DNA from: Bacteroidaceae bacterium
GTDB lineage: Bacteria; Bacteroidota; Bacteroidia; Bacteroidales; Bacteroidaceae
Assembly (NCBI GenBank): GCA_017507385.1
Contig: JAFWAX010000059.1
Coordinates: 1 to 64,000, forward strand
Length of the DNA stretch: 64,000 nt
Reading direction: 5' to 3'
Position 1 is the stretch's first letter. Each line of letters starts with the position of its first letter. The position numbers were made by a program, and so were the translations under genes. Below, in pieces: positions 1 through 64,000 of this stretch. Below the pieces are notes generated by a model that was not told the origin of the DNA, ran no database searches, and saw nothing but the letters and a program-made list of their open reading frames with translations.

Positions 1-384
1 AGAACCGCATCGTTCAAATTTAAATTCCATAATTCGTATAATGAAGCATTAACAATCATATCACAATCCAAATATAATACTTTTTCGACCTCCAAAGGGA
101 GCATACCATCAACAAACAAACGAGCGTATGCACTTAATGAAATTGGCCATGTCATGGACAAATCCAATTGTTCCTTCCATCTGTCAAACGTAATCCATCG
201 AATTTCAGCATTATTAAATAAAGATACGACTTTTTCTATTTTTTTTTTTGGTGGTTTCTGTAATAAGATTTTCTATAATATAAACAACAGTGTGTTCACT
301 CCATTTATTATTATACAACAACGAATATATTGCTACTCCTAAATGTTGTGCATAATTATTATCACTAGAAAAAATCACATTCAT
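1..384 (-). pseudogene. GT8 family glycosyltransferase, 5' part, frameshifted at a poly-A run
   Basis: Reading the minus strand from the ATG at 384 gives MNVIFSSDNNYAQHLGVAIY, a typical start of family 8 (LPS galactosyltransferase-like) enzymes. After codon ~50 the frame runs into an 11-A tract (T at 239-249) and stops soon after. In another frame the family continues to the window edge, including a LYLDCDMIVN segment with the DxD metal/nucleotide-sugar motif. Restoring one frame needs 10 or 13 A residues. The gene is therefore a pseudogene, a phase-variable gene or a sequencing error in a homopolymer. It is the last visible gene of the exopolysaccharide locus and continues beyond the left edge. 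The GT8 call is confident; the status of the frameshift is not. Confidence 0.75.
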
Positions 385-436
385 ATGAATCTTATATCAA
401 TATTTCTTTGCCCAATTAACAATGTACAGTTCCACA

Positions 437-1645
437 TTAAATGCCCAAAATTTCATAAATTTTATCCACTTCACTTTCATTGCCATAATCATGAGATTGT
501 AAATATTCCTTGATATGGTCTATCTTCTTCTCATTTTTTAAAAGCTCAATGATTGCTTCTGCGATTTCTTCATTATTCATACCACATATTACACCATCTT
601 CGCCATTTTTCACTTGATTTTGAACTGTTGCATAATTCGTTACCACAACTGGTTTATATAATATTTGTGCTTCACGTACAGTTACAGAATGTCCTTCATA
701 ACGAGAAGGTTGTATATATAAGTCGCATGCGGATATATAAGGATACGGGTTATTCTTAGGACCTAAAAAATCGAAACAATCTATTGTTTCCATATTTTCC
801 CCCATTTTATCTATATAATCATGGTTTCCTGGCCCAATCACATACCAATGAAATTTCAGCCCTCTATCCTTAAGAATACGACAAACTGAAGGTATACATT
901 CAAAATTCTTCTGATAGCAAATTCTTCCTACAGATACCAAAATATATTCTTTCTTAGTGCCATTAAATTTTATTTCTAAATTTTCCATCCCTGCAGAAGC
1001 CTGCCCTCTAACAAACTTTGGTGATAAGATATTATGAATTTCTATAATCTTATTCTGTAAAGTAGGATATGTTTTCAAGAATTGCTCTGTCACACTTGAA
1101 GATATGGACACTATATAATCATTCTTTTCCCACCTCTTTATCGTTTTTGCCACATCCATATTTACAGTGGAAAAATCCGTATGTACCCATTCTAACTTAA
1201 TATCAGCATCCACTTTATCTTGCACCACATGAGGAGGATCCAAAAAACTTATTGCTAAATTATAATGTCCCAAATATCGCAAAGAAGGTAAAAATGATAT
1301 CATTCCATCAAAAGCATAATGAGAAGCACTGCCTTCATTTTGTATCTTTTTCTTATATAAATACCATGAATACCTTAGTTTACCAATCAATCGCCCCCAG
1401 AAAATCCCCCATTTTTTCCTCAAAAGCACCTCTTTCATTGGACTTTCAACAACAGCATATACTGGATTTTCAGGTAAAAGGTTCACTTTATTGGGAATAA
1501 AAGACATAAACGCACCAGTGTGTCTATAAACAAATAAATCGACAGACACCTTGGAAACATCAAATGCTTCGAGTAAACCGATTAAGGCTCTTTCTGCCCC
1601 ACCCAACTCCATATAGTGCATCAGTATGAGAATACGTGGCTTCAT
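437..1645 (-). CDS. GT4 family glycosyltransferase
   Basis: A 402-residue cytoplasmic or membrane-associated GT-B fold enzyme predicted to add a sugar from a nucleotide donor to the growing lipid-linked repeat unit. The N-terminus shows the GT4 acceptor-side pattern MELGGAERALIGLLEAF. The C-terminal half has the donor-binding Rossmann domain with LVSVGRICYQKNFE, and the E-rich nucleotide-sugar motif CDLYIQPSRYEGHSVTVREA around residues 310-330. Full length for the family. The same layout occurs in the genes at 1922, 4984 and 10599, so the locus carries several paralogous or convergent GT4 enzymes. Low G+C like its neighbours. Substrate cannot be read from the sequence. Confidence 0.9.
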   Translation of the reverse strand: MKPRILILMHYMELGGAERALIGLLEAFDVSKVSVDLFVYRHTGAFMSFIPNKVNLLPENPVYAVVESPMKEVLLRKKWGIFWGRLIGKLRYSWYLYKKKIQNEGSASHYAFDGMISFLPSLRYLGHYNLAISFLDPPHVVQDKVDADIKLEWVHTDFSTVNMDVAKTIKRWEKNDYIVSISSSVTEQFLKTYPTLQNKIIEIHNILSPKFVRGQASAGMENLEIKFNGTKKEYILVSVGRICYQKNFECIPSVCRILKDRGLKFHWYVIGPGNHDYIDKMGENMETIDCFDFLGPKNNPYPYISACDLYIQPSRYEGHSVTVREAQILYKPVVVTNYATVQNQVKNGEDGVICGMNNEEIAEAIIELLKNEKKIDHIKEYLQSHDYGNESEVDKIYEILGI

Positions 1646-1921
1646 CCTTACTTTATATTCAACCTATGAAATTTAATCTTATATTTACTTGTAATTTACT
1701 TTCAAACGAAGCCACTCCTCTTTACAAAGCCGTGCAACAACGTCTTAAAAAGCGGTGACTCTTCGTAATATAAAGCGAAGCAGCTTTACAGAGTTTATTC
1801 AATCCTTTTATTAAAGTCTATTCGCAGTATATGGATTTGTTGCTTAACGGTATGAGAAAGAGTAGTACAGTTCCTAATTTATATATAGTATCAAAAAGAT
1901 AGATTACGCTTCATACAATTA
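1646..1921. other. AT-rich intergenic stretch between two glycosyltransferase genes
   Basis: No intact gene, RNA or hairpin was recognised. On the minus strand a short frame reads KGLNKLCKAASLYITKSHRF before a stop, which resembles the basic tail of a GT2 enzyme. It could be a decayed 3' end, but it is too short to call. Confidence 0.4.
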
Positions 1922-3103
1922 TTAGCAATCAATCAATTTATAAAAATTCTCTATTTCCTCTACATTCCCCTTCTTTTCATTCTTTAAGTAATTCTGAATG
2001 TTCCTATAAAGTTCCTTATCATTCATCAATCGCTCAATTGCGTCCGCAATATCATCGGGATTGAATGATGTAACCAATCCATTCTTTCCATCTATCATCT
2101 GCATTGTGCATGCTTCAAAATTTGTACAGACCACTGGGCGATTAAGAATGCGCGCTTCTGCAATTGTCAATCCAAAGCCTTCATGACGAGATGTCTGTAC
2201 ATATATATCGCATTGACGCATATAGCTATACGGATTAGTAGTAAAACCCAATAGAATAAAATGTTCTTGCAAATGATTTTCCACAATATATTTTTCCATG
2301 TCATCTCTATAAGCCCCATCACCTATCGCATACCATCGAAATCGGATTCCCCTATCACGTAAAATCTTTGCTGCCACCAATGCCAAATCATACCCTTTTT
2401 GTAGCTTGTCAAGACGCCCTGCAGTCATAATTATGGGACATTCTTTTGAAATTGGCTTATCAGAAAGAAGTTCCGACATCCTATTAATCATCTGTGCATC
2501 GGTTATATCCCACATTATTTTCATCTTCTCTTTAAATTCCGGATACACTATACTAGAAAACACTTTGCAAGCAGAATCTGAAACAGGAACTATTACATCA
2601 CATTTACGATAAAATCGAGACTGATATGCTTTTGTTTTTCCTGTAAGTCGATATTCCGCATTTATCCAAACAAGTTTCTTCTTTGCCGTCACCTTATCTA
2701 CAGTATAAAACGTAGGAATTCCTTGAGCATATCCTATCGCGACATCATACTGATGGGAATTTACTTCAATACATCTCCCTATTGTTTGCCAATACAAACA
2801 GGCTTTATCAGCGTGAAGCAATCCCGACTTCCTTATTTTTAAAGAATACAACAATCTAGCCATCAAACATTTAGGCTTTAAAAGTTGATTCCAAATGGAC
2901 AAAGTTAAGAACTGGGTATATTTCAAAGGAGGTAGAACTTTCACCTCTTTAGGAAGAAATTGCATAAGAGTTCCATCAAAGGCGAACAACTGCAAATCCA
3001 CCTCATAACGAGAATAATCCAGTAAATTCAACAATGTTACAAGACTTTTCTCTGCCCCTCCAATATTAAGAGAATCTATTACAAATAAAATCTTTTTTTT
3101 CAT
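1922..3103 (-). CDS. GT4 family glycosyltransferase
   Basis: A 393-residue GT-B glycosyltransferase. It starts MKKKILFVIDSLNIGGAEKS, the usual GT4 beta-strand and glycine loop. The donor-binding half includes IIMTAGRLDKLQKGYDLAL (about residue 225 on) and CDIYVQTSRHEGFGLTIAEA near residue 320, with the conserved E and the EA pair of the family. Complete length. It lies 2 bp after the end of the GT2 gene at 3106 and is surely cotranscribed with it. Predicted to act on the cytoplasmic face in building the exopolysaccharide repeat. Donor and acceptor are unknown. Confidence 0.9.
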   Translation of the reverse strand: MKKKILFVIDSLNIGGAEKSLVTLLNLLDYSRYEVDLQLFAFDGTLMQFLPKEVKVLPPLKYTQFLTLSIWNQLLKPKCLMARLLYSLKIRKSGLLHADKACLYWQTIGRCIEVNSHQYDVAIGYAQGIPTFYTVDKVTAKKKLVWINAEYRLTGKTKAYQSRFYRKCDVIVPVSDSACKVFSSIVYPEFKEKMKIMWDITDAQMINRMSELLSDKPISKECPIIMTAGRLDKLQKGYDLALVAAKILRDRGIRFRWYAIGDGAYRDDMEKYIVENHLQEHFILLGFTTNPYSYMRQCDIYVQTSRHEGFGLTIAEARILNRPVVCTNFEACTMQMIDGKNGLVTSFNPDDIADAIERLMNDKELYRNIQNYLKNEKKGNVEEIENFYKLIDC

Positions 3104-3105
3104 TC

Positions 3106-4125
3106 TTAAACATCTATCCTTTTATAGTCACTCCTCTTCAAAAACCGGAACAAACAAGACCTCACTTTATAAAAAAAACAAAACGTTCTAAAAACAAACG
3201 GAGAAAACTTATAAAGACGATAATCAATATCATATCTTAATTCCTCCTTAAATATTAGATGATATTTTGTATTTATCTTATTCCAATAAGTTGAGAAAAG
3301 TAATCTTTCCTCTTCTGATTTACGCTTTGCTATATTATAAAAAATATATGATTGGTACCAAAAAGCATGAATCTGTTCTTTAAATAAAGAAGGATAGTTC
3401 TCCCGTATGAAAAGAGTACGGTTTTCATACGCTTCCAACAATCCTATATGCCGAGAAGAAAATAAAGTAGACAAACTTCTTGTATGCTGCCTATAATAAT
3501 ATAAGCATAATGGCGAAATTCCTATATTCTTAGAATCATGTATCAAATGGTATTGTAAATCAGCATCTTCTCCCATACACATATCAGTTCTCAATAAATG
3601 CTTCTTTACAATATCTTTTTTATATACTTTCCCCCATAAAAAATTATTTATGAATCCATTTCTTATTAACATTGACATTGCTTCATCTCTAGTAATCACA
3701 TCACCTTCTGAATCCTTTCCAACTTTACAGTCTTTATATAAGAGATGGTCTGGGTATGCATAGTAAAAATTAGCTTGAACTATATCGCAATCATTTTTTT
3801 TTGCAAACCCAAGCATTTGAACCAATGCAGTAGGAGAGAGCCAATCATCACTATCAACATAACATATAAATTCACCATCAGCTTTTAGAGTCCCTATATT
3901 TCTCGAATCAGAAGGGCCACTCCTTTCCTTATGGATAACAAGGGTTGTATCACAATATTTTTTCTTGTAATTATCACATATCAAAGGTGACAAATCTGTT
4001 GAACCATCATCAATTAAAATAACTTCATCACATGATTCTATCTGGCCATATATACTATCTAAGCATTGGCATAAATAAGATTCCACATTATATACGGGAA
4101 CTATTATTGACAATCTTTTAGCCAT
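3106..4125 (-). CDS. GT2 family glycosyltransferase
   Basis: A 339-residue inverting GT-A glycosyltransferase. The N-terminus MAKRLSIIVPVYNVESYLCQ is diagnostic for GT2 (Pfam Glycos_transf_2). It is followed by VILIDDGSTD near residue 37 and the metal-binding CYVDSDDW motif near residue 90. The second half is helical and basic with a short aromatic C-terminus, common in enzymes that associate with the membrane. Its start overlaps the end of the pyruvyltransferase-like gene at 4104 by 22 bp, which implies translational coupling within the operon. Substrate unknown. Confidence 0.9.
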   Translation of the reverse strand: MAKRLSIIVPVYNVESYLCQCLDSIYGQIESCDEVILIDDGSTDLSPLICDNYKKKYCDTTLVIHKERSGPSDSRNIGTLKADGEFICYVDSDDWLSPTALVQMLGFAKKNDCDIVQANFYYAYPDHLLYKDCKVGKDSEGDVITRDEAMSMLIRNGFINNFLWGKVYKKDIVKKHLLRTDMCMGEDADLQYHLIHDSKNIGISPLCLYYYRQHTRSLSTLFSSRHIGLLEAYENRTLFIRENYPSLFKEQIHAFWYQSYIFYNIAKRKSEEERLLFSTYWNKINTKYHLIFKEELRYDIDYRLYKFSPFVFRTFCFFYKVRSCLFRFLKRSDYKRIDV

Positions 4126-4982
4126 TTGGTCTCAACATGAAAAGGCGCAGCCAATAACAATGCCTTTTGAATAGATGCGAGTTTACAAGAAGGTAGGGTT
4201 TTCTGACTATTCTTTTCAAAAAAAGAATTTATACTTCTTTCATTTGATAAAATCACGTCCAAATCTGAAAACCCATCATAATTCTCTATGTTCACAGCAC
4301 TAAAATAATCTCTAAATTTAAATCCATCAGTATTTATTGAAGAATGTTTTATCCATAAAGCAGGAATCCCATAGGCATGGGATACGATTATCCCATGCAA
4401 AGATGTCGATAATATTTTTTTGCATGATAAAATCTCGCGTATAACAAATTCCACATCAGTCGTCCGTAAATCTATAATATGATACAGATTCCCATAGAAT
4501 TTATAAAAATAATCGTATTCTTTCCAATGGGGGATTATTCCTATTTTATATTCATTCACAATATTGGGAGTATAGAGAATTGGCAATAATAATGCAGGAT
4601 CGCCACAGACTCTACATGAGGGTCCTCCCATCCTCATTATTTTTTCCGCAGACAATTTACCTCTCACAGCACAAACGGAACCTCCATAAAACAGATCAGT
4701 TTCATTCATAAAACCACTGCCCCATATTTTTGACAGAGAGTTTCCATAACTCAAAATAGAACCGACAGCGAGAATACTCTTCTGAAAAGGTAACACATAT
4801 TCTTTTAACTTCCCTAACTTATGTGGATACCTCAACAGATATTTAATTAAATTCTTCTTACTTATTGCTGCTATTTTATGATTAACGCCTTTGCCAGATA
4901 ACTTAGATACTATATAAGGTGCTAATTGATCTCCGAAATTGGTATTCTCATTCCAATAAATTAAATTTATTCTATCGTCCAT
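4104..4982 (-). CDS. Polysaccharide pyruvyl transferase family protein
   Basis: The start is placed at the ATG at 4980-4982, one base beyond the stop of the upstream GT4 gene and preceded by a GGAG-like sequence, giving 292 residues. An upstream ATG at 5027 would force a 44-bp overlap. The beginning (INLIYWNENTNFGDQLAPYI) matches the pyruvyl transferase family (PF04230), with NFGD at the N-terminus, a GSILSYG-like loop and a late STSLHGIIVSHAYGIP motif. Members add ketal pyruvate to sugars in exopolysaccharide or cell-wall polymers using phosphoenolpyruvate. Some relatives have other roles, so the reaction is inferred from family and locus. Confidence 0.82.
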   Translation of the reverse strand: MDDRINLIYWNENTNFGDQLAPYIVSKLSGKGVNHKIAAISKKNLIKYLLRYPHKLGKLKEYVLPFQKSILAVGSILSYGNSLSKIWGSGFMNETDLFYGGSVCAVRGKLSAEKIMRMGGPSCRVCGDPALLLPILYTPNIVNEYKIGIIPHWKEYDYFYKFYGNLYHIIDLRTTDVEFVIREILSCKKILSTSLHGIIVSHAYGIPALWIKHSSINTDGFKFRDYFSAVNIENYDGFSDLDVILSNERSINSFFEKNSQKTLPSCKLASIQKALLLAAPFHVETKWLKDCQ

Positions 4983-4983
4983 T

Positions 4984-6096
4984 TCACTCCGTAAGACTTT
5001 TATTCGATAATAAAAAAAGTACGCCATTTGCCACTTCCTCTACGGCCATACCCGTCACAACACTTTGGGGATAAGTTCTCAACTGCTCTTCCGCACCGGT
5101 AAAATTTGTTGCGACAATAGGAACTGTAAAACAACGTGCTTCTGCTAGAGTGATACAATAACCTTCATGGCGAGAAGGCTGTACATAAATGTCGCAATTC
5201 TTCATATAGCCGTATGGATTTATCTGCAATCCTAAAAAAACGACTCTATCAGATACTCCTAATTCAGAAGCTTTTTGTTCACATATCGTACGCAAATTCC
5301 CATCTCCTACAAAATACCACTTCACATCACAACCTTTATCAACCAGCATCTTTAATGTCGAAACGGCCACATCTTGTCCTTTCTCTTGAGACAACCGTCC
5401 TACTGTCAAAATCCTAGTACCCTGAAAATCATCAGTAAATGTATCTCCTTGCTCTGCCAATGATAGTATTTGTTCTTTCGAAACCACATTATATCTCACC
5501 TCTGTTTTTTGACAAAATTCAGGAAAGAGTTCGTCAAACTTACTTTTTGCAGTTTCCGAAACCACATATATTTTTTTGTAGTCCTTATACAATTTACGAG
5601 TTAGAACCTTGTCTATACCAAATCTTTTTATATCATAATGAATCCACCCATATTTCTCTTTTGCTTTTATCTTTCGACAAATATAATAATCTAACATCGA
5701 GGCAGGACCTGCATAAGCATATGCTTTATCAAAACATATATCAATAGATGATTCTTTACGTAATATATATTTATAGAAAAGCGTTCTATCCCCCGAAACT
5801 TTATATATCACGTATAAAAAAAGATGCATAATAGCCTCCATGAAATTTCCTTTGTTGAAAAAGGATTTTATAGTTAACAAAGGGGGGCGATTAAGAACTT
5901 CCCATTGTTCCTTAAAACACTCATGTACGACAACCCATGAAGGGAGGCTGTCCAACAAAGCACCTTCTTTACGTAATAAACCAATATGTATATCATATTC
6001 ATCTCTACCTAATAGAGACAAGAACCCTAACAACGATTTCTCAACACCCCCTAAATTCATCGAGAAAAGCAAAAAGAAAAGTTGCTTCTTCTGCAT
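4984..6096 (-). CDS. GT4 family glycosyltransferase, shortened C-terminus
   Basis: A 370-residue GT4 enzyme. It opens KKQLFFLLFSMNLGGVEKSL and carries ILTVGRLSQEKGQDVAV and CDIYVQPSRHEGYCITLAEA, the donor-binding signature. It ends SNKSLTE right after the last predicted helix start. The paralogs at 437 and 1922 run some 25-30 residues further, so the C-terminal helix that normally packs back on the N-domain is probably missing. The stop sits 1 bp before the start of the next gene, so this may be an operon-compacting truncation rather than inactivation. Substrate unknown. Confidence 0.87.
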   Translation of the reverse strand: MQKKQLFFLLFSMNLGGVEKSLLGFLSLLGRDEYDIHIGLLRKEGALLDSLPSWVVVHECFKEQWEVLNRPPLLTIKSFFNKGNFMEAIMHLFLYVIYKVSGDRTLFYKYILRKESSIDICFDKAYAYAGPASMLDYYICRKIKAKEKYGWIHYDIKRFGIDKVLTRKLYKDYKKIYVVSETAKSKFDELFPEFCQKTEVRYNVVSKEQILSLAEQGDTFTDDFQGTRILTVGRLSQEKGQDVAVSTLKMLVDKGCDVKWYFVGDGNLRTICEQKASELGVSDRVVFLGLQINPYGYMKNCDIYVQPSRHEGYCITLAEARCFTVPIVATNFTGAEEQLRTYPQSVVTGMAVEEVANGVLFLLSNKSLTE

Positions 6097-6100
6097 AGTT

Positions 6101-7018
6101 TTACAATCTGCGATTTTTCAAAAGACTTACTATAAATCCTAATTTATGTTTAAAACTTATCATATCATTGGGAACCATCCACAATATCAGGAAACACTTT
6201 CCTAAATTAGAATTCTTAAAAGCATTGTACACAGTACTTTCAACGTCTTCTTTTATAAGACTTTTATTTTGTTCAAATTCTTCAAATTTTTGTACCCATT
6301 TCCAATATTGAATTGCTGCTTGAACCTTACCGTCATTATAAGCTCTATTTGCATTAGAACTTATGTGTTCATCACTAAAACGAAACACACATAAAGCGGT
6401 TTCACTAGAAACAATACCTTCTTTCACCCAATTTAGAATCGAAGCATTATCAGAATAGAATCCCATAGGGAAGACTAGAAACCCCTCTTTCTTAATCTTT
6501 TGCGTTCTATATAAAAATTCAGAAATAGTATGAAATCGTTTTTTGGAAAAATGATTATTTATAAAATCATGATAAGATTCGTACTCGGGCCAAAGAGGAG
6601 ACAGTTTTTCCTCCCCATTAATGAATTTATTTATCTTACGCGCATGAAAAACATTGCATCTTTCATATTTCCTTGCAAGTTTCAACAACTCAGTTACAAA
6701 ATTAGACATTAAAATGTCATCATCACACAGAAGAACGAAAAATTCTCCCCTCGCATACGACAAACACCGATTCCAATTCAGCACAATGCTTTTTGCCCCT
6801 AAATTCTCCGCATTTTTATAATAACGAATACGCGAATCATTATATTGAGCAACTATTGAATCTATGTCATAAGGGGAGTTATCATTAACTATTATTAGTT
6901 CAATATTATGATAATTTTGTCCTAATGCACTCTCTATTGCTTCGCCCAAAAATGTTTTTTTATATGCAGGAATAGCGATAGATACCAATCCCGCAATGGT
7001 GTCATTTACCTCACCCAT
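6101..7018 (-). CDS. GT2 family glycosyltransferase
   Basis: A 305-residue GT-A family 2 enzyme. After a short polar N-terminus comes VSIAIPAYKKTFLGEAIESA, then LIIVNDNSPYDI and FFVLLCDDDILM, where the DDD plays the DxD metal-binding role. The size and a basic C-terminus (KHKLGFIVSLLKNRRL) are normal for capsule GT2 proteins. It ends 4 bp before the GT4 gene at 4984-6096 begins, consistent with one transcript. The sugar transferred is not predictable. Confidence 0.88.
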   Translation of the reverse strand: MGEVNDTIAGLVSIAIPAYKKTFLGEAIESALGQNYHNIELIIVNDNSPYDIDSIVAQYNDSRIRYYKNAENLGAKSIVLNWNRCLSYARGEFFVLLCDDDILMSNFVTELLKLARKYERCNVFHARKINKFINGEEKLSPLWPEYESYHDFINNHFSKKRFHTISEFLYRTQKIKKEGFLVFPMGFYSDNASILNWVKEGIVSSETALCVFRFSDEHISSNANRAYNDGKVQAAIQYWKWVQKFEEFEQNKSLIKEDVESTVYNAFKNSNLGKCFLILWMVPNDMISFKHKLGFIVSLLKNRRL

Positions 7019-7048
7019 ACCTATAGTCCTTTAAAAAAACGACAAACA

Positions 7049-8497
7049 TTACACCTTACGAGGAAAAAACTTTTTCAAGAAGTCTAACAATATAAAATAC
7101 TCCCTAAACCTTAAGATTTTTGATGTCAATATATAAAACGTCCCCCCGACCAATAAACCAATGAATATTTGATAGAGATTGGAGGTGACAAAACAAATTG
7201 TCACATAAACAAGAAGCCCAGTCATTAATGAGCATAAAAATGACGGCAATAAATCTTGTATTTGTACTTTCAAATTCACGTTAATTAATTTACCCGTATA
7301 ATATGTATTAATAATTAAGACTACAATAGAAACAAATATTTGCCCATAGCACATTGCTATTATCCCCAATGGTATTGTTACACAAAGAACTAACACCCCT
7401 ATTATTTTTCGAATAACTTCCAAGCGTAAATACAAATTAGAATATCCTTTAACACCTAGTAAATTAAGATTCAAAGTACTCACAGGATGCCACATCAAAG
7501 AGAAACATAATATTTGCAAATAAGGAATACAATCAGCCCATTTTTCCGTTAATAGACAAAGAACAAATGGACGAGCCAGGACTGATAACATGATCATTAT
7601 AGGGAATATTACAAATGCTGTAACTCTTATCATTTGACGGTAAATTTGTTCCAGTCTCGCATTATCATCTTGTATCGTTGACAAAACAGGAAAAGTTACT
7701 TTCAAAAGAACACCACTGATGGTTGAAGAAGGCAAAATCGCATACCCCTGAGCTTTATTATAATAGCCCAGATGAGAAGCTGAATAAAGTTTCCCTATCA
7801 CAATGGGATTTATATTGTCATAAAATGTATTTAGAATACCAGAAACCATCAAATTACGTCCATATGAAAAATGTTTTTTATATACATTCCAAGAAAAACG
7901 GAAACCCGGGAACCAATGTTGATAATGCCAATATAATACGGCTTTTATCAACAAGCCCATAAAATTAGGATAAATCAAAGACCAGACACCATATCCCATA
8001 TAAGCTAAAATAATAGAACATATACCTGGTATTATAGTTGAAATCACACTTATTATACTTTTCACCTTAAATTTCAATTGTATTGTTAACCGAGTTCCTT
8101 GAACCGATACAAAAGAACCTAAAAACATCAACAAGGCATTTACTATCACAATTTCTTTCAACATTGGTTCTTCATAAAAATCAGAAATCAAAGAGGAAGA
8201 AAAAGAAAGAATGCAACAAAAAATTAAAGACAGAACAATATTTGTAATAAAAACCGTTGAGTAATCCAAACTTGTTCTATCTTTCGAACGAATCAAGGAT
8301 GATGTAAAGCCTGCATCCATCAAAACATATGACATGGAAAAAAATATTCCCGTCATTGCAATCAGGCCATAATCAGAAGGCATTAATTGACGTGCCAAAA
8401 TGACTCCTTGTATAAACCCAAAACCTTGCAATGCTATAGTTTCTATGAAAGTCCAGACTAACCCTGAAAAAGTTTTCTGTTTTAGTGATTCATCCAT
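7049..8497 (-). CDS. Wzx-type polysaccharide flippase (MOP superfamily)
   Basis: The start is set at the ATG at 8495-8497 (MDESLKQKTFSGLVWTFIE), where family members begin, giving 482 residues. The frame is open further upstream to 8566, but that stretch is poorly conserved-looking. The protein is almost entirely hydrophobic with about 12-14 predicted transmembrane helices. It matches the WzxC/polysaccharide biosynthesis branch, for example GVILARQLMPSDYGLIAM near the N-terminus and a MWHPVSTLNLNLL loop around residue 335. Role by family: moving lipid-linked repeat units across the inner membrane. No Wzy polymerase is evident in the visible part of the locus; it may lie beyond the left edge. 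Confidence 0.88.
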   Translation of the reverse strand: MDESLKQKTFSGLVWTFIETIALQGFGFIQGVILARQLMPSDYGLIAMTGIFFSMSYVLMDAGFTSSLIRSKDRTSLDYSTVFITNIVLSLIFCCILSFSSSLISDFYEEPMLKEIVIVNALLMFLGSFVSVQGTRLTIQLKFKVKSIISVISTIIPGICSIILAYMGYGVWSLIYPNFMGLLIKAVLYWHYQHWFPGFRFSWNVYKKHFSYGRNLMVSGILNTFYDNINPIVIGKLYSASHLGYYNKAQGYAILPSSTISGVLLKVTFPVLSTIQDDNARLEQIYRQMIRVTAFVIFPIMIMLSVLARPFVLCLLTEKWADCIPYLQILCFSLMWHPVSTLNLNLLGVKGYSNLYLRLEVIRKIIGVLVLCVTIPLGIIAMCYGQIFVSIVVLIINTYYTGKLINVNLKVQIQDLLPSFLCSLMTGLLVYVTICFVTSNLYQIFIGLLVGGTFYILTSKILRFREYFILLDFLKKFFPRKV

Positions 8498-8661
8498 TAG
8501 ATTTGGTTCTTTCCGATACATCACAATAGATTCCCTCGTTTTTAACACAATAAATTTGCGATACAAAGTTACAATCAGGCGTGAAAGGAAATGTGCGTTT
8601 CGATGACTTCATCACCTCAAAAGAGAATTTATTGGACGTTCACATTTCATACGAATTAGAC
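8498..8661. other. Intergenic junction between AT-rich and more GC-rich parts of the locus
   Basis: No gene seen. Base composition changes here: genes at lower coordinates are markedly AT-rich, while the remnant at 8662 and the genes above 10.6 kb have the composition of the rest of the window. Confidence 0.4.
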
Positions 8662-8911
8662 CTACTCCATCAGCAACTGCTCATATGGCACCACCAATGC
8701 CTCGATGTCGAAGTCCCATCCTCTTGCCTCGCCTTTTTGTTTGTACTCAGCAAGGAGTTGAGGATTATCAAGCAGTTTCTTGATGCCGCAGTAAAGGGCG
8801 TCCTCGGTATTAGCCGTGATGAGAGCCGAATCGCCATTCCTCAGCAGTTCGGTGAGTTCTGGTGTTTCTGTAGCAACAACAGGGAGACCAAGGATGTGGC
8901 TTTATCTCTGT
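8662..8911 (-). pseudogene. Truncated duplicate of the 3' end of the GT4 gene at 10599
   Basis: This stretch aligns to 10600-10848 with about 22 differences in roughly 234 bases (hand count), then loses frame by a 2-base gap near 8897. On the minus strand it encodes the last ~80 residues, ending GWDFDIEALVVPYEQLLME with its own stop TAG. Most differences are synonymous or conservative, so it descends from a functional allele, not from decay of the neighbouring copy. The N-terminal ~290 codons are absent. Together with the intact copy it flanks the acetyltransferase-methyltransferase gene. Confidence 0.9.
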
Positions 8912-9012
8912 AACTTGCACTTTTTATTATCATTAGGTTAAAAGCATGAACTGTAAAAGATTTGTTTGATTGTTTACAAACAATTCATTTCCAGAGTTAT
9001 GCCCTAAACTGT

Positions 9013-10545
9013 TTAGTCAATCTTTTCTGCGACCAATAAGATTTCTTTTGCCCTTCGGTCTGTGGCTGTAGCTAAAGGCTTATCCCATTTCCCTGACTGG
9101 ACATAATTTGCAGAAAGAACCTTAAAGTTCCTTTGTTCAAACGCATCTATCAACTCTTGCCTGATGAAACGATAATCGGCAATCACATATTCTGAAGACA
9201 AATAATTGTCATGATGGAACTGTTCCTTCCGATACACAAGATGAGCCACTTTGTCCAACAAAAAATAATCGGGATTGAAAATGTCACCTGTACTCCGCAT
9301 AATTTCTGATGCGGGCAAGGAGACCAGCTCATCTGTATGCTTCTGTACATTGTTGCAAGTACGAGTAGCGACATGTTCCGTCAATTCCATATTCATCACA
9401 GAGACAACGCAGCGTCCATGTTTTTTCAGCTTCTTATAAATCGAGTCGATGATACTCACGTTCTGTTCCAATGTTCGGAAAGAACCTATTACATCGTACA
9501 AACACATGATAACATCATAACTTCCTTCTATAGATAGATTTCTCGCATCACGCTTCAAGAAAGTAACCGCATGGTCTTTTGCATTTCGCCTTGCTACATT
9601 CAATAAACGCTCGGAAAAATCCACGCCATACACTTCGTATATTCCACGTTTCGCCAATGCTATAGAATGTCGTCCCTGACCACATCCAAGATCCAGCACT
9701 TTCTGCCCTCGCCCCAATTTCGTATGTTCAATGACATAATCTATTTCATGTTCCGTGTATTTTGTCCAAGGCTGATTCTGCATATCCATCCGAGAATAGG
9801 CATCCTCCAACTGCTCAGCAGAAAAGTCAAGCATTTCATTCCACTGGTCTTCATTGAATACTTTTTCTTGTTCTTGAAAAGTAAATGCCAACCATTCATG
9901 CCCATCTTCAATTGCTCCTAATCTGCCTACATATAGTTCGTCTAAGCCACGCTGATGATTCAACTTCTGGAAATTAGGATAAAAGTTTGTATAAATCTGA
10001 GATTTCTCTTTATCTATAATGATTCTTTCTTTGTCTGCAAATTCCACATCATCACATAAAGAACGAATCTCACCGATATGCTCACCTATCACAGAAGGAA
10101 CCACCTTTCTCCATGTCACCGATTCCAACGTTTTGATGGTCACAGCATTAGTAGTGGCCAATCCCCATGCAAAATAATCTGACATTCCCCATGCCGAACG
10201 TAACAGTTTTTTTGCGATACCTCGATTACGGTAGAAACTCCGAACAACCAATTGCGTCACCCAAATACATTTCTTACCATCTTCCAATACTTTATTCAAG
10301 AAAAAAGCATGTCCTATTAATTTCTCGCCATCGTAACATAAAGACACATACATGTCTCTTTGATTCCGCAACGACAAGTATTTTTCTGGACTCAACCTTA
10401 TTCGTTTCCCTTTTCGTTCAGGATTATCAACACCGCTCCACGTTCCATAATCTGACGAGTAAAGTTCCGAACAATCAGACGCTTGCTTTTCAGACAGAGA
10501 AGAACAACCTATCGTATAATATTGGGGACTAAAACTCTTTTCCAT
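9013..10545 (-). CDS. Fused GNAT acetyltransferase and SAM-dependent methyltransferase
   Basis: A 510-residue two-domain protein. Residues ~1-170 look like a GNAT fold: KKCIWVTQLVVRSFYRNRGI is the beta4-alpha3 acetyl-CoA pyrophosphate loop (R/Q-x-x-G-x-A variant). Residues ~255-510 are a class I methyltransferase with motif I VLDLGCGQGRHSIALAKRG near residue 283, an acidic YGVDFSE after beta2 and a DVIMCLYDVIGSF motif IV region. A linker of about 80 residues joins them. Its place inside the polysaccharide operon suggests sugar O/N-acetylation and methylation, but no substrate is visible. It is bracketed by the intact and truncated GT4 3' ends and looks like inserted cargo. Confidence 0.8.
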   Translation of the reverse strand: MEKSFSPQYYTIGCSSLSEKQASDCSELYSSDYGTWSGVDNPERKGKRIRLSPEKYLSLRNQRDMYVSLCYDGEKLIGHAFFLNKVLEDGKKCIWVTQLVVRSFYRNRGIAKKLLRSAWGMSDYFAWGLATTNAVTIKTLESVTWRKVVPSVIGEHIGEIRSLCDDVEFADKERIIIDKEKSQIYTNFYPNFQKLNHQRGLDELYVGRLGAIEDGHEWLAFTFQEQEKVFNEDQWNEMLDFSAEQLEDAYSRMDMQNQPWTKYTEHEIDYVIEHTKLGRGQKVLDLGCGQGRHSIALAKRGIYEVYGVDFSERLLNVARRNAKDHAVTFLKRDARNLSIEGSYDVIMCLYDVIGSFRTLEQNVSIIDSIYKKLKKHGRCVVSVMNMELTEHVATRTCNNVQKHTDELVSLPASEIMRSTGDIFNPDYFLLDKVAHLVYRKEQFHHDNYLSSEYVIADYRFIRQELIDAFEQRNFKVLSANYVQSGKWDKPLATATDRRAKEILLVAEKID

Positions 10546-10598
10546 AAATCATTATTAGAAGGTTTCAAACACTTTCTCTTCAAAGTCTATCAATATAA

Positions 10599-11717
10599 TT
10601 ACTCCATCAGCAACTGCTCGTATGGCACCATCAATGCCTCGATGTCGAAATCCCAGCCTCGCGCCTCGCCTTTTTGCTTGTATTCGGCAAGGAGTTTGGG
10701 GTCGTCAAGCAGTTTCTTGATGCCTGCATAAAGGGCTTCCTCTGTATTGGCCGTGATGAGAGCTGAATCGCCATTCCTCAGCAGTTCGGTGAGTTCTGGT
10801 GTTTCTGTAGCAACAACAGGGAGACCAAGGATGAGGGCCTTTATCACTGCTGAACTATAAGAAGAGCAGACAAAGAGGTTGCCCTGCACCAAATAGCGGT
10901 AAGGATTAGGATGAGGACCGAAAAGTTTGACTTTGTCCTGCAAAGCGTTTTCCTTGACATAATGGTCGAGGATTCCTCGCTGTGAACCGTCACCAAAAAT
11001 CCACAATCCCATATCATATCCTTCCTTGACGAAACGATTGACGATTCTCAGCAAACGTGCATATTCGTTATGCGCCTCCAGACGACCATGTGCAACTAAG
11101 CGCACCTTTACTCCATTTTCATCTTCATTGCTGGCATTCAACGATTTGAGGCGAACAGACAACGAATCGATAGGAGCATAAATCTTTTCTACAGGCTTGG
11201 TGACATCAAGAAACTCTTTTCTGAAAGCATCACAGACAAGACCTGCGATACCGATGATTTTATCATACTGATTGTACGCCTTCGTTTCGTCCTTGATATT
11301 TGAAAAGACTTCTTGAGTCCAATGATTGCTGTGAAGGTCGGAATGCACCCACGCATATTTCTTTGCCTTTGTATTGGAAGAACAACTTAGCAGCTTGGTG
11401 GCAAAGCCTTCTGTGTAAGCAATCTCAATATCATTGCCTTGTGGAACAAACATCTTGTAAACCATAGACATGGGAAGTCGCTTGTACACAAGACTGTATT
11501 TTGTTCCTCTCATGCCATCTTTGAGAATCACTTTATAATTGACATTTTCGCTGATGGTAGATTCATATTTACCTCCACCATTGATGGCACATACCGTTAC
11601 ATCAAACTTGGTCTTATCAATATATTGTACTAATGTAGCAAGTGCCTTTGCAGCCTTGCCGCCATGGAGAGACTCTATCAGGAAAAGAACCTTACGTTTA
11701 GAATCACACTTGTTCAT
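10599..11717 (-). CDS. GT4 family glycosyltransferase
   Basis: A 372-residue GT-B enzyme. The start MNKCDSKRKVLFLIESLHGG gives the glycine-rich acceptor loop (HGGKAAKAL). The donor domain has VRLVAHGRLEAHNEYARLL near residue 205 and GNLFVCSSYSSAVIKALILG near residue 285; the usual E of the ExxxxxE motif is replaced here (SSYSSAVIKA), which is unusual. First glycosyltransferase after the export genes and closest in composition to them, so likely the native neighbour of wzc. A ~250-bp copy of its 3' end persists at 8662-8911. Function: sugar transfer in exopolysaccharide assembly, substrate unknown. Confidence 0.86.
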   Translation of the reverse strand: MNKCDSKRKVLFLIESLHGGKAAKALATLVQYIDKTKFDVTVCAINGGGKYESTISENVNYKVILKDGMRGTKYSLVYKRLPMSMVYKMFVPQGNDIEIAYTEGFATKLLSCSSNTKAKKYAWVHSDLHSNHWTQEVFSNIKDETKAYNQYDKIIGIAGLVCDAFRKEFLDVTKPVEKIYAPIDSLSVRLKSLNASNEDENGVKVRLVAHGRLEAHNEYARLLRIVNRFVKEGYDMGLWIFGDGSQRGILDHYVKENALQDKVKLFGPHPNPYRYLVQGNLFVCSSYSSAVIKALILGLPVVATETPELTELLRNGDSALITANTEEALYAGIKKLLDDPKLLAEYKQKGEARGWDFDIEALMVPYEQLLME

Positions 11718-11786
11718 TTTATTATTTATATTTTTGAATTTTTAATTAACAGATTTTTAGGGAGAAAGAGCATTTACTTTCTATCA

Positions 11787-14267
11787 TCAATCATCATCTT
11801 TTGTATATCCGCCGTAAGATGAACCGCCGTAATAACCATAGCGAGAACCATAACGATGGTTGCCATAGTAAGAGAAGGCATCAGTAGTACCATTGAGAAT
11901 GAGGGACATCTTTGGCAGTTTGCCTTCGTCATAATACTTCTGAATATCAGGAAGAAGGCTTCGGTCAAGCACTTCTGCACGGATGACAAACAGCGTGGCA
12001 TCGGCATTGCGGCCAACGATAGTAGCATCTGCCACAATCTCAATTGGCGGACAGTCGAGGATGATGTATGCATATTCATCACGCACTTTTTCCAAAAGTT
12101 CAGCCAGACGGTCATCAAACAGAAGTTCTGTTGGGTTTGGGGGCACTGTTCCGACTGGAACTATATCCAAATAGCGATGGGTCGCATCACGAATGACAAT
12201 GTCATCGAAACTGTCAGTCACACCCGACAAGTAGTCTGAGATACCTATCTTTGGCTTATTGACCATTGCGGACAATGATGACTTACGGAGGTCAAGGTCG
12301 ATTGCCAACACTTTCTGTTTCTTAATGGCAAAGGATGTGATGAGGTTAGTCACTACAAAGGTCTTACCAGAGTTCGGGTCGAACGATGTGAGCATGATGA
12401 CCTTGCCACGTCCACCTTTTGCCGTCATAAACTCGATGTTGGTACGTATTACACGGAATGCTTCGTTGATGACATTTCGAGAATGATCCTTCACCAAGAT
12501 ATGCAGCGTCTTGTCTTCTTTCGGTGCTGTACGGAAAATCAGCGATTTCAAATTTCTTCCCAACTTCACCCAAGGCCCCCAAAGCTTCTCTTTCCATGTG
12601 CGATGATGGCGATACATCGGAATCTCTCCAATGAACGGAATGGTCAGTTCATTGAGGTCGCGACGGCCACGCACCTTGTTGTTGATGGTTTCGAGCAGGA
12701 AGATAATGACACCAGGAATGGCCAGACCGAGAATAACACCAATCAGCCAAACGGTCTTAGGCACAGGGAAGGTCGGGATGTTAGAACCTGACGCCGATGT
12801 GATGACACGCGTGTTGTAGGCTGTAAATGCTCGTGACAATTCATTTTCCTCACGTTTCTGGAGCAGATAGAGATACAAACTTTCTTTCACTTTCTGCTGA
12901 CGCTCAACTGAGAGCAGATACTTGGACTGTGAAGGCGAAGAAGCAATCTTGCTGTTGGCTTGTCCACGGATAGCCTGTGCTGAACGAAGTTCCACATTCA
13001 GAGAAGCAATGTGGTTATCGACAGAGGCAATGAGCGCATTGCGAAGTTCCTCCAGCTGCAAATCTTTCTCCTGAATGAGAGGGTTCTGCAAAGAGCTGGC
13101 ACTCAACAGGTTGTTGCGTGACAGAAGCAGCGTATTGTATTCCGAAATCTGTCCACTGATATTCGGGCTGTTGACTCCCTGATTGGCTGGTATCAGCGTG
13201 TATTTATTCGCTTCGTTCGTCAAATAGTTGCGTACATAACGCGCCATCAAGAGCTGGTTGTTTATCTCGGTGCTCTGTGCTGTAGCCGTAGAAGCCTGTC
13301 CCACATAGATGCTTGCCACATCGCTGCTGCTAGCTGGAATCAGGTTGGCTGACTTAAATTCAGAGATGTCATTTTCCACATTTCCGAGGTCACGTTCAAT
13401 GATGCTCAAACGCTCATCAATAAATTCTGAAGTTGAGACAGACTTTCGGTTGCTGTCTTCTACCCAGTTGGCGTTGTAGGTAGCGATGATGGTAGAAATC
13501 ACGTCTTCAGCACGCTGAGGGTCCTCGTCATTATAGGAGAGGTTGATGATGGTTGACATCTCGCTGACGGCACTGACGCTCAAGTTGGATATTGTATGAT
13601 TGACAGCCTCAGAAATGGACACGCGTTCCACTCTCAAAGCAATCTCATGTGGCTGATAATTAGGTGTCTTCTTTACTTCAATATTGCCAATTGGCGACTT
13701 GACGGTCTGCCCCACTTTGCCACGAAGCGCTCCTGCCACAGGTATTCCGTTGCGTGAGAAGTTGTCCATGACAAAGGTTCCGTCTTTTTTCAAGTCGAAA
13801 AAGAATTCTGCCGATTCCAGGTCATTCAAGTCCAAAGGCAGGAACTGCACTCCCAGCTGTGTGCCATAGATGGCCTCTTCGTGGAAACGTCCCTGAGCAA
13901 AACAGCGGACTTCAAGATGGAGACTGAGCACTGCTGCCTTAGCAATGTTGGGCGATTTGAGGGTGAACAACTCGTTGTTAACATCGACACTGTTTTCCAA
14001 AAACTTCATGTCTGATGTGGCTGACTGCGCCTCGTTCTTAATCAAAATAGATGCGGAACGGGTGTAAATGGGCGGGGTCATGGCCAAATAGAAATAGCAA
14101 ATGGCAAGGGCGACAAGCAAGCAGATGATGAACCAATACCATTTGGAAGCAAAGACCATGAGCATATCCAGCACTTTCAGATAGGCGGAGTTGCTCTTTG
14201 CCATCTGGGCTGTTCCAGAAGCCTGCTGATGCGTCTGCATTGGAGCCTGATTATTGAGAGGTAACAT
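11787..14267 (-). CDS. Wzc-like polysaccharide co-polymerase and tyrosine autokinase
   Basis: An 826-residue inner-membrane BY-kinase controlling polysaccharide chain length and export. Order: Wzz domain with first membrane helix about residues 42-64 (YWFIICLLVALAICYFYLAM), long periplasmic coiled region, second helix near 505-527 (VWLIGVILGLAIPGVIIFLL), then a cytoplasmic kinase. Kinase motifs are Walker A TSFDPNSGKTF (~630), Walker A' VLAIDLDLRKSS (~658) and Walker B YIILDCPP (~737). The C-terminus is a tyrosine cluster (YYGNHRYGSRYGYYGGSSYG), the usual autophosphorylation tail. The partner export lipoprotein is just upstream. Its phosphatase was not seen in the window. Confidence 0.95.
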   Translation of the reverse strand: MLPLNNQAPMQTHQQASGTAQMAKSNSAYLKVLDMLMVFASKWYWFIICLLVALAICYFYLAMTPPIYTRSASILIKNEAQSATSDMKFLENSVDVNNELFTLKSPNIAKAAVLSLHLEVRCFAQGRFHEEAIYGTQLGVQFLPLDLNDLESAEFFFDLKKDGTFVMDNFSRNGIPVAGALRGKVGQTVKSPIGNIEVKKTPNYQPHEIALRVERVSISEAVNHTISNLSVSAVSEMSTIINLSYNDEDPQRAEDVISTIIATYNANWVEDSNRKSVSTSEFIDERLSIIERDLGNVENDISEFKSANLIPASSSDVASIYVGQASTATAQSTEINNQLLMARYVRNYLTNEANKYTLIPANQGVNSPNISGQISEYNTLLLSRNNLLSASSLQNPLIQEKDLQLEELRNALIASVDNHIASLNVELRSAQAIRGQANSKIASSPSQSKYLLSVERQQKVKESLYLYLLQKREENELSRAFTAYNTRVITSASGSNIPTFPVPKTVWLIGVILGLAIPGVIIFLLETINNKVRGRRDLNELTIPFIGEIPMYRHHRTWKEKLWGPWVKLGRNLKSLIFRTAPKEDKTLHILVKDHSRNVINEAFRVIRTNIEFMTAKGGRGKVIMLTSFDPNSGKTFVVTNLITSFAIKKQKVLAIDLDLRKSSLSAMVNKPKIGISDYLSGVTDSFDDIVIRDATHRYLDIVPVGTVPPNPTELLFDDRLAELLEKVRDEYAYIILDCPPIEIVADATIVGRNADATLFVIRAEVLDRSLLPDIQKYYDEGKLPKMSLILNGTTDAFSYYGNHRYGSRYGYYGGSSYGGYTKDDD

Positions 14268-14304
14268 GTTGATAATTGAAAATTGAAAATTGAAAATTGG
14301 GTTT

Positions 14305-14349
14305 GGCGGTGATACGGTTGGCGGTAATACGGTTGGCGGTGAAACGGTT
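14305..14349. repeat. Three tandem 15-bp units between the export genes
   Basis: Units start at 14305, 14320 and 14335 with the pattern GGCGGT(G/A)A(T/A)ACGGTT. They follow three copies of TGAAAAT. The block lies between the wza-like stop and the wzc-like start, within the presumed leader of the latter. Confidence 0.85.
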
Positions 14350-14498
14350 GGGCGGTTGGTCCGAAAGACCGAAAACCGTTCAGCGAAGCGACCTGATGAC
14401 CGTTAGTTGAGAATTGGGTTTGACGGTGAAACGGTGGAACGGTTGGGCGGTTGACCCGAAAGACCGAAAACCGTTCAGCGAAGCGACCTGATGACCGT
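14345..14498. repeat. Pair of 59-bp direct repeats
   Basis: Copies at 14345-14403 and 14440-14498 are identical except for two adjacent bases. Each contains CGAAAGACCGAAAACCGTTC, and the pair is separated by 36 bp of similar G/T-rich sequence. The second copy ends 3 bp from the stop of the wza-like gene. Function unknown; two copies only, so not a CRISPR array. Confidence 0.9.
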
Positions 14499-14501
14499 CT
14501 T

Positions 14502-15269
14502 TTAGAACCAGTTAGTTACGCCAACAAGGAAGGAAGCAAGCGACATCCAGAAGGCTGGCTGCACAGTAGAATTGCCGTTAACTGTTGCGTTGCGCTTCTC
14601 TTTCTTGTTCATTTCTACATAAATGACATCATTCTGCTGCAAATAATATACCGGAGAAGAATACAAATCTTCTGCAGAACAGAGATTTACCTCGTATGCG
14701 GTTTTCTTGCCGTAGTTCTCACGTATCACCTTCACATTGGTACGCTGACCTGTGATTTTAAGGTCGCCAGAAGCACCTAACGCATCAAGGAGAGTGAACT
14801 TGTCGCGGTCGATGAGCACACGTCCTGTACCCACATCGCCCAACACAATTACATACAAGTTAGAATAATCGACGGTCACGATGGGGTCACGAATCAATCC
14901 TTTTTCGATAATTTGTTCACGTATCAACTCCTGCAGCTCCTGGCGATTCAAGCCTGCCACATGAATCTTGCCCAACAAGGGGAAACGGATGCAGCCTTCG
15001 GTATCAATGGTATAGCGCGAACCGTCATCACCCGAACTGGTTCCAGAAGAGAGAGAGAACTGCTTTGCAAGCTCTTCCTTATCCGAACTGACCAGAATAC
15101 GGATTTCGTCATCTGCCTTAAACTTGATTTCAACCGGGTTCTGCACGACGATAGACTTGCCCATGTTGAAGTCTTGGAAATAAGCAATGTCCTTTGGTGT
15201 GGAGCAGGAACTGAATACTGCCACAATGGTTGCAACAAGCAAACCACAAGAGAAATAAGAATGCTTCAT
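14502..15269 (-). CDS. Wza-like polysaccharide export outer-membrane lipoprotein
   Basis: A 255-residue secreted lipoprotein. The signal peptide ends VAVFSSCSTPKDIAYF, with a lipobox Cys at about residue 22. It then has the Poly_export domain (PF02563: EIRILVSSDKEELAKQF) and SLBB-type segments (IVTVDYSNLYVIVLGDVGTG, LLDALGASGDLKITGQRTNV). A C-terminal hydrophobic stretch (FWMSLASFLVGVTNWF) is usual in Bacteroidota members. It should form the outer-membrane/periplasmic export channel working with the Wzc-like kinase, which follows in the same operon. The leader from the predicted promoter at 15474 is about 200 nt. Confidence 0.93.
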   Translation of the reverse strand: MKHSYFSCGLLVATIVAVFSSCSTPKDIAYFQDFNMGKSIVVQNPVEIKFKADDEIRILVSSDKEELAKQFSLSSGTSSGDDGSRYTIDTEGCIRFPLLGKIHVAGLNRQELQELIREQIIEKGLIRDPIVTVDYSNLYVIVLGDVGTGRVLIDRDKFTLLDALGASGDLKITGQRTNVKVIRENYGKKTAYEVNLCSAEDLYSSPVYYLQQNDVIYVEMNKKEKRNATVNGNSTVQPAFWMSLASFLVGVTNWF

Positions 15270-15610
15270 TATTTTTATTTTTTAACGTTTATTAACTCCA
15301 AATGCTCTGCTTTTTTTCCAATATCAACATTTTTGAATTGTTCACAACAGAGCATACCTTCACTTCATCCTAATCGATATAAAAATCTATCAATTAGAAC
15401 GTTAGAAAAAAACTTCATTATATTAGAGCTTGCAAAAAACACGTATCAACTGCGTTTTTACAAAATTCAAGTTCAAATATACAAAAAAATGTGAAAAATA
15501 AAAAATTTTTTAAGGGTTTTATAGTTGTGCCAGAAACACAGTTGCACAATGATGGCGTCACCCCACCGCCCAACCGTAAACCACACAACCGTACAACCGC
15601 CCACCGCCTA
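15270..15610. other. Upstream region of the exopolysaccharide operon
   Basis: AT-rich, no gene. It holds the predicted wza-like promoter (15474-15481) and a roughly 200-nt untranslated leader, then a stretch rich in ACCGCC/AACCGT words (about 15560-15615) leading into the inverted repeat at 15611. Confidence 0.5.
15474..15481 (-). promoter_or_regulatory. Predicted -7 box for the exopolysaccharide operon
   Basis: The minus strand reads TATATTTG, matching the Bacteroidota TAnnTTTG box. A clear -33 TTTG at the right spacing is not evident. Confidence 0.5.
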
Positions 15611-15684
15611 ACCGCCTGCATAATATTCAAAAAACCGTTCACGAAATATTTCAAAGGCGGTGTTTTAAATATTATGCAGGCGGT
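15611..15684. repeat. Inverted-repeat element, copy 1
   Basis: Outer arms of 17 bp are perfectly complementary (15611-15627 and 15668-15684, ACCGCCTGCATAATATT). The inner part is imperfect around a core CACGAAATATTTC. The same core and inner arms occur in the longer element at 39832-39921. Here it lies just past the stop of the acetylesterase gene and upstream of the exopolysaccharide promoter, so it could terminate transcription, but its dispersed nature suggests a REP/MITE-like repeat. Confidence 0.85.
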
Positions 15685-15706
15685 GTTTACGTAGGAGTGG
15701 GAAGCA

Positions 15707-17026
15707 TCAATTTCCGTCAGGCTTGATGGTGTCGGTGAATGGGGATGAGTTCCAATGGAAACCACGCCAATCATCAGGAACGGCAGGATTGAAAGCTCTA
15801 TAGTCGTTCCTAAGATACTGTGCAACAGGAAGCTGGAGTGACTTGATGCCTTCGACCACCATCTTGGAAATCTCGAATGCTCCATACGGATTGAAGTGGG
15901 TATTATCTTCAAAAGCCTTGAGCTGTCCGGGGAATGTGCCTGGCGGATAATGAACAAAAGCGCGCTTGCTTTCCTCCACGCCCAGCGTCTCGTAAAAAAC
16001 ACGGGTCATTGCATGAAGGTCTATCAGCTGAACCTCAAGGTCTTTTGCCACCCAACGCATCGCTTCAGGATAGTTTCCGTGCGTGTCTTGAATCTTGCCT
16101 TCGCCATCGAACGAGCGGCGTTGAGTAGGGGTGACAAGGACGGGGGTCACGCCTTTGGCACGCGCCTCATCCACAAACTGCTTGAGGGCGTAGGCATAAT
16201 TGTAGAATGCACCGCTTCCGGCACGTTTTTCTTTCTGGTCGTTATGTCCAAATTCCATAAAAATGCAATCGCCGGGCTTCATCAAGGAAACGATTTTTTT
16301 CAGACGTCCAGCAGCAATAAAGGAAGTAGCCGTCTCACCACTCTCTGCATAGTTCGCCACCGCCACATCATCTGTAAACCAACGAGTTACCATCTGTCCC
16401 CATGATGCCCAAGGCTCATAATCCTGGTCAACAACCGTGGAATTTCCGCAAAGCCAAAGGGTTGGGACATGAGGAGCCGGCTCTATCGCAATGGACGAAA
16501 CGGCAGGCGCATCGCCATTCACCTCTATCGTCAGCTTGTCGTCCCAGTTCAATTTCGTTTCTTCTCTTTTCTTAATACGCACACGATCCGTTTTCCCGTC
16601 AGGAAACTGAATGATGGTGTTGCGCTTGTTGACCACGAAAGTAAAGGTCTTAAATTCGCCTTTTTTCGTTTCTGCATCTTGAATAAACAAGCGACGAGAT
16701 TCTGCGCGCACGGTGGTATGAGACGCCTTTTTTTTCGAGCCAACCGTAAGCGTCACCTTGTAGTTGCCATCAGGCACAGACACCGAGAAATAAAAGACGC
16801 CATCCGACAAGCGGAAAGTGTCATTCTGCTTCGTCTTAGCCTCTGTCACGAGTTGTTGAAAATCATACCCATAGCCTCTGTCTGGAGTGTAGATGTCTGT
16901 TTCATCCACTTGGATCGCCGCCTTGTCTCGTCCATCAAAAGAATAGGTTTGGGCAGCAAGTGGAGTGAAGAGCAAACATTCCATCATTGCTCCTATCGCA
17001 ACCGATAACGTCTTGTTCATCTTCAT
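15707..17026 (-). CDS. Rhamnogalacturonan acetylesterase-like SGNH esterase (CE12)
   Basis: A 439-residue secreted esterase with signal peptide (about 1-25, ending PLAAQ). Residues 26-175 form a beta-rich N-terminal domain. The SGNH hydrolase follows: block I LWLCGNSTVVD (~188) with the nucleophile Ser, the Trp-rich YEPWASWGQMV, block III IFMEFGHNDQ (~258), and block V DNTHFNPYGA (~375) supplying the His/Asp. This layout matches CE12 enzymes that remove acetyl groups from galacturonic acid in rhamnogalacturonan I. Its ATG overlaps the stop of the GH2 gene (ATGA), so the two are coupled. Probably periplasmic or surface-bound. Confidence 0.88.
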   Translation of the reverse strand: MKMNKTLSVAIGAMMECLLFTPLAAQTYSFDGRDKAAIQVDETDIYTPDRGYGYDFQQLVTEAKTKQNDTFRLSDGVFYFSVSVPDGNYKVTLTVGSKKKASHTTVRAESRRLFIQDAETKKGEFKTFTFVVNKRNTIIQFPDGKTDRVRIKKREETKLNWDDKLTIEVNGDAPAVSSIAIEPAPHVPTLWLCGNSTVVDQDYEPWASWGQMVTRWFTDDVAVANYAESGETATSFIAAGRLKKIVSLMKPGDCIFMEFGHNDQKEKRAGSGAFYNYAYALKQFVDEARAKGVTPVLVTPTQRRSFDGEGKIQDTHGNYPEAMRWVAKDLEVQLIDLHAMTRVFYETLGVEESKRAFVHYPPGTFPGQLKAFEDNTHFNPYGAFEISKMVVEGIKSLQLPVAQYLRNDYRAFNPAVPDDWRGFHWNSSPFTDTIKPDGN

Positions 17027-20000
17027 TTTTTCTGGGAAGTTGGGGCATTCAATGCGGGTTTCAATTCATCTGGAGAATCCTTAGTAAACATGCTCACGTT
17101 GCCAGCCACCTTGGTAAACAAATCTGCAACCAATTGAACATCAAGCGTCCACTGAGGACTAAACTGCTCTGACTGCATATAAGCAAGGATGGATTCACGC
17201 ATCTGCCGAGCAACAATGCGCTTGTCAAGATTGCTGGCAATGTCCATCGTGGTCATCACCAACTTACCTTTTCCCACCTTGGCTTCGAAGAGCATGCCAA
17301 TCTTGCGTGAGATGAACCATGTGTCGATGCTCTGCACCAGAGGCTGAAAGTCGGCAGGGAAATCTGTGAACTGCATGACCTGGGCACGATTGACAAGTTC
17401 CCACCACTGCAAATCGGAATGGTAATCGGTTGGGAAAAGGTCAAAAATGGGGTGGGTATTCTCGACATAAATGCCTGTTGTGTGAGGAGGACGCATCTTG
17501 AACCACGACGTGTTCCAGAAGACTGGAGTAAACTGCTGCACCACTTCCTTTCCATAAGAAACTTTTCCTGCCGCACATATCAGCACGTTTCCACCTTTGT
17601 TCAGAGTCTTCAAAGCCTGAGCGTCCAGAGAATCAGTCACATAGACATCTTTTGGTATCCATGATTTTTTCTTGTATTTGACATGTCCAGTCAGTTCTGC
17701 AGGATATACCCAGAAATTCCAGCGGTTCACGGCATCTGTTCCCGGAATGGATACGACCAACATCATTTTGGTTGGCTCCGTAATGTCTGAGAGCGGAACA
17801 GATATTTTGCCTAATTCAACATTGCCGCCAACAGGAAGGTCGCGTTTCGGCAAATCGCCCTCTGCATAAAGTTCCCCCGAGGGGATAGAGGAAGCCTGCG
17901 GCTCAAATGCCACATCGTCCTCCTTCAAGATACTCCAATGAGGGGCAGCGCCTTTGATTTCTTGGGCTGAATATTGGCTCAGTTCGATTGAAGCCTCAAA
18001 TATCTCATCACTCCGATAAGTGAATTTCGGCAGTTTCGCCAAAGGAACAATCGGTGAACAGAACTCACGAACGTCATCACAGGTCACATAACCTTTATCA
18101 TCGAAGAACACATCGGTCAATCCAACAAGCGCTGTACCCTGCCCCGAATAGTCATTAAGTGCAAGCAATTGGAAACCAGCAAATTTTGGAGTTCGCAGCG
18201 TGCGTTCAATTTCTGCCTTATAACATATTGTCTGCAATTTGCCTGATGCCATCAGGAAGTGGCGAGCACGCGACTCCATGCCGTTGTCTCTCAACAAATC
18301 CCGGAATATCTCAAAGTTTTTCGCCTTGTTGACGCCTGTATATTTATTTATCTCACCAAAGTTCGGGAAGGCGCACCACTGCCCTGTTTCATGACTCACG
18401 AAAGGCATTTCAATAGGTGTATTCGGCATGTCCTTACCATTGTAGATGGAGATATTGTTCTCGAATGTAAGCACCGACTCGGGAGCTCTTCTTGCCCACT
18501 CGTTCAGTCCACGAGCACCAGCCTTCACGGCATACTCGCTGCCTGGCTGCCATGCCCAGCCGCCTCCGACGCTGAAGCCGCAATAGAGGTGGCGAGAGTC
18601 GTATTCTTTCATCTTTGCCACACCTTCCGTGGACCACTTCACCCAATTGCCGGCAGGCTCATTGCCAAAAGCAAAGAATGTGAAGCAAGGATGATTGCCA
18701 TACTCATTGACGATTGCGATGCTCTCATCCATCAGGTAGGTGTCAATGGGTTCGCCTCGCCCTAAACGAACACCATGGTTCGGCCATGACGGACCTTCTG
18801 GCTGAAGGTAGAAACCCACTAAATCGGCAGCCATGAAAGCAGCCTCGGGAGGGCAGTAGCTATGAAAGCGCATGTGGTTGAGCCCGTATGCCTTACAGGT
18901 CTTAAAGACTTTCAGCCACGATTCCACATCCATAGGGGGATAGCCGGTGTTGGGGAAACAGCAGTTTTCAACTGTGCCACGCAACAAAACTTCTCGGCCA
19001 TTCACATAGAACATCTTGTCCTTGATCTCAATCTTTCGCATACCGAAAACGGTCTCTTTCCGGTTCACTTGCCCATCAGCGGTTTTCAGTTCAACTTCGA
19101 GTTGATAGAGCTGTGGATTGAACTCGTCCCACAGCAGCATGGAGTCGCTCATTTGCAAGACGACATCTTTCGAGACTGCTTGCATCTCATTCATTGTCAG
19201 TTCTATTGGAGCACTGGCAACAACGTGGTGCTTGTCCGTGTTGAATGCCGTTGCCCGCAATGTGAGTGTGGCGTGCCGGTTGGGCTTATAGTCAAGCAAT
19301 TCGAGGTGTACACGCGCTGTTTTGGTGTCGATGTCGGGATAAACGGCAACATAGTCAATCGCATTAAACGGACGAAGCTCCATCTTGCCGACAATACCGT
19401 TCCAGTTTCCTTGGGTCTGGTCAGTGACAGAATGAGAGTCCTGCCCCACTCTCACCGTTTCGTGACGGTTATCGACGCAAATGGCGATAGTGTTTTCACC
19501 TGGCTGGAGAAGTCCATAAAGATAAAAAACATGAGGAACAGACAATGACTTCTGGATGCGTTCAACCTTCTCGCCATTGACCCATACTTCTGTTGCAATG
19601 TGAGGGCGTTCGAGATAAAGGGTGTACATCGGAAGTTCTTCTGTTTCAGGAAGAACAATCGTCTTCTTGTACCATGCCTTGCCCACATAATGCTTGTCAG
19701 GAGTAAGGAAGAACTGTAGTTTCATGTCCTTGCCCGGATTGCGGTACTTCTCCATGTAGGGATTGAAGAAGTAACTGGAATCATACAGCGATGCCACCCA
19801 CTGGGTATTGACACTAATGTCATCACCTTTGAGACGCTGCGGCATAGAAGCAGGAAGCACGATTTCATCTTCCATCTGATAGTCAGGCTGATACCATCTT
19901 TCAGAAACACCTTTATTCTCACGGTCTATCTGAAACTGCCAACCGCCCGAAAGGTCGATGACATCCTGAGCAGCAAGCTGCTGAAACTGGGAGGATGAGA

Positions 20001-20055
20001 ACAAAAAGAGAATTACAATCTGTAGTTTTTTCAAGTAAGAATATGTCTTTTTCAT
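17023..20055 (-). CDS. Glycoside hydrolase family 2 enzyme
   Basis: The start is set at the ATG at 20053-20055, followed by a signal peptide ending QQLAAQ; earlier codons to 20118 are not needed. About 1010 residues. The order is a sugar-binding jelly roll (TLYLERPHIATEVWVNGEKV), an immunoglobulin-like domain and a TIM barrel (MRKIEIKDKMFYVNGREVLL). FFAFGNEPAG (~465) carries the Asn-Glu acid/base pair, and FVSHETGQW (~552) probably carries the nucleophile Glu. A long C-terminal part follows. Fused context with the acetylesterase and the nearby GH105 suggests removal of galactosyl or similar side chains of rhamnogalacturonan; specificity is inferred. Confidence 0.87.
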   Translation of the reverse strand: MKKTYSYLKKLQIVILFLFSSSQFQQLAAQDVIDLSGGWQFQIDRENKGVSERWYQPDYQMEDEIVLPASMPQRLKGDDISVNTQWVASLYDSSYFFNPYMEKYRNPGKDMKLQFFLTPDKHYVGKAWYKKTIVLPETEELPMYTLYLERPHIATEVWVNGEKVERIQKSLSVPHVFYLYGLLQPGENTIAICVDNRHETVRVGQDSHSVTDQTQGNWNGIVGKMELRPFNAIDYVAVYPDIDTKTARVHLELLDYKPNRHATLTLRATAFNTDKHHVVASAPIELTMNEMQAVSKDVVLQMSDSMLLWDEFNPQLYQLEVELKTADGQVNRKETVFGMRKIEIKDKMFYVNGREVLLRGTVENCCFPNTGYPPMDVESWLKVFKTCKAYGLNHMRFHSYCPPEAAFMAADLVGFYLQPEGPSWPNHGVRLGRGEPIDTYLMDESIAIVNEYGNHPCFTFFAFGNEPAGNWVKWSTEGVAKMKEYDSRHLYCGFSVGGGWAWQPGSEYAVKAGARGLNEWARRAPESVLTFENNISIYNGKDMPNTPIEMPFVSHETGQWCAFPNFGEINKYTGVNKAKNFEIFRDLLRDNGMESRARHFLMASGKLQTICYKAEIERTLRTPKFAGFQLLALNDYSGQGTALVGLTDVFFDDKGYVTCDDVREFCSPIVPLAKLPKFTYRSDEIFEASIELSQYSAQEIKGAAPHWSILKEDDVAFEPQASSIPSGELYAEGDLPKRDLPVGGNVELGKISVPLSDITEPTKMMLVVSIPGTDAVNRWNFWVYPAELTGHVKYKKKSWIPKDVYVTDSLDAQALKTLNKGGNVLICAAGKVSYGKEVVQQFTPVFWNTSWFKMRPPHTTGIYVENTHPIFDLFPTDYHSDLQWWELVNRAQVMQFTDFPADFQPLVQSIDTWFISRKIGMLFEAKVGKGKLVMTTMDIASNLDKRIVARQMRESILAYMQSEQFSPQWTLDVQLVADLFTKVAGNVSMFTKDSPDELKPALNAPTSQKK

Positions 20056-20076
20056 GTTTATTAACCATATTTTTTG

Positions 20077-20084
20077 CAAAAATA
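20077..20084 (-). promoter_or_regulatory. Predicted -7 box for the GH2-acetylesterase pair
   Basis: The minus strand reads TATTTTTG, about 22 bp before the chosen GH2 start codon, in an AT-rich region. Confidence 0.5.
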
Positions 20085-20147
20085 CATGAAATATCTGAAT
20101 TGATGACTGTTGCAGCATATAAATTCATCTTTTGATGAAAAAGGCAT

Positions 20148-20183
20148 CAAAAAAAGCGGCAAACTCCATTGGGGAATGCCGCT
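20148..20183 (-). terminator. Rho-independent terminator after the ferredoxin gene
   Basis: On the minus strand AGCGGCA pairs with TGCCGCT around a 15-nt loop and is followed by a run of seven T. It lies about 50 bp past the ferredoxin stop codon. Confidence 0.85.
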
Positions 20184-20229
20184 AAATCAAAAAAACTTGT
20201 ACAACAAGTTTGTTGCAGGGAACTGCTAA

Positions 20230-20403
20230 TTATTCGCCTGGAGCGATAGCACCTGCTGGACAAGCGTCAACACAAGTACCGCAGTCAACACATGCGTCTG
20301 CATCAATTACATACTTGCCATCACCTTCGTTGATAGCACCTGATGGACACTCGCCAGCGCAAGTTCCACACATTACACAATCGTCACTAATTACGTAAGC
20401 CAT
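20230..20403 (-). CDS. 2[4Fe-4S] ferredoxin
   Basis: Start set at MAYVISDDCVMCGTCAGEC (ATG at 20403), giving 57 residues as in clostridial-type ferredoxins. Two CxxCxxCxxxCP motifs are complete (CVMCGTCAGECP and CVDCGTCVDACP), so both cubane clusters can form. A small soluble electron carrier, probably serving anaerobic oxidoreductases such as pyruvate:ferredoxin oxidoreductase. The gene is monocistronic: own -7 box at 20444 and own terminator at 20148. Its composition and context do not tie it to the neighbouring pectin genes. Confidence 0.95.
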   Translation of the reverse strand: MAYVISDDCVMCGTCAGECPSGAINEGDGKYVIDADACVDCGTCVDACPAGAIAPGE

Positions 20404-20443
20404 AATATTTTCTTTTTTATAATTACTTTTAATTTTGTCGATG

Positions 20444-20451
20444 CAAATGTA
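20444..20451 (-). promoter_or_regulatory. Predicted -7 box for the ferredoxin gene
   Basis: The minus strand reads TACATTTG about 41 bp before the start codon. Confidence 0.6.
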
Positions 20452-20535
20452 GGAAAAGTTTTTGTTACATACCAAATTTTAAGTAGAGAAAATGACATTT
20501 CTCCATACAAATCACTCGTATCAGCAGGCATCACC

Positions 20536-21519
20536 CTACTTCCGCTGCAATACAACAGTCTGCAAAGCAGCTTCCAACTGCCGCATGACGGGGCGTTTCT
20601 TCTCTTCTGGTGCATACACAAATCCTTCTGCCACAAGGAAGCGGTTGTGCAGCGTATCGGCATAGCAGTAGCACACAAAAGGACCGCCCATTGCATCGTT
20701 CCTCATCCCCCAAAGTCCACGAATCACCACTAAGTCATTTCTGGTTAATTCATCCGTCAGCACAGTTCGCCTGTCTGTTTCCATCCACTGGTCTTCCCTG
20801 CCTCCAGGAATGTTGATTTTCATCACCGAGTCACGAGCATCCACAAACGAGAGTGTTGATAACGGCAAAGTGTAAAGGCACACATTCTGACGGAACTCCT
20901 GCTTGCTGGCCGAAGCCCACAGAAAGTCTTTTCCTATCTTCATGTCATCAATGTCCTGCGGAACCTTGATGTCAACCCCGAACTGTTTCTTTGCCTGACG
21001 CTGCACCGCACCATTAAATTGCTTGGCAAGCAGTCCACGCTCACGGGAAAATTCGTTTTCGTTCAGTTCCCGAAGTATCGTCTTGCCATGTTCTTCCATA
21101 TACTTCTCAAAGCTATGATTGTCAGGAGCATTGACATACAGCACTTTCTGCGGACGGGCATAGATATTAGTTGCCTGACGCAGTTCCGGCTCCTTGTACT
21201 TTTTATCCACATCTACACAGACGATGTTGGCATACGTGCGGAACACGCCATTAAAGGCTTCGGGATTGATACTGGTGACACGGAAATTAGGTTCAATTTG
21301 CGGAAGCACCTCTATAGGAGCCTCAACGACCTGTATAAGGCTCTGCCCTGCACCGGTCTTGAGCCATTCCTTGTTGGCCACGACGAGCAGTTCGTAAGGG
21401 GCGCTCTGCACTTTTGCCGTGACAGCCTTTTTTTTCGAGTTCTTTTTTGTCGTTTGTTCTGAATCGCAGGCACTCAGAATCAGACACATACACATTAGTA
21501 CATATACTACTCTTTTCAT
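20536..21519 (-). CDS. DUF4837 family lipoprotein
   Basis: A 327-residue protein with a lipoprotein signal peptide (MKRVVYVLMCMCLILSACDS, lipobox Cys ~18) followed by a Lys-rich linker. The body begins APYELLVVANKEWLKTGAG, the start of the DUF4837 domain, which is widespread in Bacteroidota and without known function. It ends with FVYAPEEKKRPVMRQLEAAL. It follows the GH105 gene by 15 bp and is likely cotranscribed with it, although DUF4837 genes are conserved independently of pectin genes. Expected in the periplasm, anchored to a membrane. Confidence 0.85.
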   Translation of the reverse strand: MKRVVYVLMCMCLILSACDSEQTTKKNSKKKAVTAKVQSAPYELLVVANKEWLKTGAGQSLIQVVEAPIEVLPQIEPNFRVTSINPEAFNGVFRTYANIVCVDVDKKYKEPELRQATNIYARPQKVLYVNAPDNHSFEKYMEEHGKTILRELNENEFSRERGLLAKQFNGAVQRQAKKQFGVDIKVPQDIDDMKIGKDFLWASASKQEFRQNVCLYTLPLSTLSFVDARDSVMKINIPGGREDQWMETDRRTVLTDELTRNDLVVIRGLWGMRNDAMGGPFVCYCYADTLHNRFLVAEGFVYAPEEKKRPVMRQLEAALQTVVLQRK

Positions 21520-21534
21520 TGTATATTTTATAGG

Positions 21535-22833
21535 TTATTGATTGATAAGTCTAACTATCTCTGTTCCACAAAGAAGAAAACATCCTAAAGCATAATCGTC
21601 GAAATCAGGAGATTTATCATAGGTGACAGGCTGGGAGTCCTTGGGTTCTTTTCCCGTTCCCTGCACATAGCCCAGAAAACCGTTATGATGCAGGCATTCT
21701 TTCACCATGGCATCCCACGCCTGATAGATAACAGGAAGGTAAGTCTTCTTGGGAAGGTACCCATGACGAACACCCCATGCCATGCCGTAAATAAAGAGGG
21801 CTGTACCGGAAAGTTCCTTGCCACCATAATGATTTGCATCGTGCAGCGAAACATTCCAGAAATGGTCATCTCGCTGGCACTTCAACAATGCTTCGGTCAT
21901 GGCGAGATAATCCCTGCGATAATCTTTAAAATGTTTATCCCCCCCAATATTTTTCCACTTTTTCTCACCCAAAGGCTCTTGATAATGAGGAGCTTCTGCA
22001 TGTTTTGCAATCAGCATGGCATCCATGGCCCGCACTAAAGCGGCATACACCCATCCATTGCCACGACTCCAATAACAATCTTCGCCATTGGGCTCGGTGT
22101 AGGGCGGGACAAAATCCTTATCTCGCCACCAAAGCGCATCAGCAGCATTATACAGTCCTCCACCTATCTCATCACGAGTGGTTTCATACATATCCCAACC
22201 TTTTTCCGTGTATCGGGAAGCGTTGCTGTCACCTGTAAGGAAACAAAGGCGAGCCATCTTGGAGAACACAGGAAGTCCCATCTGAATGGCATCAATCCAT
22301 GTCCAGTCGCCATCGCTGCCCTTGGACTTCGTCTGTCCGCCTGCCACCCACGGCATATCTTTTGCCGCAATCAGATTGTCAAGGCATTGCTTGGTCGGTG
22401 TCACCATATTCCACCTTGTTTTGGTCAAATAGACGGTTCCTGAAACAGGCTGTGGCATCATGTACATATCCAGATAGGTCTGGCTGCAACAATAGTCATC
22501 AGCATCGCGAGTAGCCACGCCGTTGCGAGGGGTCCAGTCATGCGCCGTTCCCCACCGATACATATAGTCGTAATATTCCTGATGCTTCCCCTCGTTCCCT
22601 ATCAGACGTTCCAGTTCGGTCAAAGCAGACAGTCCTTCAAAATAAACGCCACGAGTCCACAAGTTAGAGGGGCGTTCCTTCTTTACGAAGGTCGGCTTCC
22701 CCGGGTCAGGATTTCTGCTGATGAAATAATCGTTGGCAAGCTCCAACGCCTCTACCACCTCGTCCTGTGAAGGCTGAGCAAGCACATGCAGTGGGAAAAT
22801 GAGTCCTAAAAAGTAAAGAAAAATATGCTTCAT
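21535..22833 (-). CDS. Unsaturated rhamnogalacturonyl hydrolase (GH105)
   Basis: A 432-residue secreted (alpha/alpha)6-barrel enzyme with signal peptide to about residue 20 (FPLHVLAQ). Motifs fit the GH88/GH105 family, YteR-like: LWTRGVYFEGLSALTEL (~60), DWTWIDAIQMGLPVFSKMA (~180), WRDKDFVPPYTEPNGEDCYW and SRGNGWVYAALVRAMD (~260), and GTALFIYGMAWGVRHGYLP (~350). These enzymes cut the unsaturated galacturonyl residue left by pectate or rhamnogalacturonan lyases. With the CE12 and GH2 genes nearby this forms a partial rhamnogalacturonan pathway. Divergent from folP. Confidence 0.9.
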   Translation of the reverse strand: MKHIFLYFLGLIFPLHVLAQPSQDEVVEALELANDYFISRNPDPGKPTFVKKERPSNLWTRGVYFEGLSALTELERLIGNEGKHQEYYDYMYRWGTAHDWTPRNGVATRDADDYCCSQTYLDMYMMPQPVSGTVYLTKTRWNMVTPTKQCLDNLIAAKDMPWVAGGQTKSKGSDGDWTWIDAIQMGLPVFSKMARLCFLTGDSNASRYTEKGWDMYETTRDEIGGGLYNAADALWWRDKDFVPPYTEPNGEDCYWSRGNGWVYAALVRAMDAMLIAKHAEAPHYQEPLGEKKWKNIGGDKHFKDYRRDYLAMTEALLKCQRDDHFWNVSLHDANHYGGKELSGTALFIYGMAWGVRHGYLPKKTYLPVIYQAWDAMVKECLHHNGFLGYVQGTGKEPKDSQPVTYDKSPDFDDYALGCFLLCGTEIVRLINQ

Positions 22834-22854
22834 GCGCCTTTTTATTTGTCGCTA

Positions 22855-22862
22855 CAAAAATA
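22855..22862 (-). promoter_or_regulatory. Predicted -7 box for the GH105-DUF4837 pair
   Basis: The minus strand reads TATTTTTG, 22 bp before the start codon. A 10-bp palindrome ACTTGCAAGT sits at 22876-22885, near the expected -33 position, and could be an operator; that is speculative. Confidence 0.5.
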
Positions 22863-22989
22863 TAGAAAAAAATTGACTTGCAAGTATTTAAATATGAGTT
22901 TTCTTTGTCAACATCCACATTTTTCATTTCACAAAGAAATAAAATAAAAGATTCTTAACTTTTCAGTATTCTTTTTTCACTTTATTTTG

Positions 22990-22997
22990 TAACTTTG
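22990..22997 (+). promoter_or_regulatory. Predicted -7 box for folP, very close to the start codon
   Basis: TAACTTTG ends only 5 bp before the folP ATG. With normal spacing the transcript would begin at or within a few bases of the start codon. Confidence 0.6.
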
Positions 22998-23002
22998 CAA
23001 CA

Positions 23003-23857
23003 ATGGAAGGACTGAACCCATACACCATCAATGTCAGCGGCAGTCTGATAGACCTTGCGGAGCCTCACATCATGGGCATCCTCAACATCACCCCCGACTC
23101 TTTTTACTCCGACAGCAGGAAACAGACGGAGGAAAGCATCCGGCTGCAAGTAAGGAAGATTGTCGATGAGGGAGGACAGATGATTGACCTTGGAGCCTAT
23201 TCTTCACGTCCGGGAGCTAACGACGTGCCAGTACAGGAAGAGATGGAACGCCTGAGAAGAGGGATGAAAGTGCTGCGAGAAGAAGCTCCCGACATGCCTG
23301 TCAGCATCGACACATTCCGTGCCGATGTGGCAAAAATGTGCGTAGAGGAATTAGGAGCCGGCATCATCAATGACATTTCAGGCGGGGAACTCGACAACAA
23401 CATGTTCCCGACCATAGCAAAATTAGGTGTTCCCTATGTCTTGATGCACATGAAAGGAACACCGCAAAACATGCAGCAAGAGGCTCATTATGAAGATTTA
23501 ATGAAAGAAATCATGCTGTACTTTGTAGAAAAAGTACAAAGGCTGCGAGACCTCGGGCAGAAAGACATCATACTCGACCCCGGATATGGTTTCGCTAAGA
23601 CCATTAACCATAATTACGAACTGCTCCAGCATCAAGAAATGCTGAAGATTTTTGAATTGCCCATCTTGGTTGGCTTGTCACGCAAAAGCATGGTTTACAA
23701 GCTATTGGGAACCACACCCGACCAAGCCCTCAATGGCACATCAGTCCTCCACACTTTGGCATTGCAGAAAGGGGCTAACATCCTTCGTGTACACGATGTC
23801 AAAGCCTGTGCCGAAGTCATCAAAATCGTCCAAAAAACATTACATTTTAACTTATAA
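23003..23857 (+). CDS. folP: Dihydropteroate synthase
   Basis: A 284-residue TIM-barrel enzyme of folate synthesis that condenses dihydropterin pyrophosphate with p-aminobenzoate; the target of sulfonamides. Signature 1 is HIMGILNITPDSFY (~23-36), with the metal/pyrophosphate Asn. Signature 2 is MIDLGAYSSRPGANDV (~60), followed by SIDTFRADVA, INDISGG, LMHMKG, ILDPGYGFAKT, LVGLSRKSM and the C-terminal LRVHDV. Full length. It begins the plus-strand set folP-cdaA-murF and is divergent from the GH105 gene. A promoter box ends 5 bp before the ATG, so the mRNA may be leaderless. Confidence 0.97.
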   Translation: MEGLNPYTINVSGSLIDLAEPHIMGILNITPDSFYSDSRKQTEESIRLQVRKIVDEGGQMIDLGAYSSRPGANDVPVQEEMERLRRGMKVLREEAPDMPVSIDTFRADVAKMCVEELGAGIINDISGGELDNNMFPTIAKLGVPYVLMHMKGTPQNMQQEAHYEDLMKEIMLYFVEKVQRLRDLGQKDIILDPGYGFAKTINHNYELLQHQEMLKIFELPILVGLSRKSMVYKLLGTTPDQALNGTSVLHTLALQKGANILRVHDVKACAEVIKIVQKTLHFNL

Positions 23858-23872
23858 ATCACTCTTCATCAC

Positions 23873-24643
23873 GTGTTTAACTTCGAAATAAAAGACGCAA
23901 TTGACATTCTTCTGGTCGCCCTATTATTGTATTATGTCTGGCGACTGATGAAATCATCGGGCTCACTGAACATCTTTTATGGCATCCTCGTTTTCATTGT
24001 GACATGGATTGTTGTGTCACAGATTCTGGAAATGAAGCTGTTAGGCAGCATTTTCGACAAGTTGGTCAGCGTAGGTGTCCTTGCACTCATCATCCTTTTT
24101 CAAGAAGAAATCCGCCGTTTTTTCCTTACCTTAGGTTCACAAAGACGCCTGAATGCCATCGTGCGTTTTTTCATTAAGAAGAGGCCTGGAGCAGGCGAAG
24201 ACGCTAAAGACCAGTTCATCATGCGCATCGTGCTTGCGTGCGACAGCATGAGCAAGAACATGACAGGCGCACTCATCATCCTCGAGCGAGAGATGTCGCT
24301 GACCGACATCATCAAATCTGGCGAGACCATCGATGCCAACATCAGCACAGAACTCATCAAGAATATCTTTTTCAAAAATTCGCCACTTCACGATGGAGCG
24401 ATGATTATCAGCCGCAACCGCATCATGGCAGCAGGCTGCATTCTTCCCGTCAGCCACAATCTCAACATACCCAAAGAGTTAGGGCTTCGCCATCGAGCGG
24501 CGCTTGGCATCACCTCACAAAGCGACGCCATTGCAATCATCGTGAGCGAAGAAACAGGAACCATCAGCGTTGCACAAGGAGGAGTATTCCATCTGAAGCT
24601 TGCTATCAACGAACTGGAAAGCTATCTAAAGAACGCATTGTAA
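23873..24643 (+). CDS. cdaA: Diadenylate cyclase, membrane-bound
   Basis: A 256-residue protein making c-di-AMP from two ATP. It has three N-terminal membrane helices (residues ~8-90: ILLVALLLYYVWRLM, IFYGILVFIVTWIVVSQIL, VGVLALIILFQEEIRRF), then the DAC domain with the catalytic DGA motif (SPLHDGAMII, ~172) and the RHR motif (GLRHRAALGI, ~206). Both motifs are intact. It starts with GTG at 23873, 15 bp after the folP stop. The usual regulator CdaR is not next to it here, as is common in Bacteroidota. c-di-AMP commonly links to cell-wall and potassium homeostasis, and murF follows. Confidence 0.95.
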   Translation: MFNFEIKDAIDILLVALLLYYVWRLMKSSGSLNIFYGILVFIVTWIVVSQILEMKLLGSIFDKLVSVGVLALIILFQEEIRRFFLTLGSQRRLNAIVRFFIKKRPGAGEDAKDQFIMRIVLACDSMSKNMTGALIILEREMSLTDIIKSGETIDANISTELIKNIFFKNSPLHDGAMIISRNRIMAAGCILPVSHNLNIPKELGLRHRAALGITSQSDAIAIIVSEETGTISVAQGGVFHLKLAINELESYLKNAL

Positions 24644-24742
24644 TTGTACGACCATGCGATTTCACGGGCATTTCACTTTAGCATTATACGGACATTATTA
24701 TACGCCCAACCGTAAAACCGCATAGCCATAAACCATAAAAAG

Positions 24743-26056
24743 ATGAACATCAAAGAATTATACAACATATTTCTCCAGCATCCAATCATAACGACCGACA
24801 GTCGAGATGTACCCAAAGATTCTATTTTCTTCGCCTTGAAAGGAGACAACTTCAACGGGAATGCCTATGCTAAAGCGGCTCTGGAGAAAGGAGCGGCCTA
24901 CGCTGTTATCGACGAGCCCGAATTTGATGAACCCGACAATGACAGATTCATCCTTACAGACAACGTGCTCACCACCCTTCAGCAACTTGCCAAGCAGCAC
25001 CGAACGAGTCTCGGCACTACCATCATCGGCATCACAGGCACCAACGGAAAGACAACAACCAAAGAGCTCATTGCCAACGTATTGAAGAAGAAATACCACG
25101 TGCTTTACACACAGGGGAACCTCAACAACCACATCGGTGTGCCCAAGACGCTGCTACAGCTGAACAAAGACCATCAGATTGCCGTCATCGAAATGGGAGC
25201 CAACCATCCTGGCGAAATCAAGACGCTCACAGAGATTGCTCAGCCAGACTATGGCATCATCACCAACGTAGGGAAAGCGCACCTGCTCGGATTCGGCTCA
25301 TTCGAAGGTGTCATCCAGACCAAAGGTGAACTGTATGACTTCCTGCGGAAGAACAACAAAACGACGTTCATCAACCAAGACAATCCCTATCTGCAAGCCA
25401 TCAGCACAGGATTGCAACTCGTCACCTACGGACAGAAAGAACACGACGATCTCTTGGTGAAAGGCGAGCTAATTGAGTGCAATCCTTTCCTGAAATTCCA
25501 ATGGTCAAAGGGCAGCCCTCAACCGAGCAAGCCCTCAACTGTTCAAACCCAACTCATCGGCAGCTACAACCTTGACAATGCGCTTGCTGCAGCCTGCATT
25601 GGCACCTATTTTGCTGTACCAGAAGAGGACATCAACGCAGCACTGGAACAGTATATCCCATCAAACAACAGAAGCCAACTCACCATTACAGAGGAGAACA
25701 GGCTTGTAGTGGATGCCTATAACGCGAATCCCACCAGCATGAAGGCGGCTTTGGACAATTTCAAACTTTTGCCTGATGAACACAAGATGTGCATTCTGGG
25801 AGACATGAAAGAACTGGGGGAATCCAGCGCAGAGGAACATCAGAACACTATTGACACGCTTTGCAAATATGGCTTTGAGGAGGTATGGCTGGTTGGCGAG
25901 GAGTTCGCAAAGACAAAACATCCTGAGACCTTCAAGATGTTTGCAGATGTAAACGAAGCGAAAGAGACCATCAACACAAAGAAGCCAAGAGGATTCACCA
26001 TCCTAATAAAGGGTTCCAACAGCACCAATCTGGTCAAATTGACGGAATTGCTATAA
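24743..26056 (+). CDS. murF: UDP-N-acetylmuramoyl-tripeptide--D-alanyl-D-alanine ligase
   Basis: A 437-residue cytoplasmic Mur ligase that adds D-Ala-D-Ala to the peptidoglycan precursor. N-domain begins LQHPIITTDSRDVPKDSIFF. The ATP-binding P-loop is GITGTNGKTTTKELIA (~97). AVIEMGANHPGEI and ITNVGKAHLLGFGS follow, with the C-domain LVVDAYNANPTSMKAAL at ~315. Normal length. About 100 bp separate it from cdaA, with CGCCCAACCGTAAAACCG in between, so it may have its own promoter, but none is obvious. Confidence 0.96.
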   Translation: MNIKELYNIFLQHPIITTDSRDVPKDSIFFALKGDNFNGNAYAKAALEKGAAYAVIDEPEFDEPDNDRFILTDNVLTTLQQLAKQHRTSLGTTIIGITGTNGKTTTKELIANVLKKKYHVLYTQGNLNNHIGVPKTLLQLNKDHQIAVIEMGANHPGEIKTLTEIAQPDYGIITNVGKAHLLGFGSFEGVIQTKGELYDFLRKNNKTTFINQDNPYLQAISTGLQLVTYGQKEHDDLLVKGELIECNPFLKFQWSKGSPQPSKPSTVQTQLIGSYNLDNALAAACIGTYFAVPEEDINAALEQYIPSNNRSQLTITEENRLVVDAYNANPTSMKAALDNFKLLPDEHKMCILGDMKELGESSAEEHQNTIDTLCKYGFEEVWLVGEEFAKTKHPETFKMFADVNEAKETINTKKPRGFTILIKGSNSTNLVKLTELL

Positions 26057-26240
26057 AGGGAAAGAGAGAACCGCCCAACCGTACAGGAAAGCGCACGAAG
26101 CAGAAGTCTGCACAGAAAGGTCTAAAGACATAAAAGGATGACATGGACGAATGACATGAGTCCAACGAATTCGTTTATATTCAAATTTATTGAATCCTGG
26201 TTGAAATAATTGGCAAGAATATGCTTCTCTATAAAACCGC

Positions 26241-26274
26241 ACCCCTCGGGTACGCGATGGCGTACCCGAGGGGT
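26241..26274. terminator. Perfect 15-bp hairpin with GATG loop, CCCGAGGGGTA type
   Basis: ACCCCTCGGGTACGC at 26241-26255 pairs fully with 26260-26274. The right arm continues into TACGATTTT, and the 21-bp stretch at 26261-26281 recurs at 35365-35385. It may end murF transcription, although no long T-run follows. Confidence 0.65.
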
Positions 26275-26286
26275 ACGATTTTAAAG

Positions 26287-26331
26287 AAGTTGCGATAGTT
26301 TTTGAAAAATCTTTTGAAACTATCGCAACTT
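26287..26331. repeat. Perfect 15-bp inverted repeat, 15-nt loop
   Basis: AAGTTGCGATAGTTT (26287-26301) pairs with 26317-26331. It sits 13 bp after the previous hairpin. A terminator or regulatory-structure role is possible; no flanking U-tract is clear on either strand. Confidence 0.7.
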
Positions 26332-26421
26332 TCATTCCCTTTGTGCCAAATGAGGTTACATTTAACCCATTAAAAATCAAATGATTTTATCGAATTTCTC
26401 ACCAAGATAAAACCTCTTTTG

Positions 26422-26503
26422 TGCGCCTGACAGGACTCGAACCTGCACATCGTAAGACACCAGATCCTAAGTCTGGCGCGTCTACCAATTCCGCCACAGG
26501 CGC
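26422..26503 (-). tRNA. tRNA-Leu (anticodon UAG)
   Basis: The 82-nt minus-strand sequence folds as a class II tRNA. The acceptor stem GCGCCTG pairs with CAGGCGC, with discriminator A. The anticodon loop CTTAGGA lies in a CCAGA/TCTGG stem and gives UAG, there is a variable arm, and the T-arm is GCAGGTTCGAGTCCTGT. CCA is not encoded. A TACCTTTG box lies upstream. Confidence 0.96.
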
Positions 26504-26513
26504 ATAGCGAGTG

Positions 26514-26521
26514 CAAAGGTA
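26514..26521 (-). promoter_or_regulatory. Predicted -7 box for tRNA-Leu
   Basis: The minus strand reads TACCTTTG, ending 10 bp before the mature tRNA 5' end. Confidence 0.65.
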
Positions 26522-26563
26522 CAAAATAATTGATAATTGACAATTGATAATTGACATTTTTTG

Positions 26564-27613
26564 CTATTCTGAACCACAATCGCCAGGATTCCTCAGCAGT
26601 TCGCGTGCTTTTTCGATGTAGGTATCTTTCTCGGCTGCAATATCAGCACCTGACATCTCGACTACGATGTCGGGGGTGATTCCAAATTCCGTATGTTTCA
26701 TTTCGCTATCATAATAGACGACTGCGCTATAGCGGACTTGCCACCCATTGGGCAGTTCGCTATTAAAGGGCATACCTGACCCTCCACCTGTTGTGTCGCC
26801 CATCACGATGACCTGAGGGCACTGTTTCATGCACTTTACGAAATCATTGGCAGCCGAGAACACCCCACGATTGGTCAGAACGACAACAGGTTTTTGCCAG
26901 CGCACTCCATCAGCGGCAGGCTCTATATATTCCGCCTTGGGGGGAGAAAAATCTGCACGCCCTCTGCCTGTCTTATGGGAAACATAGCCAATATGAATCT
27001 TTTCGTTGGTGAAATGAGAAGCCAGCGTATGAGCCTTGGCCAATTGTCCACCTCCATTGCTGCGCACATCGACAATCAGTCCTTGGCACATTGCCAGATT
27101 GTGCAGCATCATACTGACATTGCCATCGCCTACCCCTTCCTCAAAAGTCTCGCAGCGCACATAACCTACATTATCATCCAGTATAACATATTTCAGTCCT
27201 GAAGCAATCTGGTAATCATGCCCCAGATAGAGTTTAGCAATGCTGTCATTGTAATTTTGAGGATAGTCCTCGTAAAAACTCCAGTTGCGTCCATAGTCAA
27301 AAGAGGCACTGAGGTTTACATGCCCGTCCTTCAGTTCCGCAAGCATATCGCAGAGAACCTCAAAGAGCTGATTGTCATCCATTTTCTCATTCACCTTTCC
27401 TGCATACAGTGAATGCACCTTATCCCAGTTAAGTCCCAGTTCCTGCTGCTTATAGTCGAAAAAGCAATAATGTTCGTCCATCATTTTCCAGAGCGCTTCG
27501 AAATTGCCTCGCTTGGAATTGTCATATTCCTCCTCTTCCACACAAGACACGAAAGCAAGCGTGAAAGCAAACAGAAAGAGAGAGAGGATGGGTGTATAGA
27601 ATAGGTGTTTCAT
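26564..27613 (-). CDS. S41 family (C-terminal processing) peptidase lipoprotein
   Basis: A 349-residue secreted protein with a lipoprotein signal (LAFTLAFVSCVEEEEYDNS, Cys ~24). The N-terminal helical part (FEALWKMMDEHYCFFDYKQQ) and the peptidase core GLIVDVRSNGGGQLAKA (~180) followed by VVVLTNRGVFSAANDFVKCM (~245), with the likely nucleophile Ser in GVFSA, mark the S41/tail-specific protease family. A PDZ domain is not obvious, as in other short Bacteroidota S41 lipoproteins. Its start overlaps the stop of the DUF3316 gene (ATGA). Substrate unknown; it should act in the periplasm or on the surface. Confidence 0.87.
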   Translation of the reverse strand: MKHLFYTPILSLFLFAFTLAFVSCVEEEEYDNSKRGNFEALWKMMDEHYCFFDYKQQELGLNWDKVHSLYAGKVNEKMDDNQLFEVLCDMLAELKDGHVNLSASFDYGRNWSFYEDYPQNYNDSIAKLYLGHDYQIASGLKYVILDDNVGYVRCETFEEGVGDGNVSMMLHNLAMCQGLIVDVRSNGGGQLAKAHTLASHFTNEKIHIGYVSHKTGRGRADFSPPKAEYIEPAADGVRWQKPVVVLTNRGVFSAANDFVKCMKQCPQVIVMGDTTGGGSGMPFNSELPNGWQVRYSAVVYYDSEMKHTEFGITPDIVVEMSGADIAAEKDTYIEKARELLRNPGDCGSE

Positions 27614-28440
27614 TGACGATAGAAATATTTAGTGAATCCGACCATCAAGTCATGGGTATAGCTGTGATATTTCAGTTGGTTGAACGTGGATTGATTGAAC
27701 TGTCCAACGTAGCCGACTCGAAACACATAACGCTTCACGGGAATGTCAATCGTGAGCCGATGGCGCATGGACGGCATGTTCCCTATATGCGCAAAGACCA
27801 CATTGCGATCGTAATGCCCCAGTCCAAAAGCCTCGTAGTAACTCTGTCCATAACGAGGTGAAAAAGCCGCTCCCAGCAATGGCACCGAAAGCTGATAGCG
27901 CCAAAGGAAGTGGTGCTTGCCCATACGCATATCATAGGTTGCCATGCCGCTCGCATCCACACAGGCTTCGGCTTTGGCTTGAGCAGGATTGTTGCCGCCA
28001 CGATCAATATAGATTGCCCCTAAATAGGCCGTGGCAGCCAGACCCGCAGCAAAGTTCCAGCGTGACGTGGAACGCTCTACGGGATTGACAATATTTCCAC
28101 CTGCAAAATTATAGAACCAGCCATGGGAATACCGTATGCCGCCAACATATTCATCCATATTGCCAGGACGATTCTTGTTGAGCGCAGCATTAATATCCAC
28201 CATCGACTGATGGCTCACTTTCCCTTTCCACAGGTTAGTCATGCGCATGGTCTCGCGCTGCACACGTATGTCCGTACCTGTATAATTGTATGGAGAGAGA
28301 TAGGTATCAAGGACGTTCGCACAACCGATTCCCGCCATAGAGGAATGCAGAACTTCTTTGTTCTTTTCGGCAAGAAGAGGCTGTCCATAAGCACAAAAGC
28401 TTGACAGCAGCAGCAACGCCACGGTCAAGCCTTTACACAT
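27610..28440 (-). CDS. DUF3316-like secreted protein
   Basis: The start is set at MCKGLTVALLLLSSFCAYG (ATG at 28440), a signal peptide; 276 residues. The mature part contains repeated beta-strand-like stretches and an aromatic end (YHSYTHDLMVGFTKYFYRQ), suggesting an outer-membrane beta structure. The pattern fits DUF3316 (PF11777), of unknown function; I recall the family rather than having searched it. It lies between parC (30 bp upstream) and the S41 peptidase (4-bp overlap), in one apparent operon. Confidence 0.65.
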   Translation of the reverse strand: MCKGLTVALLLLSSFCAYGQPLLAEKNKEVLHSSMAGIGCANVLDTYLSPYNYTGTDIRVQRETMRMTNLWKGKVSHQSMVDINAALNKNRPGNMDEYVGGIRYSHGWFYNFAGGNIVNPVERSTSRWNFAAGLAATAYLGAIYIDRGGNNPAQAKAEACVDASGMATYDMRMGKHHFLWRYQLSVPLLGAAFSPRYGQSYYEAFGLGHYDRNVVFAHIGNMPSMRHRLTIDIPVKRYVFRVGYVGQFNQSTFNQLKYHSYTHDLMVGFTKYFYRQ

Positions 28441-28469
28441 TATTATATTATATATATATATCACTTCGA

Positions 28470-31220
28470 TTAAAACAATTTCAACTGCCCTGTCAATTCA
28501 TCGCGAATGTCACCATCGCTTTTCCCATCATCGGGATCTTCCACCTCTTCAATGGCTTCTGCAACCGACTCTTCGTCCTCTTCCGGATTCGGGAAACGTG
28601 TAGGCTCAAGTTCTTTCACTTGGTCGAGCGCGAATGTGGTGAGTCGCTTTCCTTTAGCCCTGAAACCCTTGACAGCAATGTATTCTTCAGCATCGATTTC
28701 GAGTGGTCCTCTGAATGCGTCGGGTTCAAAGAAGGTAAGTTCGAGACGAGGATATGGGGTGTCTGTCAAAAGTATGAGCTTGCTTTCGGGATTATCTCCC
28801 AGGAAGCTCTGCTTTTTCTTGGACTCTTCAAACACAAAGCGCTTGATGTATGGCTGGTTCTGATTTTCCGCATCCCAAAGCACAGCGGTCCAAACCTTCT
28901 TTGCCTTGTACTTCTCTATACGAAGTATGTTTTGTTCGTAGTGGTTGTTGGCATCGAAATTCGTGAGATAGTACTCGCCAGTCTGAAGGACAACCAGTAT
29001 CTGGTCGTGATTGTGGAATTCTCCCAAGAAAGTGCCATGTTCATCGTAATTGATGCGCTGGACATCTGGATCCCACCACACTTTGCGGCCACCCAGCGTA
29101 CTGCCTCCGTAGGCTTTCAACTGAATACGGAAAATTTCATGCTTGGTCACTTGATTGCCACGAGCAGTTCGCCCCTTGATGTCTATTTCGCTGAAGTCTT
29201 TTTCAAACACGAGCTTCTTGATTTTCTCGTGCGGCTTGAGCGTTATCTTGATGATTTCAGCCTCTCCATTACTGTTGGCGGAGAACCATGTCACTTTAGA
29301 CTTGGGTGTACCCATTGTCAAATCGTACTCGCGATCACGCGTCACGCTGGGCACATTAAAACGCTTGATGTAAGTGACACCAGTCTTGCCATCTTTGTAG
29401 GTAGCGTTGTAGATGGTACGTGTGTCATTCTTCTTGAAGACTGCCACATGTATCACTTCAACCTTGCGCTTTTCGGCTTTGCTGCGCTCGGTCTCTCCGA
29501 TGAACACCTTTTCCGCCACTTTGATGACTTTGTATGTTCCGTCTTTATAGAAGATGATGATGTCGTCGATGTCAGAACAGTTGCAGACAAATTCATCTTT
29601 CTTCAACGCTGTGCCGATGAAGCCTTCTGCCCGATTAATGTAGAGCTTCTGGTTGGCTTCTGCCACTGTAGCGGCCTGAATCGTATCGAAATTACGTATC
29701 TCGGTCAGTCTCGGATGCTCTGCGCCATATTTCTTCTTAAGGAATCGGAACCATTCAGCTGTCACCTCCACCAGATTAGCCAAATCACGCTCAATCTGCT
29801 CCAGTTCAGCTTTGAGACGGACGATAAACTCATCGGCTCTTTCCTTGTTGAACTTGAGGATGCGCGCCATCTTGATTTCCATGAGCCGAAGGATATCGTC
29901 TTTCGTCACCTCGCGCACAAATTGCGGATAGTAAGGCGTCAGACGCTCATCGACATAAGCACAAGCAGCATCCATGGTCTTGGCATTCTCAAATTCTCTG
30001 CCCTTGTAGATGCGCTCTTCGATGAATATCTTTTCGAGCGACGCAAAATGAAGCTGCTCAAGCAATTCGCCGCGTCGTATCTCCAATTCCCGTTTGATGA
30101 GATGCTTGGTGTTATCAACGCTCTTGCGAAGCACATCGCTGACAGTCAAGAACTTTGGCATTCTGTCATCGATGACACAGCAGTTGGGCGAGATACTGAT
30201 TTCACAATCAGTGAAAGCATAAAGTGCATCTATCGTCTTATCGCTTGACGCACCAGGCATGAGGTGGATGACAATCTCAACACCCGCAGCTGTAAGGTCT
30301 TCTACCTTGCGAGCCTTGATTTTCCCCTTTTCTATGGCTTTGAGGATGGAATCAATGAACTGGCTGGGCTTGGAAGGCGAGCCTGTTGTCTTGCCGAAAG
30401 GTATCTCTGTGATGGCAAGAGTCTTACTGTCTCGCTTCTCAATCTTGGCACGCACTCGCACCGAACCGCCACGCTGCCCGTCGTTGTACTTCGACACATC
30501 GATAGAACCACCTGTCTGGAAATCAGGATAGAGCTGGAACGGCTCATCGTAGAGGTAATGGATGGCTGCATCGCAAAGTTCATTGAAGTTATGAGGCAGA
30601 ATCTTGGAACTCAGACCCACAGCAATTCCTTCCACACCCTGAGCGAGGAGGAGCGGAAACTTGACTGGCAGCGAGATAGGTTCCTTGTTTCGTCCATCAT
30701 AAGACAGTTTCCACTCTGTAGTCTTGGGGTTGAACAGGACATCGAGCGCAAACTTAGAGAGCCTTGCTTCAATATAACGACCCGCTGCAGCATCATCGCC
30801 CGTGAGGATATTGCCCCAGTTGCCCTGGCAGTCGATGAGCAGGTTCTTCTGCCCCATCTGCACCAGCGCGTCCTTGATGGAAGCATCGCCATGCGGGTGG
30901 AACTGCATCGTGTATCCCACGACATTCGCCACCTTGTTGTAGCGTCCGTCATCCATACGTTTCATCGAGTGGAGAATACGCCTCTGTACAGGCTTCAAGC
31001 CGTCCATGATATGAGGAACAGCACGTTCCAGAATCACATAGGAGGCATAGTCCAAGAACCACCTCTGATACATTCCGCTCAGATGATGGGTAATGCTGTC
31101 TTTCATGTTCGCAGGGTCGTAATCGCTCTTAGGAGGATTGTCCAAAGAAGCAGGCATCTCATCCATGAGCCCTTCTCCCAATCCCTCGTCCATGACTCCG
31201 CTATCGTTATATTCGCTCAT
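28470..31220 (-). CDS. parC: DNA topoisomerase IV subunit A
   Basis: A 916-residue type IIA topoisomerase subunit that cuts and rejoins DNA for chromosome decatenation. An acidic N-terminal extension (~40 residues) precedes the catalytic core: SYVILERAVPHIMDGLKPVQ, FHPHGDASIKDALVQM, and AAAGRYIEARL, where Tyr ~146 is the DNA-attacking residue. A coiled tower region and a beta-propeller C-terminal domain with degenerate repeats follow, ending in an acidic tail (DPDDGKSDGDIRDELTGQ). The lack of GyrA-box-like motifs and the length favour ParC over GyrA. Ends 30 bp before the DUF3316 start. Confidence 0.92.
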   Translation of the reverse strand: MSEYNDSGVMDEGLGEGLMDEMPASLDNPPKSDYDPANMKDSITHHLSGMYQRWFLDYASYVILERAVPHIMDGLKPVQRRILHSMKRMDDGRYNKVANVVGYTMQFHPHGDASIKDALVQMGQKNLLIDCQGNWGNILTGDDAAAGRYIEARLSKFALDVLFNPKTTEWKLSYDGRNKEPISLPVKFPLLLAQGVEGIAVGLSSKILPHNFNELCDAAIHYLYDEPFQLYPDFQTGGSIDVSKYNDGQRGGSVRVRAKIEKRDSKTLAITEIPFGKTTGSPSKPSQFIDSILKAIEKGKIKARKVEDLTAAGVEIVIHLMPGASSDKTIDALYAFTDCEISISPNCCVIDDRMPKFLTVSDVLRKSVDNTKHLIKRELEIRRGELLEQLHFASLEKIFIEERIYKGREFENAKTMDAACAYVDERLTPYYPQFVREVTKDDILRLMEIKMARILKFNKERADEFIVRLKAELEQIERDLANLVEVTAEWFRFLKKKYGAEHPRLTEIRNFDTIQAATVAEANQKLYINRAEGFIGTALKKDEFVCNCSDIDDIIIFYKDGTYKVIKVAEKVFIGETERSKAEKRKVEVIHVAVFKKNDTRTIYNATYKDGKTGVTYIKRFNVPSVTRDREYDLTMGTPKSKVTWFSANSNGEAEIIKITLKPHEKIKKLVFEKDFSEIDIKGRTARGNQVTKHEIFRIQLKAYGGSTLGGRKVWWDPDVQRINYDEHGTFLGEFHNHDQILVVLQTGEYYLTNFDANNHYEQNILRIEKYKAKKVWTAVLWDAENQNQPYIKRFVFEESKKKQSFLGDNPESKLILLTDTPYPRLELTFFEPDAFRGPLEIDAEEYIAVKGFRAKGKRLTTFALDQVKELEPTRFPNPEEDEESVAEAIEEVEDPDDGKSDGDIRDELTGQLKLF

Positions 31221-31306
31221 AAATCAAATTTATTTGAAATGAAAAGTGAAAATCCATATTACTTGCCTTCGACTGACAGGACATTCCGATTTTCATTTTT
31301 CGTCTT

Positions 31307-32503
31307 TCACTTAGTCAGTTCCAGAGTGTCCAAAGCAATCATCAGCTCCTCATCTGTCGGGATGCAGCAAACTGTCACCTGAGAGTCGTCGGCAGACAGG
31401 ATGGCCTCGGTAGCGCGACATGCCTTGTTCTTCGCCTCGTCAAGCTTCACGCCCATGAACTCCAAGCCCTTAGTCGCAGCCTCACGCACCTCCCACTGAT
31501 TTTCGCCAGCACCGCCAGTAAAGAGGATGATATCTACGCCTCCCATGGCTGCTGCATATTCGCCTATGTACTTCTTGATTCGATAGCAATATATCTCCTT
31601 TGCCAAACGAGCCCTGTCGTTGCCCGCCGCTATGCCAGCAAGGATGTCGCGGAAATCGGACAGGCCACCGCTAATGCCAGCGAGACCAGACTTCTTGTTG
31701 AGCAAGTCGCTAATGCCATGCGTATCAAGCCCTTCCTTGTCCATGATGAATGTGACAGCCCCAGCATCAATATCGCCCGAACGTGTTCCCATGACAAGCC
31801 CCTCCAGCGGAGTCAAGCCCATCGAAGTATCCACACACTTTCCATCCTTCACAGCCGCGATAGAAGCGCCGTTGCCGATGTGGCAAGTAATGATTTTCTT
31901 CCCAGCAGGCTCCACGCCCAGGAACTCACACACGCGCTGCGACACATAGCGATGGCTCGTGCCATGGAATCCATAGCGGCGCACACCATACTTCTCATAC
32001 AGCTCGTATGGAAGCGCATACATATATGCATAGTCAGGCATTGTCTGATGGAACGCCGTGTCAAACACGCCCACCTGCGGAATGTCAGGCAGCAACGCCG
32101 TCACAGCATTCACACCCTTGATGTTAGCCGGATTGTGCAGCGGAGCCAAGTCGTTGCAGGCAGTAAACGCCTCCATCACCTCAGGAGTCAGCAACACAGA
32201 CTTGTTGAATTTCTCGCCTCCATGCACCATGCGGTGTCCTACCGCATCCAATTCCTCCAGATGACTCAGCACAGCATACTCACCAGTTGTCAGCACCTCA
32301 AATATCCACTGCACACCCTCCGTATGCTCCTTCACAGGCTTTTCCATCTTGTGCTTCTCGCCATTCAGCTTCACCGTGATGAAAGAATCCGGCAGACCAA
32401 TTTTCTCGATGCCGCCGCTGGTAATCACGCTCTGGTCATCCATATTGTAGAGCGCATATTTGATAGAGCTGCTTCCGCAGTTCAGAACAAGAATCTTCTT
32501 CAT
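31307..32503 (-). CDS. ackA: Acetate kinase
   Basis: A 398-residue ASKHA-fold kinase interconverting acetyl phosphate + ADP and acetate + ATP. Signature KKILVLNCGSSSIKYALYNM is at the N-terminus. Further motifs are VGHRMVHGGEKF, VGVFDTAFHQTMPDYAYMYA, RRYGFHGTSHRYVS (catalytic region), CHIGNGASIAAVKDGKCVDT and DIILFTGGAGENQWEVRE. Full length. Follows pta by 11 bp, forming the classic Pta-AckA overflow pathway for acetate production in an anaerobe. Confidence 0.98.
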   Translation of the reverse strand: MKKILVLNCGSSSIKYALYNMDDQSVITSGGIEKIGLPDSFITVKLNGEKHKMEKPVKEHTEGVQWIFEVLTTGEYAVLSHLEELDAVGHRMVHGGEKFNKSVLLTPEVMEAFTACNDLAPLHNPANIKGVNAVTALLPDIPQVGVFDTAFHQTMPDYAYMYALPYELYEKYGVRRYGFHGTSHRYVSQRVCEFLGVEPAGKKIITCHIGNGASIAAVKDGKCVDTSMGLTPLEGLVMGTRSGDIDAGAVTFIMDKEGLDTHGISDLLNKKSGLAGISGGLSDFRDILAGIAAGNDRARLAKEIYCYRIKKYIGEYAAAMGGVDIILFTGGAGENQWEVREAATKGLEFMGVKLDEAKNKACRATEAILSADDSQVTVCCIPTDEELMIALDTLELTK

Positions 32504-32514
32504 ATCTTTTCTTA

Positions 32515-33528
32515 TTATTTTTTATCCACCTTTTGTGCCTGGCAAGCAGTAATAGCCACCATCTTGTAAATATCATCCACGCTGCAACCACGACTCAAGT
32601 CGTTCACAGGACTCGCGATGCCCTGCAAGATAGGACCGATAGCCTCAGCATTGCCCAGACGCTCCACCAGCTTGTAGCTGATATTGCCCACCTCCAGACA
32701 TGGCACCACCAGCACGTTCGCCTTGCCGGCAATGTCACTGCCCGGCGCCTTCTTCTGTCCCACAGATGGCACCAGCGCCGCATCCGCCTGAAGCTCTCCA
32801 TCTATATTCAGGCTGGGGTCCAGCTCCTTCGCCAAGCGAGTCGCCTCCACCACCTTGTCCACCACCTCATGCTTAGCGCTTCCCTTCGTAGAGAAAGACA
32901 GCATCGCCACACGCGGATCGTCAAACCCAGCCACACTCTTAGCCGTCTGCGCCGTACAAACCGCAATCTGCGCCAGCTGATTCGCATCAGGCATAGGAGT
33001 CACAGCCACATCGCCAATCACCAGCACGCCCTCCTCGCCATACTGCTGCGCCTTCGTAATGAGCAGCATCGCTCCGCTCACACACGAAATGCCCGGCGCA
33101 CACTTGATAATCTGCAAGGCAGGACGCAACGTGTCACCCGTCGTTGACAGCGCACCCGAAATCTGCCCATCCGCATCACCGCTCTTGATGATGAGACAGC
33201 CAAAGTACAGCGGGTCGAGCACCTGCTGGCGTGCCTTCTCAATCGTCATGCCCTTCTTCTGGCGGAGCTGAAACAGCAGCTGCGCATACTCCTCCGTCTT
33301 CTCCGAAGTGGCAGGGTCAATAATCGTAGCCTTGCCAATGTTCTTCAGTCCCAGCTTGTCAGCCAAAGCAAAAATTTCATCAGGATTGCCAATAAGAATA
33401 ATATCAGCTATGTCGTCAGCAAGTGACTTGTCGGCGGCAGTAAGTGTACGCTCCTCCAGCGATTCGGGGAGCACGATGCGCTGCTTATTCGATTTTGCAC
33501 GCGCAATAATACTTTCAATCAAAGCCAT
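32515..33528 (-). CDS. pta: Phosphate acetyltransferase
   Basis: A 337-residue short-form Pta (no N-terminal regulatory domain) converting acetyl-CoA + phosphate to acetyl phosphate. Begins ALIESIIARAKSNKQRIVLP. Later motifs SGALSTTGDTLRPALQIIK, DVAVTPMPDANQLAQIA and LSFSTKGSAKHEVVDKV are typical of the PTA_PTB family, and it ends with the conserved GIASPVNDLSRGCSVDDIYK. First gene of the pta-ackA operon, with a -7 box at 33625. Confidence 0.97.
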   Translation of the reverse strand: MALIESIIARAKSNKQRIVLPESLEERTLTAADKSLADDIADIILIGNPDEIFALADKLGLKNIGKATIIDPATSEKTEEYAQLLFQLRQKKGMTIEKARQQVLDPLYFGCLIIKSGDADGQISGALSTTGDTLRPALQIIKCAPGISCVSGAMLLITKAQQYGEEGVLVIGDVAVTPMPDANQLAQIAVCTAQTAKSVAGFDDPRVAMLSFSTKGSAKHEVVDKVVEATRLAKELDPSLNIDGELQADAALVPSVGQKKAPGSDIAGKANVLVVPCLEVGNISYKLVERLGNAEAIGPILQGIASPVNDLSRGCSVDDIYKMVAITACQAQKVDKK

Positions 33529-33624
33529 TGAATTATAAGTTTATTTTGATAGTTAAAATCTCAGCCTTTGCAAGCTCAGCCTTGCTTTATGGTCCACAGC
33601 CAAGTTTCCAGCCGTACAACCGTA

Positions 33625-33632
33625 CAAAGATA
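33625..33632 (-). promoter_or_regulatory. Predicted -7 box for pta-ackA
   Basis: The minus strand reads TATCTTTG about 97 bp before the pta start codon. Confidence 0.6.
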
Positions 33633-33911
33633 CGATTTTTCCGCCATCCCCCCAAGCGACAAAATGAAAAAACCACCATTTCCCCGCCACAAACAGCAAA
33701 AACACAGCAATTGCAACGAAGGCAAAGGCAAATGCCAGCGCCACAGCCACCTCGACCACCCTAAACGACAGATACAAAAATGAGAAAATTAAAAAATTAA
33801 AAAATGACATTTGGCAATAATGGGCGGGGCAATTTTGCCATCATCCCATCAAAAAACTTGCAGAATTGGAAATCAGCGAAGATAAATCATCTGCCAAACA
33901 GAATAATTCTG

Positions 33912-33919
33912 TAACTTTG
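33912..33919 (+). promoter_or_regulatory. Predicted -7 box for the BspA-like gene
   Basis: TAACTTTG lies about 137 bp before the ATG, implying an untranslated leader of roughly 130 nt. Confidence 0.55.
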
Positions 33920-34056
33920 TTTGCGGTGAGCATAGGATTATTGTTTGTGACACTTGTATTTGAGCACTATAAAGTTCCAACAATTTTCGCTAACCCACAA
34001 TTTACAGATAATTAAAACTCATCAAACCCACATTAATTAATGATTTTAAAACAAAC

Positions 34057-35214
34057 ATGAAACAATTCAAGAAATTAGCAATGGCCATAGCGGGGCTATG
34101 GTGTTGCATGGCGACGAATGCCCATGACTTTGAGGTAGATGGGATTTATTACAACATTCTTACAACGGCAAAGGTCGAAATAACATTTAAAGGTTCTTCT
34201 TATCACGAATATGATAAAGAATATACTGGAAAGGCGGAAATTCCTGGAAGTGTTACCTATAATGGCAACACTTATTCAGTGACAAGCATTGGAGACCGTG
34301 CATTCTATGGCTGTACAGGACTTACCTGCATCACTATTCCCAACTCAGTGGCAAGTATTGGAGACCAAGCATTCTATGGCTGTACAGGACTTACCAGCAT
34401 CACTATTCCAAATTCAGTGACAAGCATTGGAGGCCATGCATTCTTCGAATGTACAGGTCTTACCTGCATCACTATTTCCAATTCAGTGACAAGCACTGGA
34501 GAGTATGCATTCCATAATTGTACAGGACTCACCAGCATCACTATCCCCGAAGGTGTGACACGCATTGGATATCATGCATTCGAATATTGTACAGGTCTTA
34601 AAACCGTCATTAACTGCTCCTCCCTTGACATTTCTGCTGGTTCATCAGACCATGGAAACGTTGCTTATTATGCCGATAAGGTGGTAAATGTCGATGGACA
34701 AATTGGCGATTTCTTTTTCCATAAAACAACGTTGACTGGATACGTAGGAAACCAAAGCGAATTGGCGCTGCCAGAGGATTACAATGACGAGAAATACATG
34801 ATAGGAAACAGTGCATTCCGTAATAATACGAATCTTACAAGCGTCTTCATCACCGCTTCAGTAACAGGCATTGAAGAGAATGCTTTCAACGGTTGCAGAA
34901 ATCTTGCCAGCCTTACTATGGCATCGCCTGTACCTCCTGCTTCTGTGTACGAAAACAGTTTTGGTACTATCAACTATATTTATACCACTCTCTATGTACC
35001 CGAAGGTTCACTGGCAGCATACCAAACAGCCGATGTGTGGAAATACTTTATGAAAATCAAAGAGTATGATCCTACAGGAATTGAAGATGTCGTTTTTGAT
35101 ACAGAATCCTCTAATCTTCCTATTTACAACCTGCAAGGTGTACGGATGAAGGATGTGGATAACCTCCCCAGCGGCATCCATATCCAAGGTGGCAAGAAAT
35201 TCGTAGTAAAATAA
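34057..35214 (+). CDS. BspA-like leucine-rich repeat surface protein
   Basis: A 385-residue secreted protein. Signal peptide ~1-22 (LWCCMATNAHD). Residues ~75-195 are 23-residue LRR_5 repeats of the form TSIGxxAFYGCTGLTSITIP; a further two or three diverged repeats follow to about residue 325. The C-terminus (SNLPIYNLQGVRMKDVDNLP ... GGKKFVVK) looks like a type IX secretion sorting domain, so it is probably exported to and attached at the surface. BspA relatives bind host or microbial ligands; the target here is unknown. Standalone gene with its own promoter and a hairpin after the stop. Confidence 0.88.
   Translation: MKQFKKLAMAIAGLWCCMATNAHDFEVDGIYYNILTTAKVEITFKGSSYHEYDKEYTGKAEIPGSVTYNGNTYSVTSIGDRAFYGCTGLTCITIPNSVASIGDQAFYGCTGLTSITIPNSVTSIGGHAFFECTGLTCITISNSVTSTGEYAFHNCTGLTSITIPEGVTRIGYHAFEYCTGLKTVINCSSLDISAGSSDHGNVAYYADKVVNVDGQIGDFFFHKTTLTGYVGNQSELALPEDYNDEKYMIGNSAFRNNTNLTSVFITASVTGIEENAFNGCRNLASLTMASPVPPASVYENSFGTINYIYTTLYVPEGSLAAYQTADVWKYFMKIKEYDPTGIEDVVFDTESSNLPIYNLQGVRMKDVDNLPSGIHIQGGKKFVVK
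34279..34610 (+). repeat. Five tandem 69-bp repeats in the BspA-like gene
   Basis: Units begin at 34279, 34348, 34417, 34486 and 34555, each encoding one 23-residue LRR. The first four are very similar at the DNA level, including third codon positions. Confidence 0.92.
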
Positions 35215-35222
35215 GACAAATT

Positions 35223-35247
35223 ACCCGTTGACGATTCGCCAACGGGT
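35223..35247 (+). terminator. Hairpin after the BspA-like gene
   Basis: ACCCGTTG pairs with CAACGGGT around a 9-nt loop, 9 bp after the stop codon. The T-run is weak (ATCATTTATT). Confidence 0.65.
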
Positions 35248-36429
35248 ATCATTTATTCAAATTGTGCAAGCCTAGCCCGCCTTGTAAATAGAAAATGTTA
35301 GCAAAGAGGTATTTTGATGCCACTTTACTTGTTCCCATCTGCTTAAGACTATGTCTTAACATACCGTACCCGAGGGGTACGATTTGAATAACTATAAGCA
35401 TTTTGAGTCTTCAGAAAGAAGGGAAGCACGAGTTCGACATAACAGAAATATGTTTTTGCAGAGCCTTGCAAGGCTCCATATCCGTGAAATCTGTGATATC
35501 TGTGAGAGGAAAAAATTACTTGAAAATTACTTGTGATTTACTTTCTAAGAGAGTTATGGCATTTACTTTCATGGAAAGGAAATAGATTTATCGTAGAAAT
35601 CCGCTTAATCTGCTTAATCATCGCGGAGCGGTATGTAAAGAAAGGTTCCTGTGGAACGATGAAGCGGATGGGATTGATGGAGAGAATGAGTGAATTTGAA
35701 GCTGAATTGGGGTGAAAAAGGGGTGAAATTGAGTGAGGGTTTTGAGAGGAGAACAGGTTGAGCATTTTACTAACTTCCTCATAATTAACTATTTCCCATA
35801 TTTCAATCGTCATTTTTTAATTTTTTAATTCTCGTGCGCAGAGGCGCGCGTATATATTATATATTATATATTATTAAATAAAACTTAACCTACCCCCTTA
35901 TATATGTCCCCCATGAAAAATGAGAAAATGAAAAAATGAAAAAATGAAAAAATGATGGTCGGGATGCAGGGGATTGGATGGTGTGATATGGGCATGGGCT
36001 TTCTTTGCGTATCGGGCTGTTCTGCTGTGTGGGTTGAAATTGGCGCGAAATGTGTCGCCAGGGAGTCGGGGGTGGGCTGGCGAATATTCGCCAACTTTGG
36101 GGGCATTGTGGCGACACCCCTCGCTTTTCGCGCTGAAATGCTTGCAAGCAGGGGGTCTTTATGCGTAACTTTGCATCATCGGAACGCGCATCGAGTACGA
36201 ATTGATTAAATGCCCTTGTAGTGACACGGAGCTGGGCGAATTCATTTTATCTTTGCGACTTGACAATATTCTTGATGTTTTCAGAAAGATTGGCTTCATT
36301 GCCCTCTTTGGCTGCTAACAGGTGGCAAGCAAGCAGAAATATGCCATAATTTCGGGATTTTCAGAGTTCCATGTAACATCCCGGCAACTTTTGGAAACAT
36401 AGAAGAATCTTTGTTGGCAGAAAATTCCT
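35248..36429. other. Gene-poor 1.2-kb region with simple repeats
   Basis: No convincing gene on either strand. Visible: the 21-bp sequence shared with 26261 (35365-35385, containing a GTACCC-GAG-GGGTAC hairpin), repeated AAATCTGTGATATCTGTGAG-type words near 35485, TATATAT tracts near 35855, about six 8-bp ATGAAAAA units near 35915-35955, the palindrome GGCGAATATTCGCC at 36078-36091, and possible -7 boxes TAACTTTG near 36165 and TATCTTTG near 36247. Composition switches from AT-rich to GC-rich at about 35.96 kb. Confidence 0.5.
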
Positions 36430-36437
36430 TATCTTTG
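36430..36437 (+). promoter_or_regulatory. Predicted -7 box for the GH98 gene
   Basis: TATCTTTG with a TTTG at about 36410 as a -33 element. The start codon lies 30 bp downstream at 36468. Confidence 0.65.
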
Positions 36438-36467
36438 CAACACGATAACCTAAAAACAATTAACTAT

Positions 36468-39400
36468 ATGAGATCTGTCTTTACAAAAATGATGCTGGCC
36501 CTCACTCTGCTGATGGCTGCAGCAACTATGTCGGCTCAGGAGCGCCGACCTATCGACTCGAAGCATCCGCTTTGGCTCGTCCACATCGATGTGTGGAACA
36601 GTGCTGACCCGCAGAAGATTATTGACTTGATTCCTGACGACATCAAGCCATACGTCTGCATGAACCTGTCGCTCTCTTGCCAGTTTGACGAGAAGACGGA
36701 GATGTACCGCATGCCTCGCTATGCTGTGCGTACTTACAAGTCATGGGCTTCTGTGTGCCAGGCTAACAACATGTGGTTTACCTGTCAGCCTGCCAGCGGA
36801 GGACACACGCACATTCAGGACAGTGACCTGGAGACATTTGAGTTTTTCTTCAAGAATTACCCTAACTTCTTGGGATGGAACTATGCTGAGCAGTTCTGGG
36901 GCTTTGACGTGGCTGGCAACAAGAGTTCCAGCACGACGAGCACGCGCTGGGCGCTGTTCGCGAAGCTGGTGGAGATGTCGCACAAGTATGGTGGCTTCCT
37001 GACGGTGAGCTGGTGCGGCGGTGTCTATCACATGAACACGAACCCGATTGCCGAGCTGAAGCGCAACAAGGAATTCATGGCTGCTTGCCAGAAGTATCCC
37101 GAGGCCATCCTGTTCCTCTACAAATATACACACGCGGGATGCTTCTACAACAACGAGAGTGCCTGCTGGGGGCCTTTCGTCTCGGGCTTGATCAAGAACT
37201 ATGGCGTGCGCTATGACAACTGCGGATGGAATGATGCGCTGAACAAGTTTTTTGGCGAGAATCACGGCAGGAAGTATCCGGGCAGCGCGGGCATCGGCAC
37301 GGTGATGGAGCAGACTTGCGTGAACGGCGGCGCTGTGTGGGACGGTCCTGAGCTGATTTGGAGCGGCGAGTGCTTCCAGGGGCTGTATGACAGCAATGTG
37401 GACGGATACACGCGGCGCAACTGGGGCACGTTCCCTAACTTCCGCGGCATCTGGCTGGACATGTGGCGCAAGATTATTGACGGCACGATGTACATCCCTA
37501 CTCGCGAGGAGGTGGTGGAGAAGACTAAGATTGTGGTCATCAACGACAAGGCTGACGACTACACCACATGGGATGACCTCTACAACGGGCTCTACCTGCA
37601 GACTGACCCCTTCAACCAGAAGAAGGAGTCGCAGTGGAACTACGGACAGTGGTACAACAACCTGTGCTACTTCAAATCTACAGGACGCTACGGCGCCATC
37701 CCGATGGTGACAGGACTTTATGACGAGGCTGCAAAGAGCATCCCTGTGCAGGTGAAAAAGTCTAACTACACCTCTCGCTGGGGTTCACAGACCAAGAAGG
37801 TGGCTGACTTCAACGCTCAGTATCCTGAGGTGAGCACGGGCGACTTGTATGTGAACCGATACAAGAACCAGCTGGTGACTTACACTCCTTACACCTACAT
37901 GAACAAGAAGACGACTGCATCGGCGCAGATTCCGCTCCTCTACAACACTTGCGAGCGGCTTGACCTGACTTGGGGTAAGCTGAGCAGCGGCATCATCCGC
38001 GAGTACAGCGACCACATCGACTTCTACCTGAACAACTACCGCAACGACACTACCACCATGGTGCTGGACAAGATTGTGATTGTGGGCGCGACTGAAGAGC
38101 CTACATTCAAGGTGACTAAGCGCACGATGGCTACTCATAACACGACGAAGGAGTGGGATGCTGAGACAGGCACGTTCACTCTCAACGTGAAGCACATGGG
38201 TGCGCTCGACGTGACCATCAACTGTGCTGGCGCTGCCACTGAACGCAGCACTGACTTGGCTGACAGCACACCGCTGACGGCTGACCTGCCTAAGCAGCCT
38301 GAGGACTTTGCCGGACCTATCATCATCGAGGCTGAGAACCTCGACCGCAAGAACGTGAAGGGCGTGGCGCTTACGCACTCTGGCTGGTGGGCACAGGATG
38401 TGGACGACTTTGCCGGCATGGGGTACATCGACCTCGGCACGAACTCGACGGCTGCCCTCCGCCACCAGCTCAAGCTGAAGAAAGCGGGAGAATACAACAT
38501 CTACGTGCGCTACTGCAACTCTTCCAAGAAGGGACAGATGAGGGCTTCCGTCAATGGCAAGTCATCGCTCATGCAATTTGAAAAGGTGAGTCTCAACGAC
38601 TGGCGCATGGCTAAGATAACTGCTACCCTGAAGGAGGGCAACAACACCCTCATCCTCACCAACTCGGGCAGCGTGGGCATGTACATCGACCAAATCATCT
38701 ACTCGCCAGTGGATGCAACGCCGATGAAGTATGCTGTCACGGTGCTTGACGCTGAGAATGGAGCTGTCACAGCTGACGTGGCTGAGGCTGAGGCTGAGCA
38801 GACCGTGAAGCTGACCATCACGCCTAACCCTGGCTGCCAGCTGAAGGAACTGCGCGTCACCAACTCTGTCTACTACACGGCTGGCACAACCATCCCTGTA
38901 GATGACCCGGATGCTACGGAGATTACCTTCGCCATGTTTGAAGACAACGTCACCATACAGCCTGTATTCATCGACAACAGCGCTGTGTATAACCTCAACT
39001 ATGACGATGTGCTGCAAGGCACGATGCCCGAAGGATGGCGCGCCACACAGGAGAACAATGATGTGCACCAGTATCCTAACAGCTACGGCTCTGGCGCCCG
39101 TGTCTTCTCTGGCTTCACAGGCTATCAGGGCAAGGGGCTCTACTGGCGCAACACCAATGCGGAATATGGCAAGCAGGCTTCTTATCAGCTCAAGCTCAGC
39201 GCTGGCTCATACAAGCTCACTTTCGCCATGGCTGCATGGAAGGGCTCACCACGCTACAAGGCGCAGATTCTCAATGCCAACGGCAATGTCGTTGAAGAAT
39301 CAAGCAGCTATCTGGCTTCTCCTAATGCCAACGGAAATACGGCGGCAAACATCAGCACGGCTAAGCGTTATGAAATGCCGTTCGAAATCGCCAAAGCAGG

Positions 39401-39641
39401 CAACTACACCATCCGTTTCGTCAACATGACCTCTGGCGGAGGTTTCCAAGAGTTTTTGCTGCTGGAATGCCGCATCAACACTGTTGAAAAGCCTAATAGC
39501 ATTAACAATGTCAACACAGAAACAGAGGGCGCTATCATAGGCATTTACAACACCGCCGGCATCCGTCAAAATACGCTCCAGCCTGGCTTCAACATCATCA
39601 AAAAAGCCGACGGAACTGCTGTCAAAGTATTCGTCAAATAA
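36468..39641 (+). CDS. Glycoside hydrolase family 98 enzyme with carbohydrate-binding domain
   Basis: Start set at the ATG at 36468, which follows the promoter and begins a signal peptide (to ~24, MSAQ); 1057 residues. The N-terminal ~330 residues match the GH98 catalytic barrel (HPLWLVHIDVWNSADPQKII, IKPYVCMNLSLS, FLGWNYAEQFWGFD), and a GH98 C-domain follows. Residues ~625-750 are a CBM6/35-like module (IIIEAENLDRKNVKGVAL). After a further jelly-roll-like domain comes a sorting tail ending GTAVKVFVK. Known GH98 enzymes cut either blood-group galactans or decorated xylans; which applies cannot be told. No SusC/D partner nearby. Confidence 0.85.
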   Translation: MRSVFTKMMLALTLLMAAATMSAQERRPIDSKHPLWLVHIDVWNSADPQKIIDLIPDDIKPYVCMNLSLSCQFDEKTEMYRMPRYAVRTYKSWASVCQANNMWFTCQPASGGHTHIQDSDLETFEFFFKNYPNFLGWNYAEQFWGFDVAGNKSSSTTSTRWALFAKLVEMSHKYGGFLTVSWCGGVYHMNTNPIAELKRNKEFMAACQKYPEAILFLYKYTHAGCFYNNESACWGPFVSGLIKNYGVRYDNCGWNDALNKFFGENHGRKYPGSAGIGTVMEQTCVNGGAVWDGPELIWSGECFQGLYDSNVDGYTRRNWGTFPNFRGIWLDMWRKIIDGTMYIPTREEVVEKTKIVVINDKADDYTTWDDLYNGLYLQTDPFNQKKESQWNYGQWYNNLCYFKSTGRYGAIPMVTGLYDEAAKSIPVQVKKSNYTSRWGSQTKKVADFNAQYPEVSTGDLYVNRYKNQLVTYTPYTYMNKKTTASAQIPLLYNTCERLDLTWGKLSSGIIREYSDHIDFYLNNYRNDTTTMVLDKIVIVGATEEPTFKVTKRTMATHNTTKEWDAETGTFTLNVKHMGALDVTINCAGAATERSTDLADSTPLTADLPKQPEDFAGPIIIEAENLDRKNVKGVALTHSGWWAQDVDDFAGMGYIDLGTNSTAALRHQLKLKKAGEYNIYVRYCNSSKKGQMRASVNGKSSLMQFEKVSLNDWRMAKITATLKEGNNTLILTNSGSVGMYIDQIIYSPVDATPMKYAVTVLDAENGAVTADVAEAEAEQTVKLTITPNPGCQLKELRVTNSVYYTAGTTIPVDDPDATEITFAMFEDNVTIQPVFIDNSAVYNLNYDDVLQGTMPEGWRATQENNDVHQYPNSYGSGARVFSGFTGYQGKGLYWRNTNAEYGKQASYQLKLSAGSYKLTFAMAAWKGSPRYKAQILNANGNVVEESSSYLASPNANGNTAANISTAKRYEMPFEIAKAGNYTIRFVNMTSGGGFQEFLLLECRINTVEKPNSINNVNTETEGAIIGIYNTAGIRQNTLQPGFNIIKKADGTAVKVFVK

Positions 39642-39707
39642 GAAAACTCGTATAAGTCCAGCACGGCCTCTTGCCTTGCAACCCCCAAACGAGTTTCCAT
39701 TCCACAA

Positions 39708-39742
39708 ATACCCCTCGGGCTTCTCTTTGACCCGAGGGGTAT
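39708..39742 (+). terminator. Terminator hairpin after the GH98 gene, CCCGAGGGGTA type
   Basis: ATACCCCTCGGG (39708-39719) pairs perfectly with CCCGAGGGGTAT (39731-39742) around an 11-nt loop, 66 bp after the stop codon. It shares its stem sequence with the hairpins at 26241 and 35365. Confidence 0.8.
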
Positions 39743-39831
39743 TATGATAACACTCTTTCGACGAGTTTACACTTTGGCACCATCAAAGCACAGCCAAGCT
39801 CCGTTTCTCCCCAATCATCCTCCCCCTTTCT

Positions 39832-39921
39832 ACGCATTCGCCGTGCGCATAATATTTAAAACACCGTGCACGAAATATTTCGCAGGCGGTGTTTTAAATA
39901 TTATGCGCACGGCGAATGCGT
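39832..39921. repeat. Inverted-repeat element, copy 2: perfect 35-bp arms
   Basis: Arms 39832-39866 and 39887-39921 are fully complementary. The 20-nt centre holds the palindrome CGAAATATTTCG. The inner arm sequence GCATAATATTTAAAACACCG and the centre match copy 1 at 15611, while the outer arms differ between copies. It lies between the convergent GH98 and pdxT genes and could work as a two-way terminator, but looks like a mobile repeat. Confidence 0.92.
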
Positions 39922-39967
39922 GGGCTGCTAACGTGAAAGCACGTTCAGAAAATCGTCTTAATTATTT

Positions 39968-40519
39968 TTATGATGCGAGCATCTGCACAAAATACTGGTG
40001 CAAACGCAAATCGCAGTCGAGTTCCGGATGGAAAGAAGTGGCGAGCTGACGCCCTTGCTGAGCAGCCACGATATGATGGTCGAGCACAGCTAAAGGCCGA
40101 CAGCGAGGAGACAGCACCTCGTCGATGTAGGGAGCACGGATAAAAGTCATAGGGACATCATCTCCAATCCCCTCAACTTGCCCATAGGCATGAAAGCTAC
40201 CGAGTTGACGCCCATAGGCATTGCGACGCACACGGACATCCATTGTGCCCAACCTTCCCTCGGAAAGAAGAATCATGCCAGCACAGGTTCCAAAAACAGG
40301 GAGTCCTTCGTTGATGGCTTGCCGAATAGGGTCAAAAAGCTGAAGGCTGGCCATCAGACGCATCTGAACCGTGCTTTCTCCGCCAGGCAGAATGAGTCCG
40401 TCTTTAGGCTTCTGCCAGTCGGAAAGCTTTCTTACCTCAAACGATTCTACACCCAACCGCTTGAGCATCTGCTCATGCTCGATGAATGCCCCTTGCAGGG
40501 CAAGTACCGCTACTTTCAT
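39968..40519 (-). CDS. pdxT: Pyridoxal 5'-phosphate synthase glutaminase subunit
   Basis: A 183-residue class I glutamine amidotransferase that supplies ammonia to PdxS. Begins KVAVLALQGAFIEHEQML. It has GLILPGGESTVQMRLM (~44), the nucleophile Cys in FGTCAGMILLSEG (~78) and the catalytic His/Glu in ATSFHPELDCD (~165). Complete. It lies 25 bp after pdxS in the deoxyxylulose-5-phosphate-independent vitamin B6 pathway. Confidence 0.97.
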   Translation of the reverse strand: MKVAVLALQGAFIEHEQMLKRLGVESFEVRKLSDWQKPKDGLILPGGESTVQMRLMASLQLFDPIRQAINEGLPVFGTCAGMILLSEGRLGTMDVRVRRNAYGRQLGSFHAYGQVEGIGDDVPMTFIRAPYIDEVLSPRCRPLAVLDHHIVAAQQGRQLATSFHPELDCDLRLHQYFVQMLAS

Positions 40520-40544
40520 GTTGAATCTTTTCGATTTAAATTTT

Positions 40545-41432
40545 CTACTTTCCTCTTTCCGCCATCAAAAGCTCAATTTCTTGCTCGTTGATACCCACCA
40601 TCGCTTCACCAAGGTCTTCACTGAGTTCCGCCAATAGTTTCGCATCTTGATAATTAGTGACGGCTTGAACGATGGCAGCAGCACGTTTCTGCGGATTCCC
40701 GCTCTTGAAAATGCCACTGCCCACAAAGACACCCTCCGCTCCAAGCTGCATCATCAGAGCCGCATCGGCAGGCGTTGCCACACCACCAGCAGCAAAGTTG
40801 ACAACAGGCAGTTTCCCATTCTCATGCACATATCTGACCAAATCGTAAGGCGCCTGCAACTGTTTGGCTGCTTCGTAAAGCTCATCTTCGCTCATGCCAA
40901 CCAACCGACGAATCTCGCTCTGCATCATCCTCATGTGGCTGACAGCCTGCACCACATCGCCTGTACCAGGTTCTCCTTTGGTACGAATCATTGTGGCACC
41001 TTCAGCAATGCGTCTCAGCGCTTCACCAAGATTCTTGGCTCCACAGACGAAAGGAACGTCAAAGCGGGTCTTGTCAATGTGATAGATGTTGTCAGCAGGA
41101 GAAAGCACCTCACTCTCATCAATGTAATCAATTTCAATCGCTTGCAGAATCTGCGCTTCAGCAATATGCCCAATGCGGCATTTGGCCATCACAGGAATGC
41201 TAACCGCATCTTGAATGCCCCGAATCATCTTCGGGTCACTCATTCTCGAAACGCCTCCAGCCGCACGAATATCGGCAGGAATCCTCTCCAATGCCATCAC
41301 TGCGCAAGCACCCGCCTCTTCGGCAATGCGAGCCTGCTCTGGAGTGGTCACATCCATAATTACTCCACCCTTCAGCATCTGAGCCAACTGGCGGTTCAAT
41401 TTTTGTCTTTCGTTCACCATACTTAAGTTCAC
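40545..41432 (-). CDS. pdxS: Pyridoxal 5'-phosphate synthase subunit PdxS
   Basis: A 295-residue TIM-barrel enzyme that builds PLP from ribose 5-phosphate, glyceraldehyde 3-phosphate and ammonia from PdxT. Family motifs: [40 protein letters not shown], the lysine in [20 protein letters not shown], the second lysine in [12 protein letters not shown] and GLP-type [19 protein letters not shown]. Start at 41432; a Met four codons later is also possible. Divergence from the ThiD-AraC gene is not the case: both are on minus, separated by a terminator and a possible promoter. Confidence 0.97.
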
Positions 41433-41493
41433 TTATTTTGCAAGTTCTAAAAAATTTCTGCAAAGGAAAAGCTTTTCTATTAGACAAAAAAAA

Positions 41494-41522
41494 TGAGTTC
41501 CCATTTGGGCAAATGGAAACTC
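41494..41522 (-). terminator. Terminator of the ThiD-AraC gene, overlapping its stop codon
   Basis: On the minus strand GAGTTTCCATTTG-CCC-AAATGGGAACTC folds as a stem and is followed by ATTTTTTTTG. It separates the regulator transcript from pdxST. A TTTG within its T-run (41485-41488) and TTCCTTTG at 41461-41468 could be the pdxS promoter. Confidence 0.8.
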
Positions 41523-42411
41523 AATTCTGGCAAATCCGCTTGTACTCCGTAGGCGACATCCCCTTTTGTTTTTTGAAATAGCGTGTGAGGTGAGCTTGCG
41601 AAGAGAAGCCCAGCGCTAAAGCAATCTCTTTTAGCGGTTTTCTGGTGGCAAGCAAAGACACTATTTCCGCAGTAATACGTTCATCTATAATAGATTTGGG
41701 TGAACGGCCGCAAATGCGGCGTGTAACTTGTCCGAGATAGCGTGCGCTTACATTCAGTTGCTCGGCGTAGAACGCCACATCGGAGTAGCGGCAATAAAAA
41801 CGCTCAATAGCATCACGGAAGTGATTGTAAAGTTCGCCACTTCTACTATTTTCTTCAACATAGCCTACCGGTAACTGTTCCAAACAAGCGCGGGCATGAA
41901 GCAAAGCATCTGACACTTGTTCGCCTCGGCTCAGATAGACTGCTACAGCAGACGAAAGCTGGTTAGTGTATCCATGCCGATAAGTCGTCACAGGCAAGTT
42001 TGAAGGTTCCAGAACCAAAGAGCATAAGGGAATCAGATGCTGCTTGACAGCCTTATACACTTGTGGAGAGATCAATTCATCTCCATGTGCCGACTTGAGC
42101 ACTGGCGCATAGATAATATATCGAGGACGGTAACGGCGCAACACATCGGCCACAACAGTTACCACATCTGTTCGGCGCAGCAATCCAACCTTCACCACTT
42201 GAGGCTGCAAGTCGTTGATTACAGCCTCCATTTGCAGACGCACCACATCAGCAGGGAGATCGTAAAACTCCTGAATACCCAAAGTGTTCTGCACAGTAAT
42301 GGACGTAACCACCGAAACAGCAACTCCACCTAACTGATCGATAAAGCGGATGTCGGCCTGCACTCCCGAACCTCCCGTTCCGTCACTTCCTGTTATAGTC
42401 AATATTCTCAT
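41521..42411 (-). CDS. ThiD/PdxK-like kinase domain fused to an AraC-type DNA-binding domain
   Basis: Start set at MRILTITGSDGTGGSGVQAD (ATG at 42411), aligning with ThiD enzymes; 296 residues. Residues 1-185 resemble hydroxymethylpyrimidine/pyridoxal kinases (ITGSDGTGGSGVQADI, VTSITVQNTLG, VKVGLLRR). After the EPSNLP motif about 60-70 residues are missing, and the catalytic HGTGC(T)LSSA is altered to HGYTNQLSSAVA, so phosphotransfer is probably lost. Residues ~200-296 are an AraC/XylS helix-turn-helix (EIALALGFSSQAHLTRYFKK, MSPTEYKR). Likely a regulator sensing a pyrimidine or B6 vitamer; pdxST next door is the obvious target. Confidence 0.85.
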   Translation of the reverse strand: MRILTITGSDGTGGSGVQADIRFIDQLGGVAVSVVTSITVQNTLGIQEFYDLPADVVRLQMEAVINDLQPQVVKVGLLRRTDVVTVVADVLRRYRPRYIIYAPVLKSAHGDELISPQVYKAVKQHLIPLCSLVLEPSNLPVTTYRHGYTNQLSSAVAVYLSRGEQVSDALLHARACLEQLPVGYVEENSRSGELYNHFRDAIERFYCRYSDVAFYAEQLNVSARYLGQVTRRICGRSPKSIIDERITAEIVSLLATRKPLKEIALALGFSSQAHLTRYFKKQKGMSPTEYKRICQN

Positions 42412-42519
42412 AAATCCTTGTATTGAAAAAAGCAATGTGAATTCCCCATTTTTTCATTTGTACCTTAACAAGACAATTGTCATTTCCTCCTTTTTCTCAT
42501 CATTCTCCCCGAAAACAAA

Positions 42520-42547
42520 AAAGCATCCACGAAATCGCAGATGCTTT
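42520..42547 (-). terminator. Terminator after tRNA-Met
   Basis: On the minus strand AAAGCATC pairs with GATGCTTT around a 12-nt loop and is followed by TTTTG. Confidence 0.8.
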
Positions 42548-42550
42548 CTG

Positions 42551-42624
42551 TAGCGAGGGAGGGGCTCGAACCCTCGACCTCCGGATTATGAATCCGACGC
42601 TCTAACCGGCTGAGCTACCTCGCC
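42551..42624 (-). tRNA. tRNA-Met (anticodon CAU)
   Basis: The 74-nt minus-strand sequence folds as a class I tRNA. The acceptor GGCGAGG pairs with CCTCGCT (a G-U end pair), the D-arm is AGCTCAGCCGGTTAGAGC, and the anticodon stem-loop CGGATTCATAATCCG gives CAU. The T-arm is GAGGGTTCGAGCCCCTC and the discriminator is A. It has the elongator-type first pair rather than the initiator mismatch. A lysidine-modified tRNA-Ile is less likely but not excluded. Confidence 0.93.
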
Positions 42625-42659
42625 AACTCTCATCGGGGGGTCTTTCCCGAATGCGAGTG

Positions 42660-42667
42660 CAAAGGTA
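42660..42667 (-). promoter_or_regulatory. Predicted -7 box for tRNA-Met
   Basis: The minus strand reads TACCTTTG, 35 bp before the mature 5' end. Confidence 0.6.
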
Positions 42668-42771
42668 GTGCTTTTCGGGAAACTGTCAAAGGATTTTGGA
42701 ACTTTTTTTCGTTTACGCCACGAAAAAGTGAGAATTAGGGGATTTCCTTTCGTTTTGTACTCGCTTATTCG

Positions 42772-42779
42772 TACCTTTG
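42772..42779 (+). promoter_or_regulatory. Predicted -7 box for fabI
   Basis: TACCTTTG with a TTTG at 42754-42757 upstream (spacing on the short side). The leader to the chosen fabI ATG is about 88 nt and contains two AACCGTAAAAA words. Confidence 0.6.
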
Positions 42780-42873
42780 TAGACGATTTGTATTGAAAAC
42801 GGTGGGTCGGTTTCCACGAATCCGCAAGACCGTTGAACTCAAAAACCGTAAAAACAAAAAAACCGTAAAAATT

Positions 42874-43737
42874 ATGGCTTACAATTTGCTTAAAGGTAAA
42901 AGAGGTATCATTTTTGGTGCACTGAACGATCAGTCTATCGCTTGGAAGGTGGCAGAACGTGCCGTGGAGGAAGGTGCACAGATTGTACTCACAAACACAG
43001 CTGTTGCTTGTCGCATGGGCACGATTGCTGAACTTGCTGAAAAGACTAACGCTACAGTGATTGCTGCCGACGCTACCAGCGTGGAAGACCTTGAGATGCT
43101 CTTTGCTGAATCACAGAAGGCACTGGGCGGAAAGATTGACTTTGTGCTGCATTCTTGTGCCATGAGCGCAAACATGAGAAAGAAGCGTACATATGACGAC
43201 CTCGACTATAGCCTTCTGGACAAGACGCTTGACATTTCGGCTATCTCGTTCCACAAGATGCTGCAGGTGGCAAAGAAGCAAGATGCGTTGAACGAGAACG
43301 CAAGCGTGCTGGCTCTCACTTATGTGGCTAGCCACCGCACATTCTTTGGCTACAACGATATGGCTGACGCTAAGTCGCTGCTGGAGTCTATTGCACGTTC
43401 ATTTGGCTATATCTACGGACGCGAGAAGGGCGTGCGTGTGAACACTATCAGCCAGTCGCCTACATACACAACTGCTGGAGGCGGCATCAAGGGTTTTGAC
43501 GGACTCTTCGACTTCTCCGACCGCATGTCACCACTCGGAAACGCAACCGCCGACGAGTGTGCCGACTACTGCATCGTCATGTTCTCCGACCTCACCAAGA
43601 AAGTCACCATGCAGACCCTTTTCCACGATGGTGGCTTCTCCAACATGGGCATGTCTCTGCGCGGTATGACGCAGTACAACAAGTCCTTCATCGAGGAGAA
43701 CACCGATAAGGAAACAGGTAAGATCATCTACGGATAA
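42874..43737 (+). CDS. fabI: Enoyl-[acyl-carrier-protein] reductase (NADH)
   Basis: Start set at MAYNLLKGKRGIIFGALNDQ (ATG at 42874); the frame is open 27 codons upstream, but that part reads through leader DNA. 287 residues. A Rossmann-fold reductase completing each fatty-acid elongation cycle; target of triclosan-type inhibitors. It has the FabI nucleotide loop (GALNDQSIAWKVA), LHSCAMSANM, and the catalytic Tyr-x6-Lys FGYNDMADAKSLLESIA. C-terminal residues from about 255 on are encoded a second time at 44785. A terminator-like hairpin lies 25 bp beyond the stop. Confidence 0.96.
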   Translation: MAYNLLKGKRGIIFGALNDQSIAWKVAERAVEEGAQIVLTNTAVACRMGTIAELAEKTNATVIAADATSVEDLEMLFAESQKALGGKIDFVLHSCAMSANMRKKRTYDDLDYSLLDKTLDISAISFHKMLQVAKKQDALNENASVLALTYVASHRTFFGYNDMADAKSLLESIARSFGYIYGREKGVRVNTISQSPTYTTAGGGIKGFDGLFDFSDRMSPLGNATADECADYCIVMFSDLTKKVTMQTLFHDGGFSNMGMSLRGMTQYNKSFIEENTDKETGKIIYG

Positions 43738-43762
43738 TTCCCTCCGCTACGTACTTACGAAT

Positions 43763-43808
43763 AAAAATGTTCACCAAGTGGTGTTACACCACTAGGTGAA
43801 CATTTTTT
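43763..43808 (+). terminator. Hairpin with T-run just after fabI
   Basis: AATGTTCACC pairs with GGTGAACATT and is followed by TTTTTT; a second inner stem GTGGTG/CACCAC sits in the loop. It probably ends fabI transcription now that its presumed original terminator is 1.1 kb away. Confidence 0.85.
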
Positions 43809-43810
43809 TA

Positions 43811-43933
43811 TGCTCCAACCTTCCCAAGCTGCGGCAGGCACTCATCGACCGCGAACTAATCGAGCAGACAGAGAAAGGACTCTACATTGCTGACCCGCTC
43901 TTCAAACTCTGGTTCACTTGCGAGATGATGTGA
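43811..43933 (+). pseudogene. C-terminal remnant of an AAA ATPase-like gene
   Basis: About 40 codons with no start read NLPKLRQALIDRELIEQTEK then GLYIADPLFKLWFTCEMM and a stop. This matches the winged-helix end of Bacteroidota ATP-binding proteins of the AAA/DUF234 type. It directly follows the fabI hairpin and lies in the segment bracketed by the fabI 3'-end repeats. Confidence 0.7.
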
Positions 43934-43959
43934 GGAAGAATGTCAGAATAGTGTCCTTA

Positions 43960-44382
43960 TTAAAAGGAGATAGATAGCTTCTCGAAGAGTTCTTGCGGTG
44001 TGATGACGGGTATAATACTGTCCTTGAAGTCTTTCTTGTTTCGGGTCACGATCACATCAGCATCCGATTCCAAAGCACACCTGTGTTGCGTGGCATCTTC
44101 AAGGTCCTTCCACTCGCTCTTGAGCATGTCTTTTATATTTGCCCCTCTCAAATCGGCGATTTCTGTAAATTCGGTAATTTGAATCAGTTTGTCAATCACT
44201 TCATCCTTGGGAAACTTGTATTTGTTGGCGAGATAGACGGTGTTAACAAACGACAATGCCGACACTACCAGCGTAATGTCGCCTGTATATCCAAGTGCGA
44301 AGACACGTTGGGCATTCTCTAAAAACTGCTTGCGCGAGAGAATGAGGTCAACCAGGATATTCGTGTCAACGTAGGCTTTCAT
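43960..44382 (-). CDS. PIN domain protein, probable VapC-type toxin
   Basis: A 140-residue PIN-fold ribonuclease candidate. The first acidic residue is in MKAYVDTNILVDLILSRKQF, and later ones include the central E/D residues (EFTEIADLRGANIKDML) and DADVIVTRNKKDFKDS with the fourth acidic position. Its ATG overlaps the stop of the upstream small gene (ATGA), the usual antitoxin-toxin order. RNA target unknown. Lies inside the segment flanked by the fabI 3'-end repeats. Confidence 0.85.
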   Translation of the reverse strand: MKAYVDTNILVDLILSRKQFLENAQRVFALGYTGDITLVVSALSFVNTVYLANKYKFPKDEVIDKLIQITEFTEIADLRGANIKDMLKSEWKDLEDATQHRCALESDADVIVTRNKKDFKDSIIPVITPQELFEKLSISF

Positions 44383-44654
44383 GCGTCAGTGTATTTCTCT
44401 TCAATCAAAGCATCAATGCCTTTCGTGTTAGCAGGAACCTTTCGGCCTCCTTGCACGGAAAGGGTTTTTACGAAACGAAGGGCATCGTCAAGGCGCGGCT
44501 TGTGTGGCTCATCTGGGGTAATGGGCATCGTGAGAGAGTTTCCTAATCTGACGGCCAATTCATGCCTTACACTCCGGCTCAAGGGGCGCAACAAAGTCCA
44601 ATATGCCTCAAGAGCCATAGCGTCAGTGCGGCTGAATGTTTCAGTTGTTCCCAT
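44379..44654 (-). CDS. Probable antitoxin of the PIN toxin
   Basis: Start set at MGTTETFSRTDAMALEAYWT (ATG at 44654), 29 bp after a good TATCTTTG box; the frame extends to 44735 but would precede the promoter. 91 residues, mixed charge, with a helical centre (LLRPLSRSVRHELAVRL) and a C-terminal KGIDALIEEKYTDA. No known DNA-binding fold recognised. Position and coupling with the PIN gene are the basis of the call. Confidence 0.7.
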   Translation of the reverse strand: MGTTETFSRTDAMALEAYWTLLRPLSRSVRHELAVRLGNSLTMPITPDEPHKPRLDDALRFVKTLSVQGGRKVPANTKGIDALIEEKYTDA

Positions 44655-44682
44655 AATGAAGTTATTTTTGAGTTTCTGGGTA

Positions 44683-44690
44683 CAAAGATA
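44683..44690 (-). promoter_or_regulatory. Predicted -7 box for the toxin-antitoxin pair
   Basis: The minus strand reads TATCTTTG, 28 bp before the antitoxin start codon. Confidence 0.65.
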
Positions 44691-44784
44691 GATGATTTTC
44701 CTGAAACTAGATTCGTTCTTCTGCAAAAATTTCATTTCATGGTCTTAAAAAGATGTGGAAGCTTGATTGAAGTGTACCTTTTCC

Positions 44785-44886
44785 CTCCAACATGGGCATG
44801 TCCCTGCGCGGCATGACGCAGTACAACAAGTCCTTCATCGAGGAGAACACCGATAAGGAAACAGGTAAGATTATCTACGGATAATT
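44785..44886 (+). pseudogene. Second copy of the last 102 bp of fabI
   Basis: Aligns without gaps to 43638-43739 with three differences, all synonymous third-position changes (TCT/TCC, GGT/GGC, ATC/ATT). It encodes the C-terminal ~33 residues plus stop and has no start. It is followed at once by a strong terminator, as a genuine fabI 3' end would be. Confidence 0.95.
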
Positions 44887-44904
44887 ACAATCAGGATGGA
44901 AAAG

Positions 44905-44969
44905 AAGGGAAAGATGGCCATGCGGCTTGTGTCACACACCGCATGGTCATCTTTCCCTTTTTTTTGTTG
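44905..44969 (+). terminator. Strong terminator, probably the ancestral fabI terminator
   Basis: A 21-bp stem (44905-44925 with 44939-44959, one G-U position) is followed by a run of eight or more T. It lies 19 bp after the duplicated fabI stop. It may also end the minus-strand operon that finishes at 44971. Confidence 0.93.
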
Positions 44970-44970
44970 T

Positions 44971-45150
44971 TTACCACAGGCTTCTGTTCGTTCCGTTGTC
45001 ATCCCATATGCTGCGGTCTTTGCTCAGGGCAGTGCCCTCCGTGTCCACCTTCTGGGAGCTGTATCTCACCCCAGGTGTGCTGGCGGCAACCATTTCCTCG
45101 GTTGCGATGTGCACCACCGCCATTGTTGGTCTTTGATAGGTTTTTTTCAT
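44971..45150 (-). CDS. Small 59-residue protein, unannotated type
   Basis: Too short for usual cut-offs. It runs from the ATG at 45150 to the TAA at 44971, 7 bp after the stop of the dockerin-like gene and just before the terminator. It begins MKKTYQRPTMAVVHIATEEM followed by VAASTP and ends in a polar, Trp-containing tail (DDNGTNRSLW). From memory, many Bacteroidales genomes carry 50-80-residue proteins with this layout: MKK-x-Y-x-x-P, a VV-containing strand, a small-residue LLA(A/G)S-like turn and a variable tail. No function is known to me. It is the last gene of the four-gene surface-protein operon. Confidence 0.7.
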   Translation of the reverse strand: MKKTYQRPTMAVVHIATEEMVAASTPGVRYSSQKVDTEGTALSKDRSIWDDNGTNRSLW

Positions 45151-45157
45151 TGTTCCT

Positions 45158-46009
45158 TTATTGATTGGTTAGATATACATTGATGATAAAAACGACATCG
45201 GCCATGTCGATGACACCGTCGCCATTGGCATCTGCCAGTCCTGTATTCATGCCGTCGCTGTTGCCCGTCAGATAGAGGTTGATAACAGCCACGGCATCAG
45301 CTGTATCGACTGTGCCGTCCTCATTGACATCACCCTTTGCATGGGTCTGCACGTCCGTCTGCCCTTCGGCCATTGAGGGGTCAGCAGGGCTGCTGGGGTT
45401 GAAGGGTAACTCTTGGAAGTGCGCCACCAAGGTCTCGTCATGGAAGCCCATCAGATGGTTGAATGCCTGCACGTTCGTCAGTTTCGTGTTGTTCAGATAC
45501 CAGCCTGTAAACTCGTAAAGCTGATCCACTCCTGTGATGTCCACGCTCACATATTGGTCGGCCTCCACCCATGCACCGCTGGTGCGATTGAAAGTGCACA
45601 CACCTGCTGGTTCAGACGTCAGATAGAGGCGGCTCTTCACGTCCATGGTCGGCTCGCTGGGGTCGTTGGGCTGAAAGTCATACACCGCCACAAAGTCCAT
45701 CTGTCCAGCCACGGTGGTGTAGCTGAAACTGGTGGTGGTCGCTTCATAGGTCACCCCGTTCAGTTTCCAGTGGTTGAAAATATAGCCAGCTATAGGCGAG
45801 GTCGAGACCGTCACCACGGTGCCAGGTGCGTAGTTCCCTTTTCCGCTCACATTGGCTCCCCCCGTCGGGTTGCAGGCCACCGTCAGCGGATAGTAGAACA
45901 CCGGCACCTGCGGATCGGCTGGCGGGTCTGGGTCGAAGTCACCCTGCGCCTGCATGCTGTCCACACAGAGCAGCAGCAAGCAGCAGAGGATGAATGATAG
46001 TCGTTTCAT
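45158..46009 (-). CDS. Secreted InlB-repeat and dockerin-like protein
   Basis: Start set at MKRLSFILCCLLLLCVDSMQ (ATG at 46009), a signal peptide; 283 residues. Two divergent InlB B-type repeats follow (GTVVTVSTSPIAGYIFNHWK, ~65; YVSVDITGVDQLYEFTGWYL, ~155). The last ~60 residues are a dockerin-like pair of calcium loops (GDVNEDGTVDTADAVAVINL and LADANGDGVIDMADVVFIIN). Unlike its operon partners it lacks a type IX-like tail. The dockerin module could bind a cohesin-like partner; the first gene of the operon has a possible one. Function unknown. Confidence 0.78.
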   Translation of the reverse strand: MKRLSFILCCLLLLCVDSMQAQGDFDPDPPADPQVPVFYYPLTVACNPTGGANVSGKGNYAPGTVVTVSTSPIAGYIFNHWKLNGVTYEATTTSFSYTTVAGQMDFVAVYDFQPNDPSEPTMDVKSRLYLTSEPAGVCTFNRTSGAWVEADQYVSVDITGVDQLYEFTGWYLNNTKLTNVQAFNHLMGFHDETLVAHFQELPFNPSSPADPSMAEGQTDVQTHAKGDVNEDGTVDTADAVAVINLYLTGNSDGMNTGLADANGDGVIDMADVVFIINVYLTNQ

Positions 46010-46022
46010 AGGCATGAGGCTT

Positions 46023-48731
46023 TTACTTCACATAAACCTTGGCACTCTTGTTGGCCACCTTCACAATGTACATACCTGAAGGAAGTCCCACGAAGCCGTT
46101 GCCCGATTGCTGAGCCACCTGTGCACCGTTGGTGTTGTAGATGGCAATCTGCTTGCCCTCGGCACCGCCGATGCTCAGACCACCATCCTGCAAGCCGATA
46201 GCCACGCCTGTCTTTGCCGTCAGGTCTTTGATGGCTGTAGCCTCGTTCGATGGGAGGAGCATGAAGCGCGTGTTGTTCGTGCCAGCCTCTGTCTCAAACT
46301 CGTAGGCACCCAGTGAGAGGTCGAAGGTGATGTTCTTCTTGGTGTCCAGCAGCAGCATGGGCAAATCCATGCGTGGAGCTTCGATGCGCAGGGTGCCACG
46401 TTCTTTGGTCATGTAGCCTAGACGGATGTCGCCCGACTCGGGACGTTCGTCGATGGCCATCTGCACTCCATTCTCCACCATGTAGAGCTGTGCCTTGGCA
46501 TCGTTGCTGATGAACTTGGCGGCATCACACTCCAGTTCGTACTGGCGGCTGGCCTTCTCGTTCAGGACCAAGCGGGTGCGGTCAACAGATGCCGTGTCGT
46601 TGTCTGTGATGGTCAGGTTGATGAGCAGACGCTCAGGCGCGATGCCCTTGGCTCTGCGTGTGTTTGCCTGATGTATTTTCTTTTGTTCACTCTGACAATA
46701 GGTCTCACGGCGCTCTTTCTCAAATCCGATTTCATCTGTGCCAGAAGGCTTCTGTACGAAGAAAGCCTCGTAGGGCTGCAGGTGATAGTCGTCATCGCCT
46801 GGACGGTAAGCCTGATAGCTGGTACCGTTCCACACCGTGATAGGTGCATCGAAGTCGTTGTCGTCAAAGTCATAGAAGCAAGAGTAGGGGTTGCCCACAA
46901 AGTTCCAGCTGGCGTTGGCGGCGTTGTCACACAGATATTCCGTGAGTGCCTTGGGACGGTTACCGCCAAAGGTTGGATGGTCGAAGTTCACCACCAGTGT
47001 GCCCGCTGTGGCAGACTGGAAGATGTAGCCCTGACGTGCTGTCAGTGTGGTGCCCTCCACAGGTTTCCATCCGTTGGCACCATTCAATGCGCGAATCAGA
47101 CCGTCATACTCTCTCCATGTGTACTGTCCTGGGTATTCGCAACTGGCGATGGTCACGTCGTAAGGGAAGCAGAAGAAGTACCAGCGGTTCGCTTTCACTT
47201 GAATCTTCACTTTCAGCGTGTTCACGGGCATATTGTTATTGGCGTCACCGTCACCACCATCTGCAATCAGAGAACCGCCTTGGCCTTCACCATCAAGGTT
47301 TTGTTCAATCTCGTCGAATGGTTGAGGCTCATTGCCTTCAACAGTAAACGAACCTGTGGGCTTCAATTCACCATCTACATGTTCGCCCGTACTTGTATCG
47401 GGTACACGTTCATCGTCTTCTTCCCAAACAACATCGCTTCCAGTAGGAATTTTAAGATAGTCGTCGGGTGATAAGTTTATCTTAACAATGTTTGCAAATT
47501 GGCTCCAGTTTGTATCGTAATAATATTTTTTATATAGGAACTCTGGAACATAAAGATTCTGATTTGTATAATCAAATGTGTTGGTGGAAATCTCAATAAC
47601 ATCTGGCATGTATGCATAGATGTCCTTTAAGTCCTCGCAATTCATGAACGCTTGATTGCCAATGTTTTCTATATACGGAGGAAGGCGTAAATCCGTTAAC
47701 CCTTCATTACCCCTAAAGGCAAAATTACCTATGGATTGTAGGTGATAAGGAAGGTGAATTTGGGTTAATAAATTTCTCCTATCACTATTAATATAATTAT
47801 CAAATGCACTGTTTCCTATTGTGACTACACTTTCTGGGATATTCACAGATGACAAACTTGAACAGAAATAAAATGCATAGGCAGGAATATAAGGAATTCC
47901 TTCTGGCAGTGTGACGGTTTTTAGATAATCACACTTATAAAATGCATAAGCTTCCAATGACTGAATATCTGCAGGTAACCTAAAACTTAGCAGGGTTTCT
48001 GGTACAAAATATCCAGTAATTACATTGTCCTTTGAATTGCAATTTTTGTAGTATTTATATGGTGAACTCACGACATGAGCATCCGATAAATCCAAATCAC
48101 GAAGGTTGATCATTTTATTGCGAAAGGCCATAATGTCATAACCATTAAAGGTACCATGTACTTTTAATTTCACCACATCAAATGCATGCTCCTCACCTAT
48201 TGCATCTATGATCGCAGAAGATTCTTCCGTTGCCGTTACTGTCACTTCTCGGACAGACGATGAAGATTCTGGTACGACATATCGGCTCATATTTGTCCAT
48301 GCAGTACGATAGGTCTCTACAGCTTCGTCTGGAACAAAAAATACAATTTTAATAGGTGCAGCATTCCAGTTAGTAATTTCTGCTACAGGGGTAGAAGATT
48401 GAAGATGAACATAATGGAGATTTGAACAATTATAAAAAGGTATGCTTCCAATAAAGGTGACACTTGCAGGTACTGTTACGGAAGAGAATTTTTCCCCAAA
48501 GAATGCTTGTTTAGCAATAGTCGTAACTGTATAAGCCGTTTCACCGATATATACAGTTGAAGGAATCATCAATTCATTAGGAATCGTGCCACTAATTCCT
48601 GTAACTGTGGCATTTTCTCCTGATGTTGAAAAATTCCACGCCGTTCCATTGGCATCCGTCCAACTCTCAGCCGACATGCTGATGCTCACACAGCACATCA
48701 GTAATGTAATAAGAAAATGTTTTGTCTTCAT
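46023..48731 (-). CDS. BspA-like leucine-rich repeat surface protein, large
   Basis: A 902-residue secreted protein with signal peptide (~20 residues, SISMSAES). LRR_5 repeats are scattered over residues ~50-410 (for example ITKQAFFGEKFSSVTVPAS-type strands, CDYLKTVTLPEGIPYIPAYA, NCEDLKDIYAYM). A beta-rich middle (~500-800) and a tail ending SGMYIVKVANKSAKVYVK, typical of type IX-like sorting domains, follow. The first half is AT-rich and the second half GC-rich, which suggests a mosaic gene. It lies 35 bp after the previous gene and 13 bp before the dockerin-like gene. Confidence 0.87.
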   Translation of the reverse strand: MKTKHFLITLLMCCVSISMSAESWTDANGTAWNFSTSGENATVTGISGTIPNELMIPSTVYIGETAYTVTTIAKQAFFGEKFSSVTVPASVTFIGSIPFYNCSNLHYVHLQSSTPVAEITNWNAAPIKIVFFVPDEAVETYRTAWTNMSRYVVPESSSSVREVTVTATEESSAIIDAIGEEHAFDVVKLKVHGTFNGYDIMAFRNKMINLRDLDLSDAHVVSSPYKYYKNCNSKDNVITGYFVPETLLSFRLPADIQSLEAYAFYKCDYLKTVTLPEGIPYIPAYAFYFCSSLSSVNIPESVVTIGNSAFDNYINSDRRNLLTQIHLPYHLQSIGNFAFRGNEGLTDLRLPPYIENIGNQAFMNCEDLKDIYAYMPDVIEISTNTFDYTNQNLYVPEFLYKKYYYDTNWSQFANIVKINLSPDDYLKIPTGSDVVWEEDDERVPDTSTGEHVDGELKPTGSFTVEGNEPQPFDEIEQNLDGEGQGGSLIADGGDGDANNNMPVNTLKVKIQVKANRWYFFCFPYDVTIASCEYPGQYTWREYDGLIRALNGANGWKPVEGTTLTARQGYIFQSATAGTLVVNFDHPTFGGNRPKALTEYLCDNAANASWNFVGNPYSCFYDFDDNDFDAPITVWNGTSYQAYRPGDDDYHLQPYEAFFVQKPSGTDEIGFEKERRETYCQSEQKKIHQANTRRAKGIAPERLLINLTITDNDTASVDRTRLVLNEKASRQYELECDAAKFISNDAKAQLYMVENGVQMAIDERPESGDIRLGYMTKERGTLRIEAPRMDLPMLLLDTKKNITFDLSLGAYEFETEAGTNNTRFMLLPSNEATAIKDLTAKTGVAIGLQDGGLSIGGAEGKQIAIYNTNGAQVAQQSGNGFVGLPSGMYIVKVANKSAKVYVK

Positions 48732-48766
48732 AGTTGTTTGGTTTTAGAGTTTTTTGAATAGATGAA

Positions 48767-49906
48767 TCATTTAATAAATACCTTTTTCCCATCTTGAAGG
48801 TAAATGCCTTTGGTGGGTTGCGTCACGCGACGGCCCGACAGGTCGTGCAGTTCGCTGGAAATGGGAGATTTGCCGATGACTGCATTGATGGCATTCACCT
48901 CCTCAAAACTAAATCCGAAGGCTTTAGACAGCAAGGCTGTGGGAGGGGTGAGGTAGCAGCGGCCAGCTGGGAGGCTGAAGTTGCTGCCGTCGGCATCGTA
49001 GAACATGGGACCATCACCTTGGTTCTGCATGATGTAACCCGTGTTGACCACGGTGGGGGAGAGTACACCTGTCAGGTAGCCCTCGGCATAGATGTCCTCG
49101 TCGGGATAGGTGGCAGAGAGGTCAACCGTTCCGCTGATGTTGCCACTATAGCCATTCTCAGCATAGACGATGTAGGGTTTGCATGCTTCGAAGCTGCTGG
49201 CAGCGGTCAGGTTGAGGCTCTGTGCTTCGGCATCGACCGACATGCACTGGTAGGCTTTCACGCCTGTGGGCAGTGTGGCATCGAAGGGCAGGATGAGAGT
49301 GCCTATCTTGTTGGTTGCACTGATGTTGAGCGGCAGGGTGCGCTCGGCTGGGATGCCCGTGCTGAACGGGCGGCAGCTGAAGTCAGCTGGCACATACTTC
49401 TGAGCACCTTCTTTCACGACCAGTCCGATGCCAGATACGGTGACAATAGGCTTGGGGGAGAAGGTGAACTTGGATGCATCGAGTTCAACATATACACGAA
49501 AAAGGGTACCTGAGGTCTTTGTGAACTCCTCGTTGATGTCTGACGTGCATGCAATGCGAAGTTGGTTGGTAGAAGGCATGGAGGCACTGACACCATGTGT
49601 GTAGGTGTATTCTTTTTTTATTTTGTTGTACGTGCATGGGTAGATGCCTTCTGATCCTTCTTCCGTCATGAGTACGTAGTCCTTGTCGGTGCTGATGCCG
49701 TCGGGGAGGAAGATGTCCATGTTGTAGGCTGTGTAAATGCGCGAGCCTTCAAGACTTACGTCAAAGAAATAGAATTCTAAGTCATTGTCCCAAGCAAGAT
49801 CGCTCAACACAATGTTGTCAGTAGTGGGAGTTTGCGCACCCATGCTGGTTGGAAAGGACAGACCGATGAGCGTAAGTAGATAGAAAATGAGTATAGGCTT
49901 CTTCAT
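48767..49906 (-). CDS. Secreted beta-sandwich protein, possibly cohesin-like, with sorting tail
   Basis: A 379-residue protein with signal peptide (to ~24, TSMGAQ). Residues ~30-160 contain DLEFYFFDVSLEGSRIYTAY followed by NMDIFLPDGIS and a late GTLFRVYVELDASKF, a strand pattern like cohesin/Ig-type domains. A second beta-rich region and a short tail ending GIYLQDGKKVFIK fit a type IX-like cargo. First gene of the operon 48767-46023-45158-44971, with a promoter about 380 bp upstream. The cohesin resemblance is by pattern only and uncertain; secretion is well supported. Confidence 0.65.
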   Translation of the reverse strand: MKKPILIFYLLTLIGLSFPTSMGAQTPTTDNIVLSDLAWDNDLEFYFFDVSLEGSRIYTAYNMDIFLPDGISTDKDYVLMTEEGSEGIYPCTYNKIKKEYTYTHGVSASMPSTNQLRIACTSDINEEFTKTSGTLFRVYVELDASKFTFSPKPIVTVSGIGLVVKEGAQKYVPADFSCRPFSTGIPAERTLPLNISATNKIGTLILPFDATLPTGVKAYQCMSVDAEAQSLNLTAASSFEACKPYIVYAENGYSGNISGTVDLSATYPDEDIYAEGYLTGVLSPTVVNTGYIMQNQGDGPMFYDADGSNFSLPAGRCYLTPPTALLSKAFGFSFEEVNAINAVIGKSPISSELHDLSGRRVTQPTKGIYLQDGKKVFIK

Positions 49907-50284
49907 AAAACAATGTTTTTTAGTTGCCTATAGACGCTTCTGATTCAGCTGGTTGGTTGGGTGGGTTAGTGTGCTAAAAAGACGTGAGCGTCTGTACTTC
50001 TCGTCTATCCCACCATACGGGCCTCGCATTGCCTTCGCACAGGATAGACAACGCCATTAGCCCACGCCCGAGGGATATATATACAAACTCACTCCACCAT
50101 AGTGGCCACCAAGGGCTGTGCATGTGTGGAAAGGAGGATGTGTAATACACCTCACGTGGACGTTTCGTTGCCGTATCTTCTGTGCTGAAATTGCGAGTTT
50201 CGTATGGTCGAAGATAACGTTTCGGTAAACGTCCTTTTTCAAAATGCCTTGACCCACAGCCCCAAGGGGCGATGGCGTCGGCGG
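49907..50284 (-). other. Long leader of the surface-protein operon
   Basis: About 375 nt lie between the predicted promoter and the first ATG. Frames here are open by chance on the minus strand, but the longest one begins upstream of the promoter and shows no family resemblance. No riboswitch class recognised. A GC-rich 5' part and a TATATATA patch near 50075 are visible. Confidence 0.45.
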
Positions 50285-50292
50285 CAAATGTA
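50285..50292 (-). promoter_or_regulatory. Predicted -7 box for the surface-protein operon
   Basis: The minus strand reads TACATTTG, placed just beyond the terminator of the upstream gene. Confidence 0.55.
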
Positions 50293-50324
50293 TGGCTTTT
50301 CCTCCTAACCTCCAAATAATTCAA

Positions 50325-50370
50325 GAAAAAAATAAGCCGCCCCCACAAGTTTTCCTTGTGAGGACGGCTT
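50325..50370 (-). terminator. Terminator of the 1263-residue protein gene
   Basis: On the minus strand AAGCCGTCCTCACAAG pairs, with two mismatches, to CTTGTGGGGGCGGCTT and is followed by ATTTTTTT. It starts 27 bp after the stop codon. Confidence 0.88.
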
Positions 50371-50396
50371 GTTTGCTGTCTGAACACACAAAATGG

Positions 50397-53300
50397 TCAC
50401 TTCACCATCCGTTTTTTTCCGGCTACAATATAGATGCCACCACGTTGTAGGTGGGTGGTTGCGATGGGAGTGCCTTGGAGGGTGTAGATGTCTGGTGAAG
50501 TGAGTGTTGAGGAGAGTCGTCCTGTGTGTGGGTGGGAAATGCCGTCGGGGACTTCTTCGGGGATGTAGGTGAGGGTGAAGTTGTCGAAGATGGTCCAGTC
50601 TTGACTGATGAGGGTGGACTTCTTCACGCCGATGCGGAGTTTGCCGTCTTCACCCACGGTGCAGAGAAGGCTGTTGGGGTAGAGGTCGGAACGGAAGTAG
50701 GCGCTGGTCTGCTCCATGGTGTTGGGCACATAGCCGTAGCCTGTGGCCATCACGCCAATGGCGCCTTTCTGGCCAGCCTCTTCGATGATGGATTGGAGGG
50801 GTGTGCTCACCTCTTCAGTGCCTTTGGCATAGAGGACGGCGTTCAGTTTCTCCGTGCCTGCCTTGTGGGTGGAGGCGGCGTTGGCTGTGATGCCTGCACG
50901 ATAGAAGCCTTGGCAGGTGAGGAGGTACTGTCCTTGGGGCAGTCCTTCAATCACTTGATAGACATCGAAGGTGGTGTTGTACTTCTCGGCACAGTTGTAA
51001 TCTACTGTGGGAGAGCCTGACCATCCTGCTTTCGAGTTGCCTTCGAACGACGGGTTGACGATGTAGCCCGTGTAGTCTGTCTTTTCGACTTCGGGAAAGG
51101 AGGACACGCTCTCAGCGCGTACCTCGTTGTTTTCGTCCAGATAGACACGGATGGTTTCACCTTTCTTGATGCTGTAGTCGTTGAGCGCGGCAGTGTTGAT
51201 AGCCACGTTGATGACTCCGTCGGAAGTGGCTGTGATGTAGGCCGAAGTATCATCGATCAGTTGGGCTGTCAAGTTGCTGCCCGACACCATCACGGCGAGA
51301 GGATGTGCCACGGAGTGGTTCTGCTGCACGGTGAAGGTGACGGTCGCCTTGCTGCCGTTGATGGTGGTGGGCTCATAGAAGACGGGTGCCACAGTGCCTT
51401 GCACTTGCAGGTCTTTCAGGGTGGCAGTGTTCTCGCCCTTGAAGTTGCTGGCAATGAAGTAGTAGCGGTCGGCATCGGGGGCGATGACACCGTTCCAGCC
51501 TGCGGGCAGTTTCTCTTTTAGCGACAACAGTAGACTTGCCATCTCTTGTGTCTTTTCAGCGTTGATGTTGCTGTAATAGACAATGTTGCGGACATCCACC
51601 ACATCGCCACTCTTCACGGAACGTGAGGCATTGCTGTACATTGGATAGAGTTTCGAGGTGTAGATGGAGTTGTTGGCTCCACGGTCGCCAAAGGCCATCA
51701 GCCCATGCGCAGGGTGGATGACACCCAGTTCGTTGTCGATGTTCACCCAGTTGCTCTCGAAGGTGGTGAAGGTGCTCCCATCTAACTGCTTGTGGGTCAT
51801 GCCCTCTTCTTTATTATAATATAATGTACGCGTGGTCTTCATCAGCTCGTCGGTGGAGATGGCGAGGAGGCCTCCCTTCTCGGCTGTGATGGTGGCGGCA
51901 GCGTTGGCGGTCACGTAGTCGAGGTAGATGAGGGCGTTCTGTGGGGTGGAGTAGAGGGCGAAACGGTTGTTGAGCGTGTTGTCGTTGGTGTTCAGTTCAC
52001 CGTTCATCACGTAACCATTGCCCTTCAGTTGATAGATGCCGCTCACCACTGGTGTGGCGTTGGTGCCCTTACCGCTCACTTCATACCATCCGAGGAGGTT
52101 GCCCGTGTTGTTGGCACGATAAGGCACCACAATCTTGTTTTTGTCGGGCGAGTTGGCAGCGAAGTAGCCTGTGTAGGACTTCAGACCGTTGCTCCACGAG
52201 AAGCAGGTGAAGCGGTCGTCTGTGGCTGCACGCACAACATTTTGGCAAGGTATCAGTTTCGCCTCCCCGTGTTTTGTATTGAAGGCGTCCCATGATGTGG
52301 GCGTGAGGTCTGCTGTTGAAAGCATTTCGTGCATGAGGTAAGTCATCATGACACGGTGTGCCTCCACTCCCATGCGACGTGCGCCGACATCTGCGCGAAG
52401 TAGCCATGATCCGTCAGCCGTAGTCTTCTGTCTGGCTTTGATATATTTGTAAGCCATGTTCTCCAGCATGAGTGCATTGGGGTCTCTCTGGAAGCAAGCC
52501 TGAGTGGAGTAGCTTGTAATTTGGTCGTAGAGGAAGAGGCTCCAGTCGTTTCCGTTAGGCATAGCCAGTTCTCCGTCAGCCAATGCCAGCCAGTTGAGGA
52601 TGCTGTCTTGTACCTGCTGGTTGTTGTGCATGAGGGCATTTGTCTTCCATGTTTCCTTGCCGTACAGTCCTTGCTGGAACATCTTGAGCGCGAGGGCTGC
52701 CTCTCCGAGTTCTTGCATGACGACATTCTGGTAAGAGGTGTGGAAGAGATTATGATTCTGCAATGAATAGTCATCGTATAGATTCTGTCCCTTGTAGAGG
52801 TCAGCAACCGTCTTGTTGTCGTACCATTCATCAATGACCGTCGTATTATCTGCGTCAGAAGGATGCGAATAGCTGTTGATGGCAAATTCGCGAAGGCGTT
52901 CAAACCAACGAGAAGCCAGAGGATCATCGGGGAACAATCCGAGTGTTGCGGCAAGCACATTGGTCTCCCAGCCATTTTCCTCCGCTTTCGTATCCCCTGC
53001 ATACCCCGTAGGGATACTGCGGTTGAGTTCGTAGTTGCATTCTGCTTTCAGAAGGGAATAGATGTATCCTTTCTGTTTTTCGCTGAGTTTGTCCCATTGG
53101 AAATATGCGGAATAGGCGACGGACATTGCCCAAAGTGATGATTCCCAAACTGCATCGGAGGTGGATGTTGACCCCCAATAATTGTTCCCCTTGCAAACTT
53201 TCAGCTTGTTGGCCTTATGGGTTGAATAGGCAAAAATGAGCGACTTCATTGCCATGTCTTCTATCTTGGCCCATGTCACGCCTGCAGGAAGTGTGACGCC

Positions 53301-54188
53301 TGCAGGCTTCCCGTATTTGACGAGGAAAGCACATACCATGGACAGGTCGGCATTGGGTCGCACGCCTCTCTCGTCGTTTGCCATGGTGTTTTCTCCTTTG
53401 AAACATCCGCATGCCTCGTTGATGGAATTGGGTGCAGTGCATTCTTGGAAATCGTCAACCATGTAGCGAGAGAAATTGGCGAGCATCTGCAACAGGTCTG
53501 CTTTCATGTCTGCCTCGTTAACGAAGTCGGCTGTGATGATGCCTTCTGTGAATGAAGATACAGCTTCTTCTGTCGGGTCTTCTGCCTCCGTGTAGTCATC
53601 AGGCATCTTGTAGAGTCTGAAGTTGTCGATGAGGACTGAGCCTCCAGAGCCGCTTCCGAAGTGAACCCGAAGTCCAATGCTTACTTGTTCTTCTTGAGCC
53701 GTCTCAAACATCAGTTCGCTCTTGGTCCATGTTGCAGGCAGGCTTCCTTGAAATGTCAGGGAGAGGCTTTCTTTGCCTGCGATGAGGCTGGCAGTATGTG
53801 ATGATTGGGTTACGCATTTGTTGTCAAGGACAAGTTTGTACAGTCCTTTAGGCAATGTGATGGCTTGCAGAAGTGTGGCTGTAGAGGCATTCCATGCATT
53901 GCGGATGTAGTACATCTGTTTACCGTCAGAGGGGTGGCCTGGAGCGCCGAAGTTGTTGTCTGTAGCAGTGGCTGCAGCGGTCATGATGTCGCTGACTCCG
54001 TAGCTGCCTTCGAGCGTCCAGCCTTCAACCGTCTTTGCTGTATAGGCGCCTCGGGTATCATCGGCGGGCAGCTTGGAAATGTCATCTTGTTCAAATGATG
54101 GATTCTTGATGTATTGCGAGGTGATGTCTTCTTGGGCTTTGGCTGCTGTTGCCAAGGAGAGAAGAAGGAGCAGAATAGGTTTTTTCAT
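50397..54188 (-). CDS. Large secreted protein, probable unclassified carbohydrate-active enzyme
   Basis: 1263 residues with signal peptide (~18, TAAKAQ). Residues ~22-190 look like a CBM4/9-type jelly roll (YIKNPSFEQDD ... GSVLIDNFRLYKM). Residues ~220-640 are helical with repeated Trp/aromatic motifs (SDAVWESSLWAMSVAYSAYF, NGWETNVLAATLGLFPDD, NHNLFHTSYQNVVMQELGEA), suggesting an alpha/alpha toroid as in polysaccharide lyases or GH families. A long beta-sheet region and a second jelly roll (YIVNPSFEGNSKAGW, ~1050) come next, and a sorting tail ends YIVAGKKRMVK. I recognise no specific family. Single-gene unit with its own terminator. Confidence 0.7.
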   Translation of the reverse strand: MKKPILLLLLSLATAAKAQEDITSQYIKNPSFEQDDISKLPADDTRGAYTAKTVEGWTLEGSYGVSDIMTAAATATDNNFGAPGHPSDGKQMYYIRNAWNASTATLLQAITLPKGLYKLVLDNKCVTQSSHTASLIAGKESLSLTFQGSLPATWTKSELMFETAQEEQVSIGLRVHFGSGSGGSVLIDNFRLYKMPDDYTEAEDPTEEAVSSFTEGIITADFVNEADMKADLLQMLANFSRYMVDDFQECTAPNSINEACGCFKGENTMANDERGVRPNADLSMVCAFLVKYGKPAGVTLPAGVTWAKIEDMAMKSLIFAYSTHKANKLKVCKGNNYWGSTSTSDAVWESSLWAMSVAYSAYFQWDKLSEKQKGYIYSLLKAECNYELNRSIPTGYAGDTKAEENGWETNVLAATLGLFPDDPLASRWFERLREFAINSYSHPSDADNTTVIDEWYDNKTVADLYKGQNLYDDYSLQNHNLFHTSYQNVVMQELGEAALALKMFQQGLYGKETWKTNALMHNNQQVQDSILNWLALADGELAMPNGNDWSLFLYDQITSYSTQACFQRDPNALMLENMAYKYIKARQKTTADGSWLLRADVGARRMGVEAHRVMMTYLMHEMLSTADLTPTSWDAFNTKHGEAKLIPCQNVVRAATDDRFTCFSWSNGLKSYTGYFAANSPDKNKIVVPYRANNTGNLLGWYEVSGKGTNATPVVSGIYQLKGNGYVMNGELNTNDNTLNNRFALYSTPQNALIYLDYVTANAAATITAEKGGLLAISTDELMKTTRTLYYNKEEGMTHKQLDGSTFTTFESNWVNIDNELGVIHPAHGLMAFGDRGANNSIYTSKLYPMYSNASRSVKSGDVVDVRNIVYYSNINAEKTQEMASLLLSLKEKLPAGWNGVIAPDADRYYFIASNFKGENTATLKDLQVQGTVAPVFYEPTTINGSKATVTFTVQQNHSVAHPLAVMVSGSNLTAQLIDDTSAYITATSDGVINVAINTAALNDYSIKKGETIRVYLDENNEVRAESVSSFPEVEKTDYTGYIVNPSFEGNSKAGWSGSPTVDYNCAEKYNTTFDVYQVIEGLPQGQYLLTCQGFYRAGITANAASTHKAGTEKLNAVLYAKGTEEVSTPLQSIIEEAGQKGAIGVMATGYGYVPNTMEQTSAYFRSDLYPNSLLCTVGEDGKLRIGVKKSTLISQDWTIFDNFTLTYIPEEVPDGISHPHTGRLSSTLTSPDIYTLQGTPIATTHLQRGGIYIVAGKKRMVK

Positions 54189-54303
54189 AAATGAAGGTGT
54201 AAGTTAATAGGTCAGTGGCCTGGTTCGGCCTGCAGAATGAGAGGTTGTCGTGGGCTGTTTCTGAACAATCTTTTAATAGATGTGCCCTACATCGAAATGT
54301 CGG

Positions 54304-54337
54304 TGTGGGGCACATCGAAGTTTCGGAGTGCCCCACA
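54304..54337 (-). terminator. Hairpin after the aminotransferase gene
   Basis: TGTGGGGCAC pairs perfectly with GTGCCCCACA around a 14-nt loop, about 40 bp past the aminotransferase stop. ACATCGA words repeat around it. No long T-run on the minus strand. Confidence 0.65.
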
Positions 54338-54377
54338 TCGATTTGTGGATATTCAGATGGCTTATGATAGCGTATCC

Positions 54378-55571
54378 TTACTGGAGGCGAGCTAATGCCT
54401 CTTTGATACGCTTCATAGACTCAACGATGTTCTCGTCAGATGTAGCATAGCTGATACGGAAGCACTCTGGAGAACCGAAGTCGTCACCGCCAACAGCTGC
54501 GACGTGTCCCACCTCAAGCAGGTACATGGCAAAGTCTGTTGCGTTGCTGATGACACGATCGCCGTCTTTCTTGCCAAAGTAGCTGGAGCACTTTGGGAAA
54601 AGGTAGAAGGCTCCTTGTGGCTCGTTTACTTCGAGTCCGGGGATTTCCTTGGCGAGTTTCACGATGAGGTTCTTGCGGCGCTCGAAGGCGAGACGCATAT
54701 CTTCTACGCACTGCTGGTCTCCAGCGAATGCTGCTTCGGCTGCTTTCTGTGATACAGAGCATGGACCGGATGTGTATTGTCCCTGAAGCTTGTTGCAGCC
54801 CTTGACAATCCATTCTGGTGCAGCAATGAAGCCGATGCGCCATCCTGTCATGGCGTATGCTTTAGAGACGCCGTTGATGATGACTACGCGATCCTTGATA
54901 TCTGCAAACTCAGCCATAGAAGCGTGCTTGCCAACATAGTTGATGTGCTCGTAGATTTCATCGGCAATAACGATGACGCGCTCATGCTTGAGAAGCACAT
55001 TTTTGAGTCCTTCCAATTCATCCTTGCTGTAAACGGAACCTGTAGGATTGCTTGGTGAGCAGAGGATGATGGCACGTGTCTTTGGTGTGATGGCAGCCTC
55101 AAGCTGTTCTGGCGTAATCTTGAAATTCTGTTCAATAGGAGCGTCAATGTAAACTGGAGTGCCTTCAGCGAGCAGCACCATCTGTGGGTATGAAACCCAG
55201 TAAGGTGCGGGGATGATAACCTCATCGCCTGCGTTGACAAGCGCCATAATTGCATTGCAGACAGACTGCTTGGCTCCGTTGGAACAGAGAATCTGTGAGG
55301 GCTTGTAGTCCAGTCCGTTCTCGTTCTTCAGCTTGTTCACAATCGCCTGCTTCAGTTCAGGGTAGCCGGGGACGGGGCTGTAGCGGCTCCAGTTCTCTTC
55401 AACAGCTTTGATGGCAGCAGCCTTGATGTGGTCTGGCGTGTTGAAGTCTGGTTCGCCTACACTGAGGTTAATCACATCGATACCTTGAGCTTTCAGCTCC
55501 GAACTCTTCTGGCTCATTGCGAGCGTTGCAGAAGGAGATAAACGATTAAGTCTATCAGATAATGTTTCCAT
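54378..55571 (-). CDS. Class I aminotransferase, aspartate aminotransferase type
   Basis: A 397-residue PLP enzyme of the AspC I-gamma type. Motifs: INLSVGEPDFNTPDHIKAAA, SPVPGYPELKQAIVNKL, the PLP-phosphate region NGAKQSVCNAIMAL, ILCSPSNPTGSVYSKDEL, VIADEIYEHINY, and the lysine in INGVSKAYAMTGWRIGF (~235). Complete and normal length. It transfers the amino group between aspartate (or related acids) and 2-oxoglutarate; prephenate activity is known in relatives and cannot be excluded. Follows ribBA by 20 bp. Confidence 0.92.
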   Translation of the reverse strand: METLSDRLNRLSPSATLAMSQKSSELKAQGIDVINLSVGEPDFNTPDHIKAAAIKAVEENWSRYSPVPGYPELKQAIVNKLKNENGLDYKPSQILCSNGAKQSVCNAIMALVNAGDEVIIPAPYWVSYPQMVLLAEGTPVYIDAPIEQNFKITPEQLEAAITPKTRAIILCSPSNPTGSVYSKDELEGLKNVLLKHERVIVIADEIYEHINYVGKHASMAEFADIKDRVVIINGVSKAYAMTGWRIGFIAAPEWIVKGCNKLQGQYTSGPCSVSQKAAEAAFAGDQQCVEDMRLAFERRKNLIVKLAKEIPGLEVNEPQGAFYLFPKCSSYFGKKDGDRVISNATDFAMYLLEVGHVAAVGGDDFGSPECFRISYATSDENIVESMKRIKEALARLQ

Positions 55572-55591
55572 GTTTTGTATATGTTTTTGTT

Positions 55592-56809
55592 TTATTTGTT
55601 AAAGTGAAGTGTGTGTCCCATGCGCTCTTTCTTTGTGTGCAAATAACGCTCGTTGTACTTGTTGGGCGTAATCTCTATGGGTACATTTTCTACAATCTCT
55701 AATCCGTAGCCTTCCAGACCGACACGTTTGACAGGGTTGTTGGTCAAGAGGCGAATCTTGCTGATGCCTATTTCACGGAGAATCTGTGCACCAACTCCAT
55801 AGTCGCGCAAGTCGGGGTCGAATCCCAGATGTATGTTGGCATCAACAGTGTCAAGCCCCTCCTCCTGCAACTTATAGGCAGCAATCTTGTTCATGAGTCC
55901 AATGCCACGACCCTCCTGAATCAGATAGACGATGGCTCCCTTGCCTGCCTCCTCGATGAGCTGCATCGACTTGTGCAGCTGCTCTCCGCAGTCGCATCGC
56001 TGGCTCCCGAAAATATCTCCAGTGGCACAGCTGGAATGCATTCTCACCAAGACTGGCTCATCTTTCTCCCACTCGCCTTTGATGAGTGCCACATGCTCCA
56101 ATCCATTGCTCTTCTGCAAGAAAGGAATGATGCGGAAATGGCCATAAGCAGTCGGCATATCTGCTTCAACGCCTTTCTCCACAAGGCTTTCTTGCTGCAA
56201 GCGATAAGCGATGAGGTCTTTAATCTGAATCAGCTTCATGTCAAATTCCTCTGCTTTCTTCATCAGTTCAGGCATTCGTGCCATGGTGCCGTCAGGATTG
56301 AGAATCTCTATCAGCGCAGCAGCAGGCTTCAATCCAGCCAAGCGTGCGAGGTCGATGGCAGCCTCCGTGTGGCCAGAACGCCTCAGCACGCCATTGTCTT
56401 GCGCATAAAGAGGGTTGATATGGCCAGGACGGCCAAAATCTCCAGGTTTCGCCTCAGGATTAGCAAGCCATTGAATCGTGGCAGCCCGGTCTTGAGCACT
56501 GACCCCCGTTGTGCAGCCCTCTAACTTATCAATGGTCACAGTGAATGGTGTCCCCAACATGGAAGTATTCTCCTCTACCTGATGGGGCAAGTCCAGCTCT
56601 TTAGCGCGCGACATCGTGATGGGCGCACAAAGCACGCCGCGTCCTTCACGCAGCATGAAATTCACTTTTTCGGGAGTAATCATCTCGGCTGGCACAATGA
56701 AGTCGCCTTCATTCTCACGATCCTCATCGTCCACCACAATGACGAACTTTCCTTGGCGGAAATCTTCAATGGCATCCTCTATTTTACTGAACTGAAATGA
56801 TGTTTTCAT
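55592..56809 (-). CDS. ribBA: Bifunctional DHBP synthase / GTP cyclohydrolase II
   Basis: A 405-residue fusion catalysing two entry steps of riboflavin synthesis. The N-half is 3,4-dihydroxy-2-butanone 4-phosphate synthase ([58 protein letters not shown]). The C-half is GTP cyclohydrolase II with the zinc-binding [18 protein letters not shown] (~262), [11 protein letters not shown] and [18 protein letters not shown]. Both active sites look intact. The start codon lies 26 bp inside the preceding LptF/G gene, so translation is probably coupled. Confidence 0.96.
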
Positions 56810-58703
56810 ATATATGTTGCTTGAGTGTCTCTGAGTTTTTTATGATAGTTCTGATATCTCTTCTTCTACGGCGATAGAATCTGAACGAATGCACGTCCAT
56901 CACTGGATACTTATTCAACAGGCTCAACACCACACGATCCTTGCTGTTAGACAGCGTTTCAACCAAACATTCCAACTGGCAATGAATATCTTCAGCCTGT
57001 ACATCCTGATACTTGCCCAAACAGAACAAGGCAATATACTTCATGTATCCAAACACATTGAACTTTGGCATTGAACGATAGTAGTCACGGCTCGCCACAA
57101 TCAGTTGTTCCAGTCCTTGGTGTGCATCGACATAATCCGGGTCATTGATGATGACCTCCTTCTTGGTAATGTTACGCTTTGTACGAATACCCAGCAGTTT
57201 TTTACCAAAACCAACATAGGCATCCATGTTGAACACAGCCGAATCATTGTTCGACTTCACCGTGAAGAACACGCCAAGAGGAGCCAAGACCATCGTGCTG
57301 AGCCACATGCCAAGCCACACAGGCATACCTCCTTCACGCCCCACCTTCATGCCAAACGTGTTGATGATGTAATAGACAATGAAGATGATGACAGCCACCA
57401 CAACAGGGAAGCCCAATCCGCCTTTACGGATGATGGCTCCGAGGGGCGCACCAATGAAGAAGAACAGGAGGCAAGCAAGCGACATCGTGATTTTCGTCCA
57501 AAACTCAATCTGATGACGGCGTATCTGATTGTTTCCATACTCCATCATATTCGCTTTCGTACTGATGTCAATCTCTTGTGCACTCACCTTCTGAAGCGCA
57601 GTCGTAATAACACGCTGCATCACCATGTTGTCAACACTGTCAAGCAAAGCCTCCATGCTGACCGAAGACTTCGGCTTTTCCTTTGCCGCAATCTCCTTGT
57701 GAGCGACAAAAGCCTGTTCCTCCTCCTGCAGCAATCGTTTCACACTATCTCTCATGTGAGACACAGTCACCGAATCATAGTCCGAAATGCGCGCCTTGTG
57801 CGGAATGGACAGGTTGCCACGCTGCATATTGTGGGCAAAAGCAACACTCAGACTATCATGGTGTGTTTCCATTGAGTCAATGTCATGAACAAGCTGGCTC
57901 ATGCTCTTCGTTCGTGCCGAACCCGACACATCTTCCTCGTCTGCCATATTGAAGTTCGTGTCGAAATCGATGATAAAATGCTTCTCCACAAATGTTTCTC
58001 TGCGATAGGGCACATTACGCGTTTTCAGCGCACCACTCTGAAGGTTCTCGAACAACTCGCCCTGATAAAGGTGCAACAGCAGGTGCATCTTGTTGCTTGC
58101 CGTTTCCAGCTTTGCCGAGTCTGCCAAAATGATGTGAGCATTATTGACTCCCTCCTGCATATTGTAGATAACGACATCGTAAAGCATGCCCGTCTCCTTG
58201 TTTTTCTTCTCCACAAAGAGGTTGATATCTCTAATTCCATCATAGAACACACCTTCAGGAATCTCCAGTTCAGGCGACTTTGTCCTCATCGAATAGAGCA
58301 TCTGCGTCAGTTTCAGCTGGGCATCCGGAACAATCTTGTTCTGAAAGTGGAACGATGCGAACGAAAGCAGGGAAATCAGGATGATGAGCGGACGCAGCGT
58401 GCGGAACAGCGAAATGCCAGCCGCCTTGATGGCAAGCAGTTCAAGGCGTTCACCAATGTTTCCAAACGAAATCAGCGAAGCCAGCAGAATGGCGAGCGGC
58501 AATGCCAGCGGAACCAGTGTTTCAGCGGCATAGAAAAAGAATTGCACATACACATCGAACGTCAGCCCTTTGCCCACCAGCTCATCGATAAACTTCCACA
58601 GGAACTGCATCATGACGACAAAAAGGCTGATGCAGAACGTGCCTGCAAACAGCGTGAGGAAATTCCCCAGAATAAACAAATCCAATCGTTTAATGAACTT
58701 CAT
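56784..58703 (-). CDS. LptF/LptG family permease
   Basis: Start set at [20 protein letters not shown] (ATG at 58703), nearer to the promoter box at 58752; 639 residues. Six membrane helices in the 3+3 layout of LPS transport permeases: residues ~10-110, then a long periplasmic domain (~115-370), then [20 protein letters not shown] and following helices (~395-500). A C-terminal cytoplasmic extension (~140 residues) is usual in Bacteroidota members. With LptB it should extract lipopolysaccharide from the inner membrane. First gene of the set with ribBA and the aminotransferase. Confidence 0.9.
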
Positions 58704-58751
58704 TCCTGTTTTTTTCGGCAAGCAATGCCGTCTTCACTTTCATTCAAGGTG

Positions 58752-58759
58752 CAAAGATA
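58752..58759 (-). promoter_or_regulatory. Predicted -7 box for the LptF/G gene
   Basis: The minus strand reads TATCTTTG, 48 bp before the chosen start codon. Confidence 0.65.
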
Positions 58760-58802
58760 CGATTTTTTAACCAACCACCCATCCATTTACCCAAAAAAAT
58801 CG

Positions 58803-58810
58803 TACCTTTG
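58803..58810 (+). promoter_or_regulatory. Predicted -7 box for prfB
   Basis: TACCTTTG, 25 bp before the ATG. The minus-strand box at 58752 is only 43 bp away, so the two divergent promoters share about 100 bp. Confidence 0.65.
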
Positions 58811-58835
58811 CAGACAAAAAGCAAGATAAGCATTT

Positions 58836-59948
58836 ATGATAACCGCTGAACAACTAAAAGACATCAAGGATCGAACGGAAGCACTGCACCGTTATTTGCA
58901 GATAGACAACAAGTTAATTGAAGTGCAGGAAGAAGAGCTGCGCACTCAGGCTCCAGGTTTCTGGGATGACCAGAAAGCCGCCGAAGAGCAAATGAAGAAA
59001 GTGAAGGATTTGCAGAAATGGATTGACGGATACAACGCAGTGAAAGCTGCAACCGACGACACCGAGGTGGTATTCGACTTCTACAAGGAAGAGATGTCCA
59101 CCGAAGAAGAAGTTGACCAATACTATGCAGCAGCTCTGGAGCTGATTGAAGACCTCGAACTGAAGAACATGCTGAGAGGCGAAGCCGACGGCATGGATGC
59201 TGTGCTGAAGATCAACTCTGGCGCAGGCGGTACAGAAGCACAAGACTGGGCTTCAATGCTGATGCGCATGTATCAGCGATACGCTGAGGCACACAAATAC
59301 AAGGTGAACATCAGCAACTTCATCGATGGCGACGAAGCTGGCATCAAGACCGTGACGATGGAAATCGTTGGCGACCAAGCCTATGGATTCTTGAAGGGAG
59401 AAAGCGGTGTCCATCGCTTGGTGCGCGTCAGTCCCTACAACGCACAGGGCAAGCGTATGACCTCGTTCGCTTCCGTATTTGTCACTCCGCTTGTAGATGA
59501 CTCTATTGAGGTGGTGATTGACAAGAGCAAAATCAGTTGGGACACCTTCCGCAGTTCGGGAGCAGGAGGACAAAATGTGAACAAGGTCGAAACCGGTGTA
59601 CGTCTTCGCTACCAGTACGTTGACCCCGACACCGGCGAAGAAGAAGAAATCCTGATAGAGAACACAGAGACCCGCAAACAGCAGGAAAACCGCGAAAACG
59701 CACTGCGCCTGCTCCGTTCACAGCTCTACGACCGTGCCCTCAAGAAGAAAATGGCAGAACAGCAGAAAATTGAGGCAGGGAAAAAGAAAATCGAATGGGG
59801 TAGCCAGATTCGTTCCTACGTGTTCGATGACCGCCGCGTGAAAGACCACCGCACCAACTACCAGACAAGCGATGTAGGCGGAGTGATGGACGGCAAGCTG
59901 GACGGATTCATCAAAGCCTACCTAATGGAATTTTCAGACATAGAATAA
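58836..59948 (+). CDS. prfB: Peptide chain release factor 2
   Basis: A 370-residue RF2 that ends translation at UGA and UAA. N-terminal helical domain, then INSGAGGTEAQDWASMLMRM (~125), the stop-codon reading loop VHRLVRVSPYNAQGKR (~196) and the peptidyl-tRNA hydrolysis motif SSGAGGQNVNKVETG (~243). The reading loop has SPY where E. coli RF2 has SPF. The frame is continuous through RYLQIDNKL, where the programmed +1 frameshift site normally lies, so no frameshift is needed. First of a five-gene plus-strand run. Confidence 0.96.
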   Translation: MITAEQLKDIKDRTEALHRYLQIDNKLIEVQEEELRTQAPGFWDDQKAAEEQMKKVKDLQKWIDGYNAVKAATDDTEVVFDFYKEEMSTEEEVDQYYAAALELIEDLELKNMLRGEADGMDAVLKINSGAGGTEAQDWASMLMRMYQRYAEAHKYKVNISNFIDGDEAGIKTVTMEIVGDQAYGFLKGESGVHRLVRVSPYNAQGKRMTSFASVFVTPLVDDSIEVVIDKSKISWDTFRSSGAGGQNVNKVETGVRLRYQYVDPDTGEEEEILIENTETRKQQENRENALRLLRSQLYDRALKKKMAEQQKIEAGKKKIEWGSQIRSYVFDDRRVKDHRTNYQTSDVGGVMDGKLDGFIKAYLMEFSDIE

Positions 59949-59959
59949 GACAGAAATCT

Positions 59960-60454
59960 ATGGTACACAGGGAGATAGAACGTAAATTTCTGGTAGCGGG
60001 AGACTTCAAGGCTTTAGCTTACGACAAGACACACATCGAGCAAGGCTACTTCGCCACCGAGCCAGGCAAGACCGTCAGAGTACGCATCCGCAACGATAAG
60101 GGCTATCTGACCATCAAAGGCCCATCGTGCAGCAAAGGACTCTCACGCTATGAATTTGAAGTGGAAGTGCCGCTCGCTGATGCACAGGAGATGATGAAGC
60201 TCTGCATGCCAGGGCGAGTCTGTAAAGACCGCTATCTCGTCAGGAGCGGCAAGCACATCGTCGAAATAGACGAGTTCTTCGGCGAAAACGAAGGACTCAT
60301 CTTGGCAGAGATAGAGCTGGAGAGCGAAGACGAAGCGTATGTCAAGCCCGACTTTCTCGGAGCCGAAGTGACAGGCGACCGCCGCTACTATAACAAGTAC
60401 ATGATCCGCCACCCCTACAAGCTTTGGCGCGACCAAGCTAATCCATGCCCATGA
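59960..60454 (+). CDS. CYTH domain protein, probable inorganic triphosphatase
   Basis: A 164-residue tunnel-fold protein. The ExExK signature is present as EIERKFLVAG at the N-terminus; basic residues (RVRIRN, LTIKG), EFEVEVPL and a late LILAEIELESEDE complete the ring of charged residues. It matches the short bacterial CYTH proteins that hydrolyse tripolyphosphate or thiamine triphosphate; cyclase activity is unlikely at this size. It lies 11 bp after prfB and its stop overlaps the VanZ-like start (ATGA). Confidence 0.9.
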   Translation: MVHREIERKFLVAGDFKALAYDKTHIEQGYFATEPGKTVRVRIRNDKGYLTIKGPSCSKGLSRYEFEVEVPLADAQEMMKLCMPGRVCKDRYLVRSGKHIVEIDEFFGENEGLILAEIELESEDEAYVKPDFLGAEVTGDRRYYNKYMIRHPYKLWRDQANPCP

Positions 60455-60837
60455 AAAAGTACCCATTCACCCTCACAGCATCCATCGCCATCACCGTGCT
60501 CAGCCTCATCCCTGTGCCCGAAGAGCCGCCGCTCGCCGACGTGCCCCTCATCGACAAGTGGGTGCATTTCGTCATGTATGCTGCACTCTCCCTCACCATG
60601 TGGTTCGACCACGCTGTGCTGAACAAGAGAAACACAAGCCGCACCTTCCTGCTGCTCGCATTCATCTACCCCACCCTGCTCGGCGGACTGATGGAACTGG
60701 CTCAGGCCTACCTGACCACCTGCCGCTCGGGCGACATCATCGACTTCGTGGCCAATACAATAGGCGCATTCATAGGTGTCATTTGCTGTTACTTATCCAA
60801 TAAACTATGGACAGAGAAAAATTCAGCTCCAAGATAG
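60451..60837 (+). CDS. VanZ-like membrane protein
   Basis: Start set at the ATG at 60451 that overlaps the previous stop (ATGA); 128 residues. Four hydrophobic segments: an N-terminal one (FTLTASIAITVLSLIPVP), then WVHFVMYAALSLTMWF, FLLLAFIYPTLLGGLMELAQ and DFVANTIGAFIGVICCYL. The loops carry DKWVHF and the ELAQAYL...SGDIIDFVAN pattern of the VanZ family (PF04892). Function in non-resistance organisms is unknown. It overlaps the following transporter gene by 31 bp. Confidence 0.87.
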   Translation: MKKYPFTLTASIAITVLSLIPVPEEPPLADVPLIDKWVHFVMYAALSLTMWFDHAVLNKRNTSRTFLLLAFIYPTLLGGLMELAQAYLTTCRSGDIIDFVANTIGAFIGVICCYLSNKLWTEKNSAPR

Positions 60838-62183
60838 GAGCCATCCTTGCCGCCGCAGGCTCAGCCGTAGGACTCGGTAACATCTGGCGTTTCCCCATCC
60901 AGACAGGCGAAAACGGTGGAGCCGCCTTCATCATCATCTACATCGTCTGCATCCTCGTTTTGGGACTTCCTCTCATGATAAGCGAATTCATGATAGGACG
61001 CCACACCCATGCCAACACCGCAGGAGCCTATCGCATCATGTCCCACGACACCCCATGGAAGTGGGTTGGCTGGCTCGGCGTCTTCACTGGATGGTTCATC
61101 CTGTGCTACTACAACGTAGTGGGCGCATGGACACTCCACTACGCATTCCTCTCCATCACCAATGCCTTCCATGGCGTGGAAGCCAGAGCCTATGGGAATC
61201 TCTTCAACAGTTTCGTGGAAAACCCTTGGATTCCAACACTTTGGCTATTCGTCTTCATCGGAATCATCCACTATGTCATCACCCGAGGTGTACAGTCAGG
61301 CATCGAAAAGTCATCCAAGATACTGATGCCCGCCCTCTTCCTCATCACAGTTGGTCTCGTCATCTGTTCCCTCTCCCTCCCTGGAGCATCCGGCGGGCTC
61401 GAGTTCTTGCTCATGCCCGATTGGAGCAAAGTGAACAGCGGCGTAGTGCTCAAGGCCCTCGGACAGGCATTCTTCTCACTGAGCCTCGCCATGGGTTGCC
61501 TCTGCACCTACGCCAGCTACTTCGACAAGCAGACTCCCCTTGCAAAGTCAGCCGTCAACGTAGCCTGCATTGACACTACCATCGCCATCATGTCAGGCTT
61601 CATCATCTTCCCATCCATCTTCAACATCGGCATGAATCCCAGCGACATAGGCGTTGGCGCCAGCCTCACCTTCATTTCTCTGCCCAACGTCTTCCAGCAG
61701 GCATTCGGCGCGGGCAGCCTTTTGGCAGCCATCGTTTCCGCCCTCTTTTACTTCCTGCTCTTCTTCGCTGCGCTGACCAGCTCCATCTCGCTCCACGAAG
61801 TGGCCACAGCCTATGTGTCAGAAGAGTTCAAGAAGACACGCAAGCAGTCCGCCACCCTTGTCACCCTCACCATCCTCGTGCTTGGCACCCTCTGTTCCCT
61901 CTCGTTCGGTCCACTCAGTGGCATCACCCTGTTCGATCGCAACATCTTTACCATATTCGACGACTTCTCCGCCATGGTGCTCCTGCCCCTCGGCGGCCTG
62001 CTCATCAGCATCTTTGCCGGATGGGTACTGGACCAGAAGCTCTACCATCAAGAGGTGAGCAACGGCGGCACGCTGAAAACACCCTATTTCAAACTGTTAG
62101 TCTTCTCACTGCGCTACATCACCCCTGTGGCCATCGGCCTTGTCTTCCTCGACCAGATGGGAGTGTTTAGCTTGTTACAATAA
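60807..62183 (+). CDS. Sodium-dependent transporter (NSS/SNF family)
   Basis: A 458-residue inner-membrane symporter of the LeuT fold. Begins KIGAILAAAGSAVGLGNIWR, FPIQTGENGGAAFIIIYIVC, the conserved Na+-binding first helices. It has about 11 membrane segments, as in short bacterial tyrosine/tryptophan-type transporters, with a GQAFFSLSLAMGCLCTYASY helix 6 region (~220). Substrate is probably an amino acid, not determinable here. The start lies within the VanZ-like gene, and it ends 3 bp before the HAD gene. Confidence 0.92.
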   Translation: MDREKFSSKIGAILAAAGSAVGLGNIWRFPIQTGENGGAAFIIIYIVCILVLGLPLMISEFMIGRHTHANTAGAYRIMSHDTPWKWVGWLGVFTGWFILCYYNVVGAWTLHYAFLSITNAFHGVEARAYGNLFNSFVENPWIPTLWLFVFIGIIHYVITRGVQSGIEKSSKILMPALFLITVGLVICSLSLPGASGGLEFLLMPDWSKVNSGVVLKALGQAFFSLSLAMGCLCTYASYFDKQTPLAKSAVNVACIDTTIAIMSGFIIFPSIFNIGMNPSDIGVGASLTFISLPNVFQQAFGAGSLLAAIVSALFYFLLFFAALTSSISLHEVATAYVSEEFKKTRKQSATLVTLTILVLGTLCSLSFGPLSGITLFDRNIFTIFDDFSAMVLLPLGGLLISIFAGWVLDQKLYHQEVSNGGTLKTPYFKLLVFSLRYITPVAIGLVFLDQMGVFSLLQ

Positions 62184-62186
62184 GCA

Positions 62187-62966
62187 ATGATCAAAGCCAT
62201 CTTCTTCGACATCGACGGAACACTCGTCTCGTTCAACACCCACCGCATACCCCAATCAACCATTGATGCGGTGCATGCAGTGCGGCAGCAGGGCATCAAG
62301 GTATTCATCGCTACCGGACGACCCATGCCCTTCATCAACAATATTGCAGGGCTCGAACACGACGGAATCATGTCCGCCAATGGAGCCAGCATCGTGCTGA
62401 GCGACGGCACCGTGATTACGCACAATCCCGTCAACAAGGAAGACATACAGCGCATCATAGACTACCAGAACGAGCACCCCATTGCCATTGCCTACGCAAC
62501 TGACGAGAGTGCTTTCGTCACCCACTACAACGAGAAATTCCAAGAAGTTTTCGACCTTCTCGACCTCCCCAACCCCAAAGAGCTCCCAGCCGAAGAAGCG
62601 TTAAGCATGGACATCATGCAGGTCATCGCCTTCTTCACAGAGCAAGACGAGCCATTCATCATGAACCATGTGCTGACAGGATGCAGTGCCCAGCGCTGGC
62701 ATCCATTCTTTGCCGACTGCGTTGTCAGCGGCACCAACAAAGCCACAGGCATTGACGACATCTGCCGACATTTCGGTTTCGACATATCCGAGACCATGGC
62801 ATTTGGCGACGGAGGAAACGACAAGCCCATGCTCTCCCATGCCGGATGGGGCATCGCAATGGGCAATGCCTCCGACGACGTGAAAGCCTGCGCACGTTAC
62901 ACCACCGACCATGTTGACAATGATGGTGTTGCAAAAATCCTCATGCGAATTGCCGATTTCAAATAG
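62187..62966 (+). CDS. Cof-type HAD-IIB phosphatase
   Basis: A 259-residue HAD phosphatase. Motif I is KAIFFDIDGTLVSFNTH with the nucleophile Asp, motif II is in IATGRPMPFI, the lysine is in GTNKATGID, and motif IV is MAFGDGGNDKPMLSHAG (~208). The C2b cap (~85-180) marks the Cof/IIB branch, which dephosphorylates sugar phosphates, flavin mononucleotide or pyridoxal phosphate. Last gene of the prfB run. Substrate unknown. Confidence 0.93.
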   Translation: MIKAIFFDIDGTLVSFNTHRIPQSTIDAVHAVRQQGIKVFIATGRPMPFINNIAGLEHDGIMSANGASIVLSDGTVITHNPVNKEDIQRIIDYQNEHPIAIAYATDESAFVTHYNEKFQEVFDLLDLPNPKELPAEEALSMDIMQVIAFFTEQDEPFIMNHVLTGCSAQRWHPFFADCVVSGTNKATGIDDICRHFGFDISETMAFGDGGNDKPMLSHAGWGIAMGNASDDVKACARYTTDHVDNDGVAKILMRIADFK

Positions 62967-63143
62967 AGCTGCAATCCCTGCACACCCTAAGCCCACCAAG
63001 ACATCCACCGTCACTGGAACCTGCTGTGTCTCAAGCAGCAAACCTCCCAAACTCCTCCCGTTTTCCGCCACACTTTCACGATTGGCATCCCCCTCAGAAG
63101 TTCAAAAGAAATTTTTTCTTGAAAAAAATCGCTTTTTTTTGTT

Positions 63144-63151
63144 TAATTTTG
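63144..63151 (+). promoter_or_regulatory. Predicted -7 box for the ECF sigma gene
   Basis: TAATTTTG, 25 bp before the ATG, in an AT-rich stretch starting near 63110. The preceding 140 bp after the HAD gene show nothing else. Confidence 0.6.
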
Positions 63152-63176
63152 CACCGTTCATTCGTTATATAGGTGT

Positions 63177-63674
63177 ATGACACAAAAAGAATTTGAACAG
63201 AAAGTCCTTCAGATGAGGGAAAAAGCCTTGGCTGTCGCCATCAGTTTCGGCTTTTCGCCCGACGAAGCAGAGGATGTGGCGCAAGACGTGCTGTTGAAGC
63301 TCTGGGGCATACACGATAGCATCAGCGCTGACACTTCTGCCGAAGCGCTTGCAGGAGTGGCCGCACGGCACTGCTGCATAGACAAGCGCCGAACACATCA
63401 CCCCCAAGAGGACATAGAGCAGCATCTGGTCATTGGCTATGCTTGCAGCCCCCATGAACAGATGGAATACGACGAACTGTCACGATGGCTCTTGCGGCAG
63501 ATAGAGCAGTTGCCCAGCACCAACGGTATCATCCTGAAGATGCGGCAACTGGAACATCGGGAGCTCGACGAGATAGCCGCCCTGCTCGGCATCGCCAAAT
63601 CATCAGTCTCCACACTGCTATCGAGAGCGAGACATCAGCTTTTAGAACAATTAAAAAAGAGGAATCAACAATGA
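63177..63674 (+). CDS. ECF-type RNA polymerase sigma factor
   Basis: A 165-residue sigma-70 family protein with only regions 2 and 4. Region 2 is SFGFSPDEAEDVAQDVLLKL and the following helix (residues ~20-60). Region 4 is RQLEHRELDEIAALLGIAKS with SVSTLLSRARHQLL (~115-160), the helix-turn-helix for the -35 element. Its stop overlaps the start of the next gene (ATGA), the usual sigma/anti-sigma pairing. In Bacteroidota such pairs often control polysaccharide-utilisation or surface genes; the target is unknown. Confidence 0.92.
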   Translation: MTQKEFEQKVLQMREKALAVAISFGFSPDEAEDVAQDVLLKLWGIHDSISADTSAEALAGVAARHCCIDKRRTHHPQEDIEQHLVIGYACSPHEQMEYDELSRWLLRQIEQLPSTNGIILKMRQLEHRELDEIAALLGIAKSSVSTLLSRARHQLLEQLKKRNQQ

Positions 63675-64000
63675 AAAGACATACAGACATGACGACACAG
63701 AAAGTGAAACAGCTGCTCCAGCGTTTCATGGACGGCACAACCACGCTGGAAGAAGAAGCACTGCTTGCCGAATACTTCCGTACCCATGAAGCAGCTGGCG
63801 AATGGGCGGAATACAAGGAAATGTTTGCCCTGTTCGACAACGGGAAGGTGAAGCCATCCATCAAGCAAGAAAAACGCAGCAGATGGTGGAAGTATGCCGG
63901 CATCGCAGCCGCCATTAGCTTGCTGATTTCGCTGGGCTTCTTTCTGCCCTGCTCCAACCAGCCCGAACAGCCCAAGCTCATCGCTAAGGCCGATACAGCG
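63671..64000 (+). CDS. Probable anti-sigma factor, 5' part
   Basis: Cut by the right edge after 110 codons. The cytoplasmic part (TTQKVKQLLQRFMDGTTTLE, EEALLAEYF) resembles the N-terminal sigma-binding helices of Bacteroidota anti-sigma proteins. It is followed by a single membrane helix (YAGIAAAISLLISLGFFLP, ~75-93) and a periplasmic start. A FecR domain cannot be confirmed in the visible part. Overlaps the sigma gene by 4 bp. Confidence 0.75.
   Translation, partial: MKRHTDMTTQKVKQLLQRFMDGTTTLEEEALLAEYFRTHEAAGEWAEYKEMFALFDNGKVKPSIKQEKRSRWWKYAGIAAAISLLISLGFFLPCSNQPEQPKLIAKADTA

Follow-up and report, generated by a model that had tools for sequence, protein, structure and literature searches.

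The fabI locus in the analysed window (the whole 64,000-nucleotide stretch of DNA, from the genome G000) carries the 3' end of this essential gene twice, with a probable toxin-antitoxin pair between the two copies. We read the locus, with slightly better than even confidence, as a scar left when foreign DNA was captured additively, by homology and without an integrase; most likely it is a recombination product of a known kind that arose in nature. Orphan gene ends of this type would be readable scars of small foreign segments that became fixed without recognisable mobile-element machinery, the segments here being a toxin-antitoxin pair, secreted-type proteins and an acetyltransferase/methyltransferase. 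Such ends show where an insertion took place, and often which side of it is native, so the process can be counted across genomes. The material consisted of a draft genome without reads (78% complete, 84 contigs) and relatives among which there was no strain of the same species.

Two copies of the fabI 3' end

The features of the locus and its right flank are as follows.

42874..43737, plus strand: fabI, intact enoyl-ACP reductase gene (Pfam adh_short_C2, E 4.1e-55)
43610..43739, plus strand: proximal copy of the fabI 3' end, including the stretch left of the 102-bp limit (repeat search and joint comparison)
43763..43807, plus strand: hairpin and T-run directly behind the proximal fabI end, terminator-like (inverted repeat of 22 nt, 95%)
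43796..43933, plus strand: open frame of 45 aa
43960..44382, minus strand: PIN-domain protein, probable toxin (Pfam PIN_3, PF13470, E 9.4e-19)
44379..44735, minus strand: probable antitoxin, overlapping the toxin start
44777..44886, plus strand: distal, orphan fabI 3' end, consisting of 8 bp, a 13-bp deletion and 102 bp (repeat search)
44900..44964, plus strand: terminator-like hairpin behind the orphan end (inverted repeat of 32 nt, 88%)
44971..45150, minus strand: frame of 59 aa in the right flank (open-reading-frame list)
45158..48731, minus strand: dockerin protein and BspA-like leucine-rich protein of the right flank (Pfam; same order behind fabI in G014)
50397..54188: protein of 1263 aa, to the right of fabI

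The earlier note on this DNA had described a 102-bp direct repeat of the fabI end with a spacing of 1147 bp, and the repeat search returned exactly these coordinates (43638-43739 and 44785-44886). The copies agree at 99 of 102 bases (97%), and their three differences, all T/C changes, lie at positions 43656, 43665 and 43725 and are synonymous (Ser, Gly and Ile), as had also been claimed. The extent of 102 bp holds as an ungapped limit, but the homology itself reaches further to the left, past a small deletion: the sequence CCTTTTCC at 44777-44784 matches fabI 43617-43624, where it is followed by 13 bp and then the repeat, and these 13 bp are absent from the distal copy. The homology thus starts at about 43610-43617, some 21 bp beyond the first limit, and the orphan may begin up to 4 bp earlier than 44777. 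For comparison, 0.06% (0.0006) of the window's 8-mers outside the fabI region occur in that 40-nt fabI stretch. The codons at the proposed crossover point read Met-Gln-Thr-Leu-Phe. At the other end, the likeness of the copies covers the coding sequence and is lost no more than 2 bp from the stop codon, a pattern to be expected of two orthologous ends. Hairpins similar to the one directly behind the proximal copy are present elsewhere in four relatives.

The window has three exact direct repeats of at least 30 nt, the fabI pair among them, and a search of the G000 assembly with 43600-43900 gave matches at these two places only. In protein sequence, the 25 other genus matches listed at E <1e-160 are 90-98% identical to fabI.

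The cargo and the right flank

Between the copies, the earlier note had recognised an ATPase remnant and a PIN toxin-antitoxin pair. The former label is unconfirmed, the 45-aa frame having no Pfam match at E up to 1. The latter held for the PIN gene and in part for its partner, which has no family match, yet shares a similar C-terminal part with three aligned genes neighbouring PIN relatives. A PIN domain with a small, overlapping upstream partner is the arrangement that marks a toxin-antitoxin system, and from their sequences the two genes probably form such a pair. Relatives of the PIN protein with 61-67% identity occur in G034, G008, L115 and L116, all of them at other loci. Plasmid records gave 24 matches and phage records one, all below 60%, and neither PIN relatives nor the fabI/cargo junction sequence were found in the viral contigs searched. 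A donor search of 45 genus genomes recovered no near copy of the cargo DNA, nor was this cargo seen behind fabI in any of them. Among the cargo frames run against Pfam, three from G000 and two from G013, none was recognised as a recombinase, and the G000 frames included no reverse transcriptase.

On the right side, the 1263-aa protein has no Pfam family. By eye, a short frame similar to the 59-aa one seems to be present between fabI and the dockerin gene in G014.

The fabI locus in relatives

The earlier note had expected empty sites with a single fabI end in related genomes and allowed for other cargo in some of them, and both were found. In 28 of the 29 relatives searched for an orphan (at the DNA and protein level, over 0.4 to 14.7 kb of downstream DNA per relative) there is one fabI end, the exception being G013, which has the same layout with a different cargo. 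In G014, the single fabI end is followed by a terminator and then the dockerin/BspA genes, just as they follow the orphan in the window. The gene segment that flanks the cargo as direct repeats therefore occurs once at empty sites, which is the mark of an additive integration. The orphan sits where the native end is expected, and the proximal end, its own terminator and the cargo would represent the addition. By parsimony, the distal copies would then be native, as would the hairpin at 44900..44964, and the 3' end of the intact fabI gene would be the acquired one. These results support the earlier claim of an entry at the fabI 3' end that brought its own replacement end.

A wider map of what lies downstream of fabI in 20 genus relatives places a 1263-aa-type gene on the opposite strand (convergent), at most 300 bp behind fabI, in 15 of them. 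In G034 about 1.2 kb separate fabI from this gene; in G002 an aminotransferase gene comes next; G013 and G014 have inserts behind fabI; and G023 shows none of the marker genes within 14 kb downstream. Searches with 63 aa of fabI gave matches in 30 of 45 genus genomes and 192 of 399 family genomes. Two matches per genome were obtained in G000, G013, G185 (in frames of 292 and 331 aa) and G033 (a contig-edge fragment). In the last case, the contig G033:C83 begins 2 bp before the fabI tail, and the genome has 8% contamination; it was not counted. Two other genera, with fabI matches in 16 of 18 and 24 of 139 genomes, contained no orphan fabI tail; there, the second fabI copy of G445 is nearly whole, with a stop, and the frames that hold the other second or weak matches are 250-470 aa long.

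An independent fabI case in G013

In G013, the intact fabI gene has a different terminator behind it. Two frames come next, and after them a 113-bp piece of the fabI 3' end. This orphan lies 1.7 kb downstream, is 87% identical and contains one stop codon. The two cargo frames weakly match a secretion-tail and an Lcl_C domain, and the cargos of G000 and G013 are no more alike than shuffles. Read by eye, the orphan passes at a common GCAAG into the GGGCGGATGCA terminator motif. G014 has this motif behind fabI, and so does G068, at a distance about 55 bp greater.

The starts of the two orphans fall within about 7 bp of each other (43610-43617 in window coordinates), for which we estimate a chance of about 2% of pairs across the 864-bp gene, or 5% if only its last 300 bp are eligible. 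Besides, the 15 bases to the left of each joint are the same at 9 positions, a value reached by 1.4% of random cargo pairs. Start position and joint similarity are two hints toward a fixed site. They are not independent, because about four of the 15 bases may be fabI, and they come from only two cases; together, the close starts and similar joints keep a fixed insertion site in consideration.

A second locus in the window with the same layout

The layout recurs in the window at an unrelated gene for a glycosyltransferase.

10599..11717, minus strand: intact glycosyltransferase gene (Pfam Glycos_transf_1, E 1.1e-16)
9013..10545, minus strand: cargo gene with acetyltransferase and methyltransferase domains (Pfam; homologue directly behind the glycosyltransferase gene in G035)
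8663..8910, minus strand: orphan glycosyltransferase 3' end (90% identity to 10600-10849)

Here, the last 250 bp of the gene recur with a complete cargo gene of 510 aa between the copies, and a flippase gene lies beyond the orphan. In G036, the glycosyltransferase gene is followed at once by the flippase homologue (Polysacc_synt), without cargo, whereas G035 has the glycosyltransferase gene and then the same cargo gene, at 79% DNA identity. G000 has both cargo gene and flippase gene, with the orphan end between them. We aligned the two G000 copies with the glycosyltransferase genes of G035, G064, G013 and G036. No difference separates the intact copy from the orphan in columns 287-355; in columns 356-470 there are 20 differences, and at every one of them the intact copy equals G035. 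Over columns 382-481 the intact copy is identical to G035, while other 40-column windows range from 62 to 95%; across the gene end, identity to G035 is 91% for the intact copy and 83% for the orphan. The alignment thus shows a homologous exchange with a G035-like lineage inside the glycosyltransferase gene. It does not settle which way the original event ran, because a later conversion may have produced the identical tract, and the divergence of the cargo (79%) and the upstream gene (83%) from G035 fits old or vertical descent. Between the fabI copies, differences are too few to place an exchange joint.

Frequency of the layout

A protein-level scan of 1.36 Mb (926 frames of at least 150 aa, the two fabI loci included by design) yielded three unhosted downstream C-terminal copies, namely fabI in G000, fabI in G013 and the glycosyltransferase, and one hosted copy. 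It further yielded five internal copies and, upstream, four unhosted N-terminal ones of 18-37 aa, some of them tandem. A DNA scan of gene ends over 1.63 Mb and 1107 frames counted 14 downstream and 10 upstream unhosted C-terminal copies, against 14 upstream and 5 downstream unhosted N-terminal copies. The layout is accordingly rare, and these counts show no 3' bias (14 downstream 3'-end versus 14 upstream 5'-end copies). The other long C-terminal copies were an AT-rich repeat and one that, by eye, resembles a diversity-generating retroelement; the frame behind the latter was not supported by Pfam as a reverse transcriptase.

Proposed mechanism and alternatives

In the sequence of events that we favour, the donor fragment would have comprised the last part of a related fabI gene with its own terminator and the toxin-antitoxin pair, and would have recombined with the resident fabI at the common 3' end. 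Its other end would have been joined without much homology, about 120 bp before the resident stop codon, either through circularisation by end-joining followed by a single crossover or through one-sided joining. The product would be a complete fabI gene with the donor end, then the cargo, then the displaced resident end with its terminator, and the essential gene would stay whole after the insertion. That the cases lie at 3' ends may reflect survival, because a donor with a true gene end would restore the gene.

The main competitor, distinctly less probable, is the remnant of a site-specific integrative element that carried a replacement 3' end. Its recombinase, since lost or acting from elsewhere, would have used a site in fabI some 120 bp ahead of the stop codon. 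The nearly coincident orphan starts and the similar joints speak for it, as does the replacement end, which differs at synonymous sites only. So does the frequency of fabI orphans, which were found at 2 of 30 loci (G000 and the 29 relatives), compared with one other clear case in the 926 frames. There is also a parallel in e14 and phage 21, integrative elements in the 3' end of icd, where a replacement 3' end with synonymous changes likewise keeps the gene intact; the fabI locus differs in its very small cargo, its lack of a defined attachment core and the lack of a recombinase recognisable by Pfam in the five cargo frames scanned. Against a site-specific origin stand, besides this last point, the dissimilarity of the whole cargos, the recurrence of the layout at the glycosyltransferase gene and the absence of the fabI tail from phage records at E 0.01. 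Two plasmid-record matches span the whole 42-aa query, one within a complete fabI-like match of 287 aa and one annotated as enoyl-ACP reductase, neither of them showing a separate tail. Likewise, there is no phage-type integrase on the 30 fabI-bearing contigs among the matches listed (to about E 1e-14); a weaker integrase lies beside tRNA-Met, upstream of fabI, in G013. A more specific form of the idea is that the Met-Gln-Thr-Leu-Phe codons of the fabI 3' end are a fixed docking site for small, recombinase-less cassettes with a replacement end, on which a recombinase acts from elsewhere, G000 and G013 holding two cassettes with one crossover point and a short common sequence beside it. We regard this as rather unlikely, though more fabI orphans starting at the same place would make it a new cassette site in an essential gene. 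The suggestion of the earlier note that the locus may be a remnant island or an undescribed cassette site finds no support so far in a recognisable element, while the orphan positions and the joint similarity leave it some probability.

The polarity of the event might also be reversed, with the cargo there first and the orphan end as the leading edge of an incoming block of orphan, terminator and dockerin/BspA genes. Among the 21 mapped loci, a dockerin match is indeed confined to G000 and G014, and the orphan differs from G014 at 2 of 100 bases, the proximal copy at 3. However, the dockerin/BspA modules of the two genomes are only about 75% identical over 2.2 kb, which argues against a recent import from G014, and G013 has no such module, yet its orphan adjoins the terminator motif common to G014 and G068; we therefore hold this order of events to be improbable. 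Still less can be said for an origin in which part of the genome was duplicated in tandem and the cargo then landed between the two copies. It would account for their 97% identity. Their likeness, however, is gone no more than 2 bp from the stop codon, they are followed by unlike terminator hairpins, and a coincidence of two events would be required in two species. An assembly artefact, finally, seems hardly credible: such errors are conceivable in an incomplete, fragmented draft without reads, but the window contains no N, and the G013 orphan, 13% diverged and with a stop codon, looks like an old, real copy.

Further candidates found no support. A diversity-generating retroelement would confine the differences to template adenines; the three seen here are T/C changes, and the cargo frames scanned hold no reverse transcriptase. 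A hidden conserved element in the fabI 3' end would call for extra conservation there, and fourfold-site divergence (23 genomes, 3 of 26 having been left out for length) argues against it, at 0.483 for the last 34 codons versus 0.502 elsewhere. As to a mosaic fabI gene in G000, its identity to G014 is higher from about base 675 onward, but G013 and G036 show comparable increases. The longest exact fabI tracts shared with relatives (75 bp with G068, 72 bp with G014) are not clearly exceptional, given that a pair of 86% identity reaches 80.

Relation to known systems

Among the titles and abstract openings listed in the literature searches, nothing concerned this locus. The closest counterpart comes from E. 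coli conjugation experiments, in which 56 of 60 recombinants had a PCR product diagnostic of gene-end duplication, with duplications of 109-950 bp in 14 sequenced recombinants (PMC3240628). These were ascribed to a single crossover of a circular molecule that lacked part of the gene end. As in the window, foreign DNA lies at a gene with a partial direct duplication of its end, about 110-250 bp long in our cases; a laboratory plasmid was integrated there, whereas here the cargo is natural, the donor is inferred and the genomes are drafts. The other 4 of the 60 recombinants were ascribed to homology-facilitated illegitimate recombination with deletion, a process which that source also names for S. 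pneumoniae, A. baylyi and P. stutzeri (PMC3240628). In common with the fabI locus, it combines homology at one end with illegitimate joining at the other and gives insertions of about 1 kb. As a rule, though, recipient DNA is lost in this process, and at the fabI joint it is duplicated instead, the gene end being present twice and the orphan's right flank being as in G014.

A related process has been proposed for displaced genes in the type VI arrays of Vibrio cholerae (PMC5361080). In these arrays, with their displaced immunity genes and 3' ends, and at Rhs loci, the new module's own gene end pushes the old 3' end downstream, much as we propose for fabI. There, the exchanged end is variable and part of the module, while at the fabI locus the end is conserved and the cargo is unrelated to the gene.

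Gene-end duplications and repeats

Besides the duplicated 3' end of fabI, the enoyl-ACP reductase gene, the window carries a second gene-end duplication with cargo at 8663-11717, where the 3' end of a glycosyltransferase gene is found on both sides of an acetyltransferase/methyltransferase gene. Both arrangements of this locus exist among relatives, with the cargo present in genome G035 and absent in G036.

Directly behind the intact, proximal fabI lies a hairpin (43763-43807), further copies of which (81-88% identity) occur at unrelated places in the relatives G002, G003, G013 and G026. The hairpin and these copies form a terminator-like repeat family. In another relative, G068 (L165 865-990), an additional stretch of ∼55 bases that includes a small hairpin separates the fabI stop codon from the terminator motif shared with G014. 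This stretch may represent one more minor acquisition at that site behind fabI. Two palindromic segments of the window, 24 kb apart (15611-15684 and 39832-39921), have 60 bp in common at 92% identity.

Genomic context of fabI and of the PIN gene in relatives

The search for the FabI C-terminus within the genus returned no match in 15 of 45 genomes, one of which (G030) is 97% complete and the other 14 of which are 65-89% complete; these genomes may have another enoyl reductase in its place. In G013, a tRNA-Met gene adjoins fabI, and directly behind this tRNA gene lies a tyrosine integrase gene, upstream of fabI (L034 7604-8982; Phage_integrase, E 9.9e-13). The same type of tRNA-Met is present in two tandem copies in the relative G033 (L037 268-462).

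Elsewhere in G013 (contig C11, L156 14674-16433), a gene 3' end is followed by a copy 270 bp downstream, and mismatches between the two, compared by eye, fall mainly at positions with adenine in the downstream copy. By this visual assessment, the locus resembles a diversity-generating retroelement. Pfam yielded no family for either the gene with the copied 3' end or the 514-aa frame behind it. Finally, at L115 4681-6344, a relative of the window's PIN-domain gene is followed by a second small-gene module. Similar repeats of 33-55 bp precede each of the two modules, and the locus is perhaps a toxin-antitoxin array.
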